Position numbers and translations under genes: made by a program. The notes under the pieces are model-generated. The model did no database searches, was not told where the DNA came from, and worked only from the letters and a program-made list of their open reading frames with translations. DNA of 64,000 bases from Hyphomicrobium sp. D-2 (GTDB taxonomy: Bacteria; Pseudomonadota; Alphaproteobacteria; Rhizobiales; Hyphomicrobiaceae), in assembly GCF_029872155.1 (NCBI RefSeq), contig NZ_JARXLA010000001.1:186001-250000 (forward strand), given 5' to 3'. Shown here one piece after another: positions 1 to 64,000 of this stretch (position 1 is its first letter; the number at the start of each line of letters is the position of its first letter).

Positions 1-402
1 GTCTCTGGGTTGACCGGATATTGGCGCCGATATCAGCGCCTGTGGAAGGGGTTGCTGTCGCGGATCGTGAAGTTCGGCGGCTATGTGATCAATGGCGTGC
101 CGGTGAAAGGCAACGGCGGCGGCGAGACGCCACCACGCATTGAGCTGTCGCGCGGCCTGCTGATTTTAGTTCAGCATTTCCTGTCGATTTTCAGCATCGC
201 CGTTTTGTCACCGCTGCTGGCGATCACAGGATTGGTGCTGCTGTTTCCCGAGTACGCGCCCGAAACAATCGCTGGGCTCGGCGGCGTCTGGCCGTTTGCA
301 ATTGCGCACTATTGGGTGGGTTTTCTGGGCGCGCTGTTCCTGCTGTTTCATGCCTATATCGCGACGATTGCCGGCTTCCGGCGCATGATAAAAGGCCGAT
401 AG
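1..402 (+). CDS. Membrane cytochrome b-type subunit, C-terminal part (5' end outside window)
   Basis: The reading frame is open from base 1 and ends at a TAG at 400-402, so only the last ~133 residues are visible. Two hydrophobic segments are clear. The first follows QHF (LSIFSIAVLSPLLAITGLVL) and the second contains AHYWVGFLGALFLLFHAYIA. Histidines lie at the membrane edges, as in di-heme cytochrome b subunits of the formate dehydrogenase gamma/thiosulfate reductase type. It would pass electrons between periplasmic partners and quinone. It is convergent with mauN, 48 bp away, which may be why it is here. The family assignment rests on topology and His spacing only. It could instead be another b561-like protein. 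Confidence 0.5.
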   Translation, partial: VSGLTGYWRRYQRLWKGLLSRIVKFGGYVINGVPVKGNGGGETPPRIELSRGLLILVQHFLSIFSIAVLSPLLAITGLVLLFPEYAPETIAGLGGVWPFAIAHYWVGFLGALFLLFHAYIATIAGFRRMIKGR

Positions 403-450
403 TCGCGAACCCTCCTACGTCGCCAGCCGATCGCAGCACGATGTATTGAT

Positions 451-1428
451 TTATTCCGCAGCGGTTGCTGTTGCTGCTGCCGTGGCCGGCATTCGCGATG
501 GAGACGCAGGCGCGTTGATATAGGCTTCAGGCGCGGCATGCTTGGGCGATAGTCTGCTGCCGTACTGAAACACATCGACGTAGCAGGAATCGATGCAGGC
601 GCCGCAGTTGGTGCAATCACCCGACAGAATGAGGTGCGTGCCCTTGCCTTTCAGCGCCGGCATGATGACGTGCGGTTCCGGGCACGCCTTGAAGCAGGCG
701 CCGCAATCGGTGCACGCTGTGCGTTGCAGGGCGCTGACACGCACGAGGCTTTGAGCACCGATCAGGCCGTAAAAAGCACCGACCGGGCACAGATGACTGC
801 ACCAGCCGCGGCGAGTGACGAACAGATCCAGCATGAACACGGCGGCGATGATGCCCCAGCCTGCGCCGATGCCGAAAATGATGCCACGCTGCAAAAGGCT
901 GACCGGATTCAGGAACTCCCACGCGATGGTGCCGGTCATGAATGATGCCAGCAGCGCGCCGACAAGCACCCAGATGCGCGTGCGCCGATCAAGCTTGCGA
1001 TCGCGCGTCAGGCCGAGCTTGTCGCGCAGCCAGTAGGCGCTGTCGGTGACGACGTTGACGGGGCAGACCCAACTGCAATAGACGCGCCCGCCGACCAGCA
1101 GATACAGCGCGACGATGGTGGCAACACCGATTGCGGCGAGCAGAATGGGCTTGTGCAGCGCGAATAATGACTGGGCGAATATGAACGGATCGGCGAGCGG
1201 CAGCACTCCCAGAATTTCGCTAGATGCGAAGTTACCTTTCGCAAGCCAGATGCCGTACCACGGGCCGACAAGAAACAGCGCCAGCACCAGTGTTTGCGAA
1301 AGGCGCCGCAGCAACCAGATGCGATGTGCAAACAGCCAGCCGCGACGCGTGGCGGCGTAACTGCGCGGTTCCGACGTGGTCCACTCTGCGAATGCGTGGA
1401 TGTTTGCTCTGGTGAATGGCATGCGCAT
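451..1428 (-). CDS. mauN: MauN, ferredoxin-type membrane protein (NapH-like)
   Basis: This 325-residue protein has several membrane helices in its N-terminal two thirds. Two CxxxCP-type motifs (CSWVCPVNVV, CSHLCPVGAF) sit at helix ends, and two 4Fe-4S motifs lie near the C-terminus (CTDCGACFKACPEP, CTNCGACIDSC). That is the NapH/MauN architecture: a membrane iron-sulfur protein thought to relay electrons to the quinone pool or to maturation factors. Its ATG shares one base with the stop codon of mauM (TAATG), so the two are translationally coupled. In Paracoccus and Methylobacterium mauM and mauN end the mau operon. Here they form a separate divergent unit. The exact role of MauN in methylamine oxidation is not settled. 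Confidence 0.85.
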   Translation of the reverse strand: MRMPFTRANIHAFAEWTTSEPRSYAATRRGWLFAHRIWLLRRLSQTLVLALFLVGPWYGIWLAKGNFASSEILGVLPLADPFIFAQSLFALHKPILLAAIGVATIVALYLLVGGRVYCSWVCPVNVVTDSAYWLRDKLGLTRDRKLDRRTRIWVLVGALLASFMTGTIAWEFLNPVSLLQRGIIFGIGAGWGIIAAVFMLDLFVTRRGWCSHLCPVGAFYGLIGAQSLVRVSALQRTACTDCGACFKACPEPHVIMPALKGKGTHLILSGDCTNCGACIDSCYVDVFQYGSRLSPKHAAPEAYINAPASPSRMPATAAATATAAE

Positions 1429-2243
1429 TAGAGGTCACGCTTCAACTGGCCGTGGCCGGTCAACGGTCTGCCAGCCGCGTTGCGACCGGCTTTGCCCTGA
1501 CCGAGCGAGCGTGGCAGCACGCGGATGGCCGCTTCTTCCAGCACACAGTGTTTTTCGCACGTTCCGCAACCGGTGCATTTGGTGGAATGAACCGTCGGGA
1601 TGATCATCGCGCGGCCATTGATGGTCTGCTTTTCAAGTGTGATCGCTTCGTTGCGGATCGGGCAGACGCGGTGGCAGATGCTGCAATGCATGCCCTTGTA
1701 GTTGAGGCAGGTCTCGTGATCGACCAGCACGGATACGCCCATGTCGGCATCGCGAATGTCGGCGATGTCGCGATCGAGTGCGCCGGTTGGGCACGCCTTT
1801 GCGCACGGAACGTCAGCGCACATGAAGCACGGAGATTCGCGCGCGATGAAAAACGGTGTGCCGAGCGCTGCGGGATCACCGAGTGTCGCAAGCTTCAGGG
1901 TGTCGTACGGGCAGGCCCGTACGCATAATCCGCATCGTACGCACGCGGAGAGAAACTCTTCTTCGTTGATGGCGCCGGGTGGGCGCAGGGCTTTGGCATC
2001 GGTTGCGCGCGCGGTGCGGATGTATTGATCGAGTGCAACGGCCGCGATGCAGGCAACGCCAGCAGATTTGGCAACCGTGCCAATGAAATCGCGGCGGCTG
2101 TAGCCGGTGGCAGCCTTACCAGCATTACCCTTTGGAGCAGGCAGCGGTTTTGATTTGCGTTGATCCGCGCGGTTTTCAGATTGCGCTGCGCTTCCCGAAA
2201 CGGGAGGCAGCGCGTGCTTCACCGGGTCGTTGTTGTCCTGCAT
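1428..2243 (-). CDS. mauM: MauM, ferredoxin-type periplasmic protein (NapG-like)
   Basis: The protein carries a twin-arginine signal (SRRDFIGTVAKSAGVACIAA) after a polar, proline- and lysine-rich N-terminus. Four 4Fe-4S cluster motifs follow: CVRCGLCVRACP, CFMCADVPCAKACP, CSICHRVCP and CTGCGTCEKHC. This is the NapG/MauM layout of a Tat-exported polyferredoxin that works with the membrane partner MauN. The ATG at 2243 is preceded by GCAGGG. An in-frame ATG at 2273, preceded by AGGGG, would add ten residues and cannot be excluded. The family has been reported as not strictly essential for methylamine dehydrogenase activity in some hosts. Confidence 0.85.
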   Translation of the reverse strand: MQDNNDPVKHALPPVSGSAAQSENRADQRKSKPLPAPKGNAGKAATGYSRRDFIGTVAKSAGVACIAAVALDQYIRTARATDAKALRPPGAINEEEFLSACVRCGLCVRACPYDTLKLATLGDPAALGTPFFIARESPCFMCADVPCAKACPTGALDRDIADIRDADMGVSVLVDHETCLNYKGMHCSICHRVCPIRNEAITLEKQTINGRAMIIPTVHSTKCTGCGTCEKHCVLEEAAIRVLPRSLGQGKAGRNAAGRPLTGHGQLKRDL

Positions 2244-2681
2244 GGCACCCTGCGTCGGCTTGCACTGAGGCATCGCCCCTAGAATGGAAAAGGAGCCACC
2301 GTCGCGATACAGCGATCCGTTCCAAGCCGCTGCAGCCGCAGCGCGCATTGCGGATTGACGCCGACAACGGCATCTCAAGTTGACTAGTTTTGCGTGCGCT
2401 TAACCCCAGAACCGGCATGCAACACTCAGCTCAAACTCCATAAGACAGTGTGCCACATGCGGCCTTGTCGCAATCGCAGAAATGAACCTTACAGAACATG
2501 TAAGGTTCGAAGATGTTTCGGAGTGGATTGTAGGGAAAACGGCAATCAAAACGCATATACTACAGCTATTTTGAGGTAATTATTGTGACCGGCACATGTG
2601 CGCTTATTGCGCAGTGGCGTTCTTTCAAGCTATGAAAAATACGCGGCTGCAGAAGACCTGCGGCATCAAGGCGTGTCGGTT
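2244..2681. promoter_or_regulatory. Divergent control region between mauMN and the two-component genes
   Basis: This 438-bp stretch has no convincing gene and is clearly richer in A+T than its flanks, especially from 2480 to 2640. It must contain promoters for both directions. It holds the perfect inverted repeat listed at 2484-2508. I could not assign -35/-10 boxes with confidence. Confidence 0.6.
2484..2508. promoter_or_regulatory. Perfect 25-bp inverted repeat, candidate response-regulator operator
   Basis: Ten-base arms GAACCTTACA and TGTAAGGTTC are exactly complementary and are separated by five bases (GAACA). The site lies between mauM (start 2243) and the response regulator gene (start 2682). 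A symmetric site in a divergent region next to an OmpR-family gene suggests autoregulation and control of mauMN. That link is inference. A lone TGTAAGG half-site recurs at 5334-5340 upstream of mauF. Confidence 0.55.
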
Positions 2682-3356
2682 ATGCGAATATTGATGATCG
2701 AGGACGACGCCGAAACCGCGTCGTTCGTCAGCAACGGCTTGCGACAGGCAGGTCATACCGTGGATGTCGTTGCGGACGGCAAGGACGGAGTGTTGCTTGG
2801 CATCCAGGAGGATTTCGATCTCGTCATTCTGGATCGCATGGTGCCGGGTCTCGACGGTCTTTCGGTGGCGCGCACACTGCGCAGCAGCGGCCGCCCAATG
2901 GCGATCCTTTTTCTCACCGCACTAGGTAGCATCAACGAGCGGGTGCAAGGACTGGATGTTGGCGGTGACGATTACGTGGTGAAGCCGTTTGCATTTTCCG
3001 AGTTGTTGGCGCGGGTCAACGCTCTGGGCCGCCGCTCTCCGATACGTGATGAGCACGAGAAGCTTTCAGTAGCGGATCTTGAGATGGACGTCGCGCACCG
3101 CATTGTCACGCGCGACAATCAGCCGATCAATCTGTTGCCGCGCGAGTGTCTGCTTCTGGAGATCCTGTTGCGCAACAAGGGACGCGTGGTGTTGCGCACG
3201 ATGCTGCTGGAGCGCGTGTGGGGCTTTCGCTTCGAACCTAAGACCAGCGTAGTGGAAACGCATATTTCCAGATTGCGGGCGAAGGTAGACAAGCCGTTCA
3301 AAACTGCTTTGATCCATACGGTCAGAGGATGCGGCTACTCGATCTATGAAGGCTGA
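2682..3356 (+). CDS. OmpR-family DNA-binding response regulator
   Basis: The protein has 224 residues. The receiver domain spans about residues 1-115, with the acidic pocket EDD (7-9), phospho-acceptor Asp51 (VILDRMVPG) and Lys101 (VVKPF). A winged-helix output domain of the OmpR/PhoB type follows (LLPRECLLLEILLRNKGRVV, then VETHISRLRAKVD). The ATG at 2682 was chosen because it opens directly into the receiver beta-strand RILMIEDD. The GTG at 2598 would add 28 residues unlike the family. Its end overlaps the kinase start by 11 bases, so the pair is one operon. Its position between mauMN and mauF suggests control of methylamine genes, but no signal or target is shown by the sequence. Confidence 0.85.
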   Translation: MRILMIEDDAETASFVSNGLRQAGHTVDVVADGKDGVLLGIQEDFDLVILDRMVPGLDGLSVARTLRSSGRPMAILFLTALGSINERVQGLDVGGDDYVVKPFAFSELLARVNALGRRSPIRDEHEKLSVADLEMDVAHRIVTRDNQPINLLPRECLLLEILLRNKGRVVLRTMLLERVWGFRFEPKTSVVETHISRLRAKVDKPFKTALIHTVRGCGYSIYEG

Positions 3357-4794
3357 TTTCCCGCTTACCCGCTTCCATGTGCAGATTATCGCTGCTTCTG
3401 GCCTCCTCATGGTGGCGGCCTTCAGCCTGCTGTTTTCGTTTTTCTTCATCGAGACGCACGATGCGCTGGCGTCCAGGGCGCAGGCGCGTGTCACGCGCGT
3501 ATTGAGTGGCTTGGTGGAGTACGAAAAGCGCAACGGCTTCGATGAATTGCTGCGCTTCGTCCGCTCAGAGCAGATCTGGGATGACCCCGATCCACCGTTT
3601 GTGTCGATCCGCCTCCCGAACGGCGAGACTATTCTGCACACTTCCGCTGAGGTCAGTCCCGTTGCGGCGTGGGGAGCATCAAAGCTGTCCATTCGCTCGC
3701 TGACGGTCGGCTGGGGGCTGTCGAGCAGGCTCGTGCATGTCGCTTCCGCACCGTTAAACGGAGGCGAGATTCTGGTGGGCATGAGCGAAGTGAAATCGGC
3801 GCGCGCCCGCGACTGGGCGATTGCCGGCTTTGCGTTGCTGACGCTTGCCTCGCTGGCAACGGTGTTCGCAATTGGGCTGATGTTGTCAGGCCGTTCGCGC
3901 CAGCGCGTGAACGAGATGACGTCGACGCTGTTCGATTTTGTGTCCGGCAACACCGATCGACGGGTGCCGATGTCGGGGCATGCGGACAGGCTGTCCGATC
4001 TCGCGCTGGCGATCAACGGCACGCTGGATTATGCGCAGCGGCTGCTGTGGAACCTGAACTACATGACAGCGGACATTGCGCATAACCTGAAGAAGCCGCT
4101 TACGCGGCTGCGCCAGCGGCTTGAGCTTGTCAGCAAATGCGAGTTCGGAAACGCGGATCTGTCGCGCAAGATCGACGAAGGCATCGAAGATATCGACTCG
4201 CTGGTCGTTATTTTCGAAGCGCTCCTGAACATTGGGCAGTTGCAGTCAGGCGATCGCCGTTCGCGGTTTGTCGATGTCGATCTGGGCAACCTTCTGCATC
4301 ACATCGCTGACATCTACGAGCCGATCATCACCGACCATGGCCATAAACTGGAAGTTTCGCTGACCAGTCAGGAAGTGCGTCCGGTAAGCGGCGACCGCGA
4401 GTTGCTGCTCGAGATGATCGTGAACTTTGTCGAGAACGCCATTCAGTATTGTCCGGAAGGCACGACGATACGGTTGGCGCTGCGGCAGTTGCGAACCGGA
4501 TTGGAAGTTGTCGTCAGCGATAACGGTCCGGGCGTGCCGGCATCGGAGATCGAGCATCTGTTTGAACGCTTCTATCGCCTGGGCGGGGCAAATGAAGCGA
4601 AGCAGAAAGCCGGCGGCCATGGCCTCGGCATTCCGTTCGCAGTGGCAATCGCGGAACTACATGGCGCCTATGTCGAGATCGAGGACAATCGGCCCGGTTT
4701 GCGCGTGGTGATCCATTTCCCGAACGATCCGTTCACGCGCTCGCAGCTTGGACTGCGGCTGCGTTCGGGCTACGGCGTGACGCCGTCGTCGTAA
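3346..4794 (+). CDS. Membrane sensor histidine kinase
   Basis: The protein has 482 residues. A membrane helix near residues 10-33 and another near 155-185 enclose a periplasmic sensor region of about 120 residues. A HAMP-like linker and a HisKA dimerisation domain follow, with the phospho-acceptor at His246 (ADIAHNLKKPLTRLR, with Lys-Lys-Pro where many kinases have Arg-Thr-Pro). The ATPase domain has an N box (VNFVENAIQYCPEG), a G1 box (DNGPGVP) and a G2 box (GGHGLGI). Its start lies inside the end of the response regulator gene, so it is the cognate kinase. The ligand is unknown. Methylamine or a redox signal is only a guess from context. Confidence 0.85.
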   Translation: MKADFPLTRFHVQIIAASGLLMVAAFSLLFSFFFIETHDALASRAQARVTRVLSGLVEYEKRNGFDELLRFVRSEQIWDDPDPPFVSIRLPNGETILHTSAEVSPVAAWGASKLSIRSLTVGWGLSSRLVHVASAPLNGGEILVGMSEVKSARARDWAIAGFALLTLASLATVFAIGLMLSGRSRQRVNEMTSTLFDFVSGNTDRRVPMSGHADRLSDLALAINGTLDYAQRLLWNLNYMTADIAHNLKKPLTRLRQRLELVSKCEFGNADLSRKIDEGIEDIDSLVVIFEALLNIGQLQSGDRRSRFVDVDLGNLLHHIADIYEPIITDHGHKLEVSLTSQEVRPVSGDRELLLEMIVNFVENAIQYCPEGTTIRLALRQLRTGLEVVVSDNGPGVPASEIEHLFERFYRLGGANEAKQKAGGHGLGIPFAVAIAELHGAYVEIEDNRPGLRVVIHFPNDPFTRSQLGLRLRSGYGVTPSS

Positions 4795-5657
4795 CCGCTG
4801 GCAAATGACGTAGATGGCGACCAAACCCGCGATATACTTTTGCGGGGCGCCTCCGGATCGAAGTGTGCCCGCCCATGCGCCTGCGGAATACGGAACACAC
4901 AAGGCGTGCGCAGAGCGTTACGGTCGTGGTGTGGATGACGACTGCGCCGTGGCGTCAAGCAGGCCGACGGACAAGCTGAAAATTTGCCACTGATCGTCGG
5001 CTGGCTCGAACAGCAACTCACAGCCGATCTGGTGCGCATGAAACTGAAAGTGGCCCTTCAGCAGCAACCGCGGACTGTGCGCGGCAGAGACAGATTTCAA
5101 ACATTCCGCTTGTGCTGAACATGGCGCGCTTCGCCCATTCTCAATTGCGCGGCGACGGCCAGGACGTGGGCGATCATCGGTTGTTCAACAGCCATGCTGC
5201 AGCGCGCATCCGCCGGTTTCTTCACGCCCAACAGTGTCAGAGCCCCAGCCCAAGTGGCCAATTTCGGCTCTCCAAGGGCGAAAAATGGCCCTGTTCAAGG
5301 GCCTTCCAGAGATTTTTTGCTTCTTGTCAAAAATGTAAGGGAGCTTCGAGGCGGGTGACAGATTGACCCGTCATGGTGCCATCAGTGTCGCATTGACTGG
5401 TGGTTAACGGCCGATCCTGAAGCGGTTCTTCCCGTCAATGTGCGCGCCTGTTGAGCGGTATGCCGTGCAACGGGAAGGCGGTTGGATCGCCGCGCTGCCT
5501 CCTCGGGTAGCGGTTGACGATCCTAATCGAATGCACAAGCGGAACGAGCCTGATCTTAGGTCCGCTGACAGCTTGGGCATTGTCACAAGTCAATCCGGCG
5601 CACGACGTCGGCAAAAAAATGTCGACTAGGGAAACGCACCGAGAGGAGAGGCTGTAA
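4795..5657. other. Long non-coding region upstream of mauF
   Basis: This is an 863-bp gap between the kinase gene and mauF with no intact gene. It contains a possible decayed minus-strand gene (4918-5295, listed separately) and a small perfect hairpin GGCCCT-GTTCA-AGGGCC at 5287-5303 followed by a run of six T. It also holds a TGTAAGG half-site at 5334-5340. The strong ribosome binding site GAGAGGAGAGG of mauF is at 5640-5650. The mau promoter must lie here. I could not place it. Confidence 0.5.
4918..5295 (-). pseudogene. Possible decayed gene for a small exported protein
   Basis: Two adjacent minus-strand frames look protein-like but do not join. The upstream one reads LGEPKLATWAGALTLLGVKK and then AHVLAVAAQLRMGEARHV. 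The downstream one ends in RLLLKGHFQFHAHQIGCELL and FEPADDQWQIFSLSVGLL. The second ending resembles the C-terminus of small exported proteins in Rhizobiales, from memory. Neither frame has a convincing start or ribosome binding site. High-G+C DNA readily gives such frames by chance, so this is only a suggestion of a frameshifted remnant. Confidence 0.25.
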
Positions 5658-6509
5658 ATGGCCGAAACTTGGCAACAAAACGGGCACTCATTCCATGAGA
5701 GTGCCGTCGAGGGCGTCGAAGATGTGATGCTCTTCGCGCGGCCGTGGTCCGCCACTGCGCGGTTCGCTGTCTTGGCGCTCAGCGCCATTGCAGGCGCTGC
5801 TGCCGCACTTCACTTCGCATCGGGCGTTGCGCTCGAAACCGCCATGCTCTGGCTGCTGGTTCCGGCCGCGTTTGCCGGTGGCCTGCTGTCTACATGGTCG
5901 CCGTGCGGGTACTCCAGCGTGTGTCTGCTGCGTCCGAACGGCAGCTATTCGCTGCGCTCGGTGGCCGCCTGGACGCCTACGCTCATTGCACACTTCGTCG
6001 GCTACGGACTTGGCGCGCTGGCCCTCGGTGGCGCGCTTGGATATGCCGGATATGCCATGGGGCTTGGCTCCTACATGGCCTACACGATCCCGGTGTTCGC
6101 GGTTCTGCTTGCGGCCTATGGCGCGCATCAGCTTGGGTTCCTCCGTGTGCCCTATCCGCAGCGCCGTTGTCAGGTTCCCCACGACGCGCGTCAGCGCTTC
6201 CCCAAGTGGGTGATCGGTCTGCTCTATGGCTTCTCGCTGGGTCTGAATTACCTGACCTACGTGCAGACGCCGCTGCTCTACGCAGTCACGGGTGCTGCCC
6301 TGTTCTCGGGCAACGTTGCTTTCGCCATCGGTATCTTCCTGGTGTTCAACCTCGGCCGCTTCCTGCCGCTGATGCTGAACGCGCTGCCGATGTCCGATCG
6401 CTCCATCACGGCATGGCTGGCGAAGCGTCAAGAGCAGGCTGCAATGCTTGATGGCGCCATTCTCGTCGCCGCAGGCACTGCCGTTATGGCGATGTACCTG
6501 ACCGCCTGA
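5658..6509 (+). CDS. mauF: MauF, membrane protein needed for methylamine dehydrogenase biogenesis
   Basis: This 283-residue integral membrane protein has about six to seven hydrophobic helices. A cysteine-containing segment [14 protein letters not shown] near residue 75-90 recalls the CcdA/DsbD transmembrane thiol carriers to which MauF is distantly related. It is the first gene of the mau operon, as in other methylotrophs, and has a strong GAGAGGAGAGG leader. MauF is required for formation of active methylamine dehydrogenase, presumably in the membrane. The gap to mauB is 52 bp. Confidence 0.9.
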
Positions 6510-6561
6510 TTTCCACGTCGTCTCTCAGCATCAGAATAAACGCTGCCTCAAGGAGGAAACA

Positions 6562-7797
6562 ATGACGCATAACTCAACGACTTCGGAAACGCTGAAAAAG
6601 TACCGGAACGCGCTGCTTGGCGGCGTGGCTAGCCTGGTGCTCATCGGCGCTGCCGGTGTGGCCAATGCTCAGCAGGGCCCGTCGGGAGCTGAAGTTCCCA
6701 AGCAGCTCGGCGCGCAAGCCACGTCGGAGCTGGAAGATACGCCGGTGATCCTGTCGGCACCTGCTCCGGATGCTCGCCGTCTTTACATCACCGATCCGGC
6801 TCACTTCGCCACCACGACCCGCACCTTCACCGTTGACGGAAACGACGGCAAGGTTCTGGGCATGATCGACGGCGGCTTCCTGACGAACCCGTTTGCAGCC
6901 ACCGACGGCAGCTACTTCGGTCAGGCCAGCACGGTCTATTCGCGTGTCGCTCGCGGCAAGCGCGACGACTACATCGAAGTTTACGATCCGAAGTCGCACG
7001 AAGTTATCGCTGACATCGACATCCCGGAGAGCCGCTTCCTCGTCGGCACCTATCCCTGGATGACGACCGTCACTCCGGATAACAAGTCGCTGCTCTTCTA
7101 TCAGTTCACGCCGTCGCCGCAGGTTGGACTCGTCGACATCGAGAACAAGAAGTTCGTATCGATGATCGACGTGCCGGATTGCTATCACATCTTCCCGTCG
7201 GCAAACGATGCGTTCTTCGCGCACTGCCGCGACGGCAGCATGGCGAAGGTGAAGTACGGCAAGGATGGCAAGGCTGAAATCAGCCAGTCGAAGCCGTTCC
7301 ATGGCGAGGAAGAGTACCTCATCAACACGCCGGCTTACTCGATGAAGGCTGGCCAGCTGGTTTGGCCGACCTACGACGGCAAGATCTTCCCGGTCGACCT
7401 GTCTTCGGGTGAAGCCAAGTTTGGCACGCCGTTCGATGTCTTCACCGAGGAAGAGCGCAAGGACAACTGGCGCGTCGGTGGCTGGCAGCCGGTTGCCTAT
7501 CACCGCGACAGCGGCGAGGTCTATCTGCTTGGCGATCAGCGCGCAAAGTGGACGCACAAGTATCCGAGCCGCTTCGTGTTCGTTCACGACGTGAAGACCG
7601 GCAAGCGTCTGCGCAAGATCGACCTTGGACATGACATCGACTCGATTGCGGTGAGCCAGGACAAGAACCCTGCGCTCTATGCTCTCTCTACCGGTGAGAA
7701 GAAGCTCTACATTCTCGACTCTCAGTCGGGCAAAGAGGTCTCTTCCACTGACGAGTTGGGCCATGGTCCGCAAGTCATGATCGCTCACGATAACTGA
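6562..7797 (+). CDS. mauB: Methylamine dehydrogenase heavy (alpha) chain
   Basis: The 411-residue precursor has an N-terminal signal peptide ending near AGVANAQQG. The rest is a seven-bladed beta-propeller-type sequence (segments such as [11 protein letters not shown] and [20 protein letters not shown]). With MauA it forms the periplasmic alpha2-beta2 enzyme that oxidises methylamine to formaldehyde and ammonia. The length fits the family. An AAGGAGGAAAC site precedes the ATG. The gene lies between mauF and mauE in the canonical order. A 418-codon open frame on the opposite strand covers nearly the whole gene and is a composition artefact. Confidence 0.96.
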
Positions 7798-7808
7798 TCG
7801 AGGAAGCC

Positions 7809-8360
7809 ATGTGGTTTTTAACAGACCCACTGGTGACGATCTTCCTGCGAGCGTTCCTCGCTCTCCTGTTTGCCGGCGCAGCTTATTCCAAGCTGCGCCA
7901 TCAGGAAGAGTTCTTCGGTGTGGTTCGTAACTTCCGGCTGATGCCGGAATGGATGGCCGCTCCGTTTGCCGCGGTACTCCCGTGGGTGGAACTTGCTGTT
8001 GCGGTGGGACTGCTGGTCAATCCGGCAGTTCCCTACGCGGCCGTGGCGGCGGGCGGACTGCTTCTGCTGTTCGCTCTCGCCATCGGCATCAACGTTGCGC
8101 GTGGCCGGAAGGCAATCGACTGTGGTTGCTTCCGTAACGGCTACCGCCAGAACCTCAGCTGGATGCTGGTTCTGCGTAACGTGGTGCTGGGCGGCGGTGC
8201 TCTGATGCTGGCTGGTATTGCAGACATCTCCCGTGCTGCAACGCTGTTCGACATCACCACCGGCGTAATGGCCGCAGGAGTCGCCATGACGTTGTACCTC
8301 ACGGCTGGATTGCTCGGCGGTGTCGCGAACATCGCAAAGAGCAACGGTCATCTCTATTAG
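7809..8360 (+). CDS. mauE: MauE, membrane protein for MauA disulfide formation/export
   Basis: The 183-residue protein has about five hydrophobic segments and belongs to the DoxX/MauE membrane family. A conserved CGCF motif (AIDCGCFRNG) lies near residue 100. MauE and MauD are needed to process, transport or form disulfides in the cysteine-rich small subunit. Without them MauA is unstable. A GAGGAAG site precedes the ATG, 11 bp after mauB. It is tightly followed by mauD (15 bp). Confidence 0.92.
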   Translation: MWFLTDPLVTIFLRAFLALLFAGAAYSKLRHQEEFFGVVRNFRLMPEWMAAPFAAVLPWVELAVAVGLLVNPAVPYAAVAAGGLLLLFALAIGINVARGRKAIDCGCFRNGYRQNLSWMLVLRNVVLGGGALMLAGIADISRAATLFDITTGVMAAGVAMTLYLTAGLLGGVANIAKSNGHLY

Positions 8361-8375
8361 GAAAGGCAGTGCACA

Positions 8376-9005
8376 ATGGCGATCGAGTTCCTGATTGCAT
8401 CAAACGTTCTGCTCTGGCTCACGGTCATCGCTGGTGCGGTCGTGCTGCTGGGGATTACACGGCAGGTTGGCATCCTTCACGAGCGCTCTGCTCCGCTCGG
8501 CGCAATGATTACCGATCACGGTCCTGACATCGGCGATAAGGCGCCGACGTTCGAAGTTGTCGACTACTACGGCAAGCCGGCCCGCATCGGCGGCGGTGGA
8601 CGTGAGACGCTTATCATGTTCACGGCTCCGACCTGTCCGATTTGCGACAAGCTGCTGCCGATCATCAAGTCGGTTGCTAAAGACGAGAACGTCGCCGTGT
8701 TCCTGGTGAGCGATGGCCAGCCTGAAGATCACGCGCTCTTCCTCAAGAAGCATGATCTGGCCGGCATCCCGTACATCGTTTCACCTGAAGTCGGCATGCG
8801 CTTCCAGGTCGGCAAGATTCCCTACGGTGTCGTTATCGACAGCCACGGGAAGATCCGCGCGAAGGGCCTGACGAACACCCGCGAGCATCTTGAAAGCCTT
8901 CTGGAAGGTGCTCGTACCGGTCATGCGTCCTTGCAGGACTACATGAAGAAGACCGGCATCAACGGGATCCACGCCAACGGTAGCGGCGTACACGCCGAGC
9001 ATTGA
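8376..9005 (+). CDS. mauD: MauD, membrane-anchored thioredoxin-like protein
   Basis: The 209-residue protein has one N-terminal membrane anchor (residues 5-28) followed by a periplasmic thioredoxin fold. The active site is Cys87-Pro-Ile-Cys90 (FTAPTCPICDKLLP) and a cis-proline region reads GKIPYGVVIDSHG. It most likely acts as a disulfide isomerase or oxidase for MauA, which needs many correct disulfides. A GGAAAGG site precedes the start. The order mauE-mauD-mauA matches other mau operons. Confidence 0.95.
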   Translation: MAIEFLIASNVLLWLTVIAGAVVLLGITRQVGILHERSAPLGAMITDHGPDIGDKAPTFEVVDYYGKPARIGGGGRETLIMFTAPTCPICDKLLPIIKSVAKDENVAVFLVSDGQPEDHALFLKKHDLAGIPYIVSPEVGMRFQVGKIPYGVVIDSHGKIRAKGLTNTREHLESLLEGARTGHASLQDYMKKTGINGIHANGSGVHAEH

Positions 9006-9044
9006 GCCGCAAGAACATAGCGACATCTGGAGGAGGAATACCCC

Positions 9045-9596
9045 ATGCTAGAGAAATCAAAGTTTGACGACATTCTGGAAATGGTAACGCGCCGCGTCGC
9101 CAGCCGCACCAGCCGCCGTGGCTTCATCGGTCGCGTCGGAACGGCACTTGCCGGTGCTGCGCTTGTTCCGCTGCTGCCGGTCGATCGTCGTGGCCGCACC
9201 AGCCGTGCTCACGCCGCTTCCGGTGGCCGTGAAGGCTGGATCCCGCAGGATCAGGACAGCAAGCAGTGCGACTACTGGCGTCACTGCTCCATCGACGGCA
9301 ACATCTGCGATTGCTGCGGTGGCTCGCTCACCAACTGTCCTCCGGGCACGCGTCTGTCGCCTTCTTCGTGGGTGGCAAGCTGCTACAATCCTGGCGACAA
9401 GCAGGCCTACCTGATCGCCTATCGCGATTGCTGCGGTAAGAACGTTTGCGGCCGTTGCGGCTGTCTCAACACCGAAGGCGAACTGCCGGTCTACCGTCCT
9501 GAGTTCGCTAACGACATCATCTGGTGCTTCGGCGCCGAGGACGATGCAATGACCTATCACTGCACGATCTCGCCGATCGTTGGCAAGGCGAGCTAA
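9045..9596 (+). CDS. mauA: Methylamine dehydrogenase light (beta) chain, TTQ subunit
   Basis: The 183-residue precursor has a twin-arginine signal (TSRRGFIGRVGTALAGAALV). By family alignment Trp109 (SSWVASCYN) and Trp160 (DIIWCFGAEDD) correspond to Trp57 and Trp108, which are crosslinked into tryptophan tryptophylquinone. Asp84 and Asp128 match the catalytic Asp32 and Asp76, all with a constant offset of 52. The mature part has 14 cysteines, whereas I recall 12 (six disulfides) in the Paracoccus enzyme. A very strong GGAGGAGGAAT site precedes the ATG. Cofactor formation needs MauG, which is not encoded in this window. Confidence 0.97.
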   Translation: MLEKSKFDDILEMVTRRVASRTSRRGFIGRVGTALAGAALVPLLPVDRRGRTSRAHAASGGREGWIPQDQDSKQCDYWRHCSIDGNICDCCGGSLTNCPPGTRLSPSSWVASCYNPGDKQAYLIAYRDCCGKNVCGRCGCLNTEGELPVYRPEFANDIIWCFGAEDDAMTYHCTISPIVGKAS

Positions 9597-9617
9597 TCTA
9601 CTCCCTGGACTGACTTT

Positions 9618-9654
9618 GGGCAGCGATGAAGCACGCTTCATTGCTGCCCTTTTT
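9618..9654 (+). terminator. Rho-independent terminator/attenuator between mauA and mauC
   Basis: GGGCAGCGATGAAGC (9618-9632) pairs with GCTTCATTGCTGCCC (9635-9649), with one G-U pair and a tiny loop, and is followed by five T. It lies inside the operon, 22 bp after mauA and before mauC. It is expected to end part of the transcripts or protect the mauA 3' end, which would make the upstream genes more abundant than mauC and mauJ. Confidence 0.85.
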
Positions 9655-9665
9655 CCCTTCAACGT

Positions 9666-10046
9666 ATGAGACGTGTCATGTCAAAACTCAGGAATCTGCT
9701 CTTACTTGTAGCCCTGGCGGCGCCTATGAACGTTGCTGTCGCCGCCGATGCGATGGAGGTCGTTGCAGCTGATGCAGTGCCTGCCGACGCAGTTCACGTC
9801 GATATCGCCAAGATGAAGTATGCCCCGGCGAAGCTCGAAGTCGAAGAAGGTCAGACGGTGTTGTGGACCAACAAAGACGCGATGCCTCACAACGTGCAGA
9901 TCGCCAATCCGTTCAAGATCGCCGGCAACATGCTGCGCGCTGGACAGACCTTTGCGATCAAGTTCAATCAGCCTGGCGAGTACGCATATACTTGCACGCC
10001 ACATCCCTTCATGAAGGGTGCCATCACGGTGAAGCCTAAGGGCTGA
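9666..10046 (+). CDS. mauC: Amicyanin, blue-copper electron acceptor
   Basis: The 126-residue precursor has a signal peptide ending near VAVAADA. The cupredoxin domain shows all type-1 copper ligands: His75 (MPHNV), Cys110, His113 and Met116 (YTCTPHPFMKG). Amicyanin takes electrons from methylamine dehydrogenase in the periplasm and hands them to c-type cytochromes. The ATG at 9666 starts only 11 bp after the terminator T-run and has no clear ribosome site. The ATG at 9678 is an alternative with the same signal peptide core. The gene order after mauA is canonical. Confidence 0.95.
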   Translation: MRRVMSKLRNLLLLVALAAPMNVAVAADAMEVVAADAVPADAVHVDIAKMKYAPAKLEVEEGQTVLWTNKDAMPHNVQIANPFKIAGNMLRAGQTFAIKFNQPGEYAYTCTPHPFMKGAITVKPKG

Positions 10047-10083
10047 TCGAGGCTGAAAGAGAGATTTTACAGGAGATCCCGCA

Positions 10084-11004
10084 ATGTGGATTCCTCACAA
10101 CCAGCTTGGTCCGCTTCGTGCGGAGTCGTCCAGGGAAGTCATCGAGGCTTCGCAGGCGGCCACTGAAGAGCGCATGTTCGTGGTGGGATTTATACTTTGC
10201 AACACGCTGACCAAGGCGTGGGAGACGGATCTTCTTGTTGTTCCCGATGAAGCCAAACGGGAAATTGAAATTGACGGCCGGCCGGCGACGTTGCACGCAT
10301 CGGCCAACGTCGCCGGCAAGCTGCACGAATTGATTTACACCATTAAGGCAACGAGTGCCGCGGATGCGCTGGCACCTGTCTATCGGCATGTGAACGACGA
10401 GCTGGATAAGCTGGCGCTTCAGTACGGACGCAGTTTTGAGCTGGTCGGCTGGCGCCTGGCCGATGTGGAGTATGAAGCGCGCTGGCGGTTTGTGCCGTTC
10501 CGGCCTAGCGCACTGCTGCCGGAGCTTAAAACCGGACCGTTGCCGGAAGCATACGTAGAGGCGCTGCAGCTTTATCGGCAGGCGCGCAACGCGGTCAGCC
10601 CGGCATGGCGATTGATAGCGGCGGGCGCCATTGTCGATGCAGCGGTTTCCCGGCGTGCCCCGTTCGATGGCGGCAATATCGACTATGCAACCCTTCCGGT
10701 TGCTGTTGATGTGCTAGTGCGCAGCGGCACGCTGATGACGCATCCGGAATTGAAAGACGCGAACATGACAGCGGTGCGCGATGTGGTGGAGACCGCGCGC
10801 AAAACGCTGCTCGAACAGCTTGTGACGTTTGGGGGATCGCCTGCCGCTACGGAGCGGCGTGACTTTGCGGCGGCGACAGCGCTTGTGGCATTGGCGAACC
10901 TGGCCGACCTCGCCGCACATAATCTGCTGACTGTGAGCCTGCGCGAAAAGGGTTTCTTTATTGCGCCGGAGCCGGCGGAACAGCCTGAAATGACAGACGC
11001 CTGA
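10084..11004 (+). CDS. mauJ: MauJ, methylamine utilization protein of unknown function
   Basis: This 306-residue protein has no signal peptide, no membrane helix and no cofactor motif that I can see, so it is probably cytoplasmic. It follows amicyanin by 37 bp with an AGGAGAT site, exactly where mauJ lies in other mau clusters. The assignment rests mainly on position and length. The family has no established biochemical role. The next gene begins 11 bp later, so they are co-transcribed. Confidence 0.75.
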   Translation: MWIPHNQLGPLRAESSREVIEASQAATEERMFVVGFILCNTLTKAWETDLLVVPDEAKREIEIDGRPATLHASANVAGKLHELIYTIKATSAADALAPVYRHVNDELDKLALQYGRSFELVGWRLADVEYEARWRFVPFRPSALLPELKTGPLPEAYVEALQLYRQARNAVSPAWRLIAAGAIVDAAVSRRAPFDGGNIDYATLPVAVDVLVRSGTLMTHPELKDANMTAVRDVVETARKTLLEQLVTFGGSPAATERRDFAAATALVALANLADLAAHNLLTVSLREKGFFIAPEPAEQPEMTDA

Positions 11005-11015
11005 GGATATACACC

Positions 11016-11228
11016 ATGGGACTTAGCATGACGCATCTGGTTTTGCTGCTGGTGATGGCTGTCCTGTTGTTCGGACGCGGTAGAATTGCGGGCCTGATGG
11101 GCGATTTTGGCAAAGGTTGGCGCGAATTCAAGCAGGGCATGACGCAGCAGCCGGTGCCGCGTACCGTTGCGATCACCCGCCAGCCTGCACCGCGCGCGAT
11201 CGCCGATTTGCGGGACGAGCGCTACTAG
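11016..11228 (+). CDS. TatA/E-type twin-arginine translocase component within the mau operon
   Basis: The 70-residue protein has one N-terminal membrane helix (MTHLVLLLVMAVLLFG), the phenylalanine-glycine hinge (LFGRGRIAGLMGDFGKGW) and an amphipathic helix with a basic tail. These are the hallmarks of TatA/TatE. No tatB or tatC accompanies it. It is 11 bp after mauJ and on the same strand. MauA in this operon and MauM nearby carry Tat signals, so it may be a paralogue that supports their export (inference). It takes the place that mauG has in the well-known clusters. Confidence 0.8.
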   Translation: MGLSMTHLVLLLVMAVLLFGRGRIAGLMGDFGKGWREFKQGMTQQPVPRTVAITRQPAPRAIADLRDERY

Positions 11229-11754
11229 AGTCGTGCCGCCTTCGATCGGAGCGCGGAACTGCTGCAGTTGATTGTGTCAGGCGTGCTTCCCGCCGGAAAG
11301 CGCGTCCCGTTATGCTGACTGAACGCTGGCGTTGGCGTCGGCACGGTTGCGTGCCAGTGCGCCATGGAGCACCGGGTGGACCGACAGCGTTCATCGCCGC
11401 CCAATCGTATCCCAGCTTGTGCATATCTGGCGCTGTCACCCTCGGCAGTTTGGAATAAAGCCAAATCCGTTAATGCCGGTTGCGTCGCGCATTATTCAAC
11501 AACGTTCGATGGCATGCGATCGAACGGCGATTGTATCTGGCGCACGCCTGCAATCTTAGCGCGGGTTTGCGCATTCCTGGCCGCAAAGATTTACCAAGCG
11601 ACGCCGCGCAAGACGTGTCGCGTGGCCGCATGCATGCCGCAGCTTGCCAAGCGGAGGCTGGAAGCGCAAATTTGTCCCGAAAAAAAATGATTGCCGGAAC
11701 GGCAACTTGAGAAACGCAATTGAAGCCCGCAAAGGGCCGCAAGGGGATGAGTGT
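11229..11754. other. Non-coding region before the small-protein/permease operon
   Basis: This 526-bp gap has no supported gene. It contains an imperfect GC-rich inverted repeat GGCACG-GTTG-CGTGCC at 11340-11355. From about 11675 it carries the leader that is repeated upstream of the second permease copy. No T-run follows the tatA gene closely, so transcription may continue from mau. Confidence 0.5.
11691..11705 (+). promoter_or_regulatory. Conserved leader stem-loop, copy 1
   Basis: TTGCCG-GAA-CGGCAA forms a perfect six-base-pair hairpin about 50 bp upstream of the first small gene. The second copy keeps the hairpin with a different loop (14183-14197). Function unknown. Confidence 0.4.
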
Positions 11755-12048
11755 ATGCAGCAGAAACCTTCTGACGCACGTGTCAAAAGGATGTTCGCGC
11801 GCGACCGTGTGTGGGCCTTCGCGGCCGTATTCGCATTGTGGTGCGTCTATGCATTCGCATTTTGGCAGCTTTATGTAAGCCAAAACGAGCCGGGTGTGCT
11901 TTGGGCGCTTGGGATTGGCGGCAGTCTGGTCCTGCTCTTCAACACCGCGTCCATCATCGCAATGATCCTGCATTATGCGCAGGACAAAGATCACATCTAT
12001 CGTCTCGACATCTATTACCTGGATGAGATGAAACGGGCGAAGGGCTAG
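11755..12048 (+). CDS. Small membrane protein A of permease operon (two helices)
   Basis: The protein has 97 residues. It has a basic cytoplasmic N-terminus (QQKPSDARVKRMFARDR), two hydrophobic helices (AFAAVFALWCVYAFAFWQLY and VLWALGIGGSLVLLFNTASI) and a charged C-terminal tail (HYAQDKDHIYRLDIYYLDEM). The start at 11755 was chosen for the AAGGGGATGAG site just upstream and because the duplicated copy also begins there. I do not recognise a family. The topology, two helices with a charged tail and a large transporter downstream, recalls small subunits of solute symporters, but that is an analogy and not homology. Followed by gene B after 8 bp. Confidence 0.75.
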   Translation: MQQKPSDARVKRMFARDRVWAFAAVFALWCVYAFAFWQLYVSQNEPGVLWALGIGGSLVLLFNTASIIAMILHYAQDKDHIYRLDIYYLDEMKRAKG

Positions 12049-12056
12049 GTGCTGTC

Positions 12057-12467
12057 ATGGCGAAGGCACCTTATCGACCGCCTGTGCAATCTCAGATCGG
12101 TCAGATCTTCGACACGCTGTTCCTGCTGGCGCTTGTGTTGGCTTCGCTGTTCGCGCCCGTCTATCTCGGGTTGGCGGGCAGCGGCAAGACCACAGTGGAG
12201 TTGAGCGATACATCCTGGGCGGGCATGAAGCAGAACGCCACCATGCAGGCGCAGTGGGAGAAGCTCGGTTACACGGATGGGACTGAAGCGAAGGATGGCA
12301 GACAGCCGGCGTCGAAACTGATCGCGACGCGCTTCGACTACAACTTCAGCTTCGTCGAGCTTGCCGCCAGCGCGCTTGTCGTCGTCGCGTATTTCTTCAT
12401 CGTCTTCTACTGGTCGAAGAAGGAATATCGCGAAGTGATCGACGAGCGTTTCGGCAACAGCGAATAG
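12057..12467 (+). CDS. Small membrane protein B of permease operon (two helices, periplasmic loop)
   Basis: The protein has 136 residues. Helix 1 is near residues 17-40 (IFDTLFLLALVLASLFAPVY). A polar loop of about 60 residues follows, and helix 2 near residues 102-122 (FVELAASALVVVAYFFIVFY) leads into a charged tail (WSKKEYREVIDERF). No family is recognised. The tight spacing to gene A (8 bp) and gene C (16 bp) marks an operon. The length and predicted orientation (both termini inside, loop outside) suggest an accessory subunit rather than a transporter on its own. Confidence 0.75.
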   Translation: MAKAPYRPPVQSQIGQIFDTLFLLALVLASLFAPVYLGLAGSGKTTVELSDTSWAGMKQNATMQAQWEKLGYTDGTEAKDGRQPASKLIATRFDYNFSFVELAASALVVVAYFFIVFYWSKKEYREVIDERFGNSE

Positions 12468-12483
12468 ATTTCGCGAGGATCGC

Positions 12484-12669
12484 ATGAACACGTTCGCGTT
12501 GCTTGAATATTCCGCGTGGGGGCTTTCGATCTTGCTTGGCCTCTGGATGCTGGTCGATATGTTCCGAACGGACCGCAGCTATTCGGAAGACCTTCTCACC
12601 TCCTCCAGAGAAGGCGAAATCGAAGATGCTTCGGCGGTCGACCCGCCGCAAAAGCGGGGCTCTCGGTGA
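12484..12669 (+). CDS. Small membrane protein C of permease operon (single helix)
   Basis: The protein has 61 residues: one hydrophobic helix (YSAWGLSILLGLWMLVDMF) and an acidic, then basic cytoplasmic tail. A GCGAGGAT ribosome site precedes the ATG. Its TGA overlaps the GTG start of the permease (GTGA), so translation is coupled. The last 15 codons (EDASAVDPPQKRGSR) have a clear counterpart (EDATAPASLQKRSIR) just before the second permease, which supports the reading frame as real coding sequence. Confidence 0.7.
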   Translation: MNTFALLEYSAWGLSILLGLWMLVDMFRTDRSYSEDLLTSSREGEIEDASAVDPPQKRGSR

Positions 12670-14054
12670 CTGCTGAGACTTCACCGGCCAACGGCGAGCG
12701 CATCTCGCTGCTGCGCGTCTTGGGGCCTGGGCACGTATGGGCCCTTGGCGTCGGCATCGTGCTGGTCGGCGAATACATGGGCTGGAATTTCGCCGTCGGT
12801 AAGGGCGGCGCGATTGCAGCGTTGATCGCCTGCTGGTTTGCCGGATTGCTTTACACCTGCGTGGCGATGATCGACTCCGAGGTGACGTCGACGGTCGCGG
12901 CTGCCGGTGGTCAGTATGCCCAGGCGAAGCACATCGTTGGCCCACTGATGGCTTTCAACGTGGGCCTCTATCTCGTTTTTGCCTACACTATGCTGGAAGC
13001 CGCCAACGCCATTACGCTGGGCCATCTGGTGCAGACGGTCGGCGCGATGGCGGGGTTCGAGAACACGAACGATAAACCGTTCATCGTGCTGACGATCATG
13101 TTTCTCGCTTGGCTGAACTACCGCGGCGTCTACACAACCCTGACCTTCAGCCTTGTCATCACCGCGTTCGCTTTCATCTCGATTTGCGTGCTGTTCTTTG
13201 CGGTGCAGCCGTGGAGCGATGTTTACATTCAGCACGATCAGATGTTGACAGGGCTGCCGTATGGCTGGCTGGGCGTGCTCGCGGCGTTGCATTTCGGCAT
13301 GTGGTTTTATCTCGGCATCGAAGGCACGACGCAGGCGGCCGAGGAGGTGCGTTCCCCGGCGCGTGCGCTGCCGCTTGGCACCATGACCGGTATCATCACG
13401 CTGCTGATCGCCGCGACCATGACCTGGTATATCTGCTCCGGCCTGATGCCGTGGGAGTATCTCGGGCAGTCGGTGACGCCGCTGTTCGACGCCGCCCGAC
13501 TGACGAACTCAACGCTGCTGATGGTGCTGCTGTTTATCGGTACGATATTTTCAGCGCTCGCTTCGGCGAACTGCTGCATCAACGATGCTTCACGCGCCTG
13601 GTTCTCGATGGGCCGTGACCATTACCTGCCGCAGGTTTTCGGTGCCGTGCATCCGAAGTATCGCACGCCGTACCGCGCGATCGTGTTCCTGGTGCCGGTG
13701 GCGCTTGTGTTCGCCTACTTTGCGCCACTGGATCGGGTGATCACGTTCTCGATCTTGTCCGGCCTGCTCGAATATACGTTCATGGCCTTCAGCGTTATTC
13801 TGTTTCGCAAAAAGTGGCCGCTTGGATCGATCAAGCGGGGCTACGTACATCCGTTCCATCCGCTGCCGGCTGTCATGCTGCTGGTGCTGTGCGCGGCAAC
13901 CTATTTTGCGGTTTTCCTGGGCTATGGAACTCAGCTCATCGCGATGATGGTTTTCTATATCGTGGCGTCGTTGTGGTTTGCGCTGCACCGCTACAAATAT
14001 GTGCGCCGGGGTGAGCAGTTCGCGATGCCATGGCCAAAGCCGGTAGGCTACTGA
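12666..14054 (+). CDS. APC-family permease, ethanolamine-permease-like (copy 1)
   Basis: This 462-residue protein has about 12 hydrophobic helices. The N-terminal motif LGPGHVWALGVGIVLVGEYM and the following glycine-rich helix match the amino acid/polyamine/organocation superfamily, closest in pattern to ethanolamine permeases. The start is GTG at 12666, overlapping the stop of small gene C. No methionine start fits as well. Being next to the mau cluster, it may take up methylamine or a related primary amine (inference). No ethanolamine lyase genes are nearby. It has a 94% identical tandem paralogue downstream. Confidence 0.85.
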   Translation: MTAETSPANGERISLLRVLGPGHVWALGVGIVLVGEYMGWNFAVGKGGAIAALIACWFAGLLYTCVAMIDSEVTSTVAAAGGQYAQAKHIVGPLMAFNVGLYLVFAYTMLEAANAITLGHLVQTVGAMAGFENTNDKPFIVLTIMFLAWLNYRGVYTTLTFSLVITAFAFISICVLFFAVQPWSDVYIQHDQMLTGLPYGWLGVLAALHFGMWFYLGIEGTTQAAEEVRSPARALPLGTMTGIITLLIAATMTWYICSGLMPWEYLGQSVTPLFDAARLTNSTLLMVLLFIGTIFSALASANCCINDASRAWFSMGRDHYLPQVFGAVHPKYRTPYRAIVFLVPVALVFAYFAPLDRVITFSILSGLLEYTFMAFSVILFRKKWPLGSIKRGYVHPFHPLPAVMLLVLCAATYFAVFLGYGTQLIAMMVFYIVASLWFALHRYKYVRRGEQFAMPWPKPVGY

Positions 14055-14182
14055 TTGGCGGGTGTGCCTTACGCGCGCGTCGTCGTTGTGGCCTTGCCCG
14101 ATCACTGCGCGTTCAGGTTGCTACCATCATCCAACTTGTCAATGGACACCATGCAGAGCAAATTTACGTCGGAAAAATAGCT

Positions 14183-14197
14183 TGCCGACAAGGCAAC
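14183..14197 (+). promoter_or_regulatory. Conserved leader stem-loop, copy 2
   Basis: TTGCC-GACAA-GGCAA occupies the same position relative to the remnant start codon as the copy-1 hairpin. The outer five base pairs are kept while the loop and the sixth pair differ. Confidence 0.4.
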
Positions 14198-14233
14198 ATG
14201 GGGAAGCGCAATCCAAGCCCGCAAGGGGGGAGT

Positions 14234-14473
14234 ATGCAGCAGAAGCCTTCTGGCGCTTGCGTCAAAAGGATGTTCGGCCGCGAGGACAGAGTTTATGCCC
14301 TGTCTGTGCAGACATCTGCGATCTGGGCTCGAAGAAGTGCGCAGGGAAAGCCCGCTGCGACGACGATAGCTTCATATCGACTGCCGCTTCATTCTCGGGC
14401 GTGCCAAGTTTCCAGCGCGCTGTCAGAAGACGCCACAGCACCTGCCTCGCTGCAAAAGCGGAGCATTAGGTGA
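14234..14473 (+). pseudogene. In-frame fusion remnant of small genes A and C before permease copy 2
   Basis: The open frame has 79 codons. The first ~20 residues (MQQKPSGACVKRMFGREDRV) match the start of small protein A. The last 15 (EDATAPASLQKRSIR) match the end of small protein C. The middle has no membrane helix and no recognisable counterpart. All of gene B and both helices of A are lost. The frame still ends in a GTGA overlap with the permease start, and a GGGGGGAG ribosome site precedes its ATG. It can therefore serve as a leader peptide for coupling even if the product is useless. Confidence 0.7.
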
Positions 14474-15855
14474 AAGTCGATGCATCTTCCAGTGGCGAGC
14501 GCATCTCGCTGTTGCGCGTCCTTGGCCCGGGGCACGTATGGGCCCTCGGCGTCGGCATCGTGCTTGTCGGCGAATACATGGGCTGGAATTTCGCGGTCGG
14601 CAAAGGCGGCGCGATTGCAGCGCTGATTGCCTGCTGGTTCGCCGGTTTGCTTTACACCTGCGTGGCGATGATCGACTCCGAGGTGACGTCCAGCGTTGCT
14701 GCTGCGGGTGGTCAGTACGCGCACGCCAAGCACATCGTCGGGCCGCTGATGGCCTTCAACGTCGGGCTCTACCTTGTGTTTGCCTACACTATGGTGGAAG
14801 CCGCCAATGCAATCACGCTGGGCCATCTGGTGCAGATTGTTGGCGTGATGGCGGGGTTCGAGGACGCCAGCGATAAACCGTTCATCGTGCTGACGATCGT
14901 GTTTCTGGCCTGGCTGAACTACCGCGGCGTCTACACAACCCTGACTTTCAGTCTCGTCATCACAGCGTTCGCTTTTGTATTTATATGTGTGCTGTTCTTT
15001 GCGGTGCAGCCGTGGAGTGACGCGTACATCAAGCACGACCAACTGTTGACGGGGTTGCCGTATGGCTGGCTGGGCGTGCTCGCGGCTCTGCATTTCGGCA
15101 TGTGGTTTTATCTCGGCATCGAAGGCACGACGCAGGCGGCCGAGGAGGTGCGTTCCCCGGCGCGTGCGCTGCCGCTTGGCACCATGACCGGCATCGTAAC
15201 GCTGCTGATAGCGTCGACGATGACCTGGTATATCTGCTCCGGCTTGATGCCGTGGGAGTATCTCGGGCAATCGGTGACGCCGCTGTTCGACGCCGCGCGG
15301 TTGACAAACTCAACTCTGCTGATGGTGTTGCTGTTTATCGGCACGATATTTTCAGCGCTCGCTTCGGCGAACTGCTGCATCAACGATGCTTCACGCGCCT
15401 GGTTCTCGATGGGACGCGATCGCTATCTGCCGCAGGTGTTCGGCGCCGTGCATCCGAAGTATCGCACGCCGTACCGGGCAATTGCCTTTTTGGTGCCGGT
15501 GGCGCTGGTGTTTGCCTACTTCGCGCCGCTGGATCGGGTGATCACGTTTTCGATCTTGTCCGGCCTGCTCGAATATACCTTCATGGCCTTCAACGTTATG
15601 CTGTTCCGGCGCAAGTGGCCACTTGGATCGATCAAGCGTAGCTATGTGCACCCGTTCCATCCATGGCCGGCGGTGATACTTCTGGTCTTGTGTTCTGCGA
15701 CGTACGTTGCGGTTTTCCTGGGTTACGGAACTCAGCTCATCGCGATGATGGTTTTCTATATCGTGGCTTCGCTGTGGTTCGCCGTGCACCGCTACAAGTA
15801 TGTTCGGCGAGGCGAGCAGTTTGCGATGCCGTGGCCAAGGCCGGTAGGATACTGA
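14470..15855 (+). CDS. APC-family permease, ethanolamine-permease-like (copy 2)
   Basis: This 461-residue paralogue of the permease at 12666 differs from it at 28 of about 452 aligned residues by my count. The changes are mostly conservative and spread over the protein. All ~12 helices and the LGPGHVWALGVG motif are intact, so it is under selection. The GTG start at 14470 is conserved with copy 1. Unlike copy 1 it lacks its own small membrane partners. It may use those of copy 1 or work without them. The substrate is unknown. A primary amine is suggested by context. Confidence 0.85.
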   Translation: MKVDASSSGERISLLRVLGPGHVWALGVGIVLVGEYMGWNFAVGKGGAIAALIACWFAGLLYTCVAMIDSEVTSSVAAAGGQYAHAKHIVGPLMAFNVGLYLVFAYTMVEAANAITLGHLVQIVGVMAGFEDASDKPFIVLTIVFLAWLNYRGVYTTLTFSLVITAFAFVFICVLFFAVQPWSDAYIKHDQLLTGLPYGWLGVLAALHFGMWFYLGIEGTTQAAEEVRSPARALPLGTMTGIVTLLIASTMTWYICSGLMPWEYLGQSVTPLFDAARLTNSTLLMVLLFIGTIFSALASANCCINDASRAWFSMGRDRYLPQVFGAVHPKYRTPYRAIAFLVPVALVFAYFAPLDRVITFSILSGLLEYTFMAFNVMLFRRKWPLGSIKRSYVHPFHPWPAVILLVLCSATYVAVFLGYGTQLIAMMVFYIVASLWFAVHRYKYVRRGEQFAMPWPRPVGY

Positions 15856-15922
15856 CTATCGCGCGCTAGCCTTCGGCGCAGCATCGGCTCGCTGGCATCA
15901 CGATTGAAAGAAGGATAGCTCG

Positions 15923-16597
15923 TTGCTTGGCGCGTTTTTGATCGCGAGTATCGCCGGTGCGGTGGCGGCATGGGGCTATCGTGATCATCGCCGAATGGTT
16001 GCGCAACGGCGGCGACTTCTGGATCAGTGTGCGGATCTGTTCGAAAACGTTCAGGTCACGCACAGTGGTGACGGATTTCCGACGCTTGCAGGCGAACACG
16101 GCGGACGGTCGTTCCAGGTTCGGCTGTTCAATGATGGCATGACAATCCGGCGGCTGCCGCAGCTCTGGCTGCAGGTCACAGAGCTGCGGCCAATGGATAT
16201 CGGGGCCAGTGGCTTCGCTGTTCTGGTGCGGCCTTCGGGTTACGAGTTTTTCAGCCTCACCGCGGATTTTCATCACTTTATCGATGTGCCGACAGGCTTT
16301 CCGCGCGAGTGTATCGTGCGAGGGGAAAGTCCTTTATCGGAGCACATGTTGCAAAGGGTCGGGGCAACGGTTGGCGGCATACTTGCCGATCCGGTCATAA
16401 AGGAAGTGGCTGCAACCCGGAAAGGTTTGCGCCTTATCCGTCAGGTCGACGAGGGGCGGCGAGGAGACTACCTCCTCCTTCGACAGGCGGCGTTTGACCG
16501 TGGCCCGGTTGCCGTCAGTACTTTGATCGGGGCGATTGCGAGCCTTCGGACGCTTGCTGACGGTGTGGAAGGTTGTGCTGCCGACGACGCCAGTTAA
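15923..16597 (+). CDS. Conserved hypothetical membrane-anchored protein
   Basis: The protein has 224 residues and starts with TTG (GAAGGAT lies eight bases upstream). A short N-terminal hydrophobic helix (LGAFLIASIAGAVAAWGY) is followed by a soluble domain with no motif I recognise (TVGGILADPVIKEVAATRKG, GPVAVSTLIGAIASL). It lies 67 bp after the second permease on the same strand and may be read from the same transcript. Base composition is like its neighbours. Confidence 0.6.
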   Translation: MLGAFLIASIAGAVAAWGYRDHRRMVAQRRRLLDQCADLFENVQVTHSGDGFPTLAGEHGGRSFQVRLFNDGMTIRRLPQLWLQVTELRPMDIGASGFAVLVRPSGYEFFSLTADFHHFIDVPTGFPRECIVRGESPLSEHMLQRVGATVGGILADPVIKEVAATRKGLRLIRQVDEGRRGDYLLLRQAAFDRGPVAVSTLIGAIASLRTLADGVEGCAADDAS

Positions 16598-16682
16598 GGA
16601 GAGCAACGGTGGCGGCGTTGATGCACGCAATGGGCGAAATGGCTTCAATTATCGATAGAAGATCATCTCAAATCACACGCCG

Positions 16683-16970
16683 ATGACGAATAAACACAAG
16701 CGGCCAATCAATCCTTACCTAATTCTTGCATTGGCTATTGTTTTGCCGGGTGCGGGCCATGTTGCATTGGGATTGCCACAACGCGGTTTTGGCTTTGCCT
16801 TCTTTTCTCTGCTACTGGCACTGGCGACCTGGCATACGGCCGGGCCGGAGATTTCATTTATAGGTCGCTCGGCCGGCGGGCTGTTCGTGTGGGCGCTATC
16901 GATTCCAGACGCTTATCGGATTGCCCGCCTGCGCTATGAAACGTGGATGCGCGACAATCGCGCGGCTTAG
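16683..16970 (+). CDS. Small integral membrane protein
   Basis: The protein has 95 residues with two to three hydrophobic segments. The first contains ILALAIVLPGAGHVALGLPQ, a proline-glycine-x-glycine pattern seen in TM2-like and related small membrane proteins. The tail is basic (RIARLRYETWMRDNRAA). No clear ribosome site is visible before the ATG at 16683. Function unknown. Confidence 0.55.
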   Translation: MTNKHKRPINPYLILALAIVLPGAGHVALGLPQRGFGFAFFSLLLALATWHTAGPEISFIGRSAGGLFVWALSIPDAYRIARLRYETWMRDNRAA

Positions 16971-17496
16971 GCCTCGCACTATTTGCTCGTCAATTATGCA
17001 GATGACGGCCAATTCAGCAAACATCGCTATGCGGTCCTGGAGAAATATCGCCCGATCGCTGGGTGCGGCAAACCTGTATCCAAAGCCCGTCAAACGTTAC
17101 AGTTTTGCCAAGTAAACAGGCGGCATCCGCACAAAAAATAGGCTTGAGTGGCGTGCGTGCAACGGATGTAAATGCGATCAATTGGATAACTCCATTTATC
17201 CTTGTGAACTCCCGTGAATTAGTTCGTTCTTTCAACAGCTCAATGTGGATTCTTGTACGGCGTTCCGCAGATGCATTTCCGAAGCTGGCTTCGTCGGCTT
17301 GGGGAGAGGGAACACTGATCGGCTGATGCAACGTCAGGGTGATCGGAGAGTACGGAGCGGAGAGCGTGGTTGTCTTGCGTCACAGCGCTCATGTCCCGCT
17401 GTCGGGGAAACATGAAGTCGGGTGAGCACCATCTGAGCGCAGTGTCTCAGTACGCCGATGGGTGCCGGCCGGGAACGCAAGAGGAATTAGATCGGC
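16971..17496. other. Intergenic region before porin gene
   Basis: This 526-bp stretch has no supported gene. Its first half (to about 17260) is richer in A+T than the flanks. The porin promoter should lie in the second half. The porin ribosome site AAGAGGAAT is at 17479-17487. Confidence 0.5.
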
Positions 17497-18336
17497 ATGA
17501 CGAAATTTTCAAAATTGGCGGGCGCTTGCGGGGCGGCTGGACTGGCGCTGGTCGCGCTCTCCGGTAGCGCGGTCGCTGACGGATACGAGGGCTACCAGGT
17601 GGCGGCTCCTGCTGCTGCACCGGCACGTGAGTTCACGTACTCCTTCAACCTCGCTGCAACCTCGGACTACATCTTCCGTGGTTTCTCGCAGTCGAGCCGT
17701 GATCCCGTTCTGCAGGGCGGCGCCGACATCGGCTACGGCATCTTCTACGCCGGTTACTGGGTCTCCGGCGTTGATTTCGATAACGGCGTTCGTCCCTACA
17801 CCACGGGCGGCAACGCTAACGCGGAAATGAACCTCTACGGTGGTTTCAAGCCGACCTGGAACGGCGCTGAGTTCGATTTCGGCGTTATCTACTACTTCTA
17901 TCCGGGTGCATCTGATCGCGGTGCTGAGCTTGACATGGTCGAGTTCAAGGCTGGCGTCAGCGGCAACCTGATCCCGAACCTTGCCACGGGCCTGACGATC
18001 TTCTGGTCGCCGGAATACACCGGTGAGACCGGCAGCGTCTGGACATTCCAGGGCAATGCTGGCTACGAGTTCCGCAAGATCGGCATCTTCACGCCGACCA
18101 TCAACGGTACGCTCGGTTATCAGATCGGCGATGATGCAAACTATCGCGCTGCCTTCGGTAATGGCCGCGACAACTACCTCTACTGGAATGCCGGTCTGGA
18201 TCTCGCAGTTGAGAACATCAACTTCGACTTCCGTTACTGGGATACCAACGTGAGCAACTCGGGCAATTTCTGCAATGGCCCAGTGTTCCAGTGCGGTTCG
18301 GCGTTCGTGTTCTCTGTCAAGGTTACCGTCCCTTGA
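17497..18336 (+). CDS. TorF-family putative outer-membrane porin
   Basis: The 279-residue protein has a signal peptide (KLAGACGAAGLALVALSGSA, cleavage near AVADG). It is rich in alternating aromatic beta-strand sequence (FNLAATSDYIFRGFSQSSRD, which is the N-terminal strand pattern of this family). It ends in alternating hydrophobic residues FVFSVKVTVP, typical of an outer-membrane barrel. The family (TIGR02001) is common in alpha- and gammaproteobacteria and has no firmly known substrate. Codon use is strongly biased to preferred codons, suggesting high expression. It stands alone with a strong terminator after it. Confidence 0.85.
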   Translation: MTKFSKLAGACGAAGLALVALSGSAVADGYEGYQVAAPAAAPAREFTYSFNLAATSDYIFRGFSQSSRDPVLQGGADIGYGIFYAGYWVSGVDFDNGVRPYTTGGNANAEMNLYGGFKPTWNGAEFDFGVIYYFYPGASDRGAELDMVEFKAGVSGNLIPNLATGLTIFWSPEYTGETGSVWTFQGNAGYEFRKIGIFTPTINGTLGYQIGDDANYRAAFGNGRDNYLYWNAGLDLAVENINFDFRYWDTNVSNSGNFCNGPVFQCGSAFVFSVKVTVP

Positions 18337-18356
18337 TCAGTCTGAGCTGATGGCTA

Positions 18357-18384
18357 CGGAGTCGAGCGTTCGCGCTCGACTCCG
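18357..18384 (+). terminator. Perfect 12-bp stem with UUCG loop after porin gene
   Basis: CGGAGTCGAGCG (18357-18368) pairs exactly with CGCTCGACTCCG (18373-18384) across a TTCG tetraloop. The following sequence has short T-runs (GCTTTCTCTG, later AATTTTTG). It is a probable terminator or mRNA-stabilising 3' hairpin for the porin. Confidence 0.8.
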
Positions 18385-18835
18385 GCGCTTTCTCTGAGTT
18401 CTTAATTTTTGTGCTCGCACGGAATTTCCGTGGCGGGCATTTTGTGTTTTCTGATGCGGCGTATACAGAGATCGACACAGCGCTGTCATACAACGGAGCT
18501 ATTGCTTCCGGCGGAATTCACGATTTGGCGGTGGTAGTCCGTTGGCTTTTCAGCGGTGAACTGCGCGCCAATGCGCCGGGCATACCTCCGCCCTCAGTGG
18601 TGTGCCCGCGAGGCCAGGGGCCAGCTTTCGGTTCTCGTCGGAAACCCGCTGCCGGCAAGATGCGCGAGCTGGCCTCGTAAGCCTTCAGCTCAGAAGATGT
18701 GAGCCGCTTGCCCCACCGAAAAAAGTCGCCCAACGTCTGCTATCGGCGCGCATATGTGCGTACGAGAAAGCGGGCCAGTCGCACTGTAAAGCCGCCGGCC
18801 GCTGTACGCTGATGATGATCGCGCGGAGTTCGGCG
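18385..18835. other. Intergenic region, no gene seen
   Basis: The region holds 451 bp between the porin terminator and the convergent hypothetical gene. Short open frames exist on both strands but none has a ribosome site or protein-like composition. No tRNA or repeat was recognised. Confidence 0.5.
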
Positions 18836-19279
18836 CTATTCGCCGTTGTTCAGGATCGTGTAGCCGGATGCCAGCACGGCATCTTCGCGCTGCCGATCAG
18901 CTTCAAGCCGCAGGGCAAGGCCGTCCGGCGGGCAAGGACGCCGTAGCGTGCGGTTGGTCGCACGATCGAGTTCGAGACTCGTGCAGGCATTGGGGCTGAC
19001 TTGATGGATCGTTGGCAGGCTGCCTGTCATCAAGATTTCATCGGCGGGCAACACCATCTCGGCGAAGGCCGATTCGTCTTCAGCAGTGGCGACCGCACTC
19101 GGTGAATGTTTGGCGCCTTGCCAGATCAGAGATCCGCCGACGACGCTTACCAGCGCGGCCGCGGTGACTTTCCATAGCGAAGGGCGCCGGGGCTCGGCGG
19201 GCAAGGGGTGAAACACCCAAGAGACCGCCGGAACGGGCAATGCCTCGTCCCGCTGATCCTCTGATGTCGTCTCCCGCAT
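18836..19279 (-). CDS. Hypothetical membrane-anchored protein
   Basis: The protein has 147 residues. It has a polar N-terminus, one hydrophobic helix at about residues 40-58 (KVTAAALVSVVGGSLIWQGA) and a periplasmic-type C-terminal domain with two cysteines (NACTSLELD, RRPCPPDG) that could form a disulfide. No family is recognised. It is the only frame in this stretch with a plausible membrane anchor and end. Confidence 0.5.
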   Translation of the reverse strand: MRETTSEDQRDEALPVPAVSWVFHPLPAEPRRPSLWKVTAAALVSVVGGSLIWQGAKHSPSAVATAEDESAFAEMVLPADEILMTGSLPTIHQVSPNACTSLELDRATNRTLRRPCPPDGLALRLEADRQREDAVLASGYTILNNGE

Positions 19280-19626
19280 CGTGCATCCGCCTGCCTGTGA
19301 ATCACTTCTGCAAGTCTGCGGAGCAATGTGTTGCCGGGCAACCCCATTGGTGTGGCCCAGGTGCTTCGAACCGGCGAATTTCCACAGAGGGTGGCCGAAA
19401 AGCTCACGGAGTGGACGGCACGTCGCTGCGATGCAGCAACGGCATGCGTCGCGTGGTGCACGATCTATCGTAGGCCGATACGCGAACAGATCACTGTCGC
19501 GCAGTCATGCGGTAGAACAGTTCACCGGCGCGCGCGCCGGTATTGGTGCGGCGCGGCCATCATCGGGTTCCGCTGCGGATGCGAACAGTTGGTGCGACAG
19601 CCGCGATCAAGTTCACGCGATCAGCT
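19280..19626. other. Intergenic region, no gene seen
   Basis: The region holds 347 bp between two minus-strand genes. It contains a GC palindrome ACCGGCGCGCGCGCCGGT near 19521-19538 that could act as a terminator for the RNase T2 gene, although no T-run follows. No RNA gene was recognised. Confidence 0.45.
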
Positions 19627-20499
19627 TCAGTCGCGCCAGTCCAGAATCTTGGGGCGGGGCAAACCGCGATCGCGTTCCGGTTTCATATCGGTAGGCGTGC
19701 TGCCGGTGTTGGCGCGCCGTGGCGATGAACGCACCGGCGGGACGTTGACCTGACGGGCGCGGCACATCTTGTTCTGCGCTTCGTTGTCACCGCACGCACG
19801 GCCCTGGCCGTTGCGGGTAAAGCAGATGCGGACGTCGCGCAGGCGATTGCCATAGCCAGAGCAGCCGACAGATATCATTTCAGGACGCAGCCAGTTATTG
19901 GCGCGAACGAACTCGGCCTCGACATCTTCCGGTGACATGAACTGCGCTTCAAACGGATTGCGGAAGCGGTCCGGAATTTTCACGACATTGAACAGGCGGC
20001 GCGAGAGCGCATAGTAGGCTGCCGGATCTAGCCCCGAGCATGTGCCGTGCGTGCGGTATTCGTGAATGACGAGCCCGCGCGATGGCATGATGTCCAGCAT
20101 GCCATTGATGACTTCATTCGGCACGAAGGGACGCCGGCGTCCGGGCAAACGACACGCTTCCGGGTAGCCGCGCTCATACTGCGGCCACACGCCGTGCAGC
20201 ACGAAGCCATGGCGGTGTCCGTCGATACGCGCGCATTGCTCGTCGTCGCGCCCTTCCTGGGCGTTGGAGCAGTGCGTGGGGCTCCACGACATCACCATGG
20301 TGTAATAGTCGAACGCGCCAGCCGTGTTGGGAGGCGCCATGCCGCCTGGGCCCTTCGGCTTGGAGGCATTGCTCGGCCATGACGATGAACTGCGCCCGTG
20401 CTGTTCCTGTGCGTTGGGGGCATCAATGTTGCGCAACACGAGTACGGCCAGCGCACAGAGCACGATGACGATGATCGACGGTATGGATTTGTTTTTCAT
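19627..20499 (-). CDS. Ribonuclease T2 family protein
   Basis: The 290-residue protein has an N-terminal signal or anchor (SIIVIVLCALAVLVLRNI), so it acts outside the cytoplasm. Both T2 active-site motifs are present: CAS1 as HGFVLHGVWPQ and CAS2 as HEYRTHGTCSG, each with its catalytic histidine. CAS2 more commonly reads HEWxKHGTC. Several cysteines (HCSN, EQCAR, EACRLPG, GTCSG) fit the disulfide pattern. The enzyme would cut RNA to 2',3'-cyclic phosphates, for scavenging in the periplasm. The C-terminal ~50 residues are basic, proline-rich and probably disordered. Confidence 0.9.
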   Translation of the reverse strand: MKNKSIPSIIVIVLCALAVLVLRNIDAPNAQEQHGRSSSSWPSNASKPKGPGGMAPPNTAGAFDYYTMVMSWSPTHCSNAQEGRDDEQCARIDGHRHGFVLHGVWPQYERGYPEACRLPGRRRPFVPNEVINGMLDIMPSRGLVIHEYRTHGTCSGLDPAAYYALSRRLFNVVKIPDRFRNPFEAQFMSPEDVEAEFVRANNWLRPEMISVGCSGYGNRLRDVRICFTRNGQGRACGDNEAQNKMCRARQVNVPPVRSSPRRANTGSTPTDMKPERDRGLPRPKILDWRD

Positions 20500-20613
20500 C
20501 GGCAGCGCTGTGTGTCCGTGCGTTGATGTCGAGTAGCGTTATTGTCGAATATGGCCAGAGAGGCAGGATTTTGTGGCGGTCTGATGCCTCAATGGCGCTA
20601 CCGATGTTTCCGC

Positions 20614-22041
20614 TCAGCCAGCCGCAGATGGCGTGCCGGATGAAGCTGTACGCGCCAGCCTGTGCAGAATCCGCGCCCAGCTCCGGGCACCCTTCTTGAA
20701 GCTGGTGAGATTGTATTTTTCGTTCGGGCTGTGGATGCGGTCGTCATCGAGGCCGAAGCCGATCATCAGGCTGTCCGACCCCAGCACTTCCTTGAACGAC
20801 GTGACGATGGGGATGGAAGCGCCCGATCCCATCAGAACGGTAGCGCGCCCCCATTCGTCGGCGAGTGCAGCCGCTGAAGCCTGCATGGCCGGCGTATCGG
20901 TTGCGAAGGAGATGGCGGTTCCGGTCTGCCGCGATGAGAATTGGGCGCTGCAATCGGCGGGCAGGCGGGCGCGCACAAATTCCTCGATCGCGTTCAGCAG
21001 CCGCTCGGGATCCTGCCCCGCCACCAGCCGGCAGGTGATCTTGACCGAAGCCTTGGCGGGAATGACTGTCTTGGTTCCGACGCCCTGATAGCCGCCGGTG
21101 ATGCCGTTGAATTCCAGCGTCGGGCGTGACCACAACTGCTCCAGCACTGAGCGATCGTTTTCGCCCGCAGGATGCTTCAGGCCAACGGCGCCGAGAAAAT
21201 CTTCGCCGCGGAAGCCAAGCGTACCCCACTGTTCGATCTGTGCGGGTGATGGCTCGGAAACGCCATCATAGAAGCCGGGGATGGTGATGCGGCCGTTGTC
21301 GTCGTGCATGGCCGCCACGATGCGCGTCAGCACGCGGATCGGGTTGGCGGCCGGGCCACCGTAGATGCCTGAATGCAGGTCGCGCGCGGGGCCGTTGACC
21401 GTCACTTCGATGGCGGCGAGGCCACGCAGCATGGTGGTGATGGCGGGCGTGTCCTTGTCCCATTGGCCGGTATCGCAGACCAGCACAACGTCGGTTTTGA
21501 GTTCGTCGCCATACTCAGCCAGGAATGCGGGCAGCGATGGCGAGCCGCACTCTTCCTCACCCTCCAACATGACGGACACGCGTACGGGCAGGTTGCCCGC
21601 AACGCTCTTCCAGGCGCGCACGGCTTCGAGGAAGGTCATCAGCTGACCCTTGTTGTCCTCAGCGCCGCGGGCAACAATCACCTGCCCATTGACCGGATCG
21701 GATGCAATGATCGGCTCGAACGGCGGCGAATTCCACAGATCGATCGGATCGGCCGGTTGAACGTCATAATGACCATAAAACAGCACGTGCGGGACATCGC
21801 CGTCCGGCGGCGTGGTGTCGTGCGCCACCACCATCGGATGGCCGGATGTAGGCACCACCCGGGAATCGAAGCCGAGGTCGCGCAGTTCTTCAGCGCACCA
21901 GTTTGCGGCTTCCTGACACCTCGCCCGATAGGCGGGATCTGTGGATATGCTTTCAATCCGCAGTAACTGGAACAGCCGCGCCAGCGCCGCATCACTCGTG
22001 TCATCCAGGGTTGTCAGGACTTGGTTTAGCTGTTCGCTCAT
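20614..22041 (-). CDS. M20-family metallopeptidase (dipeptidase)
   Basis: The 475-residue protein begins [14 protein letters not shown]. The ATG at 22041 has a GGCGGAGAC site and was chosen over a longer frame whose first ~150 codons read as non-coding. The M20 metal-site motifs are present: GHYDVQP (first His and Asp), GAEDNKGQ (bridging Asp) and [11 protein letters not shown] (catalytic Glu). LHSGIYGG marks the dimerisation domain of the ArgE/DapE/CPG2 dipeptidase branch. It would hydrolyse dipeptides in the cytoplasm with two zinc ions. It is divergent from ppdK. Confidence 0.92.
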
Positions 22042-22239
22042 AAGCTCGTCTCCGCCTTCGTGCGCGACACAGTGAAATATCATTGCCGCCGCGTCAAAGG
22101 CAGCCGGGAACGGACAGGGCAAACCCACAGTTTCACGCAAGGGCACCCCTTCACCTTTCGGCCGGGCAAAGAGGCTGATATGCCACCATATGATAACGGC
22201 GCGGCACCGCACCGGACAGCGCTGCAAGGATAGATACGG

Positions 22240-24963
22240 ATGGCAGACAGGTCGGCCAAGGCCGAGCCAAAGTGGGTCTATGTATTCGCTGCCGGATATG
22301 TCGACGGCCGGGCGAACATGGCAGAGCTTCTGGGTGGCAAGGGGGCAGATCTCGCCGAAATGGCAAGCCTCGGGCTGCCGGTGCCGCCGGGCTTCACCAT
22401 CACCACGAAGGTTTGTGACGCCTATTACGCTGCGGGCCGCAAACTGCCTGAGGGCCTGAAGCCGCAAGCCGAGAAGGCTGTGCAACTTATCGGCCATGAG
22501 GTGGGCGCGACGTTCGGCGATGTCGAGCGGCCGCTACTGCTTTCGGTGCGTTCCGGTGCCCGTGCCTCGATGCCGGGCATGATGGACACCATCCTCAACC
22601 TCGGCCTCAACGACGAAACGGTTGAAGGCCTCGCCAATCGTTCGGGTGATCGCCGGTTCGCTTACGATAGCTATCGCCGCTTCATCCAGATGTATGCCGA
22701 TGTCGTGCTGGGCGTCGATCACGGCGTGTTCGAGGATCTGCTTGAGGACTTCAAGAACCTCAATGCGCTTTCATCCGATACCGACCTTACAGCCGACAAT
22801 TGGGCCGAGATCATCGAGTCCTACAAGCAGGCGGTGGTGGATACGCTGGGCCGCCCGTTTCCGCAGGACACCAGCGAGCAGCTTTATGGCGCCATCGCCG
22901 CCGTGTTCGGTTCATGGCAGAACGCTCGTGCGCAAACCTATCGCCGTCTGCACGACATCCCCGACAGCTGGGGCACGGCCGTAACCGTGCAGGCGATGGT
23001 GTTCGGTAACCTCGGCGAGCGCAGTGCCACCGGCGTGGCGTTCACGCGTAACCCTTCTACCGGCGCGAATGAGATCTATGGTGAGTTTCTCGTCAACGCG
23101 CAGGGGGAGGATGTCGTTGCCGGTATCCGCACGCCGCAGTCGTTGACGGAGCGGGCGCGCATCGAAGCCGGTGAGGAAGCGCCTTCGCTCGAAACGCTGA
23201 TGCCGGCGCTGTACGCAAATCTGGTGCAGGTATTCCGGCGGCTGGAAACGCACTATCGCGACATGCAGGATGTCGAGTTCACGATCGAGAACGACAAGCT
23301 GTGGCTGCTGCAAACGCGTTCCGGCAAGCGCACGGCGGAAGCAGCGCTGCGCATCGCTGTCGATTTCGCCGACGAGGGCATCGTTTCCAAATCGGAAGCG
23401 GTGATGCGCGTCAATCCATCGGCGCTCGACCAGTTGCTGCACCCAACGCTTGATCCGGAAGCTGCGAAGGACCTGCTGGCAACGGGCCTGCCCGCCTCGC
23501 CCGGTGCTGCATCCGGTGAAATTGTTTTTACCGCTGACGACGCTGAATCAGAACGTGCGCAGGGCCGCGAAGTTATTCTGGTGCGTCTTGAGACGAGCCC
23601 GGAAGATATTCACGGTATGCACGCGGCGGTTGGCATCCTCACGGCACGTGGCGGCATGACCAGTCACGCGGCGGTGGTGGCGCGCGGCATGGGGCGGCCT
23701 TGTGTTTCGGGCGCTGGCGCGCTGCGCATGAATACGAAAGCGGGTACGCTGAAAGTAGGCAAGCGCACGCTGCACAAGGGCGACATCATCACCATCGACG
23801 GTGGCACCGGACAGGTGCTGTTCGGCCGGGCGAAGATGCGTGAGCCGGAGCTTTCGGGCGCTTTCGCAACCCTCATGACATGGGCCGATGCCGAGCGCCG
23901 CATGGCCGTGCGTGCCAACGCCGATACCCCGCGCGATGCCCGCCAGGCACGTGAGTTCGGTGCCGAAGGTATCGGCCTTGCGCGTACTGAGCACATGTTC
24001 TTCGACACCGAGCGTATCCTTGCCATGCGCCAGATGATCCTGGCCGATGAGGCAGAGGGGCGACGCGAGGCGCTGGAAAAAATTCTGCCGATGCAGCGCG
24101 GAGATTTTGAAGCGCTGTTCGAAATCATGGTGGGGTTGCCGGTTACGGTGCGCCTGCTGGATCCGCCGCTGCACGAATTTCTGCCGAACAATCCCGATGA
24201 GTGGCCCGCGATTGCCTCTGATCTTGGTGTTGCGGTCGAGAGGCTGCGCCAGCGCATGACGCAGCTTGCCGAATTCAATCCGATGTTAGGCTTCCGCGGC
24301 TGCCGTCTGGCAATCCTTTATCCGGAAGTGCCGGAGATGCAGGCCCGCGCAGCGTTTGAGGCCGCCATTGCGGTCGAGAAGCGTCTGGGCAAAAGCGTTG
24401 CGCTGGAAATCATGGTGCCGCTGGTCGCCTTCCGCGCCGAGTTCACGGCGGTGCGCGACATGATTGTGCGCACGGCCGCCGCTGTTGAGAAGGAAACCGG
24501 CGGCAAGCTGGATTACACCATCGGCACCATGGTGGAACTGCCGCGTGCAGCCTTGCGTGCGGGTGAAATCGCTGAGGGCGAAGAGGGCGCCGAATTCTTT
24601 TCATTCGGCACCAACGACCTGACGCAGACGGCGCTGGGTCTCAGCCGCGATGACGCTGCGCCGATCCTGGAAGCCTACACGCAGAAGCACATTTTTGCGG
24701 TCGATCCGTTCGTGTCGATCGACATCGGCGGCGTCGGTGAGCTTGTGCGTTATGGCGTTGAGCAGGGCCGCGAGGCAAAGCCGGGAATAAAGGTTGGCAT
24801 TTGCGGCGAGCATGGCGGCGATCCGAAGTCGATCGACTTCTTCGAAAAGACCGGGCTCGATTATGTTTCGTGCTCGCCTTACCGCGTACCTATCGCGCGG
24901 CTGGCGGCAGCGCAGGCTTCGATACGTGCGCGTGGCGGCTGGGAAGATGACGCCGAGAGTTGA
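22240..24963 (+). CDS. ppdK: Pyruvate, phosphate dikinase
   Basis: The protein has 907 residues, a full-length family member. The N-terminal ATP-grasp domain is present ([20 protein letters not shown], and [20 protein letters not shown]). The phosphohistidine domain carries catalytic His476 ([18 protein letters not shown]). The C-terminal PEP/pyruvate TIM-barrel has the acid-base cysteine in [11 protein letters not shown]. It interconverts pyruvate, ATP and phosphate with PEP, AMP and pyrophosphate, giving PEP for gluconeogenesis or for the serine cycle of a methylotroph. An AAGGATAG site precedes the ATG. Confidence 0.97.
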
Positions 24964-25005
24964 CGCGAAGCGGCGGCGGCGTTGGATTTGACTCCGCCTG
25001 CAAGT

Positions 25006-25227
25006 TCACCAGCTGCCGCGCTCGCTTTCATCAAGCCGAGGCTGGCGCGGACGCTGACCTTCGAGACGGGGAAGCAGCAACAGCACCAGGGCAATAGGCG
25101 GTAGCAGGAACGACCATGCGATCCACGAGGAATAATCGCGGTTCTTGATGCCTGCGAGCACGCCGCCAAGAATGGCCGCAGCAACGGCAACTCCGGCCCA
25201 AATAACAATTCCGCCAAGAAAATCCAT
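25006..25227 (-). CDS. Small membrane protein
   Basis: The protein has 73 residues. The ATG at 25227 is preceded by GCGGGAGGAC, a strong ribosome site, which selects it over an upstream in-frame codon. Two helices (IVIWAGVAVAAAILGGVLAG and SSWIAWSFLLPPIALVLLLL) flank a short basic loop (IKNRDY), followed by an arginine-rich tail. The two-helix pattern with an R/K-rich loop and double proline is common among small bacterial membrane proteins of unknown function. Confidence 0.65.
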   Translation of the reverse strand: MDFLGGIVIWAGVAVAAAILGGVLAGIKNRDYSSWIAWSFLLPPIALVLLLLPRLEGQRPRQPRLDESERGSW

Positions 25228-25323
25228 TGCGTCCTCCCGCAGGGGATACACACCCTGACGCTGCTGATTTGCTCAGCAACTGTGGCGAAATAAAGCGCAA
25301 ACGCCGTTGATCGCCAATGTGCG

Positions 25324-26208
25324 TTAAAAGTCGAGGCCGATATCCAGCACCGGAGCCGAATGGGTCAGCGCTCCGACCGATATGAGATCGACGCCAGATT
25401 CGGCGATCGCGCGCACGGTTTCCAGCGTCACGCCACCCGATGCTTCGGTGATCACGCGGCCTGCAACCTGTTTGACAGCTTCCTTCAGCATCGCTGGCGG
25501 CATGTTGTCGAGCAGCACGGCATCGGGGTTGAGTTCCAGCGCGTCGATCAATTCGGCGATCGACGTCACTTCGATTTCAACCTTCACCATGTGGCCGGCG
25601 TGCTGGCGTGCGCGTTCCAGCGCCGGGCCTATGCCGCCCGCAGCTTCGATGTGATTGTCCTTGATGAGCACCGCATCGAACAGCCCGAAGCGATGATTGA
25701 CACCGCCGCCGCAGCGAACCGCAAATTTCTCCAGCGCGCGCAGCCCCGGCGTTGTCTTGCGCGTGTCGATGATGCGCGCTTTGGTGCCCTGCACCGCATC
25801 GACATAGCGTGCGGTGAGTGTCGCGATACCGCTCATGTGTCCGAGAAAGTTCAGCGCGGTGCGCTCGGCCGTGAGCAGCGCGCGCGCGTCGCCGCTGACC
25901 CGTGCAATCACGCCGCCAGCTTCCACCGTGCCGCCATCGTCAACCACGGTTTCAAACTCGGCCAGCGGATCGAGCGTTTTGAATGCGGACTTTGCCAGTT
26001 GGACGCCGGCAACCGTTCCGGCCTTGCGCGCGGCGATAACAGCCTTTGCGTGCGTGCCGGCCGGAATGGTGGCTTCGGTGGTGATGTCGCCGCCTAGGCC
26101 TAGATCCTCAGCCAGCGACATGGCCACGGCCTTGTCGACAATGCCTTCGGGCAGGCGCAATTCTCTGCGGCCTGCATTGGCCGATAAAATCGATGCGTCG
26201 TTGTTCAT
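25324..26208 (-). CDS. nadC: Nicotinate-nucleotide pyrophosphorylase (quinolinate phosphoribosyltransferase)
   Basis: The 294-residue protein shows family motifs [15 protein letters not shown], the substrate-binding [20 protein letters not shown] and [20 protein letters not shown] with KVEIEV and the final [13 protein letters not shown]. It converts quinolinate and PRPP to nicotinate mononucleotide, CO2 and pyrophosphate. The ATG at 26208 overlaps the nadB stop codon (ATGA), so the genes are translationally coupled. A longer start nine residues upstream is less likely. It is last in the nadA-nadB-nadC order. Confidence 0.96.
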
Positions 26209-27884
26209 CGTGCAGCCCCCGCCTGCCACTGCCATGCACTGAGCGCTGCATCCGTAACCGCCGTCGGGCGATTGCCAATAGCGTCAACGTCCGCCAGCTT
26301 CAGAAACGCGCGGTGGGCAAACTGCGGATTGGTATCGGTGAAGTCGCTGCGCAGTTGAGCGCCACGGCTTTCTTCGCGCAGCAGCGCGCCAACGGCAATG
26401 AAACGCGCGGCGAGAGCCATGTTCGCTAGCACCCGATCGCTGCCTGCTGCGCGCTCGATGTCACGCAGGGTCGTGATGGCTTTTTTTAAACCTGCCGCGC
26501 TCCGCACCACGCCGACGTCTTCGCTCATCGTTTTGCGCAGGCGCGCGACAGCGGCAGAACGGGAGAGGGAATGATCCGGCACGATGTCGCCAACGCGCTG
26601 CAGATCGGTGCGGGTGTGTCGGGTGCCGCGGCCGAGGGTGGCTATATCAGCGGCGGCGCGCGCACCGAACACCATGGCTTCCAGCAGCGAATTTGAAGCC
26701 AGACGATTGGCGCCGTGCAGGCCGGTTGATGCAACCTCGCCCACCGCCCACAGGCCAGGTACGCTGGAGCGCCCACGCGCGTCGGTGGCGATGCCGCCCA
26801 TGTGATAATGGGCAGCTGGTGCAACCGGAATGGGCTCGGTCACAGGGTCGATGCCAGCGTTACGGCAGAGCGCATAGACGGTAGGAAACGCTGCGGGAAA
26901 GTGCGCGCCAACGGCTGTGCGGCAATCAAGAAAGACGCCGCGGCCTTCGGCAATTTCCTTGAAAACGGCGCGCGCCACCACATCGCGCGGACCAAGCTCC
27001 GCACGCGGATCAAGCGGCAGCATGAAGCGCTCGCCAAGCGAATTAATAAGCGTGGCGCCCTCGCCGCGCAGGGCTTCCGTTGCCAGCGGAGCAGGATCAA
27101 GTCCGGCGTCGATCGCCGTAGGATGGAACTGCACAAACTCGGCGTCGGCGATCACAGCCCCGGCGCGCGCTGCCATGGCGATGGATTCGCCGCGCGCGTA
27201 AGCCGGATTGGTGGTGACTGCATAGAGTGCACCAACTCCGCCCGTCGCCAGAACGACGGCGCAGGCAGGAACATATTCATAGACTTCCTGACCGTGCTCG
27301 CCTGCCCGTACAAGGCGAACGCCTTCGACGCGGTCGTCGGCCATCAGAAGTTCGTCGGCTTCATAGCCTTCAAGCACGCGGATTGAAGGCGTGGCACGGA
27401 CGCGGGCGACAAGCGTTTCGAGAATGGAAGCGCCAGTGCGATCACCGGACACATGGGCGACGCGGCGGTGCGAATGGGCGGCTTCGCGGCTGAGTGCGAA
27501 CGTGCCATCAGGCTCGCGGTCAAACGGAACACCGTAACCGATCAGATCGGCAATGCGGTCAGGGCCTTCTTCGGCAACGAAGCGCGCGACATCCTCATCG
27601 ACGGTGCCCGCGCCGGCTGCAATCGTGTCGGCGGCGTGAAACTCAGGCCGATCGGTGCTGCCCATGGCGGATGCGACGCCGCCCTGTGCCCATCCCGTCG
27701 ATGCACCCTGGCCGAGCGGCGCTGCGGCCACGACCGTCACCGGCATCGGCGACAGCTTCAGCGCAGTGAACAGCCCGGCAAGCCCGGCACCGATAATTAC
27801 CACATCGCCATCGGCGGCGAGGGGTTCGTCATGCGCTGGCTGAAAAACGTGGCTGGCTGGGCGCGAAGAATGGTCGTCGGTCAT
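26205..27884 (-). CDS. nadB: L-aspartate oxidase
   Basis: This 559-residue flavoprotein has an FAD-binding Rossmann motif [19 protein letters not shown] near residue 26 and the family segments [31 protein letters not shown] and [15 protein letters not shown]. It oxidises L-aspartate to iminoaspartate, which NadA condenses with dihydroxyacetone phosphate. An AGAGGGG site precedes the ATG. The gap to nadA is 70 bp. The length is usual for the family. Confidence 0.97.
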
Positions 27885-27954
27885 CGGCAGAATCCCCTCT
27901 AGGGGTGAAGCCGTTATGCCGGCGGCGGAGTAAGTGCCGCCGGCACACGCAGTG

Positions 27955-29010
27955 TCAGTTGGTGAGGTTGATCATGCGTTCAACCGCGCGACGGGCCTTA
28001 GCCGCCACGACCGGATCAACGGTCACCTCGTATTTCATGTCGCGCAGTGCCTCGTAGATGTTCTCAAGGCTGATGCGCTTCATGTGCGGACACAGATTGC
28101 ACGGCCGGATGAACTCGACATCCGGTGCTTCGACGGCGACGTTTGACGCCATCGAGCATTCGGTGATGAGCGCAACCTTGCGCGGCCGCTTGTCGATCAC
28201 ATAGCTGATCATCGCAGCGGTGGAACCGGTGAAGTCGGCGGCGGCAATCACATCCGGCGGGCATTCCGGATGCGCGATCACCTTCATGCCGGGATCAGCG
28301 GCGCGCATGGCCTCGATGTCCTCGGCGGTGAACAGCTCGTGCACCTCGCAGTGTCCCTTCCAGGCGATGATCTCAACGCTGGTCTGCGTCTGCACATAGC
28401 GTGCAAGATATTCGTCCGGGATCAGCAGCACGCGCGGTGCGTTGAGGCTCTCGACCACCTTGACCGCGTTCGACGACGTGCAGGTAATATCACACTCAGC
28501 CTTTACGGCCGCCGATGTGTTGACATAGGTGACGATCGGCACGCCCGGATAGGCGTCACGCAGCATGCGCACGTCCTCGGCCGTGATCGAGGCCGCGAGC
28601 GAGCACCCGGCCAGCGGGTCGGGAATGAGCACCGTCTTTTCCGGGCTGAGCAGCTTTGACGTTTCCGCCATGAAGTGCACACCGGCCTGCACGATCACGT
28701 CGGCTTCAACGCGCGCCGCTTCGCGGGCAAGCTGCAGGCTGTCGCCGCGGAAATCGCCAACGCAGTTGAAGATCTCCGGCGTCATGTAGTTGTGCGCCAG
28801 CACGACAGCGTTGAGCTCTTTTTTGAGCTCGTTGATGCCTTTGATCAGCGGCGCGTAGACCGGCCACTCCATCGGCGTCACGACATGCTGCACGCGCGCA
28901 TAAAGGGGAGCCATCTCGGCGGCCAGTTCCGGAGTAAACTCCGGCAGCTCATGCCGACCCGCATACGCAAGCGGGCGGCGATTTGGGGCAGGGCAGACGA
29001 GGGTGTCCAT
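27955..29010 (-). CDS. nadA: Quinolinate synthase
   Basis: The 351-residue enzyme of the 4Fe-4S dehydratase type shows AHNYMTPEI, the cluster-ligand regions [10 protein letters not shown] and CTSSNA, and near the C-terminus [14 protein letters not shown]. It makes quinolinate from iminoaspartate and dihydroxyacetone phosphate. The start has a GCGGAGGAAT site. It is the first gene of the NAD operon. Two palindromes at 29037 and 29102 lie in its promoter region, close to the Nudix-type regulator gene, so repression by that regulator is likely. Confidence 0.97.
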
Positions 29011-29036
29011 CTTCGTATTCCTCCGCGGGCTCAGCT

Positions 29037-29053
29037 ATGCTCAACTTGAGCAT
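29037..29053. promoter_or_regulatory. Candidate NAD-regulator operator 1 (perfect palindrome)
   Basis: ATGCTCAACTTGAGCAT is a perfect inverted repeat with eight-base arms around one central base, 27 bp upstream of the nadA start codon. It is likely bound by the NrtR/NadQ-type regulator encoded just upstream (inference from position). Confidence 0.75.
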
Positions 29054-29101
29054 TAATGGGCCATCAGAATATCCGGCACTTCGCCGGTTATTAGTTAGAT
29101 A

Positions 29102-29118
29102 ATGCTCTGTTTGAGCAT
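29102..29118. promoter_or_regulatory. Candidate NAD-regulator operator 2
   Basis: ATGCTCTGTTTGAGCAT has the same arms as operator 1 except at two inner positions. Its centre is 65 bp from that of operator 1, close to six helical turns, which would allow cooperative binding across the nadA promoter. Confidence 0.7.
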
Positions 29119-29262
29119 TCCAAGTGTCGCAAGAAGATTACTTCATCCACGCCCCTGGCACCAGTTAAGATTGGACCGATAGGTACGATTTCACTGCCAA
29201 AAAAAGCAGTGAAATCCGTGATATACCTGTGGTGCATAACTGCCGGTACGTGGATGCGCGGC

Positions 29263-30309
29263 TTACACCTTGCCGGGCTTAACGCGTACACCTGGAGCGG
29301 GCCTTTCCAACAGGACTTCGCGGCGGAAGCGATAAAGCTTTGCCGGTCGCCCGCCGGTGCGCATCTTTACCTCGCCGGTGGGCTCCACAAGCCCGGCGCC
29401 TTCGACCAGCCGCCGGAAGTTCTGCTTATGCAGGTGCGGCCCCAGAATTGCCTCGACGGTCCGCTGCAACTCGAACAGCGTGAAATCATCGGGCATCAGC
29501 TCGAAAATCACCGGACGATATTTGATCTTGGCGCGCACCCGGCCGATGGCGGTGGCAAGGATGCGGCGATGATCGTAGTGCATCGGCTGACCCAGTCGCG
29601 GACGATCCTGCCATTGCTCGGCGGCTTTGCGTCCATCGCGGGCGGCCTCGTCGACCAGCCCGGCTTCATAGAGAAGCTCATACCGGTCGAGCACCTTCTC
29701 TTCGTCCCAACCGGCGCCTTCAAGGCCGAAACAGATCCGCACACGTTCCTGGCGTGTGATCGGTTGGCCGGTCGTTGCGGGCTGAGAAGCAATCCAGTCA
29801 CGCAGGCGCGGTTCAATCGTGCTGCCCAGTATTTCCGGGCGTCCACGGCGCCAGTCTTCCCATGGAAAATACTGATACCAGCTTCGCCAGCTGCCGTGGG
29901 TCAGGTCTGATCCGGGGTGGGCGTCGGTGAGCGCGAGATAGCCGATCGAAACAACGTGCGGTCCAACATCGCCCGCTTGTGCGTGTCGTCCGCGGTCGCC
30001 GAACGTGTAGAGCTGCTCGACGTAGCCGAGTTCGACACCGGTCTGATGCTTGACCCAAGTGCGCAGGCCACCTTCGAAAGTGCGGTGATGCAACGGCGAA
30101 AATGGTCCGAATGGCAATCCATCGGTGGCGCCGGCCTTGTCGGTTTCGCCACGGATGACCAATACCTGGGGCTCGTTATCGGCAACCGCCACGATGGCTG
30201 CGTTCAATCCTATTTCAACACCGGCGGTGGCGTTTTTTTCGCCTACGGCCTGCGGGTCGGCTGGGCTGTCCATGCGCGTCGCTCTTTCCCTGACCTCGCC
30301 GTATGACAT
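29263..30309 (-). CDS. Nudix-related transcriptional regulator of NAD synthesis (NrtR/NadQ class)
   Basis: The 348-residue protein has an N-terminal Nudix-like domain (VEIGLNAAIVAVADNEPQVL, then DGLPFGPFSPLHHRTFEGGL) that lacks a standard catalytic Nudix box, so it probably senses a nucleotide rather than cutting it. The C-terminal winged-helix part reads FTLFELQRTVEAILG, KQNFRRLVE, and TGGRPAKLYRF, as in NrtR-type regulators. The ATG at 30309 has a strong TGGAGGAAC site. Its position upstream of nadA, with palindromes between, supports control of nadABC. NadQ is the alphaproteobacterial variant, and I lean to that name without certainty. Confidence 0.75.
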   Translation of the reverse strand: MSYGEVRERATRMDSPADPQAVGEKNATAGVEIGLNAAIVAVADNEPQVLVIRGETDKAGATDGLPFGPFSPLHHRTFEGGLRTWVKHQTGVELGYVEQLYTFGDRGRHAQAGDVGPHVVSIGYLALTDAHPGSDLTHGSWRSWYQYFPWEDWRRGRPEILGSTIEPRLRDWIASQPATTGQPITRQERVRICFGLEGAGWDEEKVLDRYELLYEAGLVDEAARDGRKAAEQWQDRPRLGQPMHYDHRRILATAIGRVRAKIKYRPVIFELMPDDFTLFELQRTVEAILGPHLHKQNFRRLVEGAGLVEPTGEVKMRTGGRPAKLYRFRREVLLERPAPGVRVKPGKV

Positions 30310-30434
30310 CGGTTGTTCCTCCAGATAGGAGAGCCCGCGCAACGGCAGGGCTTTGACTGCAACGGCAACAATGGCGGAATCTCGGCATTGGGCCGGGAAT
30401 TCCGCATCGTTGCGTCAGTCACAACGCTCAATGC

Positions 30435-31133
30435 TCACAAATGTTCAATCAGATTGCCAAAACGAACCAAAAAAGTTTCTTCGGCGGCATTTGCCGCAAC
30501 TGGCTCAAGCTGACTGAGGGTGGTGGCGAGGTTCGGGTCGAGGCCTTCGGGCGTGCCAAAGTAGAGCAGCGCCTCATTCTCGCTGAAGCCGGCAAGGCGT
30601 GTGGCTTCGTAGTAAGCAGCAACGCGGTCCGCGTGCTTGATGTGAAACTGAACAGTGCTCGGCAATTCGGCATCGAGGCCGAAGCGCGCATGAATTGCAT
30701 CGAGTAGCCGCAACTCGAAAGCTTTGTAGTCGAGCCCGATGGCTGTCTTGAAAGGGCTGATCAGGTCGCCGACAACATACTCCGCCGCATCGTGCAGCAG
30801 CGCGGCCAGACGCCAGCGCGAACTCCAGACCATGCCGTCGGGAGTTGGCAGCGCGCAGGCAATGTCCTCAACGATCAACGCATGCTGGGCGACGGAAAAC
30901 GCGTGCGCGCCCACCGTTTGCCCGTTCCACCGCGCAACGCGCGCAAGCCCATGCGCGATGTCTTCTATCTCGATATCGGCAGGCGAGGGATTGAGCAGGT
31001 CGAGGCGACGGCCTGAAAGCATGCGTTGCCACGCGCGGGATGGGGGAGCTTCCGCCGTCTGTTGGGGCTTGGCGTCTGCGGCTGCCGCATGCTTCTCGGA
31101 CGAATGTTTCTGCGGCTGGGTCATACGCGCCAT
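30435..31133 (-). CDS. HD-domain hydrolase (YfbR-like)
   Basis: The protein has about 232 residues. A disordered basic/alanine-rich N-terminus of about 45 residues precedes an HD phosphohydrolase domain: HAFSVAQHALIVEDIA gives the first His, LAALLHDAAEYVVGDLISPF the HD pair, and a later Asp is in IKHADRVAAYYEA. The best-known relatives are 5'-deoxynucleotidases (YfbR). The ATG at 31133 has AGAAGGA close by. The ATG at 31124 would give an ATGA overlap with the stop of tag and is an equal alternative. It is third in a tight ygfZ-tag-HD operon. Confidence 0.8.
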   Translation of the reverse strand: MARMTQPQKHSSEKHAAAADAKPQQTAEAPPSRAWQRMLSGRRLDLLNPSPADIEIEDIAHGLARVARWNGQTVGAHAFSVAQHALIVEDIACALPTPDGMVWSSRWRLAALLHDAAEYVVGDLISPFKTAIGLDYKAFELRLLDAIHARFGLDAELPSTVQFHIKHADRVAAYYEATRLAGFSENEALLYFGTPEGLDPNLATTLSQLEPVAANAAEETFLVRFGNLIEHL

Positions 31134-31723
31134 GCATCCTTCTGCAGGCGAGCGCATTCCCTATGGCGGAAGCAACCGATCAGGTGATCGTTGACCATTC
31201 CGGACGACTGCATGAATGCGTAAACCGTTGTTGGCCCCACGAAACGGAAGCCTTCTTTCTTCAGGGCTTTCGAGATGCGTGTCGATAGCTCCGTCGAAGC
31301 CGGAACATCGGTCAGCGCCTGCGCCCGGTTCTGCACTGTTCCTTGCTGCAAGTGACTAGCTAGAAATTTCTTCAGCGTCGTGCGTTCGCGCAGTTTCAGG
31401 AACGCCTCGGCGTTCTCGATCGTGGCTTCAATCTTGGCACGGTTGCGTACGATGCCTGCATCGTTCATCAGTCGTTCGATATCTTTTGTCGTGTAACGTG
31501 CAATGCTCTCAGCATCGAAGCCATCAAACGCACGTCTGAAATTTTCACGCTTGCGCAGAATGGTGATCCACGACAGCCCGGCCTGGAAGCCCTCCAGCAC
31601 CAGCTTTTCGAAAATGGCGCGATCGGTCTTCAGCGGCACGCCCCATTCCGTGTCGTGATAGTGCCGATAGTCGGCATCATTGCCCACCCAGCCGCAGCGC
31701 ACGAGGTTGTCGGATTTGGTCAT
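31121..31723 (-). CDS. tag: DNA-3-methyladenine glycosylase I
   Basis: The protein has 200 residues. RCGWVGNDADYRHYHDTEWG is the N-terminal signature with the first zinc ligand Cys and the substrate pocket. The C-terminal YAFMQSSGMVNDHLIGCFRH provides the remaining zinc ligands. It removes 3-methyladenine from alkylated DNA. The ATG at 31723 overlaps the stop of ygfZ (ATGA), and the extra 14 codons upstream belong to ygfZ. DNA alkylation repair fits a methylotroph but is universal. Confidence 0.95.
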   Translation of the reverse strand: MTKSDNLVRCGWVGNDADYRHYHDTEWGVPLKTDRAIFEKLVLEGFQAGLSWITILRKRENFRRAFDGFDAESIARYTTKDIERLMNDAGIVRNRAKIEATIENAEAFLKLRERTTLKKFLASHLQQGTVQNRAQALTDVPASTELSTRISKALKKEGFRFVGPTTVYAFMQSSGMVNDHLIGCFRHRECARLQKDAWRV

Positions 31724-32625
31724 CGCGGTGTGCCTGAGGGATCCTGCAGCGTAAATGTCACCCACGCGGGCAGCGCGATGTGCACGGTGGTGCCATTGAC
31801 GCTCAACGCCTCGCCCTTGTCCTGAAACTCTGCGGCACGGTCGAGGCGTATTTCCGCCAGCGCGCGTTGCCCCGCTTTCGAGCCAAGCTTGCCGATTTCA
31901 ACGCCGGCGGCGGTAACCGCTGCGCCGCTGTCCGGCAGTGGGCCGTCAGCCGTTATCGGCACAATGCGACGGCGGGCTGTGCCGCGATTATGCATGCGCG
32001 ATACAACTTCCTGCCCGACGTAGCAGCCCTTGTTGAACGAGACGCCGTGCACCTGGTCGAACAGCGCTTCGTGCGGAAACGCCTCGCCATAGCCAAAGTC
32101 GCGTCCGCCTTCGGGCACGCCGAGCGCGATACGATGGGCGTGATAGTCGTCCTGGGTTGCGCTTTCAGCTTCACCACCGCCAAGAGCCCAGTCGGTGCGC
32201 AGCGTGGTGAGTTCGCGGTAGCCCAGTTCCGACAGCCTTGGATCGGCGAACCATATCGGTGCAGGACCTTCGCCCGTTGCCGTCTTCGGCGAATAGGTGC
32301 CGCCCCAGATCGCTGCAACCGTATAGTCGGCCGAGGCATCGGTGACTTCGACATCGGCGCGGAGTTTGTACATCTTGAGCCGCTGCGCCAGCTCGGCCGT
32401 CTTGGTCCGCGCCGTCTCCAGGCAGAACCCTTCCGCCGTGGGGGCGATGAGAAAATCGAACAGGATTTTGCCCTGCGGACTGAGCAGACCGGCATACAGC
32501 GCCTGCTGTGTGTCGATCAGCGCCATATCGTTAGTGATGACGCCCTGTAGAAATTTACGGGCATCCGGTCCATTTACAGTGACGACGCCCCGGTCGGGCA
32601 GCAGCGCGATTTTCGTTTCAGCCAT
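31720..32625 (-). CDS. ygfZ: YgfZ/GcvT-domain folate-binding protein
   Basis: The 301-residue tetrahydrofolate-binding protein has the diagnostic motif KGCYVGQEVVSRMHNRGTAR with its redox cysteine. GPDARKFLQGVITNDM is at the N-terminus. YgfZ helps to assemble or repair certain 4Fe-4S enzymes (such as MiaB). It is first in a three-gene unit with tag and the HD hydrolase, joined by ATGA overlaps. It is divergent from the dihydroorotase-like gene by 80 bp. Confidence 0.93.
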   Translation of the reverse strand: MAETKIALLPDRGVVTVNGPDARKFLQGVITNDMALIDTQQALYAGLLSPQGKILFDFLIAPTAEGFCLETARTKTAELAQRLKMYKLRADVEVTDASADYTVAAIWGGTYSPKTATGEGPAPIWFADPRLSELGYRELTTLRTDWALGGGEAESATQDDYHAHRIALGVPEGGRDFGYGEAFPHEALFDQVHGVSFNKGCYVGQEVVSRMHNRGTARRRIVPITADGPLPDSGAAVTAAGVEIGKLGSKAGQRALAEIRLDRAAEFQDKGEALSVNGTTVHIALPAWVTFTLQDPSGTPR

Positions 32626-32705
32626 GTTCCCCGCTCCGGTTGCAACCGGCTTCCGTTTTACGTATGCGGGGCGCGGGCCAGAGGCAAGCCGCAGGTAAAG
32701 CTATT

Positions 32706-34034
32706 ATGCGCACCACATTCGATCTTGTGTTGAAGGGCGGCACTGTCGTCAACCATGAGGGTATCGGCCAGCGGGATATCGGCATCACCGAAGGCCGCAT
32801 CGCCGCCATCGGGCAGATCGATGAAGCCAAGGCCGACGAGGTGATCGACGCGCGCGGGCTGCACATCCTGCCCGGCGTTATCGACACGCAGGTGCATTTC
32901 CGCGAGCCCGGTCTTGAGCACAAGGAAGATCTGGAGACAGGATCGCGCAGTGCTGTCCTCGGCGGCGTCACCGCCGTTTTCGAGATGCCGAACACCAAGC
33001 CGCTGACCACCACCGCCGAAACGCTGGCGCACAAGGTGTCATTGGCGCGCGATCGCATGTTCTGCGACTTCGCGTTCTATGTCGGCGGCACGCGCGAAAA
33101 CATCGACGATATTCCCAAGCTGGAGAGGCTGGAAGGTTCGGCGGGCATCAAGGTATTCATGGGCTCGTCCACCGGCGATCTGCTGGTCGATGACGAAGCT
33201 TCGCTCGATCACATCATTTCGCGCATCAGCCGCCGCGCCGCGTTCCACTCGGAAGATGAGGCGCGGTTGCTGGCCCGTATGGACGTGCGCCGCCCTGGCG
33301 ATCCGTCATCGCATCCTGAATGGCGCGATGAGGAAGCCGCCGTCATCTCGACGCGCCGCCTTGTACGCCTGGCCGAAAAGCACAAACGCCGCGTGCACGT
33401 GCTGCACGTTTCGACGGCGGCGGAAATGAAGTTTCTGGGCGAGCACAAGGATTGGGCGAGCGTCGAGGTGACGCCGCACCATCTGACGCTCGTAGCGCCC
33501 GACTGTTACGAGCGTCTTGGCACCTATGCGCAGATGAACCCGCCGGTGCGCGATGCGCGCCACCGTGATGCTATCTGGACTGGCCTTGAGGCTGGCATCG
33601 TCGATGTGCTCGGCTCCGATCATGCGCCGCATACGCGCGAGGAAAAGGATCACGCCTATCCCGCTTCGCATTCCGGCATGACTGGCGTGCAGACGCTGGT
33701 GCCGATCATGCTGGATCATGTAAACGCCGGGCGGCTGTCGCTCGAACGTTTTGTCGATCTCACCAGTCATGGGCCGCAGCGCCTGTTCGGCATTCGTGGC
33801 AAGGGGCGCATCGCGGTTGGCTACGATGCGGATCTGACGGTCGTTGACATGAAGCGCGAAGAGACGATCACCAACGCGCACGTTGCCAGCCGCGCAGGCT
33901 GGACGCCCTATGACGGCACGCGCGTGCGCGGATGGCCTATCGGCACCTTCGTGCGCGGTAATCGCGTGGTGTGGGAAGGCGCGATTGAAGAGCCCGCGCA
34001 CGGCCAGCCGGTGCACTTCTTCGAAGGCGCGTGA
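32706..34034 (+). CDS. Dihydroorotase-family cyclic amidohydrolase
   Basis: The 442-residue protein follows the dihydroorotase pattern: VIDTQVHFREPGLEHKEDLE, VFEMPNTKPLTT, KVFMGSSTGDLLVDD, HVLHVSTAAEMKF, EVTPHHLTL and LGSDHAPHTREEK. The first metal motif usually reads HxH. Here it is Gln62-Val-His64, as I recall from a subgroup of bacterial dihydroorotase homologues. It would cyclise carbamoyl aspartate in pyrimidine synthesis if active, or act on another cyclic amide. The ATG at 32706 is preceded by AGGTAAAG. An in-frame upstream codon would give an unlikely basic leader. No pyr genes are adjacent. Confidence 0.85.
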   Translation: MRTTFDLVLKGGTVVNHEGIGQRDIGITEGRIAAIGQIDEAKADEVIDARGLHILPGVIDTQVHFREPGLEHKEDLETGSRSAVLGGVTAVFEMPNTKPLTTTAETLAHKVSLARDRMFCDFAFYVGGTRENIDDIPKLERLEGSAGIKVFMGSSTGDLLVDDEASLDHIISRISRRAAFHSEDEARLLARMDVRRPGDPSSHPEWRDEEAAVISTRRLVRLAEKHKRRVHVLHVSTAAEMKFLGEHKDWASVEVTPHHLTLVAPDCYERLGTYAQMNPPVRDARHRDAIWTGLEAGIVDVLGSDHAPHTREEKDHAYPASHSGMTGVQTLVPIMLDHVNAGRLSLERFVDLTSHGPQRLFGIRGKGRIAVGYDADLTVVDMKREETITNAHVASRAGWTPYDGTRVRGWPIGTFVRGNRVVWEGAIEEPAHGQPVHFFEGA

Positions 34035-34178
34035 CTCGGGCAGCGGGTGAAGCGTGCGCAGGCGCGCCTTCATCCATCGCAATGCGACAGAAATTAAAAG
34101 GCGCCGCCAGCAGTTTTGCTCGCAGCACCTTTTTTGTCAGATCGATATTCTGGCCGATATCAGGTCGGCTGATCGTCG

Positions 34179-35207
34179 TTACATGCGGCCGTAGCGGTCA
34201 TAGCGCCAATTGCGCTCGTAACGATCATCATATCCACGCGAGGAATAACGCGTGTCGTCGTCGTTCCAGTCGTCGGCATCGGCGCGGGTATCATCGTCCC
34301 GGGCGTCGTCGTCGCCAGCCACCGCATCCCGTTCAGCAGCGTCGGCCGCGAACACGTCGGCGTCGCTTTCGGGTTCGCGCTCCGGCGCAACGGCCGCATC
34401 TTCCTGCAAGGCTTCCTCGCCGCGCGTTGTTTCGCGCTGAGGCGCTGCGCTCTGCGACGGCTTTGCGTTGTCGGTTGGCTTCGCCGATGCGATGAACGTC
34501 TCCTTCGGCAGACGCTTCACAACCGTCACCTTGGAGCCGATCTCAGTGATCGAAGCCAGATGCATCACGTGCTCGTTCATCATGCGGAAGCAGCCCGATG
34601 ATGCCGCGCGGCCGATGCTCTTGGGATCGTTGGTGCCGTGGATGCGATACAGCGTATCGCCGAGATAAAGAGCCTTCGCGCCAAGCGGATTGCGAAGCCC
34701 GCCGGTCATTTTATCGGGCAGGCGCGGATCGCGCTTGATCATTTCCTTCGGCGGATGCCAGTCCGGCCAAGCCTGCATGCGGCTGACCGTTTCTGTGCCG
34801 AGCCAGGTGAAGCCATCGCGTCCGACCGAGATCGGATACTGATAGGCCTCGTTCGACGACAGCACATAATAGAGCATGCGCTTGTCGCTATCGATGACGA
34901 TGGAGTTCGGCTCGTATTCGCTGGTGAATGCCACCTTTGCGGGCGGGCGCGGCGTGATGTTCGGCCGGGCGCCACCACTGCGCACGATGGGCGAGCGGCG
35001 ATAGTCGTCGCCATAGCCCCACTCATAGCCATAATCGCCATAGGCGCCGCGCGCGTTGCGGTTCTGCTGCTGCTTGCGCTGGCGTGGCTTCTGTTCCCAG
35101 AACGGCGTCTGGCCATGAGGCTGCCAGCCATAGAGCTGCGCCGAAGCGGGAGCGAAGTCACCAAACGCTACTACCGCTATGGTTGCAAGGGCTACGCGCC
35201 ACAACAT
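34179..35207 (-). CDS. L,D-transpeptidase (YkuD domain) with acidic/Tyr-Arg-rich tail
   Basis: The 342-residue exported protein has a signal peptide (ALATIAVVAFGDFAPASA). A low-complexity segment rich in Gln, Arg, Tyr and Gly precedes the YkuD domain (IVIDSDKRMLYYVLSSNEAY to EIGSKVTVVKRL). The active site is RIHGTNDPKSIGRAASSGCF with the catalytic cysteine. It would form 3-3 peptidoglycan crosslinks or attach proteins to the wall. The last ~90 residues are very acidic (repeated Asp-Asp) and end in a Tyr/Arg-rich stretch. The start at 35207 sets the signal peptide correctly. Confidence 0.92.
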   Translation of the reverse strand: MLWRVALATIAVVAFGDFAPASAQLYGWQPHGQTPFWEQKPRQRKQQQNRNARGAYGDYGYEWGYGDDYRRSPIVRSGGARPNITPRPPAKVAFTSEYEPNSIVIDSDKRMLYYVLSSNEAYQYPISVGRDGFTWLGTETVSRMQAWPDWHPPKEMIKRDPRLPDKMTGGLRNPLGAKALYLGDTLYRIHGTNDPKSIGRAASSGCFRMMNEHVMHLASITEIGSKVTVVKRLPKETFIASAKPTDNAKPSQSAAPQRETTRGEEALQEDAAVAPEREPESDADVFAADAAERDAVAGDDDARDDDTRADADDWNDDDTRYSSRGYDDRYERNWRYDRYGRM

Positions 35208-35363
35208 TTCTGCAAATCCCTCAAGTGCTTGGACCCTACATTTGGGGCCATGACGGCAGGTGACAAGTGACGATGGCAAAATTGTAGTTGTGCTCGCTAC
35301 CTATCGTCTCACAACAACGGTGCACGATGCGATTTCCGTCGCTTGCAAGCGCTGCCCGTCTCT

Positions 35364-36014
35364 TCAGTGCGTTTTTTTGAACGAATGCCAAGTGCCATCC
35401 GCGCCGATGGTTAGCCGCCACCACGACCATTTTTTGTCCGAGCGCATTGATCGCGCTTTTTCAGCGCCGACAAGTCGCTCCAGATCTGCGGCCTGGGTTG
35501 CGGTGAGATTGGCGAGGTCGGCCTCGGCCAGATAGGGCCAGACATAGATGATATTGTTCTCGATGTCCTTCCCCAGCGGCAATTCGGCCGGCGGCAGTTC
35601 CAGGATGCTGGCCAGAACGCGCAGAATTTCGCGGCCGCTGCCATCGGCGGATGCTTTGCGCCAATGGTCGATCGGATGCTCATCTGCTCCGGCAGACGTC
35701 TCCGGCATCATCTCGTTCCACTCCAGCGGCTCGCGCAGATCTTCCAGATTGCCGGCCTGGGCTGCAGCCAGCAGAGCAGAGCGCATTTCATCGACCGGAT
35801 GAGGCAACGGGCGTTCGCTGCTGCCGAAGCTTTGCGCAGGAACCCGCGAATCGGTTGAGATAACAGGCAAAGGCTTGGCTGGTTGGCGTTCCTGTGCAGC
35901 GGACGCATGGACAACACCCATCGCCGTCAGTACCAATACGGTTACGCTTACCCACCGTCCTTGGCGCCGTCGTCCCTGGATGGTCGCCATATTGGTCGTC
36001 CCGATGGTCGGCAT
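35364..36014 (-). CDS. Hypothetical exported protein
   Basis: The protein has 216 residues with a basic N-terminus and signal peptide (VSVTVLVLTAMGVVHASAAQ). A proline-rich linker follows, then a soluble domain (MRSALLAAAQAGNLEDLREP, WPYLAEADLANLTATQAADL, IGADGTWHSFKKTH). The opening AAQAGNLEDLREP resembles the start of an ankyrin-like helix pair. No confident family. An alternative ATG eight codons downstream (35990) would give a shorter n-region. It is separated from the L,D-transpeptidase gene by about 156 bp. Confidence 0.65.
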   Translation of the reverse strand: MPTIGTTNMATIQGRRRQGRWVSVTVLVLTAMGVVHASAAQERQPAKPLPVISTDSRVPAQSFGSSERPLPHPVDEMRSALLAAAQAGNLEDLREPLEWNEMMPETSAGADEHPIDHWRKASADGSGREILRVLASILELPPAELPLGKDIENNIIYVWPYLAEADLANLTATQAADLERLVGAEKARSMRSDKKWSWWRLTIGADGTWHSFKKTH

Positions 36015-36092
36015 GATCAGCGGTCCCTTGCGCAGCGCATCCGATAGGTCGGACTGTTTGGGCGCGCGATGCGGGCCGGTAAAGGAAGGTGC

Positions 36093-36758
36093 ATGGATTT
36101 TCTGCCCAACCCGCTCATTATTCCGGTCGGTATTGTCATCGGTATTCTTGTTGCTGCCCCCGTTGGTCCCGTCAATGTACTCTGCATCCAGCGCGCCATT
36201 GAGCGCGGATTTTGGGGTGGTTTGGCGGCAGGCATCGGCGCGATGCTGGGCGATGGCCTGATTGCGTTGTTCGCGGCGCTGGGCGTCGGGGCCATTTCAG
36301 GCGCCGTTCAATATCACCGCATGGCAATCCAGCTGCTCGGCGGCCTGGTGCTCGTGCTGTTCGGCTTGAAGCTCTATTTCGCGAAGCCGCGCTTTTCACC
36401 CATTACGTCAGGATCCGAGCAGCCCGAGACGCTGCGCGATTTCGTCTGGGACATCCCGCAGACGTTCCTGCTGACGATCACCAATCCGGGTGCGGTGCTG
36501 GGGCTGTTTGCAATATTCGGCGGTGTGTCGACGTTCGTTGAGGTCGACAGCTACGTCGACGCTCTCACCATCGTTGCAGCGGTTATGGCGGGCAGTCTCG
36601 CCTGGTGGCTGGGCCTGTCGCATCTCATCGCGCGCTTCCGCCATCGCTTCAGCGTGTCGCGACTGCAGCTTATCAATAAGATCGCCGGGCTGCTGCTGAT
36701 CGGCTTTGGCGTGCTTCTCTTCGGCGAAGTGATCGCGAAGCGGCTGGGGCTGCTGTAA
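36093..36758 (+). CDS. LysE-family amino acid exporter
   Basis: This 221-residue membrane protein has six hydrophobic helices. The N-terminal family signature is GILVAAPVGPVNVLCIQRAI followed by GLAAGIGAMLGDGLIALFAA. A conserved TITNPGAVLGLFAIFGG is in the second half. LysE/RhtB proteins export amino acids or related solutes. The ATG at 36093 follows AAGGAAGG and places the family signature correctly. Confidence 0.9.
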   Translation: MDFLPNPLIIPVGIVIGILVAAPVGPVNVLCIQRAIERGFWGGLAAGIGAMLGDGLIALFAALGVGAISGAVQYHRMAIQLLGGLVLVLFGLKLYFAKPRFSPITSGSEQPETLRDFVWDIPQTFLLTITNPGAVLGLFAIFGGVSTFVEVDSYVDALTIVAAVMAGSLAWWLGLSHLIARFRHRFSVSRLQLINKIAGLLLIGFGVLLFGEVIAKRLGLL

Positions 36759-36815
36759 CGCAAAGCCGCCCCGCTCTCGCTGCGATCGCCGAAAATTTCA
36801 GTGCTTACTTGCTGC

Positions 36816-37061
36816 TTACTGGCGTGTGGCGTGCAGCGTGAATTCGCCGATGCGGATACGGCGCTCAAGCCCGTTGGCCAGCTTGACGACCGCATCCTCG
36901 CCGAATTGCGCGACGAGATCCGTCAAGGCGGTAAACAGCGCCGCATAGGCCATCTGCTCATTTGGCACACCGCTTTCGGTGCCTTCGTCCCATGCTTCAA
37001 GAATGAGCGATAGCGCGCGATGGGTCGAGTCGTCCGAGTCGAGCTTGTCGAAGAGCTCCAT
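36816..37061 (-). CDS. Small acidic hypothetical protein
   Basis: The protein has 81 residues, is soluble and largely helical (HRALSLILEAWDEGTESGVP, YAALFTALTDLVAQFGEDAV), with no motif known to me. The ATG at 37061 follows AAGGGGGAAC, a strong ribosome site. It lies convergent with the LysE gene. The good ribosome site and even codon use support a real gene. Confidence 0.65.
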   Translation of the reverse strand: MELFDKLDSDDSTHRALSLILEAWDEGTESGVPNEQMAYAALFTALTDLVAQFGEDAVVKLANGLERRIRIGEFTLHATRQ

Positions 37062-37278
37062 CGTTCCCCCTTGAGACTTTAAACACCCGCAGGCCACACC
37101 CCCGTGAGGGCCGCAGGTCTAACTGACTTACCGTCGGCAACCGCAGACAGCGGAAACCGATGCAGGTGCAATATCATGCACAGCGGCGACGGAAAGTGTG
37201 GGCCGCGTTCACAGTAAATTGGCATCGGTGAGAAACGTGCGCGCATCGTGGCACAAAGGCATCAACGCACTGCACCGC

Positions 37279-37704
37279 TTAGGGAACTGAGCGCACCAGC
37301 GTATCGGCAATCGTTGCGCCTTCGGTGATAAAACGGTTGATCGCACTCTGAGCCGAAGGGCTGCAGGTGTTATAGGTGCGGCTGTAGCTTTGATAACCTT
37401 TATTGAAGCTGCGCGTCAGGCGTGCTTTGCGCAGCGCCGATGTGCCCTCTGATTGCAACAGCTCCGACATCCGGTCGCGCCACTGCTGGCCTTCCTCGGC
37501 GCCGCACAGTTCACGCAGATAGTGAATGGCGCCGAGAATCTCCGACAAACGGAACAGGCGCTCATCATAGGGTTTGCTGTCGGGCGCGGCGGCTGCAGGA
37601 AGTGCCAGCGCTGCTATCAGCACAAGGCCAACGCCCAATCGGCGCAGCGCATGCCTGCGCGCTCCCGCGTTTGTCCGTGCGTATGTCATCGTGCGCTCTA
37701 TCAC
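37279..37704 (-). CDS. TIGR02301-family exported protein
   Basis: The 141-residue protein has a signal peptide (GVGLVLIAALALPAAAAP). The conserved core reads RLFRLSEILGAIHYLRELCG, EEGQQWRDRM, LTRSFNKGYQSYSRTYNTCS and has a likely disulfide between the two cysteines. The family is restricted to alphaproteobacteria and has no known function. The start may be 37704 or the ATG five codons downstream (37689). Confidence 0.85.
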   Translation of the reverse strand: MIERTMTYARTNAGARRHALRRLGVGLVLIAALALPAAAAPDSKPYDERLFRLSEILGAIHYLRELCGAEEGQQWRDRMSELLQSEGTSALRKARLTRSFNKGYQSYSRTYNTCSPSAQSAINRFITEGATIADTLVRSVP

Positions 37705-37752
37705 GGATGTAATCCTAGCACCGATTCTGGATGTTTGGTGGCGGGCCGTAAC

Positions 37753-38268
37753 CTACTCACGCTCACTGGCCTTGGCGACTGCCTGCGCCACATCAGCGGC
37801 CAGCAACTGCCACGCCTTTTCGATCACGCAGCGCGTGCCGTTCGTCAAGCGCAGATCCCGCAGCTTATCCAAGGCAACAAATTCCGCCTGACGGACATCG
37901 CTGGCTGGCCGGGGCTGGCCATCAACCGCCGAGCCGAAATAGCAGGCGATCACATAGTGCAGCACCACGTTGCCGTTGTCGTCGCGATCGATGACGTCAT
38001 AAACACCCGCCAGCCCCTCCATGTGGCCGTAAAGCCCGGTTTCCTCATAGGCCTCGCGGCGGGCCGCTTCCTCCGCGGTTTCGCCAGCTTCGATGGTTCC
38101 GCCGGGCAGGCTCCAGTGGCCCGCATCCGGATCGCTGCCGCGTTCGACCAGCAGCACCGATTCGCCCCGGAACAGCACGGCGCTGGCAGCAGCGCGCGGC
38201 CAGGGGCCGGTGCGGTTCGCCGTATCGTGCAGGATCGGGCAGGCTTCATCATGGGCATCGCGGGGCAT
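37753..38268 (-). CDS. Nudix hydrolase
   Basis: The 171-residue protein has a complete Nudix box, GGTIEAGETAEEAARREAYE followed by ETGL, with the catalytic glutamates. It would hydrolyse a nucleoside diphosphate linked to another moiety. Relatives include ADP-ribose and oxidised-nucleotide hydrolases, and the substrate cannot be read from the sequence. It is divergent from the SRAP gene 40 bp away. Unlike the regulator at 29.3 kb it keeps the catalytic box. Confidence 0.9.
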   Translation of the reverse strand: MPRDAHDEACPILHDTANRTGPWPRAAASAVLFRGESVLLVERGSDPDAGHWSLPGGTIEAGETAEEAARREAYEETGLYGHMEGLAGVYDVIDRDDNGNVVLHYVIACYFGSAVDGQPRPASDVRQAEFVALDKLRDLRLTNGTRCVIEKAWQLLAADVAQAVAKASERE

Positions 38269-38308
38269 GGCGCTTCTCCTCAGGCTGGCCAGCGACTACC
38301 TTAGCGCC

Positions 38309-38998
38309 ATGTGTTCTCGATATTCTCTTACATCGCCGCCTGAAGCCGTCCGCGCCATGTTCGGCTATCACAACGATGCGATCTTCCCGCCGCGCTACAA
38401 TATTGCGCCATCGCAGCCGGTTGCGATTGTTCGCTATAATTTCAAAGGCGAACGGGAGCTGGCGCTGGTGCAATGGGGGCTGCTGCCGTCGTGGGTAAAA
38501 GACCCGCGCGAGTTCAAGCCGCTCATTAATGCGCGGGCCGAAAGCGCGGCGGCTAAACCTTCGTTTCGCGCTGGCCTCCGGCATAAGCGCTGTCTGGTGC
38601 CGGCTGATGGCTATTACGAGTGGACCGGCGCCGTCGGCGATAAACAACCCCACCTGATCCGGCCGCACCGGGCTACAGGTCCGATTGCTCTGGCCGCAAT
38701 CTACGAGGAATGGCTGGGCGCTGACGGCAGCGAGATAGAAACCATGGCCATCCTTACCGTGCCCGCCAAAGGCTCGGTGGCCGCGCTGCATAACCGGATG
38801 CCGGTGATCATTCCGCCTGAGCATTTTGAGCTCTGGCTCGACTGCCGATCTGGTACGACCACGGAAATTCAGCCGCTTCTCAGCCCTGAACCCCGTCGCG
38901 ATCTCGAAATTATCGACGTCAGCCGCAAATTGAACAATCCGGCGAATGAAGGTCCGCAGGTGCAGGAACCGATTGTTGTGCCGGGGCGGCTTCTTTAA
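38309..38998 (+). CDS. SRAP domain protein (YedK/HMCES-like abasic-site sensor)
   Basis: The 229-residue protein has the catalytic Cys2 (MCSRYSL), the conserved NARAES motif, CLVPADGYYEW and ALHNRMPVII with the active-site histidine. SRAP proteins link covalently through Cys2 to abasic sites in single-stranded DNA and shield them. The ATG at 38309 is required because Cys2 must become the N-terminal residue. It is divergently transcribed from the Nudix gene. Length and motifs are typical. Confidence 0.95.
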   Translation: MCSRYSLTSPPEAVRAMFGYHNDAIFPPRYNIAPSQPVAIVRYNFKGERELALVQWGLLPSWVKDPREFKPLINARAESAAAKPSFRAGLRHKRCLVPADGYYEWTGAVGDKQPHLIRPHRATGPIALAAIYEEWLGADGSEIETMAILTVPAKGSVAALHNRMPVIIPPEHFELWLDCRSGTTTEIQPLLSPEPRRDLEIIDVSRKLNNPANEGPQVQEPIVVPGRLL

Positions 38999-39138
38999 CC
39001 ATAAGCGACAGTAATCATTATATTATTTAACCATGTTTTCGGGCGCATCGCGTTCCGGAGTGTGCCCTCAGTGCCCTCGCCCCCGGGCCGGATCGGCGGT
39101 ATGCTTACCAAGCGCTTAAGTGTGAGGAGTTCGCGCGA

Positions 39139-41151
39139 ATGGATTACCGGGGGCCAGATCTCGATCTGAGAACAACCCGTTGGAGCACCGCTTCGGTTGA
39201 AGGCGCTGCATCCAGCCGCAGGGATACGGGGCAGCACGCAGCCGGGGGGCATCGCCTCTCAACGGCGCGTTCGGGTCCGATCTGGGTTGACGAAACGCTG
39301 CTCGCCTGCGCGAACCACGCCTATGACGTCGCCGAGGGCTATCGCGCGGCGGAGGTCAGCATTTCGCACCTGCTGCTGGCTATGACGCGCGTTGAGGATG
39401 CCGCCGATATTCTGGAGCAGCGCGGCATTCGCGTTGCCGCCCTGCGCCGCGAAAGCGCGATCACCGTGGCGGGCGATCCGCCAACCCTTGCCGCTGACGA
39501 TGCCCCGCGCCGGACACCGGAGCTTGAGGATGTACTGCGCCTTGCGGCCGCTCGCGCCTCCCATTTCGGCCGCGCCGCCAGCGTCGATGATATTGTGCTG
39601 GTGCTGGCGGATATTGGCGCCGACCTTCCCGGCAGCGAGCTTGTGGTCCGCTATGTTCCGCGCACGCGCGAGCTTCGGGGTACGGTTCCGCCGCTGACAC
39701 TATCGCAGCCCCAACAATCGCAGCCCGCACCACAGCCGCCACCTCCGCCGGTGGAAAAAGTTGTCGTGCAGCCGCAAATCGATCCCGCGCTTCTGAAGAG
39801 CTTGCTGGATCGCGTGGGTGAGCTGGAACGTGGCCTTGTCGCGCGTATCGGTTCGCTTGAAACGGTGATCGTGCGTCAGCCGCTGCCGCCGCCAACCGAT
39901 CTGTCGCCGCTGGCGAACCGACTGGCTGGCTTGGAAACTGCGATCGAGGCGCAAGGCAAGCGCGAAGCCGAGCGTCCGCTGGATGCCGATCTGGCCGCGC
40001 GCCTCACCGCGATCGAAAATGTCATCACCGCCAAGCTAAGCGATGTCGCTGCCGGCCGCGGTCATTTTGTTCAGCTGGCAGAACAGCTTGCAGAACGACT
40101 GACCGCGATTGAAAGCGCGGTTGCCAGCGGAGCGAATGCCACCTCGGCGGTTTCTGCGGTACGTGCTTTCGATACGAGTTTGGCCCCGCGTTTTGCGGCG
40201 TTTTCATCGCGCCTCGATGGTATCGAAGTCGGTCTGAAATCGCTGACGGAAATTTCGTCGGAAACCAGCGGCGCGCGTAGTCCGCTGGATGCGACGCTGA
40301 TTGACCGTGTGGCGGCGCGGCTTGCTTCCATCGAGCAGGCACTGGCAACCGAAAGCGCTGAGCGCAGCAGCGGCATCACCGCGCTGGCCGATGAGATCAC
40401 AGGCGTGCGCAGCGCGGTGCGTCTGGCCTCGCAGAACAGCGAGCAGGGACGCGTTGCTCTGAATGCGGAGGTCAAGCAGCTCGCCGAGACGTTCGAGCGA
40501 CTGCGGGCTGATCTGGTGACGGCGGTCGAACGGCGGCAGGCTGAGATCGCAACAAGTCTTGAGCATCAGCGCGCTGCGCTGGCATCGGGCCTCGATCAGC
40601 ATCGCGGCAGCCTCACCAACGGTCTTAATCAGTATCGCGTCGATTTTGCTGCCAATCTTGAGCGTGTCGTTGACGGCCTGACGCATCATCGGGCCGAGCT
40701 GACGTCCGGCTTCAAGGGCCGCTTCGGCGATCTGGAACGCAGGATCGAAGCCAATGGCGTTCGGCTGTCGGAAGCGCAGGCCGCGTATAATTTCGAGCTG
40801 CGCGAAGTTCACGATGCGCTGGTCAATATCGGCACATCGCAGAAGACCATCGCGAGCGCCCTCGATACTTGGCACGACGAAGGCAGCACCGAAATCCAGC
40901 TCATCAACGGCCGCATCAGCGCGCTGCATGAAGGCGGCATGCGTGTTCAGTCAGGGTTGGAAACGCTCGCCGGGCATGTCGATGCGCTGACGCAGCTTCT
41001 GCTGGAGGATCGCAAGCGGCGCGGCAGCTTCCGACGCTGGCTGTATGGCACCGACGATTGGATCCGGGCGAGCTGGCGCCGCGTCACGCGTCCGCTGTTG
41101 CATTGGCCGCGCGTGTCGGCGTGGTGGCGCCGCCAGTGGTACGAGGACTGA
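39139..41151 (+). CDS. Clp-N-domain protein with long coiled coil
   Basis: The protein has 670 residues. Residues ~50-180 hold two helical repeats like the Clp ATPase N-domain (VSISHLLLAMTRVEDAADIL, and ASHFGRAASVDDIVLVLADI). A Gln/Pro linker and ~400 residues of predicted coiled coil with repeated Leu/Ile-Glu heptads follow (LANRLAGLETAIEAQG, LAERLTAIESAVASG, LEHQRAALASGLDQHRGSLT). The C-terminus is basic and tryptophan-rich (FRRWLYGTDDWIRASWRRVT). No AAA+ module is present, so it is not a Clp unfoldase. A scaffold that recruits substrates or binds membrane through the Trp/Arg tail is possible (inference). Confidence 0.7.
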   Translation: MDYRGPDLDLRTTRWSTASVEGAASSRRDTGQHAAGGHRLSTARSGPIWVDETLLACANHAYDVAEGYRAAEVSISHLLLAMTRVEDAADILEQRGIRVAALRRESAITVAGDPPTLAADDAPRRTPELEDVLRLAAARASHFGRAASVDDIVLVLADIGADLPGSELVVRYVPRTRELRGTVPPLTLSQPQQSQPAPQPPPPPVEKVVVQPQIDPALLKSLLDRVGELERGLVARIGSLETVIVRQPLPPPTDLSPLANRLAGLETAIEAQGKREAERPLDADLAARLTAIENVITAKLSDVAAGRGHFVQLAEQLAERLTAIESAVASGANATSAVSAVRAFDTSLAPRFAAFSSRLDGIEVGLKSLTEISSETSGARSPLDATLIDRVAARLASIEQALATESAERSSGITALADEITGVRSAVRLASQNSEQGRVALNAEVKQLAETFERLRADLVTAVERRQAEIATSLEHQRAALASGLDQHRGSLTNGLNQYRVDFAANLERVVDGLTHHRAELTSGFKGRFGDLERRIEANGVRLSEAQAAYNFELREVHDALVNIGTSQKTIASALDTWHDEGSTEIQLINGRISALHEGGMRVQSGLETLAGHVDALTQLLLEDRKRRGSFRRWLYGTDDWIRASWRRVTRPLLHWPRVSAWWRRQWYED

Positions 41152-41218
41152 GCCCGCTCCCGTCCGTGCCACTTGCCGAACGCACAGGCGTCTCAAGCAA
41201 CTTCCATCGACCCACCAC

Positions 41219-41250
41219 GGCCGGCTCCCCGGAGGGGAGTCGCCGGTGCG
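41219..41250. repeat. Dispersed intergenic hairpin repeat, copy 1
   Basis: GGCCGGCTCCCCGGAGGGGA then GTCGCCGGTGC. CTCCCC pairs with GGGGAG. It matches the element at 52295-52326 at 29 of 32 positions and likewise lies between convergent genes just before an A-run. Confidence 0.6.
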
Positions 41251-41266
41251 AAAAAACAATCACGCT

Positions 41267-42727
41267 TTAAAGCACCTTGCCCGGATTGAGGATGCCGTTC
41301 GGATCGAGCGCATCCTTGATCCGCTGCATCAGCTCGATTTCCAGCGCGCTTTTGAACCGGCGCAGGTCGTCGCGTTTCATCTGTCCGATGCCGTGCTCGG
41401 CTGAGATCGAGCCGTCGAGCGATGCGATCACCTCGTGCACCGCGCCCGTCATCTTGCCCCACAGTTCGAGAAACGTCTGTTTATCCATCGCTGCCGGTTG
41501 GGTGACGTTGTAGTGCACGTTGCCATCGCCGAAATGGCCGAACACCACCGGCCGCGCATCGGGGCAGATGCGCTCTACCGTTGCATTCGCCTTCGCCACA
41601 AATTCGGCAATGCGTGCCACCGGCACGGAAACATCGTGCTTGATGCTGCCGCCTTCGCCGCGCTGGGCTTCCGATGCACTTTCACGCAGATGCCACAGCG
41701 CTTTTTGTTGCGCCAGTGAAGTCGCGACCGTTGCATCACGTACGATGCCGCGCGCGATTGCTTCGCTCAACAGCCGTTCCATGCGGTCGTTTGCATGGCT
41801 GCCTGCTTCATGGCTCGAAAGTTCGATCAGAACATACCACGGCGCTGCCGTTTTTACCGGCATGCTGTTGCCCGGCACGTGCCGCGTCACCAGATCGAGC
41901 GTAAACGCGCTCATGAATTCAAACGCGGTGAGGCCGGAATGCGCACGCGCTTCGGCGAGGCTGAATAGCGCGCCGACCGATTGCAGATCCGGCAGCGCTG
42001 CGAAGGCGACGGCGGTTTCGGCTGGCCGCGGAAAAAGCTTCAGCGCCGCTGCGGTGATGACGCCGAGCGTGCCTTCCGATCCGATGAACAGATCGCGCAG
42101 ATCATAGCCGGTGTTGTCTTTCTTCAGCGTGCGCAGGCCTTCCCACACGCGGCCGTCCGCCGTGACAACTTCCAATCCGAGCGCCAGCGCCCGCGCGTTG
42201 CCATATGCAAGCACGCCCACCCCCCCGGCGTTGGTTGCCAGCACGCCGCCGATCTGGCAGCCATCTTCCGACGCAAGACTGAGCGGAAACAGACGGCCAG
42301 CGTTGTCGGCGGCGGTTTGCGCTTGGGCCAACGTCACGCCCGCTTCGACGATCATGGTGCCGCCATCAGCATCGATGCAGCGCACGCGGTTGAGGCGCGA
42401 CAGGGAAAGCACCACCTGCGGGCGATCATCATCGCCAAGGCGCTTTGGAATCTGGCCGCCGACCAAACCGGTGTTGCCACCCTGCGGCACGACGCCGATG
42501 CCAGCGCCATTGGCAATACTGAGCAGCGCTGAAACTTCCGCTGTCGATTTGGGCCGCAGCACCAGCGCCGCAGCACCAGTGTAAAGCCCGCGCAACTCGT
42601 GCAGATATGCAGCCTGCGCTGGGGGATCGGCAAGAGCATGCTCCGGCCCGACGACATCGACCATGCGCGCCAGCGCATCACCCTGGGCGGCTGAAATCAT
42701 TGCGGTGTCGTCTTGGCTAGCGGACAC
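41267..42727 (-). CDS. FAD-linked oxidase (GlcD/D-2-hydroxyacid dehydrogenase family)
   Basis: The 486-residue protein has an N-terminal FAD-binding PCMH domain (GIGVVPQGGNTGLVGGQIPK, GGVLATNAGGVGVLAYGNAR, LFIGSEGTLGVITAAALKL) and a C-terminal oxidase domain with metal or substrate ligands GHFGDGNVHYNV and SISAEHGIGQMK. It probably oxidises a D-2-hydroxy acid such as D-lactate or D-2-hydroxyglutarate. It follows the Sua5-type gene by 126 bp on the same strand and may share its promoter. Confidence 0.92.
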   Translation of the reverse strand: MSASQDDTAMISAAQGDALARMVDVVGPEHALADPPAQAAYLHELRGLYTGAAALVLRPKSTAEVSALLSIANGAGIGVVPQGGNTGLVGGQIPKRLGDDDRPQVVLSLSRLNRVRCIDADGGTMIVEAGVTLAQAQTAADNAGRLFPLSLASEDGCQIGGVLATNAGGVGVLAYGNARALALGLEVVTADGRVWEGLRTLKKDNTGYDLRDLFIGSEGTLGVITAAALKLFPRPAETAVAFAALPDLQSVGALFSLAEARAHSGLTAFEFMSAFTLDLVTRHVPGNSMPVKTAAPWYVLIELSSHEAGSHANDRMERLLSEAIARGIVRDATVATSLAQQKALWHLRESASEAQRGEGGSIKHDVSVPVARIAEFVAKANATVERICPDARPVVFGHFGDGNVHYNVTQPAAMDKQTFLELWGKMTGAVHEVIASLDGSISAEHGIGQMKRDDLRRFKSALEIELMQRIKDALDPNGILNPGKVL

Positions 42728-42853
42728 GTCTGCACACCCTCAGTGTTAAAGGCCGTTGCGGGCATTGGGTATTCATACACGGCTTGTCCGCTGATGTTGT
42801 GAAGCGGCTGCGGAAAACAATCGCCGCTGCAACTTGAAATGCGGCTCGTGTTC

Positions 42854-43834
42854 TCAATCCAATGTGCTGTCAGCAGGGCGCGGCGCGGCTGCCCGATGCA
42901 AACGGTCGTTTATGGCTTCGCCCAGGCCGGTGTCAGGCACAGGCATCACCGCGATGGTACGCGCACCGCCTGCATCCAGCATCCGCAATGCCGCGAACAG
43001 ATTGACCGCCGCTTCGGTGAGATTTCCGCTCGGACTCAGGTTGATCATGTCGCCGACGCCAGCGGGCACATCCGGCCCGAATGCGAGCAGCGCTTCGCCC
43101 GGTTGCACGTCGGTCGCGTTCAGGCGCACGGCGGCGCGCGGCGCATAATGGCTGGTGAGCTGGCCGGGTGCATTGGGGCGTTGCGCGTCGGCTTCGGTCC
43201 GCAACACGCTGACGCCGAGCGCCGCTGCAATGGTTTCGACGGGCACCGCACCGGGACGCAGCAATATTGGCAGGTCGCTGCGTGCATCGACGATGGTCGA
43301 TTCAAGTCCGTGCGCCGTTGGTCCGCCATCCAGGATCATTGCGGGCTCGTGGCCGGGAAAATCGGCCGCGACGTGTGCTGCCTGTGTCGGGCTGATGCGG
43401 CCCGAACGGTTGGCCGAGGGCGCTGCCAACGGACGCGCGGTGGCGGCCAGCAGCGCTCGCGCGATCGGATGATCCGGTGCGCGCACAGCAACGCTGGTCA
43501 GTCCGCCGGTCACCAGATCGGAAAGCGACGAGGGGCCGCGCTGATCCAGCACAAGAGTGAGCGGACCGGGCCAGAATGCGTCGGCAAGGCGATGGGCGAG
43601 CGGGGTAAAGGTGACATATTCGGCGGCTTGCGCGGCATCATGCACATGCACGATCAGCGGATTGAAACGCGGCCGGCCCTTGGCCGCGAAGATCTGCGCC
43701 ACAGCTTCGCTGTTGGTGGCGTCGGCGCCAAGCCCATAAACGGTTTCGGTCGGAAACGCGACGAGGCGCCCGGCGCGCAGATGGGCTGCGGCGTCGGCGA
43801 TTGCCTGATCGGTGGCGGTGGTAGGCGCTGGCAT
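42854..43834 (-). CDS. Threonylcarbamoyl-AMP synthase (Sua5 type)
   Basis: The 326-residue protein has the YrdC domain (LVAFPTETVYGLGADATNSE, IFAAKGRPRFNPLIVHVHDA, RPLAAPSANRSGRISPT) and an additional C-terminal Sua5 domain (QLTSHYAPRAAVRLNATDV). It makes threonylcarbamoyl-AMP from threonine, bicarbonate and ATP for the t6A37 modification of tRNAs that read ANN codons. The two-domain form is standard in many bacteria and eukaryotes. Confidence 0.94.
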   Translation of the reverse strand: MPAPTTATDQAIADAAAHLRAGRLVAFPTETVYGLGADATNSEAVAQIFAAKGRPRFNPLIVHVHDAAQAAEYVTFTPLAHRLADAFWPGPLTLVLDQRGPSSLSDLVTGGLTSVAVRAPDHPIARALLAATARPLAAPSANRSGRISPTQAAHVAADFPGHEPAMILDGGPTAHGLESTIVDARSDLPILLRPGAVPVETIAAALGVSVLRTEADAQRPNAPGQLTSHYAPRAAVRLNATDVQPGEALLAFGPDVPAGVGDMINLSPSGNLTEAAVNLFAALRMLDAGGARTIAVMPVPDTGLGEAINDRLHRAAAPRPADSTLD

Positions 43835-43992
43835 CGGGCGTGAGGTCTCCTTCAGGCCCTCTCATAGCCTCTCGGGCTGAATTCTGTCCAAAGGGTGTGT
43901 AAACTTGCTTCCCAACAGTGTGAATCAACCGGTTTCCTGAGTGCTGAATGGGCGGCGGCGGGTTTGCCGATGACGAGGGGCGAAGCGAACCA

Positions 43993-45537
43993 ATGGCGAA
44001 TGCCCGACTTTGGCTGATGTCGCTCTGGCTGGCCGCAGCGCTGGTTGCCACCTTGCCGCTGCTCGCAAGTTTGCCGATGTCTGAGGCGCAGGCCGGCTGG
44101 CTGTCGCGTCTGACGCGGGCGGCGGGCGAGGCCGGCGAAGCGGGCGGCAAGGCGGCGCGGCTGGGCATTGCCGATCTGGAGCGCGCCGCTGCGCACATCC
44201 GCACGCTGCCGGTTGAAGCGCGGGCCGGTGCATTGGCCGCACACGCCACGCCCGAGGGGCACTGGAAGTTCGTCAATCGCGATGGCGAGGTGTTCACTGC
44301 AGGCACACCGGAAGAGCTTGCCCGCGCTGTTCCAACGCTGCTGCCGCAAGCGCGCGGCGGTGCACCACTCGGCATCTATCTCAGCGAAGACACCGTTTTC
44401 GCCAACCGGGCGGCGCTCAAGGATCTGCCAGCGGGTTCGCAACTGCATCTTGTCACGCGCCACGAAAGCTATCCGCTGAAGGACGTCAAAACGGCAGCCG
44501 GTGGCAACGCGCTCGTCGCTGAATTGCGCCCGCATGTTTCAGTTGATCTGGCTGACCGCGCGCTGTTCTCCGAGGCCGTGGCCCAGCTTAAGCGCCCGCT
44601 CTCGCGCTCTGCCGTGCGCACGCTGGCGCTGGAGCCGGGCGGCCCGGCGACTCTTTCATCTTACCCACAGATCGAGGCCGGCACGAAAAGCGCGCTGGTC
44701 GATGCGATAGATCCGGCGGCCCTCTCAGGTGCGCTCGGATCCGTGCGCGGACAGACGGTGCTCGTCACCGGTCGGGTTGAGAACAATCTGCTCTATTTCC
44801 GGCCCGCCAGCGGTGCAGAGCAAAGCCTGCGGCTGGCTGATCTGAAGCGCGCCGCGACTGATGCAGATGTCAATCTCGTCATCGTGCGCGCAGACGTTCC
44901 CCATCAGCCGGGCGGTCGAAACTGGCTTTGGCAAAAGATCTCTGTCGGTGGACTGGACGATGCGTTGAAACGCGCAACGTTGGGCGATTTCGTCGACGCG
45001 CTGGGGGCGCAGCATGGCAGCTTCCGGATCAGCGCTGAGCGCGATGCATATGGCCGGGTGGCGCTGCGGGCGATGCCTCAAGGCGGCGTGGCTGAACCGA
45101 TTACGGATTTCGTCGGCGGCTTCTGGACCAGCGCAATTTCCAACGTCACGGGTAACCTCGTCGCTACCGGCGTTGACATCCACGCCCGCGATGAGGCGCG
45201 CCAGAGCGAACTCGACATGCGCATTGTTCCGTTCGTGCCGGCGTGGGTGCAATATCTCTATCTGGCTTCGCTGGCGGCGGGTGTGATCGGCTGGTCTGTC
45301 ACCCGCAGCTGGTTCGATCGTCTCTGGCGGCCGGAGCAGCGGACGGAATATCGCGGTGCTTTCGGTTTCCGCGCCGCCCAGATTGCGCGGTTTTTCGCCG
45401 GTCTTCTGGTTTTTACGCCCATCGTCGGCGTTCCGGCCGTCATCGTATCGCTGTGGCTGCAGTTCTGGGCGGTGATTATGATGCCCGTTCGCGGGGTGCG
45501 CTGGCTGCTGTCGCGTTCACAGGTTCGTGCCAGTTAA
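43993..45537 (+). CDS. Large hypothetical membrane/exported protein
   Basis: The protein has 514 residues from the ATG at 43993 (GAGGGG upstream). An ATG at 43948 would add 15 polar residues. A signal anchor at the N-terminus (LWLMSLWLAAALVATLPLLA) is followed by a ~400-residue exported domain without recognised motif (LAAHATPEGHWKFVNRDGEV, LSEDTVFANRAALKDLP). Two to three helices lie at the end (AWVQYLYLASLAAGVIGWSV, FFAGLLVFTPIVGVPAVIVS). The domain seems to begin with an Ala-rich helix. It might be a rhizobial conserved family. No function proposed. Confidence 0.65.
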   Translation: MANARLWLMSLWLAAALVATLPLLASLPMSEAQAGWLSRLTRAAGEAGEAGGKAARLGIADLERAAAHIRTLPVEARAGALAAHATPEGHWKFVNRDGEVFTAGTPEELARAVPTLLPQARGGAPLGIYLSEDTVFANRAALKDLPAGSQLHLVTRHESYPLKDVKTAAGGNALVAELRPHVSVDLADRALFSEAVAQLKRPLSRSAVRTLALEPGGPATLSSYPQIEAGTKSALVDAIDPAALSGALGSVRGQTVLVTGRVENNLLYFRPASGAEQSLRLADLKRAATDADVNLVIVRADVPHQPGGRNWLWQKISVGGLDDALKRATLGDFVDALGAQHGSFRISAERDAYGRVALRAMPQGGVAEPITDFVGGFWTSAISNVTGNLVATGVDIHARDEARQSELDMRIVPFVPAWVQYLYLASLAAGVIGWSVTRSWFDRLWRPEQRTEYRGAFGFRAAQIARFFAGLLVFTPIVGVPAVIVSLWLQFWAVIMMPVRGVRWLLSRSQVRAS

Positions 45538-45649
45538 GCGATCATCGTCTGCACCCTTTAAGTGCGCGCACAGATCGGGCTAACATGGCCGTTCATCTGA
45601 CGTAACGGCACCCTTCGGCACCCACGATCAGCAAAAAGCGCGACAAGCG

Positions 45650-46600
45650 ATGGCAACAGCACTTTTTACACATCCGGTTTTTCTGCAGCACGACACGGGC
45701 GAAGTGCATCCGGAACGCCCGGACCGGATGCGCGCAATCGACAAAGTGCTGTCGCACGACATTTTTTCAGCGCTCGTGCGCGAGGAAGCACCGCTGCGCG
45801 AGGATGTTGAGGAGCAGATCCGGCTTGCTCATCCCGCAACGCATCTTGAACTGATCCGGTCGATCTCTGAGCGCGCCCGCGAACGCGGCATCCCGATGCA
45901 TGCCGATGGCGACACGCTTGTTTCACTGCAGTCGTGGGAGGCGGCGCTGCGGGCAGTGGGGGCAGGGCTTGCCGCAGTTGATGCTGTCATCGAAAAACGG
46001 GCGGCCAACGCGTTCTGTCAGGTGCGCCCGCCCGGACACCACGCCGAAGCGGACAAGGCGATGGGCTTTTGCCTGTTTTCCAACGCCGCGATCGCGGGCC
46101 TCTATGCGCGGGCCAAGCATGGCGCGGAACGGGTTGCGGTGGTCGATTTCGATGTTCACCACGGCAACGGCACACAGAACATCTTCTGGTCCGACAAGGA
46201 TCTGTTCTACGGCTCAACCCACGAGATGCCGCTCTTTCCGGGCAGCGGCGCTGCGAATGAAACCGGCGTTGGCAATGTTCATAACGCCCCGCTGCGGGCG
46301 GGCGACAGCGGCGAGCGGTTCCGTGAGGCGGTAGAATCGCGCATCCTGCCGGCACTGCATAATTTCGGTCCGGACATCATCATCATATCGGCCGGCTTCG
46401 ATGCCCACCAAGCAGATCCGCTGGGGAACGTGCGGCTGGTTGAGGCCGATTTTCTCTGGGTGACGGAGCAGCTGACCGATATGGCGCGTAAACACAGTGG
46501 CGGCCGCATCGTATCGATGCTTGAAGGTGGTTATGATCTCAATGCGCTGGCACGGTCGGTTGCCGTGCATGTCAAAGCGCTGATGAATGCCGGCGCCTGA
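45650..46600 (+). CDS. Histone deacetylase-family amidohydrolase
   Basis: The 316-residue protein has the arginase/deacetylase fold motifs [20 protein letters not shown] (double His and Gly-Phe), [13 protein letters not shown] (zinc ligands Asp and His), [29 protein letters not shown] (third zinc ligand Asp) and [12 protein letters not shown]. Bacterial members act on acetylpolyamines or acetyl-lysine, as in AcuC. The substrate is not known here. The gene is 29 bp before xseB, a neighbour pairing I recall from Rhizobiales. Confidence 0.94.
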
Positions 46601-46629
46601 CGCGGTCGCCGCATAACCTGGGAATTAGG

Positions 46630-46908
46630 ATGGAGCAGGTCACTTCTCAAACGCAGGCTGGGGCGCAATCCCCGATCGCGGATGTCAGTGCAATGAGTTT
46701 TGAGCGCGCGCTGAAGGAGCTCGAGACGATTGTTACGCGGTTGGAGCGGGGCGACGTCGAGCTTGAGGAATCAATTGCAATCTACGAGCGCGGTGAAGCG
46801 CTGAAACAGCATTGCGATCGGTTGCTGCGGCAGGCCGAAGCAAAGGTCGAAAAACTGACATTTGGCGCCGATGGCGCTCCAAGGGGCGCCGAGCCGCTGG
46901 ATCCGTGA
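46630..46908 (+). CDS. xseB: Exodeoxyribonuclease VII small subunit
   Basis: The 92-residue protein has the core [20 protein letters not shown] then [20 protein letters not shown], diagnostic of XseB. It partners with the large subunit XseA (not in this window) to degrade single-stranded DNA. An N-terminal extension of about 20 residues precedes the core. The ATG at 46630 follows AATTAGG. Confidence 0.95.
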
Positions 46909-47183
46909 GCAATTCTCGCGGCCTAAACCTGCTCGAAAATGAACGGCTGTTCATGGAAAACTGCGGCCTTTGGTCATGCTAAACCTTTGCCGGAAATCGG
47001 ATTTCCTTTGCAGTTTGGAGGTTTAGGGCGTGAACCGCGTTTTCGCGCCGAATTTGGCTACTTTTTACCCCTAGGCGGCTGCGGCGCCCCCCACTAGGGT
47101 GCGCGCGGCTCCGATGCCACTGCGCATTTTCGTGCGCAATGTCGGGCACTTTGGGCCTTATCTTCAAATAGGGGAAAAGAACA
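46909..47183. other. Intergenic region before the small basic secreted protein gene
   Basis: This 275-bp gap has no gene. It contains several short inverted repeats (for example CGGAAATCGGATTTCC near 46991 and GCGCATTTTCGTGCGC near 47123). The promoter of the next gene must be here. AGGGGAAAAG is the ribosome site at 47170-47180. Confidence 0.45.
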
Positions 47184-47390
47184 ATGAAAGCTCTTCTGGC
47201 AGTTGCCATCGCGCTCGGCACCGTTTCTTTCGCTGGCGTCGCCACCACCACTTCGGCTGACGCTCACTTCAAGCGTGACCGCGCTCCGCACGTGAAGCAC
47301 TACAAGGCAAAGCGCCTCAAGGCCAACAAGTGCGCCAAGTACAAGCGCGTTAGCCTGCGCAAGTATCGCGCCTGCACCCACCGCCGTTGA
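47184..47390 (+). CDS. Small cationic secreted protein
   Basis: The 68-residue precursor has a clean signal peptide (MKALLAVAIALGTVSFAGVA, cleavage near SADA). The mature part is about 40 residues, with roughly half Lys, Arg or His, several Tyr and two cysteines (KANKCAKYKR, KYRACTHRR) that could form one disulfide. A GGGGAAAAG ribosome site and a strong terminator right after it show a free-standing transcript. Preferred codons suggest high expression. No family recognised. Binding of nucleic acid, polysaccharide or metal, or antimicrobial action, are possibilities only. Confidence 0.75.
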   Translation: MKALLAVAIALGTVSFAGVATTTSADAHFKRDRAPHVKHYKAKRLKANKCAKYKRVSLRKYRACTHRR

Positions 47391-47415
47391 TTTCCGGCTG
47401 TGGCTGTGTGATCAA

Positions 47416-47447
47416 GCGCGGCTCCCTAAGGGAGCCGCGCTTTTTTT
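47416..47447 (+). terminator. Rho-independent terminator after small cationic protein
   Basis: GCGCGGCTCCC (47416-47426) pairs with GGGAGCCGCGC (47430-47440) across a TAA loop and is followed by seven T. Confidence 0.92.
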
Positions 47448-47533
47448 GTTTATCTGTAATTCGCTCATTATATGCCACCGCGTCCATTGCTCCCTTGCGA
47501 CGGTGGAGTAGTGTGACATAACTGACTTTTATC

Positions 47534-49474
47534 ATGGAACGGGATGACTCGGTGGACAGTGTGCCCAAGACGCCGCTTCTCGATCGCATAATCGCGCCTG
47601 CGGACCTGAGAAAGCTAGACGCATCCGAACTGCCCCAGCTGGCAGACGAATTGCGCCAGGAAACGATCAACGCCGTTTCTGTAACCGGTGGCCATCTCGG
47701 TGCCGGGCTCGGCGTCGTTGAACTGACGGTGGCGCTGCACTGGGTGTTCAACACTCCGGATGATCGTCTCGTCTGGGACGTCGGCCATCAGACCTATCCG
47801 CACAAGATCCTTACCGGTCGACGCGATCGCATCCGTACGCTGCGCCAGCCCGGCGGTCTGTCGGGATTCACGCGCCGGTCGGAGAGCGAATACGATCCGT
47901 TTGGCGCGGCGCATTCATCGACCTCGATCTCCGCTGGTCTCGGCATGGCGGTGGCGCGCGACCTTGAAGCTCGCGACAACAACGTTGTGTGCGTGATCGG
48001 CGACGGCGCGATGAGCGCGGGCATGGCCTATGAGGCGATGAACAACGCCGGTGCGCGCGATGAGCGCCTGATCGTGGTGCTGAACGACAACGACATGTCG
48101 ATTGCGCCGCCAACGGGCGCGCTCAGTTCCTATCTGGCGCGCATCAGCTCCAGCGGCACCTATCTCTACCTGCGCGACATCGCCAAGCAGCTTGCGCGGC
48201 AATTGCCCAAGAGCTGGGAGCGTCGCGCGGCGCGCATGGAAGAGTATACGCGCAACCTTTGGCAGGGCGGCGCCTGGTTTGAAGAGCTCGGCTTCTATTA
48301 TGTCGGGCCGATCGATGGCCACAACTTCGACCATCTGCTGCCGGTGCTGAAGAACGTGCGCGATGCGCGGCAGGGCCCAATTCTCGTTCACGTCGTGACC
48401 AAGAAGGGCAAGGGCTACGCACCCGCCGAAGCCTCCGACGACAAGTATCACGGCGTTTCGAAGTTCAACGTCGTCACGGGCGCGCAGGTTGTTGCGAAGC
48501 CCAAGGCGCCGACATTCACGCGCGTGTTCGCCGACAGCCTTGTGGCCGAAGCGAAAAAGGACAGCCGCATCGTTGCCATCACCGCGGCGATGCCCGATGG
48601 CACCGGTCTGGATGTGTTCGGCAAGGCGTTCCCGGATCGCACGTTCGACGTCGGCATTGCCGAGCAACACGCGGTCACCTTCGCGGCTGGGCTTGCAACC
48701 GAAGGCCTGAAGCCATTCACGGCCATTTATTCCACGTTTCTGCAGCGCGCCTACGATCAGGTCGTGCACGACGTCGCGATCCAGAACCTGCCGGTGCGGT
48801 TCGCAATCGACCGTGCGGGCCTCGTCGGCGCCGATGGCGCAACGCACGCAGGCTCGTTCGACGTTGCCTACCTCGCATGCCTGCCGGGCATGGTGGTGAT
48901 GGCGGCTGCGGATGAAGCTGAGCTGATGCACATGGTGGCGACCGCCGCCGCCATCGACGATCGTCCGTCCGCGTTCCGTTATCCGCGCGGCGAAGGCTTC
49001 GGTGTGCCGCTGCCGGAAGAGGGCGTGCCGCTGGAAATCGGCAAGGGCCGCATCGTGCGTGAAGGCAGCACGGTTGCGCTGCTGTCGCTCGGCACCCGGC
49101 TGCACGAGTGTCTGAAGGCTGCGGATCAGCTCGCGGCGTTCGGCCTTTCAACCACCGTCGCCGATGCGCGCTTCGCCAAGCCGCTTGATGAGGATTTGAT
49201 CCGCAGGCTGGCCCAGAATCATGAGGTTCTGGTCACGGTCGAGGAAGGCTCTGTTGGCGGCTTCGGCAGCCACGTGCTCCGGTTCCTGTCCGACAGCGGC
49301 CTGCTCGATCGCGGCTTGAAGGTGCGCACGCTGGTGCTGCCCGATACCTTTATCGATCACGGCAAGCCCGACCAGATGTACGAGGATGCGGGCCTCAATG
49401 CGTCCGGCATCGTCACGACGGTGCTGGGGGTTCTGGGGCGCGATGTGCTGACGAACTCGGCCAGCCGGGCCTGA
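47534..49474 (+). CDS. dxs: 1-deoxy-D-xylulose-5-phosphate synthase
   Basis: The 646-residue transketolase-like enzyme has the thiamine diphosphate motif [18 protein letters not shown] with [10 protein letters not shown]. The pyrimidine domain reads [39 protein letters not shown]-like, and [20 protein letters not shown]. It condenses pyruvate and glyceraldehyde 3-phosphate, the first step of the MEP isoprenoid pathway. The neighbours (xseB upstream, tlyA downstream) match the usual Hyphomicrobiales order. A 396-codon frame on the opposite strand is a composition artefact. Confidence 0.97.
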
Positions 49475-49540
49475 TCGGTTTCTGATCGGTCGCGTTGCGA
49501 CGGGCAGCAACACGCGCCCTTCACCGCAAATGCAGACAAC

Positions 49541-49580
49541 AAAAAAACCGGTCATCGCTCCATGCGATGACCGGTTTTTT
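49541..49580. terminator. Bidirectional terminator between dxs and DUF4399 gene
   Basis: CCGGTCATCGC (49548-49558) pairs with GCGATGACCGG (49564-49574). Seven A precede and six T follow, so it works for both the plus-strand dxs and the convergent minus-strand gene. Confidence 0.93.
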
Positions 49581-49597
49581 AATATGCAGCGGTCCGA

Positions 49598-50092
49598 TTA
49601 TTCCTCGACGGTGATGGTAATCACGTCCGACTGCACCGGCGGATCGTGCGGAATGTGGTTCTTGTCGCCCAGAACGCTGCGCAGCGTGTGCTGGCCGGGC
49701 GCGAGCTCGATGGTGGCTTCCGTCTGCGCTTTGCCGAAATGGCGGTGCTGGTCATCGGAAGGGATCGGCGCGTCGTAATCCTGCAGGTCGGCGTCGATCA
49801 GCAGGTGGTGGTGGCCGCTGTTGGGCGTTTCAGAGCCGGCTGGCGCAACTTCCATGCCCTCAATGCCGAACTTGATGGTCACCGGGCTTTTCACCGTCGC
49901 GCCGTTGGCGGGCTCGATCAGGAATACGCGGGCGCCGGCGGGCGAAGGCGTGCGTGCGCTTGCCTCCTCCAGTGGGGTGCCTTCCTGATGCACTTCCTCG
50001 TGGGCGGTCGGTGCTGGTGTCGTTGAGGTGCTGTTGTCGCCACAGGCGGCGAGACCTAACACCAAGAGAGTGGCGGCCAATGCGCTGCGCAT
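49598..50092 (-). CDS. DUF4399 lipoprotein
   Basis: The 164-residue protein has a lipoprotein signal peptide (ALAATLLVLGLAACGD, lipobox LAAC) and a Thr/Pro/Glu-rich linker. The DUF4399 domain follows: VFLIEPANGATVKSPVTIKF, GHHHLLIDADL, HFGKAQTEATIELAPGQHTL and a final strand DVITITVEE. The histidine cluster (GHHHLLID) may bind metal. It is expected to sit on the periplasmic face of a membrane. Function unknown. Confidence 0.88.
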   Translation of the reverse strand: MRSALAATLLVLGLAACGDNSTSTTPAPTAHEEVHQEGTPLEEASARTPSPAGARVFLIEPANGATVKSPVTIKFGIEGMEVAPAGSETPNSGHHHLLIDADLQDYDAPIPSDDQHRHFGKAQTEATIELAPGQHTLRSVLGDKNHIPHDPPVQSDVITITVEE

Positions 50093-50261
50093 GTAAGTCT
50101 CCCCCTAATGGTTTGTCGGAGTTCGATGGCGCCGCAGTGCCTACGCGATGGTGCGGTGTTGCTCCCCACCGGGAAGCGCAATCGAACAAGGCTAGAGCCG
50201 TTCCTCGAATTTAGCTCAAATGGAACGGCCTCACGATAGTTCAAAAAGCGGGATGATGCGA

Positions 50262-50996
50262 ATGCGTTTGGATCTTGCCCTGGTGGAGCGTGGCCTGGCG
50301 CCAACGCGTTCGCGCGCGCGGGATCTGATTCGCTCCGGACTAGTCCGTGTGGGTGAGGTGGTCTGCACCAAGGCGGCTGCCGACGTCCGGCCAGAAACGC
50401 CGCTCGTTCTGGATGATGCCGATGCCGCCCGTGCGGTCTCGCGCGGCGGGCAGAAACTCAGTGCGGGGCTGGACGCATTCGGTTTTGACCCTGCGGGACG
50501 CGTTGTGCTTGATGTCGGCGCGTCTACTGGCGGCTTCACGCAGGTGCTGCTTGAACGCGGGGCCAGCAAGGTTTACGCCGCCGACGTGGGGCATGGGCAA
50601 CTCCATGCCAGCCTGCTGGCTGATAGTCGGGTCGTTTCGCTTGAAGGCGTTGATGCCCGCAAGCTATCGCGCGAACTGGTGCCGCAGCCGGTGGGCGCAA
50701 TCGTCACCGATCTCAGCTTCATATCGCTGAGCAAGGCGCTGGGTGCGCCGTTACAGCTTGCTGAACCGGGTGCGTTTCTGGTGGCGCTCGTCAAACCGCA
50801 GTTTGAAGTTGGGCCTGACCGCATTGGCAAGGGCGGCATCGTGCGCGATGAAGCGGCGCGGTTGGATGCGTTGCGGTCGGTTGCTGCGTGGGTTGCTGCC
50901 CAGCCGGGCTGGCGTGTTGTTGGCGACGCGGTGTCGCCGATTACCGGCGGCTCGGGCAACATTGAATTTCTGATTGGTGCACTGAATGATGGCTGA
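50262..50996 (+). CDS. tlyA: TlyA-family rRNA 2'-O-methyltransferase
   Basis: The protein has about 244 residues. An N-terminal S4 RNA-binding domain (RLDLALVERGLAPTRSRARD) is followed by an FtsJ-type methyltransferase domain with SAM motif VVLDVGASTGGFTQVLLERG and SFISLSKALG. TlyA methylates 16S/23S rRNA in other bacteria. In-frame ATGs at 50253 and 50256 are alternatives. 50262 was preferred for spacing to the GCGGG upstream and because it opens the S4 domain directly. It overlaps the next methyltransferase gene by 11 bp. Confidence 0.9.
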   Translation: MRLDLALVERGLAPTRSRARDLIRSGLVRVGEVVCTKAAADVRPETPLVLDDADAARAVSRGGQKLSAGLDAFGFDPAGRVVLDVGASTGGFTQVLLERGASKVYAADVGHGQLHASLLADSRVVSLEGVDARKLSRELVPQPVGAIVTDLSFISLSKALGAPLQLAEPGAFLVALVKPQFEVGPDRIGKGGIVRDEAARLDALRSVAAWVAAQPGWRVVGDAVSPITGGSGNIEFLIGALNDG

Positions 50997-52227
50997 CGTC
51001 TGCGAACTTCAAATCGCGCGCTTGGGCGCACAGGGCGATGGCGTCGCGGATGCGGCGGCGGGGCAGCAGGTGTTCGTGCCGTATGCGCTGCCCGGCGAGC
51101 TGGTGCAGGCGGATGTGCGCGGTGATCGTGGCCGTCTCATTGCCGTCAACCGACCGAGCCCGGATCGTATCGCGCCGGTGTGCCGCCACTTCACCCATTG
51201 CGGCGGCTGCGCCGTGCAGCATCTGCGCACGCCGGCGTATCTCGCGTGGAAGCGTGAAATGGTGGCGAACGCCTTCGCTGCGCGCGGCATCGGCGCGCCG
51301 GTGGGGCACGTGGCGACAGTGGGCCTTGGTGCGCGCCGCCGCGCCACGTTCTCGGCTCGACGCACCACGCGGGGCGTCATCATGGGTTTTCACGAGCAGA
51401 AGGGCGTCGAGATCGTCGATCTCGTGGAATGTCCGGTCACGGCATCCACCATCGTGCGCGCGCTGCCGGGGCTGCGCAATCTGCTGATGCCGATCCTGTC
51501 GCGTCGCGCTGCCGGTCGCATCGCTGTCACGCAGGCTATGAACGGCCTCGATGTGGCGGTCGAGGATGTGCCGGGAAGCCTTTCTCCGCAGGTGCGCGAG
51601 GAGCTGGCGCGGGGCGCGGCGGCGATGAATATCGCCCGGCTGACGTTGGCGGGCGATGTCCTCTATCAGTCAACGGTGCCGGCGGTGCGCTTTGGAACCG
51701 CGAATGTCGTGCTGCCGCCGCGCTCATTTTTGCAGGCGTCGTCGGTTGCGGAAAACGAGATGGTGCGCATCGTCACCCAGGCGGTCGGCAAGGTGAAGCG
51801 CGTGGCGGATCTGTTCTGTGGCATGGGCACGTTCACATTTCCGCTGGCGCAGACCGCATCGGTGCTGGCTGTCGATGGTGAACGCTCCGCCATCGACGCG
51901 CTCAGTAATGCGGCCAAGCGTACGCCCGGCCTGAAGCCAATCGAGACGCGCGTGCGCGACCTGTTCCGCGAGCCGATGTCGGCGCGTGAGCTGAAGGGCT
52001 ACGACGCCGCGGTGTTCGATCCGCCGCGTGCGGGTGCGGCGACGCAGGCGGCATCACTGGCGCAGTCGGATGTAAAAACGATCGTTGCTGTTTCCTGCAA
52101 TCCCGCAACGCTGGCGCGCGATGCCCGCATCCTAATCGATGCCGGTTTTACGCTGGAGCGCGTGACCCCGATCGATCAGTTTCTTTATTCGCCGCACATT
52201 GAAGCGGTGGCGGTTTTCCGCCGCTAG
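50986..52227 (+). CDS. RlmD/TrmA-type RNA m5U methyltransferase
   Basis: The protein has 413 residues. A partial TRAM-like N-terminus (IARLGAQGDGVADAAAGQQV) comes first, then the 4Fe-4S ligands in CRHFTHCGGCAVQHL and a later VECPVTAS. The SAM domain follows (VADLFCGMGTFTFPLAQTAS, DAAVFDPPRAGAATQAASLA), with the catalytic cysteine in VAVSCNPATLARDA. It methylates uridine C5 in rRNA or tRNA, and the exact target cannot be told. It is coupled to tlyA. Confidence 0.92.
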   Translation: MMADVCELQIARLGAQGDGVADAAAGQQVFVPYALPGELVQADVRGDRGRLIAVNRPSPDRIAPVCRHFTHCGGCAVQHLRTPAYLAWKREMVANAFAARGIGAPVGHVATVGLGARRRATFSARRTTRGVIMGFHEQKGVEIVDLVECPVTASTIVRALPGLRNLLMPILSRRAAGRIAVTQAMNGLDVAVEDVPGSLSPQVREELARGAAAMNIARLTLAGDVLYQSTVPAVRFGTANVVLPPRSFLQASSVAENEMVRIVTQAVGKVKRVADLFCGMGTFTFPLAQTASVLAVDGERSAIDALSNAAKRTPGLKPIETRVRDLFREPMSARELKGYDAAVFDPPRAGAATQAASLAQSDVKTIVAVSCNPATLARDARILIDAGFTLERVTPIDQFLYSPHIEAVAVFRR

Positions 52228-52294
52228 CGCGAGTCGCAGCTGTCGGGATGACGGCGTGCGGAGACGAGGGCATTCCGCACCAATCAGCGCTGGC

Positions 52295-52326
52295 GGCCGG
52301 CTCTCCGAAGGAGAGTCGCCGGTGCA
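52295..52326. repeat. Dispersed intergenic hairpin repeat, copy 2
   Basis: GGCCGGCTCTCCGAAGGAGA then GTCGCCGGTGC. CTCTCC pairs with GGAGAG. The base changes relative to the copy at 41219-41250 keep the stem paired. It lies between the convergent RNA methyltransferase and gap genes. Confidence 0.6.
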
Positions 52327-52346
52327 AAGGCAGCGTGTCGCCAGCG

Positions 52347-52387
52347 CAAAAAAACAACAACGCCGGGCTCTGCAGCAGAGCCCGGCG
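52347..52387 (-). terminator. Terminator of gap
   Basis: CGCCGGGCTCTG (52361-52372) pairs with CAGAGCCCGGCG (52376-52387). On the minus strand the stem is followed by TTGTTG and a run of T, so it ends gap transcripts. Confidence 0.88.
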
Positions 52388-52433
52388 TCGCAAAAAACAT
52401 CGCTGTTCAATCAGCCGAAGCTGACCGTCCGTC

Positions 52434-53444
52434 TCAGAGCAGCTTGCCCATGGTGACGGCGGTGTCGAGCATGCGGTTTGAGAAGCCCCACTCGTTGTCA
52501 TACCACGACAGCACGCGCACCAGACGGCCGCCGATCACCTGCGTCTGCGTTGCGTCGAAGTTCGACGAGAACGCGGAGTGGTTGAAGTCGATGGAAACCA
52601 GTTCGTCGGTCACGTAGTCGAGCACGCCCTTGAGCTGCTGCTCGGCGGCATGCTTCATCGCAGCGTTGACTTCCTCGGCGGTGGTTTCACGGCCGGGGAT
52701 GAACTTCAGGTCGACAACCGAGACGTTCGGCGTCGGCACGCGCATGGCGGTACCGTCCAGCTTGCCCTTCAGTTCTGGCAGCACCAGACCAACGGCGGCA
52801 GCAGCACCGGTTGAGGTCGGGATCATCGACAGTGCAGCAGCGCGGGCGCGGCGCATGTCCTTGTGTGCCTGATCCAGAATGCGCTGATCGTTGGTGTAGG
52901 CATGGATCGTGGTCATGTAACCGGATTCAATGCCGACCAGATCGTTCAGCACCTTGGCCACCGGCGCGAGGCAGTTCGTCGTGCACGAGGCATTCGACAC
53001 CACCAGATGATCCGACGTGATCTTGTCGTGGTTCACACCATAAACAACGGTGATGTCGGCGCCCTTCGACGGAGCGGAAACGAGCACGCGCTTGGCGCCC
53101 GCATCCAGATGCACCTTGGCCTTGTCCTTGTCGGTGAAGATGCCCGTGCATTCCAGCACGATATCGACACCCAGTTCCTTCCACGGCAGCTTGGAGGGGT
53201 CTTTTTCCGCCAGCACCTTGATCGGTGCGCCAAGACCAACATCGATGCTGTCGCCGTCAACCTTCACTTCGCCGGGGAATCGGCCGTGCACGCTGTCGTA
53301 TTGAAACAGGTGCGCGTTGTCCTTGGTGGGCACGAGATCGTTGATGGCAACGAACTGCAGGTCGGTGCGCTTAGCTTCGGCAGCGGCGCGCAGCACGTTT
53401 CTCCCAATGCGGCCAAAACCCGAAATCGCAACCTTCACAGTCAT
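52434..53444 (-). CDS. gap: Glyceraldehyde-3-phosphate dehydrogenase, type I
   Basis: The 336-residue protein has the NAD-binding motif [16 protein letters not shown]. The active-site Cys154 is in [17 protein letters not shown]. Family motifs [14 protein letters not shown] and the C-terminal [12 protein letters not shown] are present. It oxidises glyceraldehyde 3-phosphate in central carbon metabolism. The ATG at 53444 follows GGGAGGCGA. The frame upstream of it is open for 75 codons but non-coding in character. It is divergent from the H1-like gene. Confidence 0.97.
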
Positions 53445-53738
53445 AGCGTCGCCTCCCTGGCGTTCCATATCGCAGCAAGCGTTCTGCGCCTGTCCTAAAA
53501 GCGGCCTCATTAACTGGACGCAGGGCATAGGTGTCAATGCGGCTTTCCGAGGAGTGATGAACAACTCTCGCCCGTGGCGTTGCTGCGGCAGACGGGAAAT
53601 TTCTGTTAAGTGCGCGTTGGTTCTGGGGCTGGCTTGTTGACCTCTCCGAGCTGCGGAACATAAGGTCATGGCACGGGAAGGCAGCCGTGGATCTCCAGGG
53701 CCTGTTTAGTTTGTGCGCATCTCGGAGGGTAATGCCAT

Positions 53739-54296
53739 ATGGCTGAGCGGGGCACGCGGAAATCCGCGGAGCAGGGCGCGCCTGCGGTCAAGCGGAAGGC
53801 GTCCGCAACTCGTGTTAAAGTACCGGCGGCGGCAAAAACGAATGGCGCCAAGCCAGCCGTGGCGGAAGTGAAGCCAGCGGCGGTCGCGAAGTCAGCAGAA
53901 AAGTCGCCAGCAAAAAAATCGGCCGCCAAACCGGTAAAGCGCGCGGCCAAGGCAACGCCAGAGGCGACGGCAAAGGCGACACCGGCAACCAAGCCGGCCA
54001 GCAAAAAGCCGGCCACGAAAAAGAAAGCGTCAGCAGCCGCTGGCACGAAGGCTGTGGCCAAGACAGCCAACGGCCATGCTCCGGCGCACGATGAATTGAT
54101 CGCTCAGCTCACCGGCGAGCGCGATCAGCTCAAATCTGAGTTGAGCACGCTGGCAGGCAAGCTAGCCGACGCAGAAGCAAAGCTGGCCGAAGCCACGGCA
54201 AAGCTCGCCACACTCGAAGAGGCACGGGAACAGGCGGTCAGCCGAATTGATTGGGCGTTGGACTCGCTGCATAACGTATTGGAAAGCAGCGCCTGA
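53739..54296 (+). CDS. Ala/Lys/Pro-rich (histone-H1-like) protein with C-terminal coiled coil
   Basis: The protein has 185 residues. Residues 1-105 are almost only Ala, Lys, Pro, Thr and Val (for example KSPAKKSAAKPVKRAAKATP), like histone H1 tails. Residues ~115-185 form a coiled coil (ERDQLKSELSTLAGKLADAE, EEAREQAVSRIDWALDSLHN) like the short DUF4164-type protein that usually precedes zapA in Rhizobiales. It may act with ZapA in division or bind DNA through its tail. The tail length is the unusual part. It is 35 bp before zapA. Confidence 0.75.
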   Translation: MAERGTRKSAEQGAPAVKRKASATRVKVPAAAKTNGAKPAVAEVKPAAVAKSAEKSPAKKSAAKPVKRAAKATPEATAKATPATKPASKKPATKKKASAAAGTKAVAKTANGHAPAHDELIAQLTGERDQLKSELSTLAGKLADAEAKLAEATAKLATLEEAREQAVSRIDWALDSLHNVLESSA

Positions 54297-54331
54297 TCGA
54301 CGCGCAGGGCGCAGGCAGGATAGGTGGAGCG

Positions 54332-54625
54332 ATGGCTGCGGTCACAATCGCTGTCAACGGCAGGAGCTATCGCTTCGAGTGCGGCGATGAGGACAAGGCG
54401 CGCTTTGCTGAAGTCGCCGCTTACGTGACCAGCCGCATGGATGGCCTGATCGCCGAGCATGGCAATGTCGGCTCCGAGCGCTTGCTGGTGATGACCGCCC
54501 TTATGATTGCCGATGATCTATGGGACGCAACTGCTGGCGAGACCACCGCGCCGCCGACTACTGATGCCGCCCCTGATAACGCTGGCGCATTGACTGATGT
54601 CGCCAAGGCCATGCGTCGAGCTTGA
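54332..54625 (+). CDS. zapA: Cell division protein ZapA
   Basis: The protein has 97 residues. The globular head reads VTIAVNGRSYRFECGDEDKA, then VAAYVTSRMDGLIAEHGNVG and SERLLVMTALMIADDLWDA of the ZapA family. A short Thr/Pro-rich tail ends it. ZapA crosslinks FtsZ filaments in the division ring. The gene order zapA - 6S RNA - cyclo-ligase is conserved across proteobacteria and supports the call. Confidence 0.93.
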   Translation: MAAVTIAVNGRSYRFECGDEDKARFAEVAAYVTSRMDGLIAEHGNVGSERLLVMTALMIADDLWDATAGETTAPPTTDAAPDNAGALTDVAKAMRRA

Positions 54626-54828
54626 GGCTTCGGGTTTTGGTCTCGGCGCCGGTGCGTCAGGCCCACACATCTCTCGCAGGTCCGCGACGATAGCGTTGAG
54701 CTCGGCCAGGTCGGCTCAGCTTCCAGATGCCGCGTCGATGGCGGTGGAAGGCTTTGGGCTGGCCGCTGGTAAAGCGCGTGCTGCTCCATTACATTGGCGG
54801 TGCTGCGGGGTGCGTTAGAAGCACATAT

Positions 54829-54958
54829 GTTCCCCGGGGCCTATAAGATCCGCATGGGAGCTGTCCCTGACTGAGACCGTGGTCTCGGATACACGGCGCC
54901 CACCTACGTTCGTAGGGACCAACGCGGGATCATCCGCTTCGACGGCCACCGCGGCACT
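54829..54958 (+). ncRNA. ssrS: 6S RNA
   Basis: The region between zapA and the 5-formyl-THF cyclo-ligase gene is the standard place for 6S RNA. The sequence shows closing-stem strands GTTCCCCGGGGCC and GGCCACCGCGGCAC and the typical central part GAGCTGTCCCTGACTGAGAC. The small hairpin CCTACGTTCGTAGG follows, as I recall for alphaproteobacterial 6S RNAs. 6S RNA binds the housekeeping RNA polymerase holoenzyme and dampens transcription when growth slows. The ends are estimated from the closing stem to within some ten bases. Confidence 0.85.
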
Positions 54959-54971
54959 TTGATTATTTATA

Positions 54972-55553
54972 ATGCAGACGAGCGACGAAAAACGGGAAGA
55001 ACGGACCCGGGCGCTGGCCCGCAGGGCTGATGCTTTCGCTATCCACGGCCCAACGGCCGGGGAGCGTCTGGCGGCCCATGGTCTGGACTTTCTGTCCCCG
55101 ACCGAGGGGGCGATTGTCTCGGGTTTCGCTGCCATTCGTGACGAAATAGATCCGGCGCTGCTGCTCGCTCGCCTGCACGGTGAGGGCTATCAGCTGGCCC
55201 TGCCGGTGATGCAGGGTAAGGGTAAGGCATTGCTGTTTCGCACCTGGGCTCCGGGCGATGAGATGGGCAAGGTGCAGTGGGGAATCGCTGAACCGCTGCC
55301 CGATAAGCCGGAGCTTGAACCCGATATCGTGCTGGTGCCGCTGCTGGCGTTCGACGAGGCCGGATACCGCCTCGGCTACGGCGGTGGGTTCTATGACCGC
55401 TCGCTGGAGCAGCTTCGGGCCGTTAAGCCTGTTATCGCCGTCGGCATTGCCTATGATGAGCTGAAGGTCGACGCGGTCCCCCATCTCCACTATGACCAAC
55501 CGCTCGACTGGGTTTTAACCCCCTCCGGCCCGCTACGCTGTTCTGGAACCTGA
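54972..55553 (+). CDS. 5-formyltetrahydrofolate cyclo-ligase
   Basis: The 193-residue protein of the MTHFS family has a basic N-terminus (SDEKREERTRALARRADAFA), KGKALLFRTWAPGDEM, and the diagnostic DIVLVPLLAFDEAGYRLGYG then GGGFYDRSLEQL. It converts 5-formyl-THF to 5,10-methenyl-THF with ATP, which is relevant to C1 metabolism. The next gene's ATG follows its TGA directly. Confidence 0.93.
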   Translation: MQTSDEKREERTRALARRADAFAIHGPTAGERLAAHGLDFLSPTEGAIVSGFAAIRDEIDPALLLARLHGEGYQLALPVMQGKGKALLFRTWAPGDEMGKVQWGIAEPLPDKPELEPDIVLVPLLAFDEAGYRLGYGGGFYDRSLEQLRAVKPVIAVGIAYDELKVDAVPHLHYDQPLDWVLTPSGPLRCSGT

Positions 55554-56378
55554 ATGCGCCTTCTCTTTCTCGGCGATATCGTCGGCCGCTGCGGCCGCAA
55601 AGCTGCTGTCGACGCGATACCTGTCCTGCGCCGCCGCTATAACCTCGACTGCCTCGTCATCAATGGCGAGAACGCTGCCGGTGGCTTCGGCATCACCGAA
55701 TCGATCCTCGTTGAGTTGATCGAGGCCGGTGCCGACGCCGTGACGCTGGGAAACCACGCCTTCGACCAGAAGGACGCGCTGGTTTTCATCGAGCGTTATC
55801 CGCAGCTTGTCCGGCCGATCAACTATCCCAAGGGCACGCCCGGCCGTGGCGCAACGCTGATCCGCACCCAGTCGGGGGCTGAGGTTCTCGTCATCAACGT
55901 GATGGGCCGCATCTTCATGCCGGAGCTGGACGATCCGTTCCGCGCTATCGACGCCGAGCTGACCGCATGCCGGCTGAAGCGCGATGCCGACGCTATCCTG
56001 ATCGACGTCCACGCCGAGGCAACCAGCGAGAAGCAGGCCATGGGCTATTTTGCCGATGGCCGCGCTAGCGTTGTCGTGGGCACCCACACCCACGTGCCAA
56101 CCGCCGATAACCGCGTGTTGCCGGGCGGCACCGCCTATCTCTCCGATGCGGGAATGTGCGGGGACTACAACTCGGTGCTCGGCATGGACATCGAGGAGCC
56201 GATCAACCGCTTCATCACCAAGATCCCGCGCCAGCGCTTTGAGCCGTCGCAGGGTCCGGCAGCGGTTTCCGGCTTTGCGGTCGATATCGACGACAAGACC
56301 GGCCTTGCCCGTGCCTGCGCGCCCCTGCGTATGGGGCCCAATCTGGCCCCGGCCACCCCGCATTTCTGGGAAGAATAA
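55554..56378 (+). CDS. YmdB-family metallophosphoesterase (TIGR00282)
   Basis: The 274-residue protein has the metal-site motifs MRLLFLGDIVGRCGRKA, NGENAAGGFGI, LGNHAFDQKDAL and HTHVPTADNRVLPGGTAYLS. It is the bacterial YmdB type, a dimetal phosphodiesterase acting on cyclic nucleotides or RNA-linked regulation in other bacteria. It starts at the base after the cyclo-ligase stop codon, so the two are coupled. Confidence 0.93.
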   Translation: MRLLFLGDIVGRCGRKAAVDAIPVLRRRYNLDCLVINGENAAGGFGITESILVELIEAGADAVTLGNHAFDQKDALVFIERYPQLVRPINYPKGTPGRGATLIRTQSGAEVLVINVMGRIFMPELDDPFRAIDAELTACRLKRDADAILIDVHAEATSEKQAMGYFADGRASVVVGTHTHVPTADNRVLPGGTAYLSDAGMCGDYNSVLGMDIEEPINRFITKIPRQRFEPSQGPAAVSGFAVDIDDKTGLARACAPLRMGPNLAPATPHFWEE

Positions 56379-56649
56379 GCACGGGCTTGCGGAAGGGGCC
56401 GCTCCCGCGCAATAAAACCCGCGAACTCATCTGCGTGCTTCCCGAGAAGCGGCGCCGGATTTTGGTCTGGGAGCGATCCGTTCGTTCGGCGTCGTTGCCC
56501 CGCTGATGCCGGTGTGGCGTTTCCAATGGGAGCGCACGACGTGGACGGTGCTTTGGCGCTTTCCACGCAGGATGCATCGCAAAAGCTAAAGCATAGCGCG
56601 CCGTTCTGCCTGCGATTGACCAGCGGAGCGGCTTCCCGCGGGAGTTAAA

Positions 56650-57399
56650 ATGGCCGGCCATTCAGCATTTAAAAACATCATGCACAAGAAGGGCCGCGCC
56701 GACGCGGCCCGTGCGAAAACGTTTTCCAAGCTCGGGCGCGAAATCACCGTTGCCGCCAAGATGGGCATCCCCGACCCGGCCATGAACCCGCGTCTGCGCC
56801 TTGCGGTGCAGGCCGCGCGGGCGGAAAATATGCCCAAGGACAACATCGAGCGCGCCATCAAGAAGGCAGCGGGCGGTGATGCCGATAACTACGAAGAGAT
56901 CCGCTACGAGGGCTACGGTCCCGGCGGCGTCGCGGTCATTGCCGAGGCGCTGACCGACAATCGCAACCGCACCGGTGGCGCGGTGCGTGCGGTATTCACC
57001 AAATACGGCGGCAACCTCGGCGCAACCGGCTCGGTCTCGCACATGTTCTCGCATATCGGCGAGATCACTTTCCCAGCTGGCGCTGGTACGGCGGATGCTG
57101 TGCTGGAAGCGGCGATCGAAGCTGGCGCGGATGACGTCGTTTCCGATGCTGACGGGCATGTCATCGCCACCACGTTTGAAAATCTGGGATCGGTGGCGGC
57201 GACGCTCGAAGAAGTGCTCGGCGCTCCGACGAGCGTGAAGTCGGTCTGGAAGCCGAGCCTGACGACCCAGCTCGACGAAGAAAAAGCGACCAGCATCATG
57301 AAGATGATCGCCGCCCTTGAGGACGATGACGACGTGCAGAGCGTCTATGCAAACTTCGAGGTTTCGGACGAAGTCTTGAAAAAGCTTACTGCGGCCTGA
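56650..57399 (+). CDS. yebC: YebC/PmpR-family protein
   Basis: The 249-residue protein has the full-length family sequence: [77 protein letters not shown] and [20 protein letters not shown]. YebC proteins act as DNA-binding regulators or, by recent work, help ribosomes through proline stretches. It is often next to ruvC, which follows 2.4 kb downstream. A GCGGGAGTTAAA site precedes the ATG. Confidence 0.96.
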
Positions 57400-57435
57400 T
57401 CTTTTCGCGATCTGCGCAACAAGCTGTATGTATTC

Positions 57436-57470
57436 AAAAGGCGCTGCTCAGTAATGGGCGGCGCCTTTTC
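57436..57470 (+). terminator. Terminator after yebC
   Basis: AAAAGGCGC (57436-57444) pairs with GCGCCTTTT (57461-57469). The loop is 16 bases and the 3' arm ends in four T. Confidence 0.7.
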
Positions 57471-57702
57471 TGTTTCAGGCCATCCGCGCCGAAGCCAGCC
57501 CGCGCCGGATGTCATCGACAGACAGCGCCAAATTACCATACGGCGTTCGCAGCGTTGCAAATTTTCGCCAGCAAAATTTGACTCGGCGTAATATTCATTT
57601 TAGTTACTGAGCCACATCATCAAATACCGATCAGCACTCTTTGCCATCGCAACGGGCAGGGGAGCTGTATTGTGTCAATCGTGTTGCAAGATTGGATGGG
57701 GG

Positions 57703-58632
57703 ATGACCGAGCAGAATAACTTTGATTTTGATGGCGATGGAAAAATAGATCTAAGTGATATCTACAATAAAACTGATCCAAGGCGATACTATTCTACACT
57801 TGGGCGCCTCGATTACATAATACCAGAGACTGCGAAGCCGGTTTTTCAGCAAGTCATCGATAGTTACCGTAACGTCCGAGAAAAAGAGCGGGTTCGCATC
57901 GTGGATGTCGGCTGTTCCTACGGCATCAACGCTGCGATCCTCAAAGGTGACCTCGAAATGGCGCAGCTCTATGAGCACTACGCGCCGGGCGTTGTGGCTG
58001 GGGCCGACCGGGATGCGCTGCTGGAGCGCGATCAGGCCATCGTCGAAGAGATCGTGAAGGATCCGGCGCTGGAAGTTGTCGGGCTGGACGCATCACCCAA
58101 CGCCATCCGCTATGCGGTCGAAGCCAATCTGCTCGATGACGGTGTTGTCGCCGACCTTGAGCACTCTGCTCCGACGCCCAAGGCCGCTTCGGTGATCGAC
58201 GGTGCCGACCTCATCATCTCAACCGGCTGCGTTGGTTATGTGGGGGAAAACACCTTCAAAAACATCGTCGAGGTGAACGCGCCCAACCGGCCGTGGATGG
58301 TCAACTTCGTGCTGCGGATGTTTCCGTTCGACGAAATCGCCGGCGCGCTCGGCGAATATGGCTATGCCACCGAGAAGATCGACGCCGGCACGTTCCTGCA
58401 GCGTCGCTTTGCTTCCCGCGAGGAGCAGGATCACGTGCTGGAGCGTCTATCGGAGCTGGGTGTAGATCCCTCGGGCCGGGAAAGCGCCGGCTGGTATCAC
58501 GCCGAGGCCTTCATCTCCTGCCCGCAGGAAGAGCTTGCCGGCATCGATCTCGACATCGCGTCGCTGGCGCGTGGTGCAAGCTCGCTCATCACCGCGCGGA
58601 ACACGGGCGGCGCGAACAGCACGTTGCGGTGA
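57703..58632 (+). CDS. SAM-dependent methyltransferase with EF-hand-like N-terminal loop
   Basis: The protein has 309 residues. The ATG at 57703 follows GGATGGGGG. Residues ~7-18 (DFDGDGKIDLSD) fit a calcium-binding EF-hand loop, with Asp at positions 1, 3, 5 and 12 and Gly at 6. A class I methyltransferase fold follows, with SAM motif RIVDVGCSYGINAAIL and VVGLDASPNAIRYAVEA and later ADLIISTGCVGYVG. The target is unknown. The first ~150 bp are much richer in A+T than the rest of the gene, suggesting a mosaic origin. The last 136 bp overlap the convergent hydrolase gene. Confidence 0.75.
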   Translation: MTEQNNFDFDGDGKIDLSDIYNKTDPRRYYSTLGRLDYIIPETAKPVFQQVIDSYRNVREKERVRIVDVGCSYGINAAILKGDLEMAQLYEHYAPGVVAGADRDALLERDQAIVEEIVKDPALEVVGLDASPNAIRYAVEANLLDDGVVADLEHSAPTPKAASVIDGADLIISTGCVGYVGENTFKNIVEVNAPNRPWMVNFVLRMFPFDEIAGALGEYGYATEKIDAGTFLQRRFASREEQDHVLERLSELGVDPSGRESAGWYHAEAFISCPQEELAGIDLDIASLARGASSLITARNTGGANSTLR

Positions 58633-59477
58633 CCCAGCTCATCGAATGGCAACAGGCGCGCTGAGGGGATCGCGGCGGCGATTTCCTCAGCGTTATGGAA
58701 GCCGACCTCGTCGTCCTTGCGGCCATGGATGACCAGCGGCGACGCATCGGTTTCGATCCCGCGTAGCAGAGCAACCGAAGAAAACTCCGTCACGGGGCGA
58801 TGGCCGACCCGCTCCAGGTGCTGTTCGTAAGCGCGCTGTGCCGCTTCGCCAAGACGCAGCGACTGGCCGAAGTTGGTGGTGACTTCGGAAAGCGTGTTCG
58901 GGCATCCGATCAGCACAAAGCGATTGATCGGATGGCGGTGTGTCAGCGGAGGGCCACCTTCGGCCACCAGCAGCGAAACAAAGCCGCCGAACGAATGGGC
59001 CACGACGCCTTCAATCGGCCCATAGAAATCGCAAACGCTCAACATGGCGCGCGCGCAGTCGGCGAGATTCGTGCGCCGGCTCGGGCTCATCCCGTGAGCT
59101 GGAAAATCGAACGCTACGACGCGATAGCCGGAGCGACGCAGCGGCTCGATGAATGCAGTCATGAAAGCGGCTTCGCTGGTCCAGCCGTGTACCAGCATCA
59201 TCGTGCCGCGCGCAGCGCCGTCCGGCTCGTACACATAGGTCTGCACATCACCCACCGGCGTCGGCACAATCTGCCAGCGCGCATGGCGCAGGTGAAACCG
59301 TGCCCGCGCGGTCAGCAGGTCGTGGTCGGCCGACCGGTGTTGAGAAAGCTCCGGCGTGCAGAAAATGCGGAATGCCAAATCGCCGGCCCTCTGGGGCGGC
59401 AATTGATCGAGATGCATTTCACGGCGCGGCATCGGGCAACGCGGTGCCGGCACGCGCTTGTCCTGCAAAATCTGCAT
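58497..59477 (-). CDS. Alpha/beta hydrolase
   Basis: The 326-residue protein has the oxyanion region LVHGWTSEAAFMTAF, nucleophile elbow VVAHSFGGFVSLL (Ser), acid in VIHGRKDDEVGF (Asp) and the histidine in FDELGHRNVLF. The start at 59477 is one of several in-frame choices. The preceding frame lacks a signal or domain. The C-terminal ~30 residues run past the histidine-containing helix into the methyltransferase gene and are probably disordered. The ester or other substrate is unknown. Confidence 0.82.
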   Translation of the reverse strand: MQILQDKRVPAPRCPMPRREMHLDQLPPQRAGDLAFRIFCTPELSQHRSADHDLLTARARFHLRHARWQIVPTPVGDVQTYVYEPDGAARGTMMLVHGWTSEAAFMTAFIEPLRRSGYRVVAFDFPAHGMSPSRRTNLADCARAMLSVCDFYGPIEGVVAHSFGGFVSLLVAEGGPPLTHRHPINRFVLIGCPNTLSEVTTNFGQSLRLGEAAQRAYEQHLERVGHRPVTEFSSVALLRGIETDASPLVIHGRKDDEVGFHNAEEIAAAIPSARLLPFDELGHRNVLFAPPVFRAVMSELAPRASDAMSRSMPASSSCGQEMKASA

Positions 59478-59816
59478 TACAGCGTACTCGCAGCTTAGTG
59501 GCTCGGGAGCGCTGGGGCCGCACGATCGGGGCACCCTACGTTCGGGCCCACTGCGCTTAGTGCAATTGGCAAAATATTTTGAAACCATAAACGTCCCGTG
59601 AAAGTGGCGTATATGCATGTCGGCTGACAACGCAAAGTCGCGGGCATGGTTCACAGCGGGGCTGACGGCCTCATTGCGTTTTGCGAGGCAAATGGCGCGG
59701 ATTGCCGGACATCGAAAAGCAGCAGCGGGGCGCTAATTCTCGGGGTTAGCTTAAAAAAGTGCTGCCGATGCATAGCGGGCACGCTGTCGAATCACCTTCG
59801 TGATATGGCTCGGCGC
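59478..59816. other. Divergent region between alpha/beta hydrolase and ruvC
   Basis: This 339-bp stretch has no supported gene. An A+T-rich core at about 59565-59615 (AAAATATTTTGAAACC, GTATATGCATG) is a good place for the divergent promoters. No regulator motif was recognised with confidence. Confidence 0.4.
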
Positions 59817-60338
59817 ATGGGGTCAAAAATCGTTCGCATCATCGGCATCGATCCAGGTCTGCGGCGCACCGGTTGGGGCGTCGTGGAAAGCGATGGCGTG
59901 CGCCTGAGCTATGTGGCCAGCGGGCTGATCAAGGCTTCGACCGACACGGACTTGGCATATCGCCTGCGCGAGCTGTTTGAGGGCATTGCGAGCGTTATCG
60001 CCAGCTTCAAGCCGCAGGAAGCGGCGGTCGAGGAAACCTTCGTCAACGACAACGCCCGCTCTACGTTGAAGCTTGGGCAGGCGCGCGGCATGGCGCTGCT
60101 GGCTCCGGCCATGGGCGGGCTGGTGGTGGCGGAGTATTCGCCGAACCTCATCAAAAAAACTGTCACAGGCACTGGCCATGCCGACAAGAAGCAGATCGAG
60201 GCCATGATCGGATTTCTGCTGCCGCGCGCGCGTGTTGAAAGCGCCGATGAAGCCGACGCGCTGGCCATCGCGATTTGCCATGCCAATCACCGCCAGGCGC
60301 GCGTGCGCCTCGCCCTTGCTACTGCTGGTGGACGCTAA
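59817..60338 (+). CDS. ruvC: Holliday junction endodeoxyribonuclease RuvC
   Basis: The 173-residue enzyme has [19 protein letters not shown] with the first catalytic Asp, [20 protein letters not shown] with the Glu, and the last acidic residues in [18 protein letters not shown]. It cuts Holliday junctions in recombination. The ATG at 59817 gives the usual length. The ATG at 59805 would add four residues. ruvA starts two bases after its stop codon. Confidence 0.95.
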
Positions 60339-60340
60339 AC

Positions 60341-60955
60341 ATGATCGGAAAACTGCGCGGTAAGGTGGATGCTGTCGGTGAAAGCTTCCTCATCGTCGAT
60401 GTCAATGGCGTCGGCTATGAAGTGCAGGCGTCGACGCGCACGCTTCGCAATCTGAAAGCTGGCGACGATGTTTCGCTGACCATCGATACGCACGTACGCG
60501 AAGACGCGATCCGTCTGTTCGGTTTTGCCAGCGAGGTGGAGCGCTCGTGGTTTCGCGTGTTGCAGGCCGTGCAGGGTGTTGGCTCCAAGGTCGCGCTGGC
60601 GCTTCTCGGCACGCTGTCGCCGCAGGAACTGGCCAATGCGATTGCGCTTGGCGATTGGGCCAGCGTTGAGCAGGCACCGGGTATTGGCAAAAAGCTGGCG
60701 CTGCGCATTGTTGCCGAGTTGAAGGATAAGGCGCCTTCGCTCACCGTCGCGGGTCTGCAGTTGCCGGCCGGAGCAGGCGCCAGCGCGGTGGCGGAAGATG
60801 GCAACGCCGCTGCGGAGGCTATCTCTGCGCTTGCCAATCTCGGTTATGCGCCCGCGCAGGCATCAGCAGCGGTTGCTGTCGCTGCCAAAGAGCTGGGTGA
60901 GGAAGCCGACACCGCAAAGCTTATCCGGCGCGGCCTGAAGGAGCTTGCGCGCTAA
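60341..60955 (+). CDS. ruvA: Holliday junction branch migration protein RuvA
   Basis: The 204-residue protein has the N-terminal OB fold ([20 protein letters not shown] then VNGVGYEV), two helix-hairpin-helix motifs ([39 protein letters not shown]) and the C-terminal domain III ([20 protein letters not shown]) that contacts RuvB. It binds the junction and loads RuvB. ruvB, which normally follows, is not within the next 3 kb. Confidence 0.96.
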
Positions 60956-61215
60956 CATCGTGCGCAGCCGCAAGCAGCAGGCACTTACTGCTAGATCACA
61001 TTTGCTTGAGTTCTGCGTCATCGCCCGGTTGCGGCGGTTGCACGCACGCGCGTGATGGTCTCTGTGATGCCGCGTATTCTCGCTAAGAAAAATTAGTGAG
61101 CGGTACGCTGGGGGCGATGCTATCAAGCACCCTGCGGAAAAAGCTCCGCAACACGCGATGTTTTGTCGGGCATGCCGCGACCTATGCGGCGCTATTTGCA
61201 ATGGGGCGATCAACG

Positions 61216-61629
61216 ATGGTGAGCAACGGTCAACGCGCCCTGTGGACGTTTCTGATCTATGCTCTCGTGGGCCCATTCTTCGCTGCGCTTGCACTGGCAG
61301 CAATCATCGCTCTGACGGGCGCGTTCGGCATCTCCAGTGTGCTGCCGGTCGAGCCGCCAGCGCTGGGTGAAGCGGCGATTGGCTCCTATGTCTGGTCAAC
61401 TTTGCCAGCGGTGTTGACTGCCGCGATCCTCGCTGGGGTCGTATGGAGAACCGGCGGTCTAAGCTGGCTCGTTGCTGCTGCCGTTGCGGTGATTGCGTTT
61501 GCCCTCGCCGGTCTCATTCTGCCGATCGGACTGGATCAGGCGCGCACGGCGCTCGCCATTCTGGCCGGTCTCGTATCGCTTGCCGTACGCCAGACGCTGA
61601 TCCAGGCGAACATCATTCCCGACAGGTAA
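61216..61629 (+). CDS. Hypothetical integral membrane protein
   Basis: The protein has 137 residues with about four hydrophobic helices (LWTFLIYALVGPFFAALALA, TLPAVLTAAILAGVVW, WLVAAAVAVIAFALAGLILP). The ATG at 61216 follows GGGGCGATC at good spacing. Earlier in-frame codons would add a basic stretch without a ribosome site. No family recognised. The distance from ruvA is 260 bp. Confidence 0.6.
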   Translation: MVSNGQRALWTFLIYALVGPFFAALALAAIIALTGAFGISSVLPVEPPALGEAAIGSYVWSTLPAVLTAAILAGVVWRTGGLSWLVAAAVAVIAFALAGLILPIGLDQARTALAILAGLVSLAVRQTLIQANIIPDR

Positions 61630-61784
61630 ATTTGCGCGCGGCAATTCACGCATATGCAAGTTTGGCTGGCGTGCAGGTATCCCGTTATTGACCCCCATAC
61701 CGGCAGGCAGGGCTGGCCCCCGTTTGAACCTCCCGGCCCGCTTGCGCGTTGCCCTCCCGATCATTCGTTCGAATGGAGGGTTCA

Positions 61785-62276
61785 ATGCGTTGGCCGATTG
61801 CTGCTGTCATCACCCCGTTTATGTTTGCTTCAGTCGCCCACGGCGCAGCGCCGCTTGCCGATGTGGGTGTGCTGACCTGCACGCTGGCTGAGCAGGGCCA
61901 GCGTGAGACCAATCCCGATAGTGAAACGCGGGCGATATATTGCTCGTTCAAGCCCAGCAGTTCAGGCCCGGAAGAGACCTACGCGGGCGAGATCAAGAAC
62001 GTCGGTTCGACTGACAGCCTGGATAAAAAGCGCGTGTTGATTTGGGCTGTGTTGGGGCCCGGCGATCGTGAACTGAAGCCCGGCGTGCTCGCGCAGTCAT
62101 TCATGGGTGAATCGGCGGGCGAAGCGATTGAGGGCGGGCAAAACCCCACGCAACTAACCGGCGATGAAGACGACGCCTATCGTCTGCGTCCGATCAACGA
62201 AGACAAGGAACAGGCCGCCGAAGCTACAGGCGCGCTGACGGTGGTGGAGCTGCGCATCAAGTCGGTGCCGAGCTGA
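61785..62276 (+). CDS. DUF992 exported protein
   Basis: The 163-residue protein has a signal peptide (WPIAAVITPFMFASVAHGA). The DUF992 core is VGVLTCTLAEQGQ, RAIYCSFKPSSSGPEETYAG, KRVLIWAVLGPGDR and LAQSFMGESAGEA, with two cysteines that probably pair. An ATGGAGGGTTCA site selects the ATG at 61785. The C-terminal ~45 residues are acidic and less typical. The family is confined to alphaproteobacteria and has no known function. Confidence 0.82.
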   Translation: MRWPIAAVITPFMFASVAHGAAPLADVGVLTCTLAEQGQRETNPDSETRAIYCSFKPSSSGPEETYAGEIKNVGSTDSLDKKRVLIWAVLGPGDRELKPGVLAQSFMGESAGEAIEGGQNPTQLTGDEDDAYRLRPINEDKEQAAEATGALTVVELRIKSVPS

Positions 62277-62335
62277 AAAGAGACAGCGCAAGCTAGTCAG
62301 AGCAACAGCTGCCTGGGTTACGTCAGCCCGAGCGA

Positions 62336-63592
62336 CTACATGCTGCCAGACAACACTTCGAGCGCGCGATCAAGCTGCGGATCTTGACCGGCCGAATAGC
62401 GGACATCGAACGGCACCTCGACAGATGGCGCAACGCCCTTGCCTTCCAGCCGCTCGCCGTCAACTTCGGCGTCCTGCACGGCAAGGATCAGCAAGCTTCC
62501 GTCCGACAGCATGAATGACGTGCCTGCAAGCAACGCACCCGCAGTTGTTTCGCCCACAACTTCGCCGAATTTGTTTTTCTTGAAGCCATACGCCAGCACT
62601 TCCTTGCCGGAGCGGGTGCCGCCATTCACCAGCATGGTAACGGGGCGGTTCCAGCGAAAATCGACAATACGCTCAGCACCCGTCCGGCCCTTCAATGTCA
62701 GCGTTGGGCCGTGCGGATTGAAGACGTTGAGGTAGCTCGGTTGCGCACCGCCCCAGCCGTCGCGCAGATCCCAGATCAGCGCATCGGCATCCTTCAGGCG
62801 GCCTTCGCTCAGCACATTTTCAAGCGTTTCGTGATAGTTGCCGCCGGCGTACGACCACACCCGCACATAGCCGATGCTCTTGCCGTTGTGCTGGATGATG
62901 CGCGCGCTGGAACGCAGCGCGGTGTGGAACGCTTTGCCCGGTTCGATTGCGTGCGGCTCAACGGTGATCTTCTGCGTATCGCCATTCGCGGTGCGCCGGA
63001 TTTCCAGCTCAACCTTCTTGCCCGTCTTGTCGCGGAACGAGCCGATGGCTTCAAACGGCTGTCCGTCGGCGGCGATGATTTCATCACCCGCTAGCAGGCC
63101 GGCGCGGTCGGCGCCCATGTTCGGAAACACCGCTGTTATGAAGGTTTTTCCGTCGATGTCGCGCGTGAACATGCCGATGCCGGTGTAACGCACGGTGCCA
63201 TCGGTGAAGTGCTTTGGCAGCTCGCGACGCAGCGGGTAGCGGAAGATGTCGGCCAGTTCGTAATAGGCGGTCTCATCCGGCGTGTAGTGGCGCGTGTGCG
63301 AAACGCCGAGTTCGCCGAGCAGCGCGTTGATGGCAGCGGAGCGCTGCGCGTCGGAGCTGGCGGCGGCATATGTCGCGCGGTGCTTTTCGCCCAACGCATC
63401 CCAATCAAGACCGAGCAGCTTTGCATCGTAGAAGCGGTCGCGTACCAGGCGCCACACTTCGTCGTAGACGGCGGTTGTTTCCTGCGCGGTGCGCGATACC
63501 GGACGCGCCTCGGCCACTGGCAACGGCAGAACCTGTGCACCGGCCATGGCGACTGCCAAAGCACTGGAACGAACAAAAGCTGTCGCGCGCAT
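62336..63592 (-). CDS. S41-family (tail-specific type) protease
   Basis: The 418-residue exported protein has a signal peptide (FVRSSALAVAMAGAQVLPLP). A PDZ-like segment (GIGMFTRDIDGKTFITAVFP, AGLLAGDEIIAADGQPFEAI) is followed by the S41 core with catalytic Ser in NGGTRSGKEVLAYGFKKNKFG and the lysine a few residues on. A tail with VPFDVRYSAGQDPQLDRALE resembles family C-termini. It degrades or processes periplasmic proteins. A GCGAAGGAGAT site precedes the ATG. It is convergent with the DUF992 gene. Confidence 0.92.
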   Translation of the reverse strand: MRATAFVRSSALAVAMAGAQVLPLPVAEARPVSRTAQETTAVYDEVWRLVRDRFYDAKLLGLDWDALGEKHRATYAAASSDAQRSAAINALLGELGVSHTRHYTPDETAYYELADIFRYPLRRELPKHFTDGTVRYTGIGMFTRDIDGKTFITAVFPNMGADRAGLLAGDEIIAADGQPFEAIGSFRDKTGKKVELEIRRTANGDTQKITVEPHAIEPGKAFHTALRSSARIIQHNGKSIGYVRVWSYAGGNYHETLENVLSEGRLKDADALIWDLRDGWGGAQPSYLNVFNPHGPTLTLKGRTGAERIVDFRWNRPVTMLVNGGTRSGKEVLAYGFKKNKFGEVVGETTAGALLAGTSFMLSDGSLLILAVQDAEVDGERLEGKGVAPSVEVPFDVRYSAGQDPQLDRALEVLSGSM

Positions 63593-63710
63593 GGGATCTC
63601 CTTCGCGGGGGGCGAATAACCACCACTATTTAGGGTGCGATTTGGGCAATGCGAGGTTAGGCGGCGCTCTAATGCGTGCCGAACGGCTTACAAATCAGCA
63701 ATCTTTTGGT

Positions 63711-63998
63711 TCAGCAATCTTTGAACAGCGATGTCACGCAGCGCCAGGTGCCATGCACGTTGCGCCGTGCGATTTCCAGTGCGCCCACTTCATACGTGGA
63801 GCTGTCATCGCCGCTAATCACCCGCTGGTAGTCCGTTAGCGTAACAGTTCGCTCCGGACCCTTGCAGGTGTCGCCATCGTTCAACTTGACCATCTGACAG
63901 ATGCCGTGCTCGCCCTGTCGCGCCAGCACTTTCGAGCACACCTCGCGCGCCAGCTTTTCGCCCAGCTTCACTTTCGATGAGGGTTGTTCAACTGCGCA
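63711..63998 (-). CDS. Hypothetical protein, 5' end outside window
   Basis: The frame ends in a TAG-strand stop at 63711 and stays open to the window edge, so the start is not seen. About 95 residues are visible, with four cysteines (EVCSKV, HGICQM, GDTCKG, WRCVTSLFKDC has two more) that suggest an exported, disulfide-bonded protein (LTDYQRVISGDDSSTYEVGA). No family recognised. Confidence 0.5.
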   Translation of the reverse strand, partial: CAVEQPSSKVKLGEKLAREVCSKVLARQGEHGICQMVKLNDGDTCKGPERTVTLTDYQRVISGDDSSTYEVGALEIARRNVHGTWRCVTSLFKDC

Positions 63999-64000
63999 GC

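Follow-up and report, generated by a model that had tools for sequence, protein, structure and literature searches.

Results

The locus downstream of the mau genes

The window, by which we mean the whole stretch of 64,000 nucleotides analysed here, belongs to a genome of 3.79 Mb (G000), and its very close relative Hyphomicrobium sulfonivorans S1 (L105) encodes a B protein that is 98% identical. Three genes for small membrane proteins (A, B, and C), two copies of an APC permease gene, and two further genes (D and E) lie behind a mau cluster on the same strand (Table 1). The A–B and B–C gaps are 8 and 16 bp, respectively, and the stop of C overlaps the permease start by 4 bp. A preliminary description of the locus had given these coordinates, gaps, and overlap for A, B, C, and the permease, and all were reproduced. 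Its helix counts (two in A, two in B around a loop of about 60 residues, and one in C) agree with hydropathy, which places 59 residues in the B loop. The mau genes that it reported upstream were also confirmed, with both methylamine dehydrogenase (MaDH) subunits and MauD scoring above the NCBIfam cut-offs. It had read A, B, C, and the permease as a four-gene unit; the actual unit has six genes, D, E, and the second permease copy having been overlooked.

Table 1. Features of the locus and its upstream context, in window coordinates (TM, transmembrane).
Feature	Position	Strand	Size and start	Basis and remarks
mau cluster (context, upstream of gene A)	5658..11004	+		NCBIfam and gene order
mauF	5658-6509			name presumed from gene order
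MaDH large subunit	6562-7797	+		passes NCBIfam equivalog cut-off
mauE	7809-8360			name presumed from gene order
MauD	8376-9005	+		passes NCBIfam equivalog cut-off
MaDH small subunit	9045-9596	+		passes NCBIfam equivalog cut-off
Amicyanin-like gene	9666-10046	+		score under amicyanin cut-off
mauJ	10084-11004			name presumed from gene order
Gene A	11755..12048	+	97 aa	two TM segments, 19-37 and 54-72 (hydropathy)
Gene B	12057..12467	+	136 aa	TM segments 21-39 and 99-117, 59 residues between (hydropathy)
Gene C	12484..12669	+	61 aa	single TM segment, 6-24 (hydropathy)
APC permease copy 1	12666..14054	+	462 aa, GTG start	Pfam match
Remnant of upstream region and start of gene A, before permease copy 2	14155..14283	+		73% identical to 11663-11804
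APC permease copy 2	14470..15855	+	461 aa	Pfam match; protein 92-93% identical to copy 1
Gene D	15923..16597	+	224 aa, TTG start as listed	N-terminal TM helix and soluble domain of TtfA/CCDC47-like predicted fold
Gene E	16683..16970	+	95 aa	small membrane protein; one segment over hydropathy threshold

The permease and its tandem duplicate

Permease copies 1 and 2 scored above the Pfam cut-offs for AA_permease (95.7 and 105.5 bits, cut-off 24.6) and AA_permease_2 (88.8 and 85.4 bits, cut-off 27). At E ≤ 1 both copies listed AA_permease families only in Pfam, with no match to Amt/Rh (PF00909). The nearest NCBIfam model, the ethanolamine permease TIGR00908, gave 182.1 and 176.6 bits and did not reach its cut-off of 381.75. 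The nearest solved sequences are 5oqt and 6f34, both of which we take to be GkApcT.

The DNA of the two copies is 88% identical. The dN/dS ratio was 0.08 between the copies, and orthologues in the two species gave 0.016 and 0.019; both reading frames are open, and purifying selection acts on them. Copy 2 is also present in H. sulfonivorans S1, where it starts 32 bp behind copy 1. It has no A–C set of its own, and because a remnant of the A region precedes it in the window, copy 2 may stem from a longer duplication whose A–C part was lost. The window's genome holds two further APC matches, 27% and 23% identical, and B is present once, away from both.

Families and predicted folds of the small proteins

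The small proteins carry conserved motifs: the relatives of A share the tail HYxEDKxxIYGLDIxxLD, those of B have invariant W54, Q59, L70, G71, and Y95 and the tail SxxEYR[DE]VIxE[RK]F, C ends in a conserved YSExxLxSSREGE, and E has the motif LPGxGHVxxGxxxRG. The 59-residue loop of B is probably periplasmic; the predicted structure of B was weak (pTM 0.40). None of the five small proteins of the window scored above the curated cut-offs in Pfam or NCBIfam, so that the earlier statement that A, B, and C belong to no recognized family holds for the window proteins by this profile search. When relatives were searched against Pfam, the best matches of 36 A and 37 B proteins were weak (E of 8e-5 and 2.5e-4, respectively), and 36 C and 38 D proteins had none at E ≤ 0.01. 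Scattered weak matches of A to MASE3 (9/36 relatives) or DUF4153 (7/36) and weak matches of B to BCCT (3/37) and of E to DUF6677 (10/35) were judged to be due to chance or unhelpful, and these assignments were rejected. No B relative was confirmed in viral contigs.

The soluble domain of D, behind its N-terminal TM helix, is confidently predicted to share the TtfA/CCDC47 fold; other folds missing from the match list carry no evidential weight. No sequence homology to the TtfA or CCDC47 families was detected among 38 D members (no Pfam family at E ≤ 0.01), and the D profile matched no PDB chain at E ≤ 10. Besides the predicted fold, D has in common with TtfA and CCDC47 an N-terminal TM anchor, an inside domain, and a transporter or translocon as partner, a putative one in the case of D, but the partners differ and identity in the structural alignments is ~7–15%. 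The matching structure chain is presumably CCDC47, which is part of the multipass translocon. TtfA is described as part of the MmpL3 complex in the available text of PMC6593404.

Conservation of the six-gene cassette

Genes D and E behind the permease were first noticed in seven annotated plasmid records. B is present in 44 of 297 genomes of the order, and 40 of these, with flanks of up to ~10 kb on each side, made up a 40-locus set that excludes the window itself (G000), G004 (contig end), G068, and G280. The order A–B–C–permease–D–E stood on one strand at 38 of the 40 loci and with a doubled permease at one more (L043), recurring at 39/40, and the contig of L072 ends after the permease. A narrow peptide pattern run against 84,980 species, each represented by one genome, returned 367 B relatives, of which the best 80 formed a second set that overlaps the first (L043 and L105, for example, are the same place). 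Here the full order was found at 71 loci and, with a doubled, split, or extra permease match, at three others (L105, L138, and L131), giving 74/80. The six shorter loci comprise four that end at contig ends (L106, L114, L116, and L179), one that lacks D and E and has mgsA directly next (L122), and one at which E was not detected (L173). In a phylum sample of 398 genomes, 14 had B, and 12 of these belong to the taxonomic order surveyed above. The two from outside it (G303 and G572) have the complete cassette, next to N-methylglutamate genes (L198) or to genes 35–47% identical to mgd genes (L197).

A, B, and C were adjacent to the same permease at 29 of the 30 loci L001–L030, the first being the window and the last reaching a contig end, a regularity that speaks against chance. 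After dereplication, which kept permeases more than 3% different and reached down to 60% identity, A, B, C, and the permease occurred together at all 79 loci, D at 76, and E at 74. The A–B gap was −8 to +16 bp in 46 of the 48 loci measured; other gaps vary more, up to 447 bp between permease and D and up to 188 bp between D and E at single-permease loci. No description of the cassette was found in the open-licence papers searched.

The small proteins accompany one permease subfamily

Permease matches at E ≤ 1e-60 occurred in 43 of the 297 genomes, with 66–100% identity, and all 43 had B (Fisher test, p ~3e-51, kinship ignored). In the remaining B genome, the 44th (G004), A and B lie 136 bp short of a contig end, and its assembly contains neither a permease match at this threshold nor mgsC. 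Among 72,556 plasmid records, 22 had B, and the same 22 accessions had a permease of at least 70% identity; the other 404 records with a permease match were below 60%, and those of them within the 60 records listed were at 25–31%, with 366 records beyond that list. The coupling of A–C to this permease subtype, proposed from the window alone, was thus recovered in the same genomes (43/44), the same 22 plasmids, and the same loci. The A–C genes adjoined this permease at the loci examined, with one locus part-separated (L195), and no A–C homologues serving a different enzyme at a distance from permeases, which the preliminary description had named as a refuting result, were encountered at these loci.

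The correlation of distance matrices with that of the permease was 0.63 for A, 0.77 for B, 0.73 for C, and 0.71 for both D and E (n = 74–79 dereplicated loci); mgsC and gmaS gave 0.53 and 0.57 (n = 40 and 42). Within a common set of 39 loci, cassette–permease values were 0.64–0.83 versus 0.55 (mgsC) and 0.58 (gmaS), the mgsC–gmaS value being 0.74; some pairs within the cassette (C–E 0.51 and A–E 0.58) were no higher than cross pairs (C–gmaS 0.60). With a moderate margin, and uncorrected for the species tree, these correlations suggest that the six genes move as a unit distinct from the adjoining enzyme operon.

At L195, the sole separated case and a second link to mau, a divergent A and a permease (66% identical) come first, then a two-component pair, mau genes, and a gene for a MauG-like protein, with B beyond them, ~11 kb off at the far end of this mau cluster. 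The search at this locus found no C, D, or E, and the same genome (G031) has a full cassette elsewhere (L059). The isolate of L122, matched by record title, likewise has another cassette with D and E (L167). The local absence of D and E, and at L195 also of C, with their presence elsewhere in the genome is consistent with supply in trans. These loci also bear on whether the permease could act alone, with A–E as assembly or insertion factors or a co-inherited sensing device rather than stoichiometric subunits. The missing C, D, and E at L195, the purifying selection on copy 2 without an A–C set of its own, and the resemblance of the D fold to CCDC47 would all fit such an arrangement. A general biogenesis factor, however, should not be tied to one permease subfamily, the only one with which A, B, and C were met, and the single B of the window's genome lies away from the two other APC matches; we therefore regard a lone permease as rather unlikely.

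Methylamine pathway genes are the usual neighbours

N-methylglutamate genes lay beside the cassette at 24/40 and 43/80 loci of the two overlapping sets, TMA/DMA oxidation genes (Tmm, DUF3445) without N-methylglutamate genes in the flanks at 4/40 and 3/80, mau genes at 1/40 and 1/80 (the same genome), and none of the methylamine genes searched for at 11/40 and 33/80. The two counts use different identity limits for mgdB, and as the flanks were short the counts of linked loci are lower bounds; in G265, for instance, the cassette and the N-methylglutamate genes share a contig but are ~17 kb apart, the latter beyond L069. The rough chance level for such a link is <1% per locus. As mgsC stands up- or downstream of the cassette and on either strand, the link arose repeatedly or outlived rearrangement. 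An mgsC match was found in 43 of 44 cassette genomes versus 62 of 253 others, the 62 including some with only 51–55% paralogues. The identity of the mgs–gmaS genes rests on TIGR03105 for gmaS, on record annotation, and on the available text of the P. aminophilus paper (PMC4543880), which maps mgsABC–gmaS on pAMI6 and in that text leaves the cassette unmentioned; the cassette adjoins this pAMI6 operon (L035).

The methylamine neighbourhood and the coupling to the permease that the preliminary description had proposed therefore stand, the cassette being mostly near methylamine-using pathways. Its placement beside mau is real in the window but an exception overall, the N-methylglutamate route being the usual neighbour. 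Three of the six clear MaDH loci of the order (L205–L207) have no cassette in the stretch examined, a count of six that leaves out two weak mauB matches (27–29%; G247 and G248). Together with the 62 of 105 mgsC genomes without a cassette, this indicates that neither pathway requires it. Near 20 N-methylglutamate loci without an adjacent cassette, picked from the mgsC matches, Amt was present at one (L097) and APC proteins of 23% and 26% identity at two (L101 and L099), so that Amt or another permease as a simple substitute was not seen. At three of these 20 (L086, L088, and L094) the genome carries a cassette elsewhere, in G265 ~17 kb away.

At the loci lacking methylamine genes in their flanks (11 + 33, 44 in all), the neighbouring genes form 11 clusters of at least four loci, the largest of nine, some spanning lineages, and another shared pathway is possible at these loci. 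Their number (33/80) could also be taken as a sign that the gene order is no more than a relic of hitch-hiking, with no coupling of function. The joint presence of A, B, C, and the permease at 79/79 dereplicated loci, over permeases as distant as 60% identity, and the nearly constant A–B gap render a mere relic highly improbable.

The mau and N-methylglutamate routes are unrelated, and methylamine is common to both. It could be a different compound from these pathways (dimethylamine, trimethylamine, gamma-glutamylmethylamide, N-methylglutamate, ethanolamine, or an amino acid) that real subunits help to carry, methylamine itself entering via Amt or by diffusion. The loci with TMA/DMA genes only and the ethanolamine permease as closest NCBIfam model speak for such a substrate, as does a Pseudomonas in which, in the available text, Amt is called the methylamine transporter beside gmaS–mgsABC (PMC8292978), which makes an importer of another kind possible. 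At the mau-linked loci, however, no N-methylglutamate or TMA genes were found in the stretches searched (positions 1–30000 of the window, L105, and L195), and methylamine is what the mau and N-methylglutamate enzymes share; a different cargo appears unlikely to us. Amine-induced amino-acid permeases have been reported (PMC5023235), and in the available text none of their genes could be mapped to the cassette. The accessible parts of PMC5520151, PMC13390433, and PMC5017803 yielded nothing on the cassette.

Discussion

The enzymology of methylamine use is understood in detail, and methylamine uptake by methylotrophs has long been measured. The accessible text of the open-licence papers searched yielded no importer genes for Alphaproteobacteria, the Amt of Pseudomonas being the sole methylamine transporter named (PMC8292978). 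We think it rather probable that A–B–C–permease–D–E is one functional module that works as a secondary importer of methylamine (methylammonium) or of some very closely related methylated amine. The five small proteins and the permease may thus form a dedicated and unusually many-parted methylamine importer. Transport, its substrate and direction, a physical complex, and the roles of single subunits are what we infer, the complex from gene linkage and correlated divergence and the substrate from gene neighbourhood.

The A–E cassette is real and conserved, and its product would probably be an APC transporter with accessory subunits. The window permease is an APC protein over nearly its full length; unlike APC amino acid and ethanolamine permeases, it comes with A–E. 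The heteromeric amino acid transporters (SLC3/SLC7) likewise pair an APC light chain with a membrane partner, but their heavy chain has an amylase-like large ectodomain, whereas the partners in the window are of 61–224 aa and have no such Pfam domain. Sodium-solute symporters have small subunits as well (DUF485, DUF4212, DUF997, and DUF3311), and there too a secondary transporter adjoins a small partner gene, although the transporter family is different; none of these four domains was found at E ≤ 0.01 in 36 A, 37 B, 36 C, 38 D, and 35 E relatives. As a bacterial precedent, the available text of PMC5803215 describes an APC transporter, GkApcT, with the single-helix small protein MgtS bound; MgtS is an E. 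coli protein from the expression host, whereas here five proteins are encoded with the permease.

In the mechanism that we propose, the substrate would be carried by the APC permease, with a LeuT-type fold expected from its family. A, B, and C would pack round it, much as MgtS does with its one helix on GkApcT, or 4F2hc on LAT1. The conserved outside loop of B may act as a cap or selector for the substrate, and D may be the docking site for the short, conserved tails that A, B, and C have on the inside. D itself, membrane-anchored and with a TtfA/CCDC47-like inside domain, could be an assembly factor or regulator of the complex, and E a further small membrane component. Imported methylamine would feed the cytoplasmic N-methylglutamate pathway and nitrogen supply. 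MaDH is described as periplasmic in the available text of PMC5023228, so that a position beside mau by itself gives no reason for uptake, and import best fits the cytoplasmic N-methylglutamate route or nitrogen supply.

A bolder version of this importer, which we hold to be possible and somewhat short of an even bet, would be the first obligate hetero-oligomer in the APC superfamily, built of some six membrane proteins and including a TtfA/CCDC47-type subunit on the cytoplasmic side. It would be a dedicated methylamine importer of Alphaproteobacteria, encoded by a portable cassette shuttled between two methylamine pathways that are not homologous. Should the subunits prove real, APC permeases could no longer be regarded as working singly or with a single helper, since this one would have five small partners; a TtfA/CCDC47-like protein would be tied to a bacterial uptake system, and a function could be assigned to five uncharacterised protein families found in many Alphaproteobacteria.

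The cassette of this Hyphomicrobium lineage adjoins mau, and its permease is doubled. Both routes are present in the window's genome, whose N-methylglutamate genes (L196) precede the cassette by ~110 kb on one contig. In that cluster, mgsA stands back to back with an mgdB-like gene (44% identical to S. meliloti mgdB), ~330 bp away, and no cassette genes were found in the 19.5 kb examined (E ≤ 1e-3). At eight other loci (L044, L045, L051, L111, L112, L113, L115, and L117), which represent seven genomes as L045 and L111 are one contig, the cassette sits exactly between mgsA and the mgdB-like gene. Most simply, the module moved to a place beside mau or was regained there, keeping the company of methylamine genes; we infer the direction and mechanism of this step. 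Besides that of H. sulfonivorans, the permeases nearest to the window's are from Hyphomicrobium (L107, 90%; L109, 89%; and L108, 88%), and all three of these cassettes are linked to N-methylglutamate genes.

Duplicated permease and genes next to the cassette

In the window, copy 2 of the APC permease is preceded by a remnant of gene A, the first small membrane-protein gene of the cassette. Both permease copies were retained in two species, raising the question of whether a single A–C set serves both permeases. A small gene of the TatA/B/E type is placed between mauJ and the cassette, and its counterpart at the same place in H. sulfonivorans S1 is 84% identical.

In several lineages, a further, distant APC-type permease was observed a few kb from the cassette. 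This protein was either 21–26% identical or matched another APC permease of the same genome, and it may be the TMAO permease named tmoP in PMC4543880.

Coordinates of features in the window and at other loci.
Feature	Locus or record	Position	Content
Permease copy 2 with preceding gene A remnant	window	14155-15855	
TatA/B/E-type gene	window	11016-11228	Pfam TatA_B_E
Divergent mau island	L195	3475-16336	A', permease', two-component pair, mau genes, extra cytochromes, MauG-like protein, B'
Distant APC-type permease	L054	13151	
	L131	11697	
	L133	11440	
	L148	4226	
	L150	11686	
	others		
Split ammonium transporter	L103, L104	G000:C8:455420-456600	two pieces, different frames
B and C frames reading on	L039	11412-13383	
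Permease match in three pieces	L138	4130-5900	

Divergent mau island and mauG-like genes

The mau island of the divergent locus L195 carries B' at its distal end, and its MaDH large subunit scored 302.7 bits, under the NCBIfam cut-off of 454.45. A mauG-like gene, which would encode the TTQ-forming enzyme of this cluster, was not seen 3' of mauJ at 11004–11755 of the window. The best match of Hyphomicrobium sp. D-2 to the L195 MauG-like protein (37% identity, residues 50–296 of 344) is encoded on a different contig from the window's mau cluster.

Interrupted and run-on reading frames

The ammonium transporter of Hyphomicrobium sp. D-2 reads as split, reflecting either a frameshift or an assembly error, and the permease match in a Methyloceanibacter record (L138) is likewise in pieces. 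In the Sinorhizobium meliloti plasmid record (L039), B and C are unannotated and their frames lack the usual stops, possibly owing to sequencing errors.
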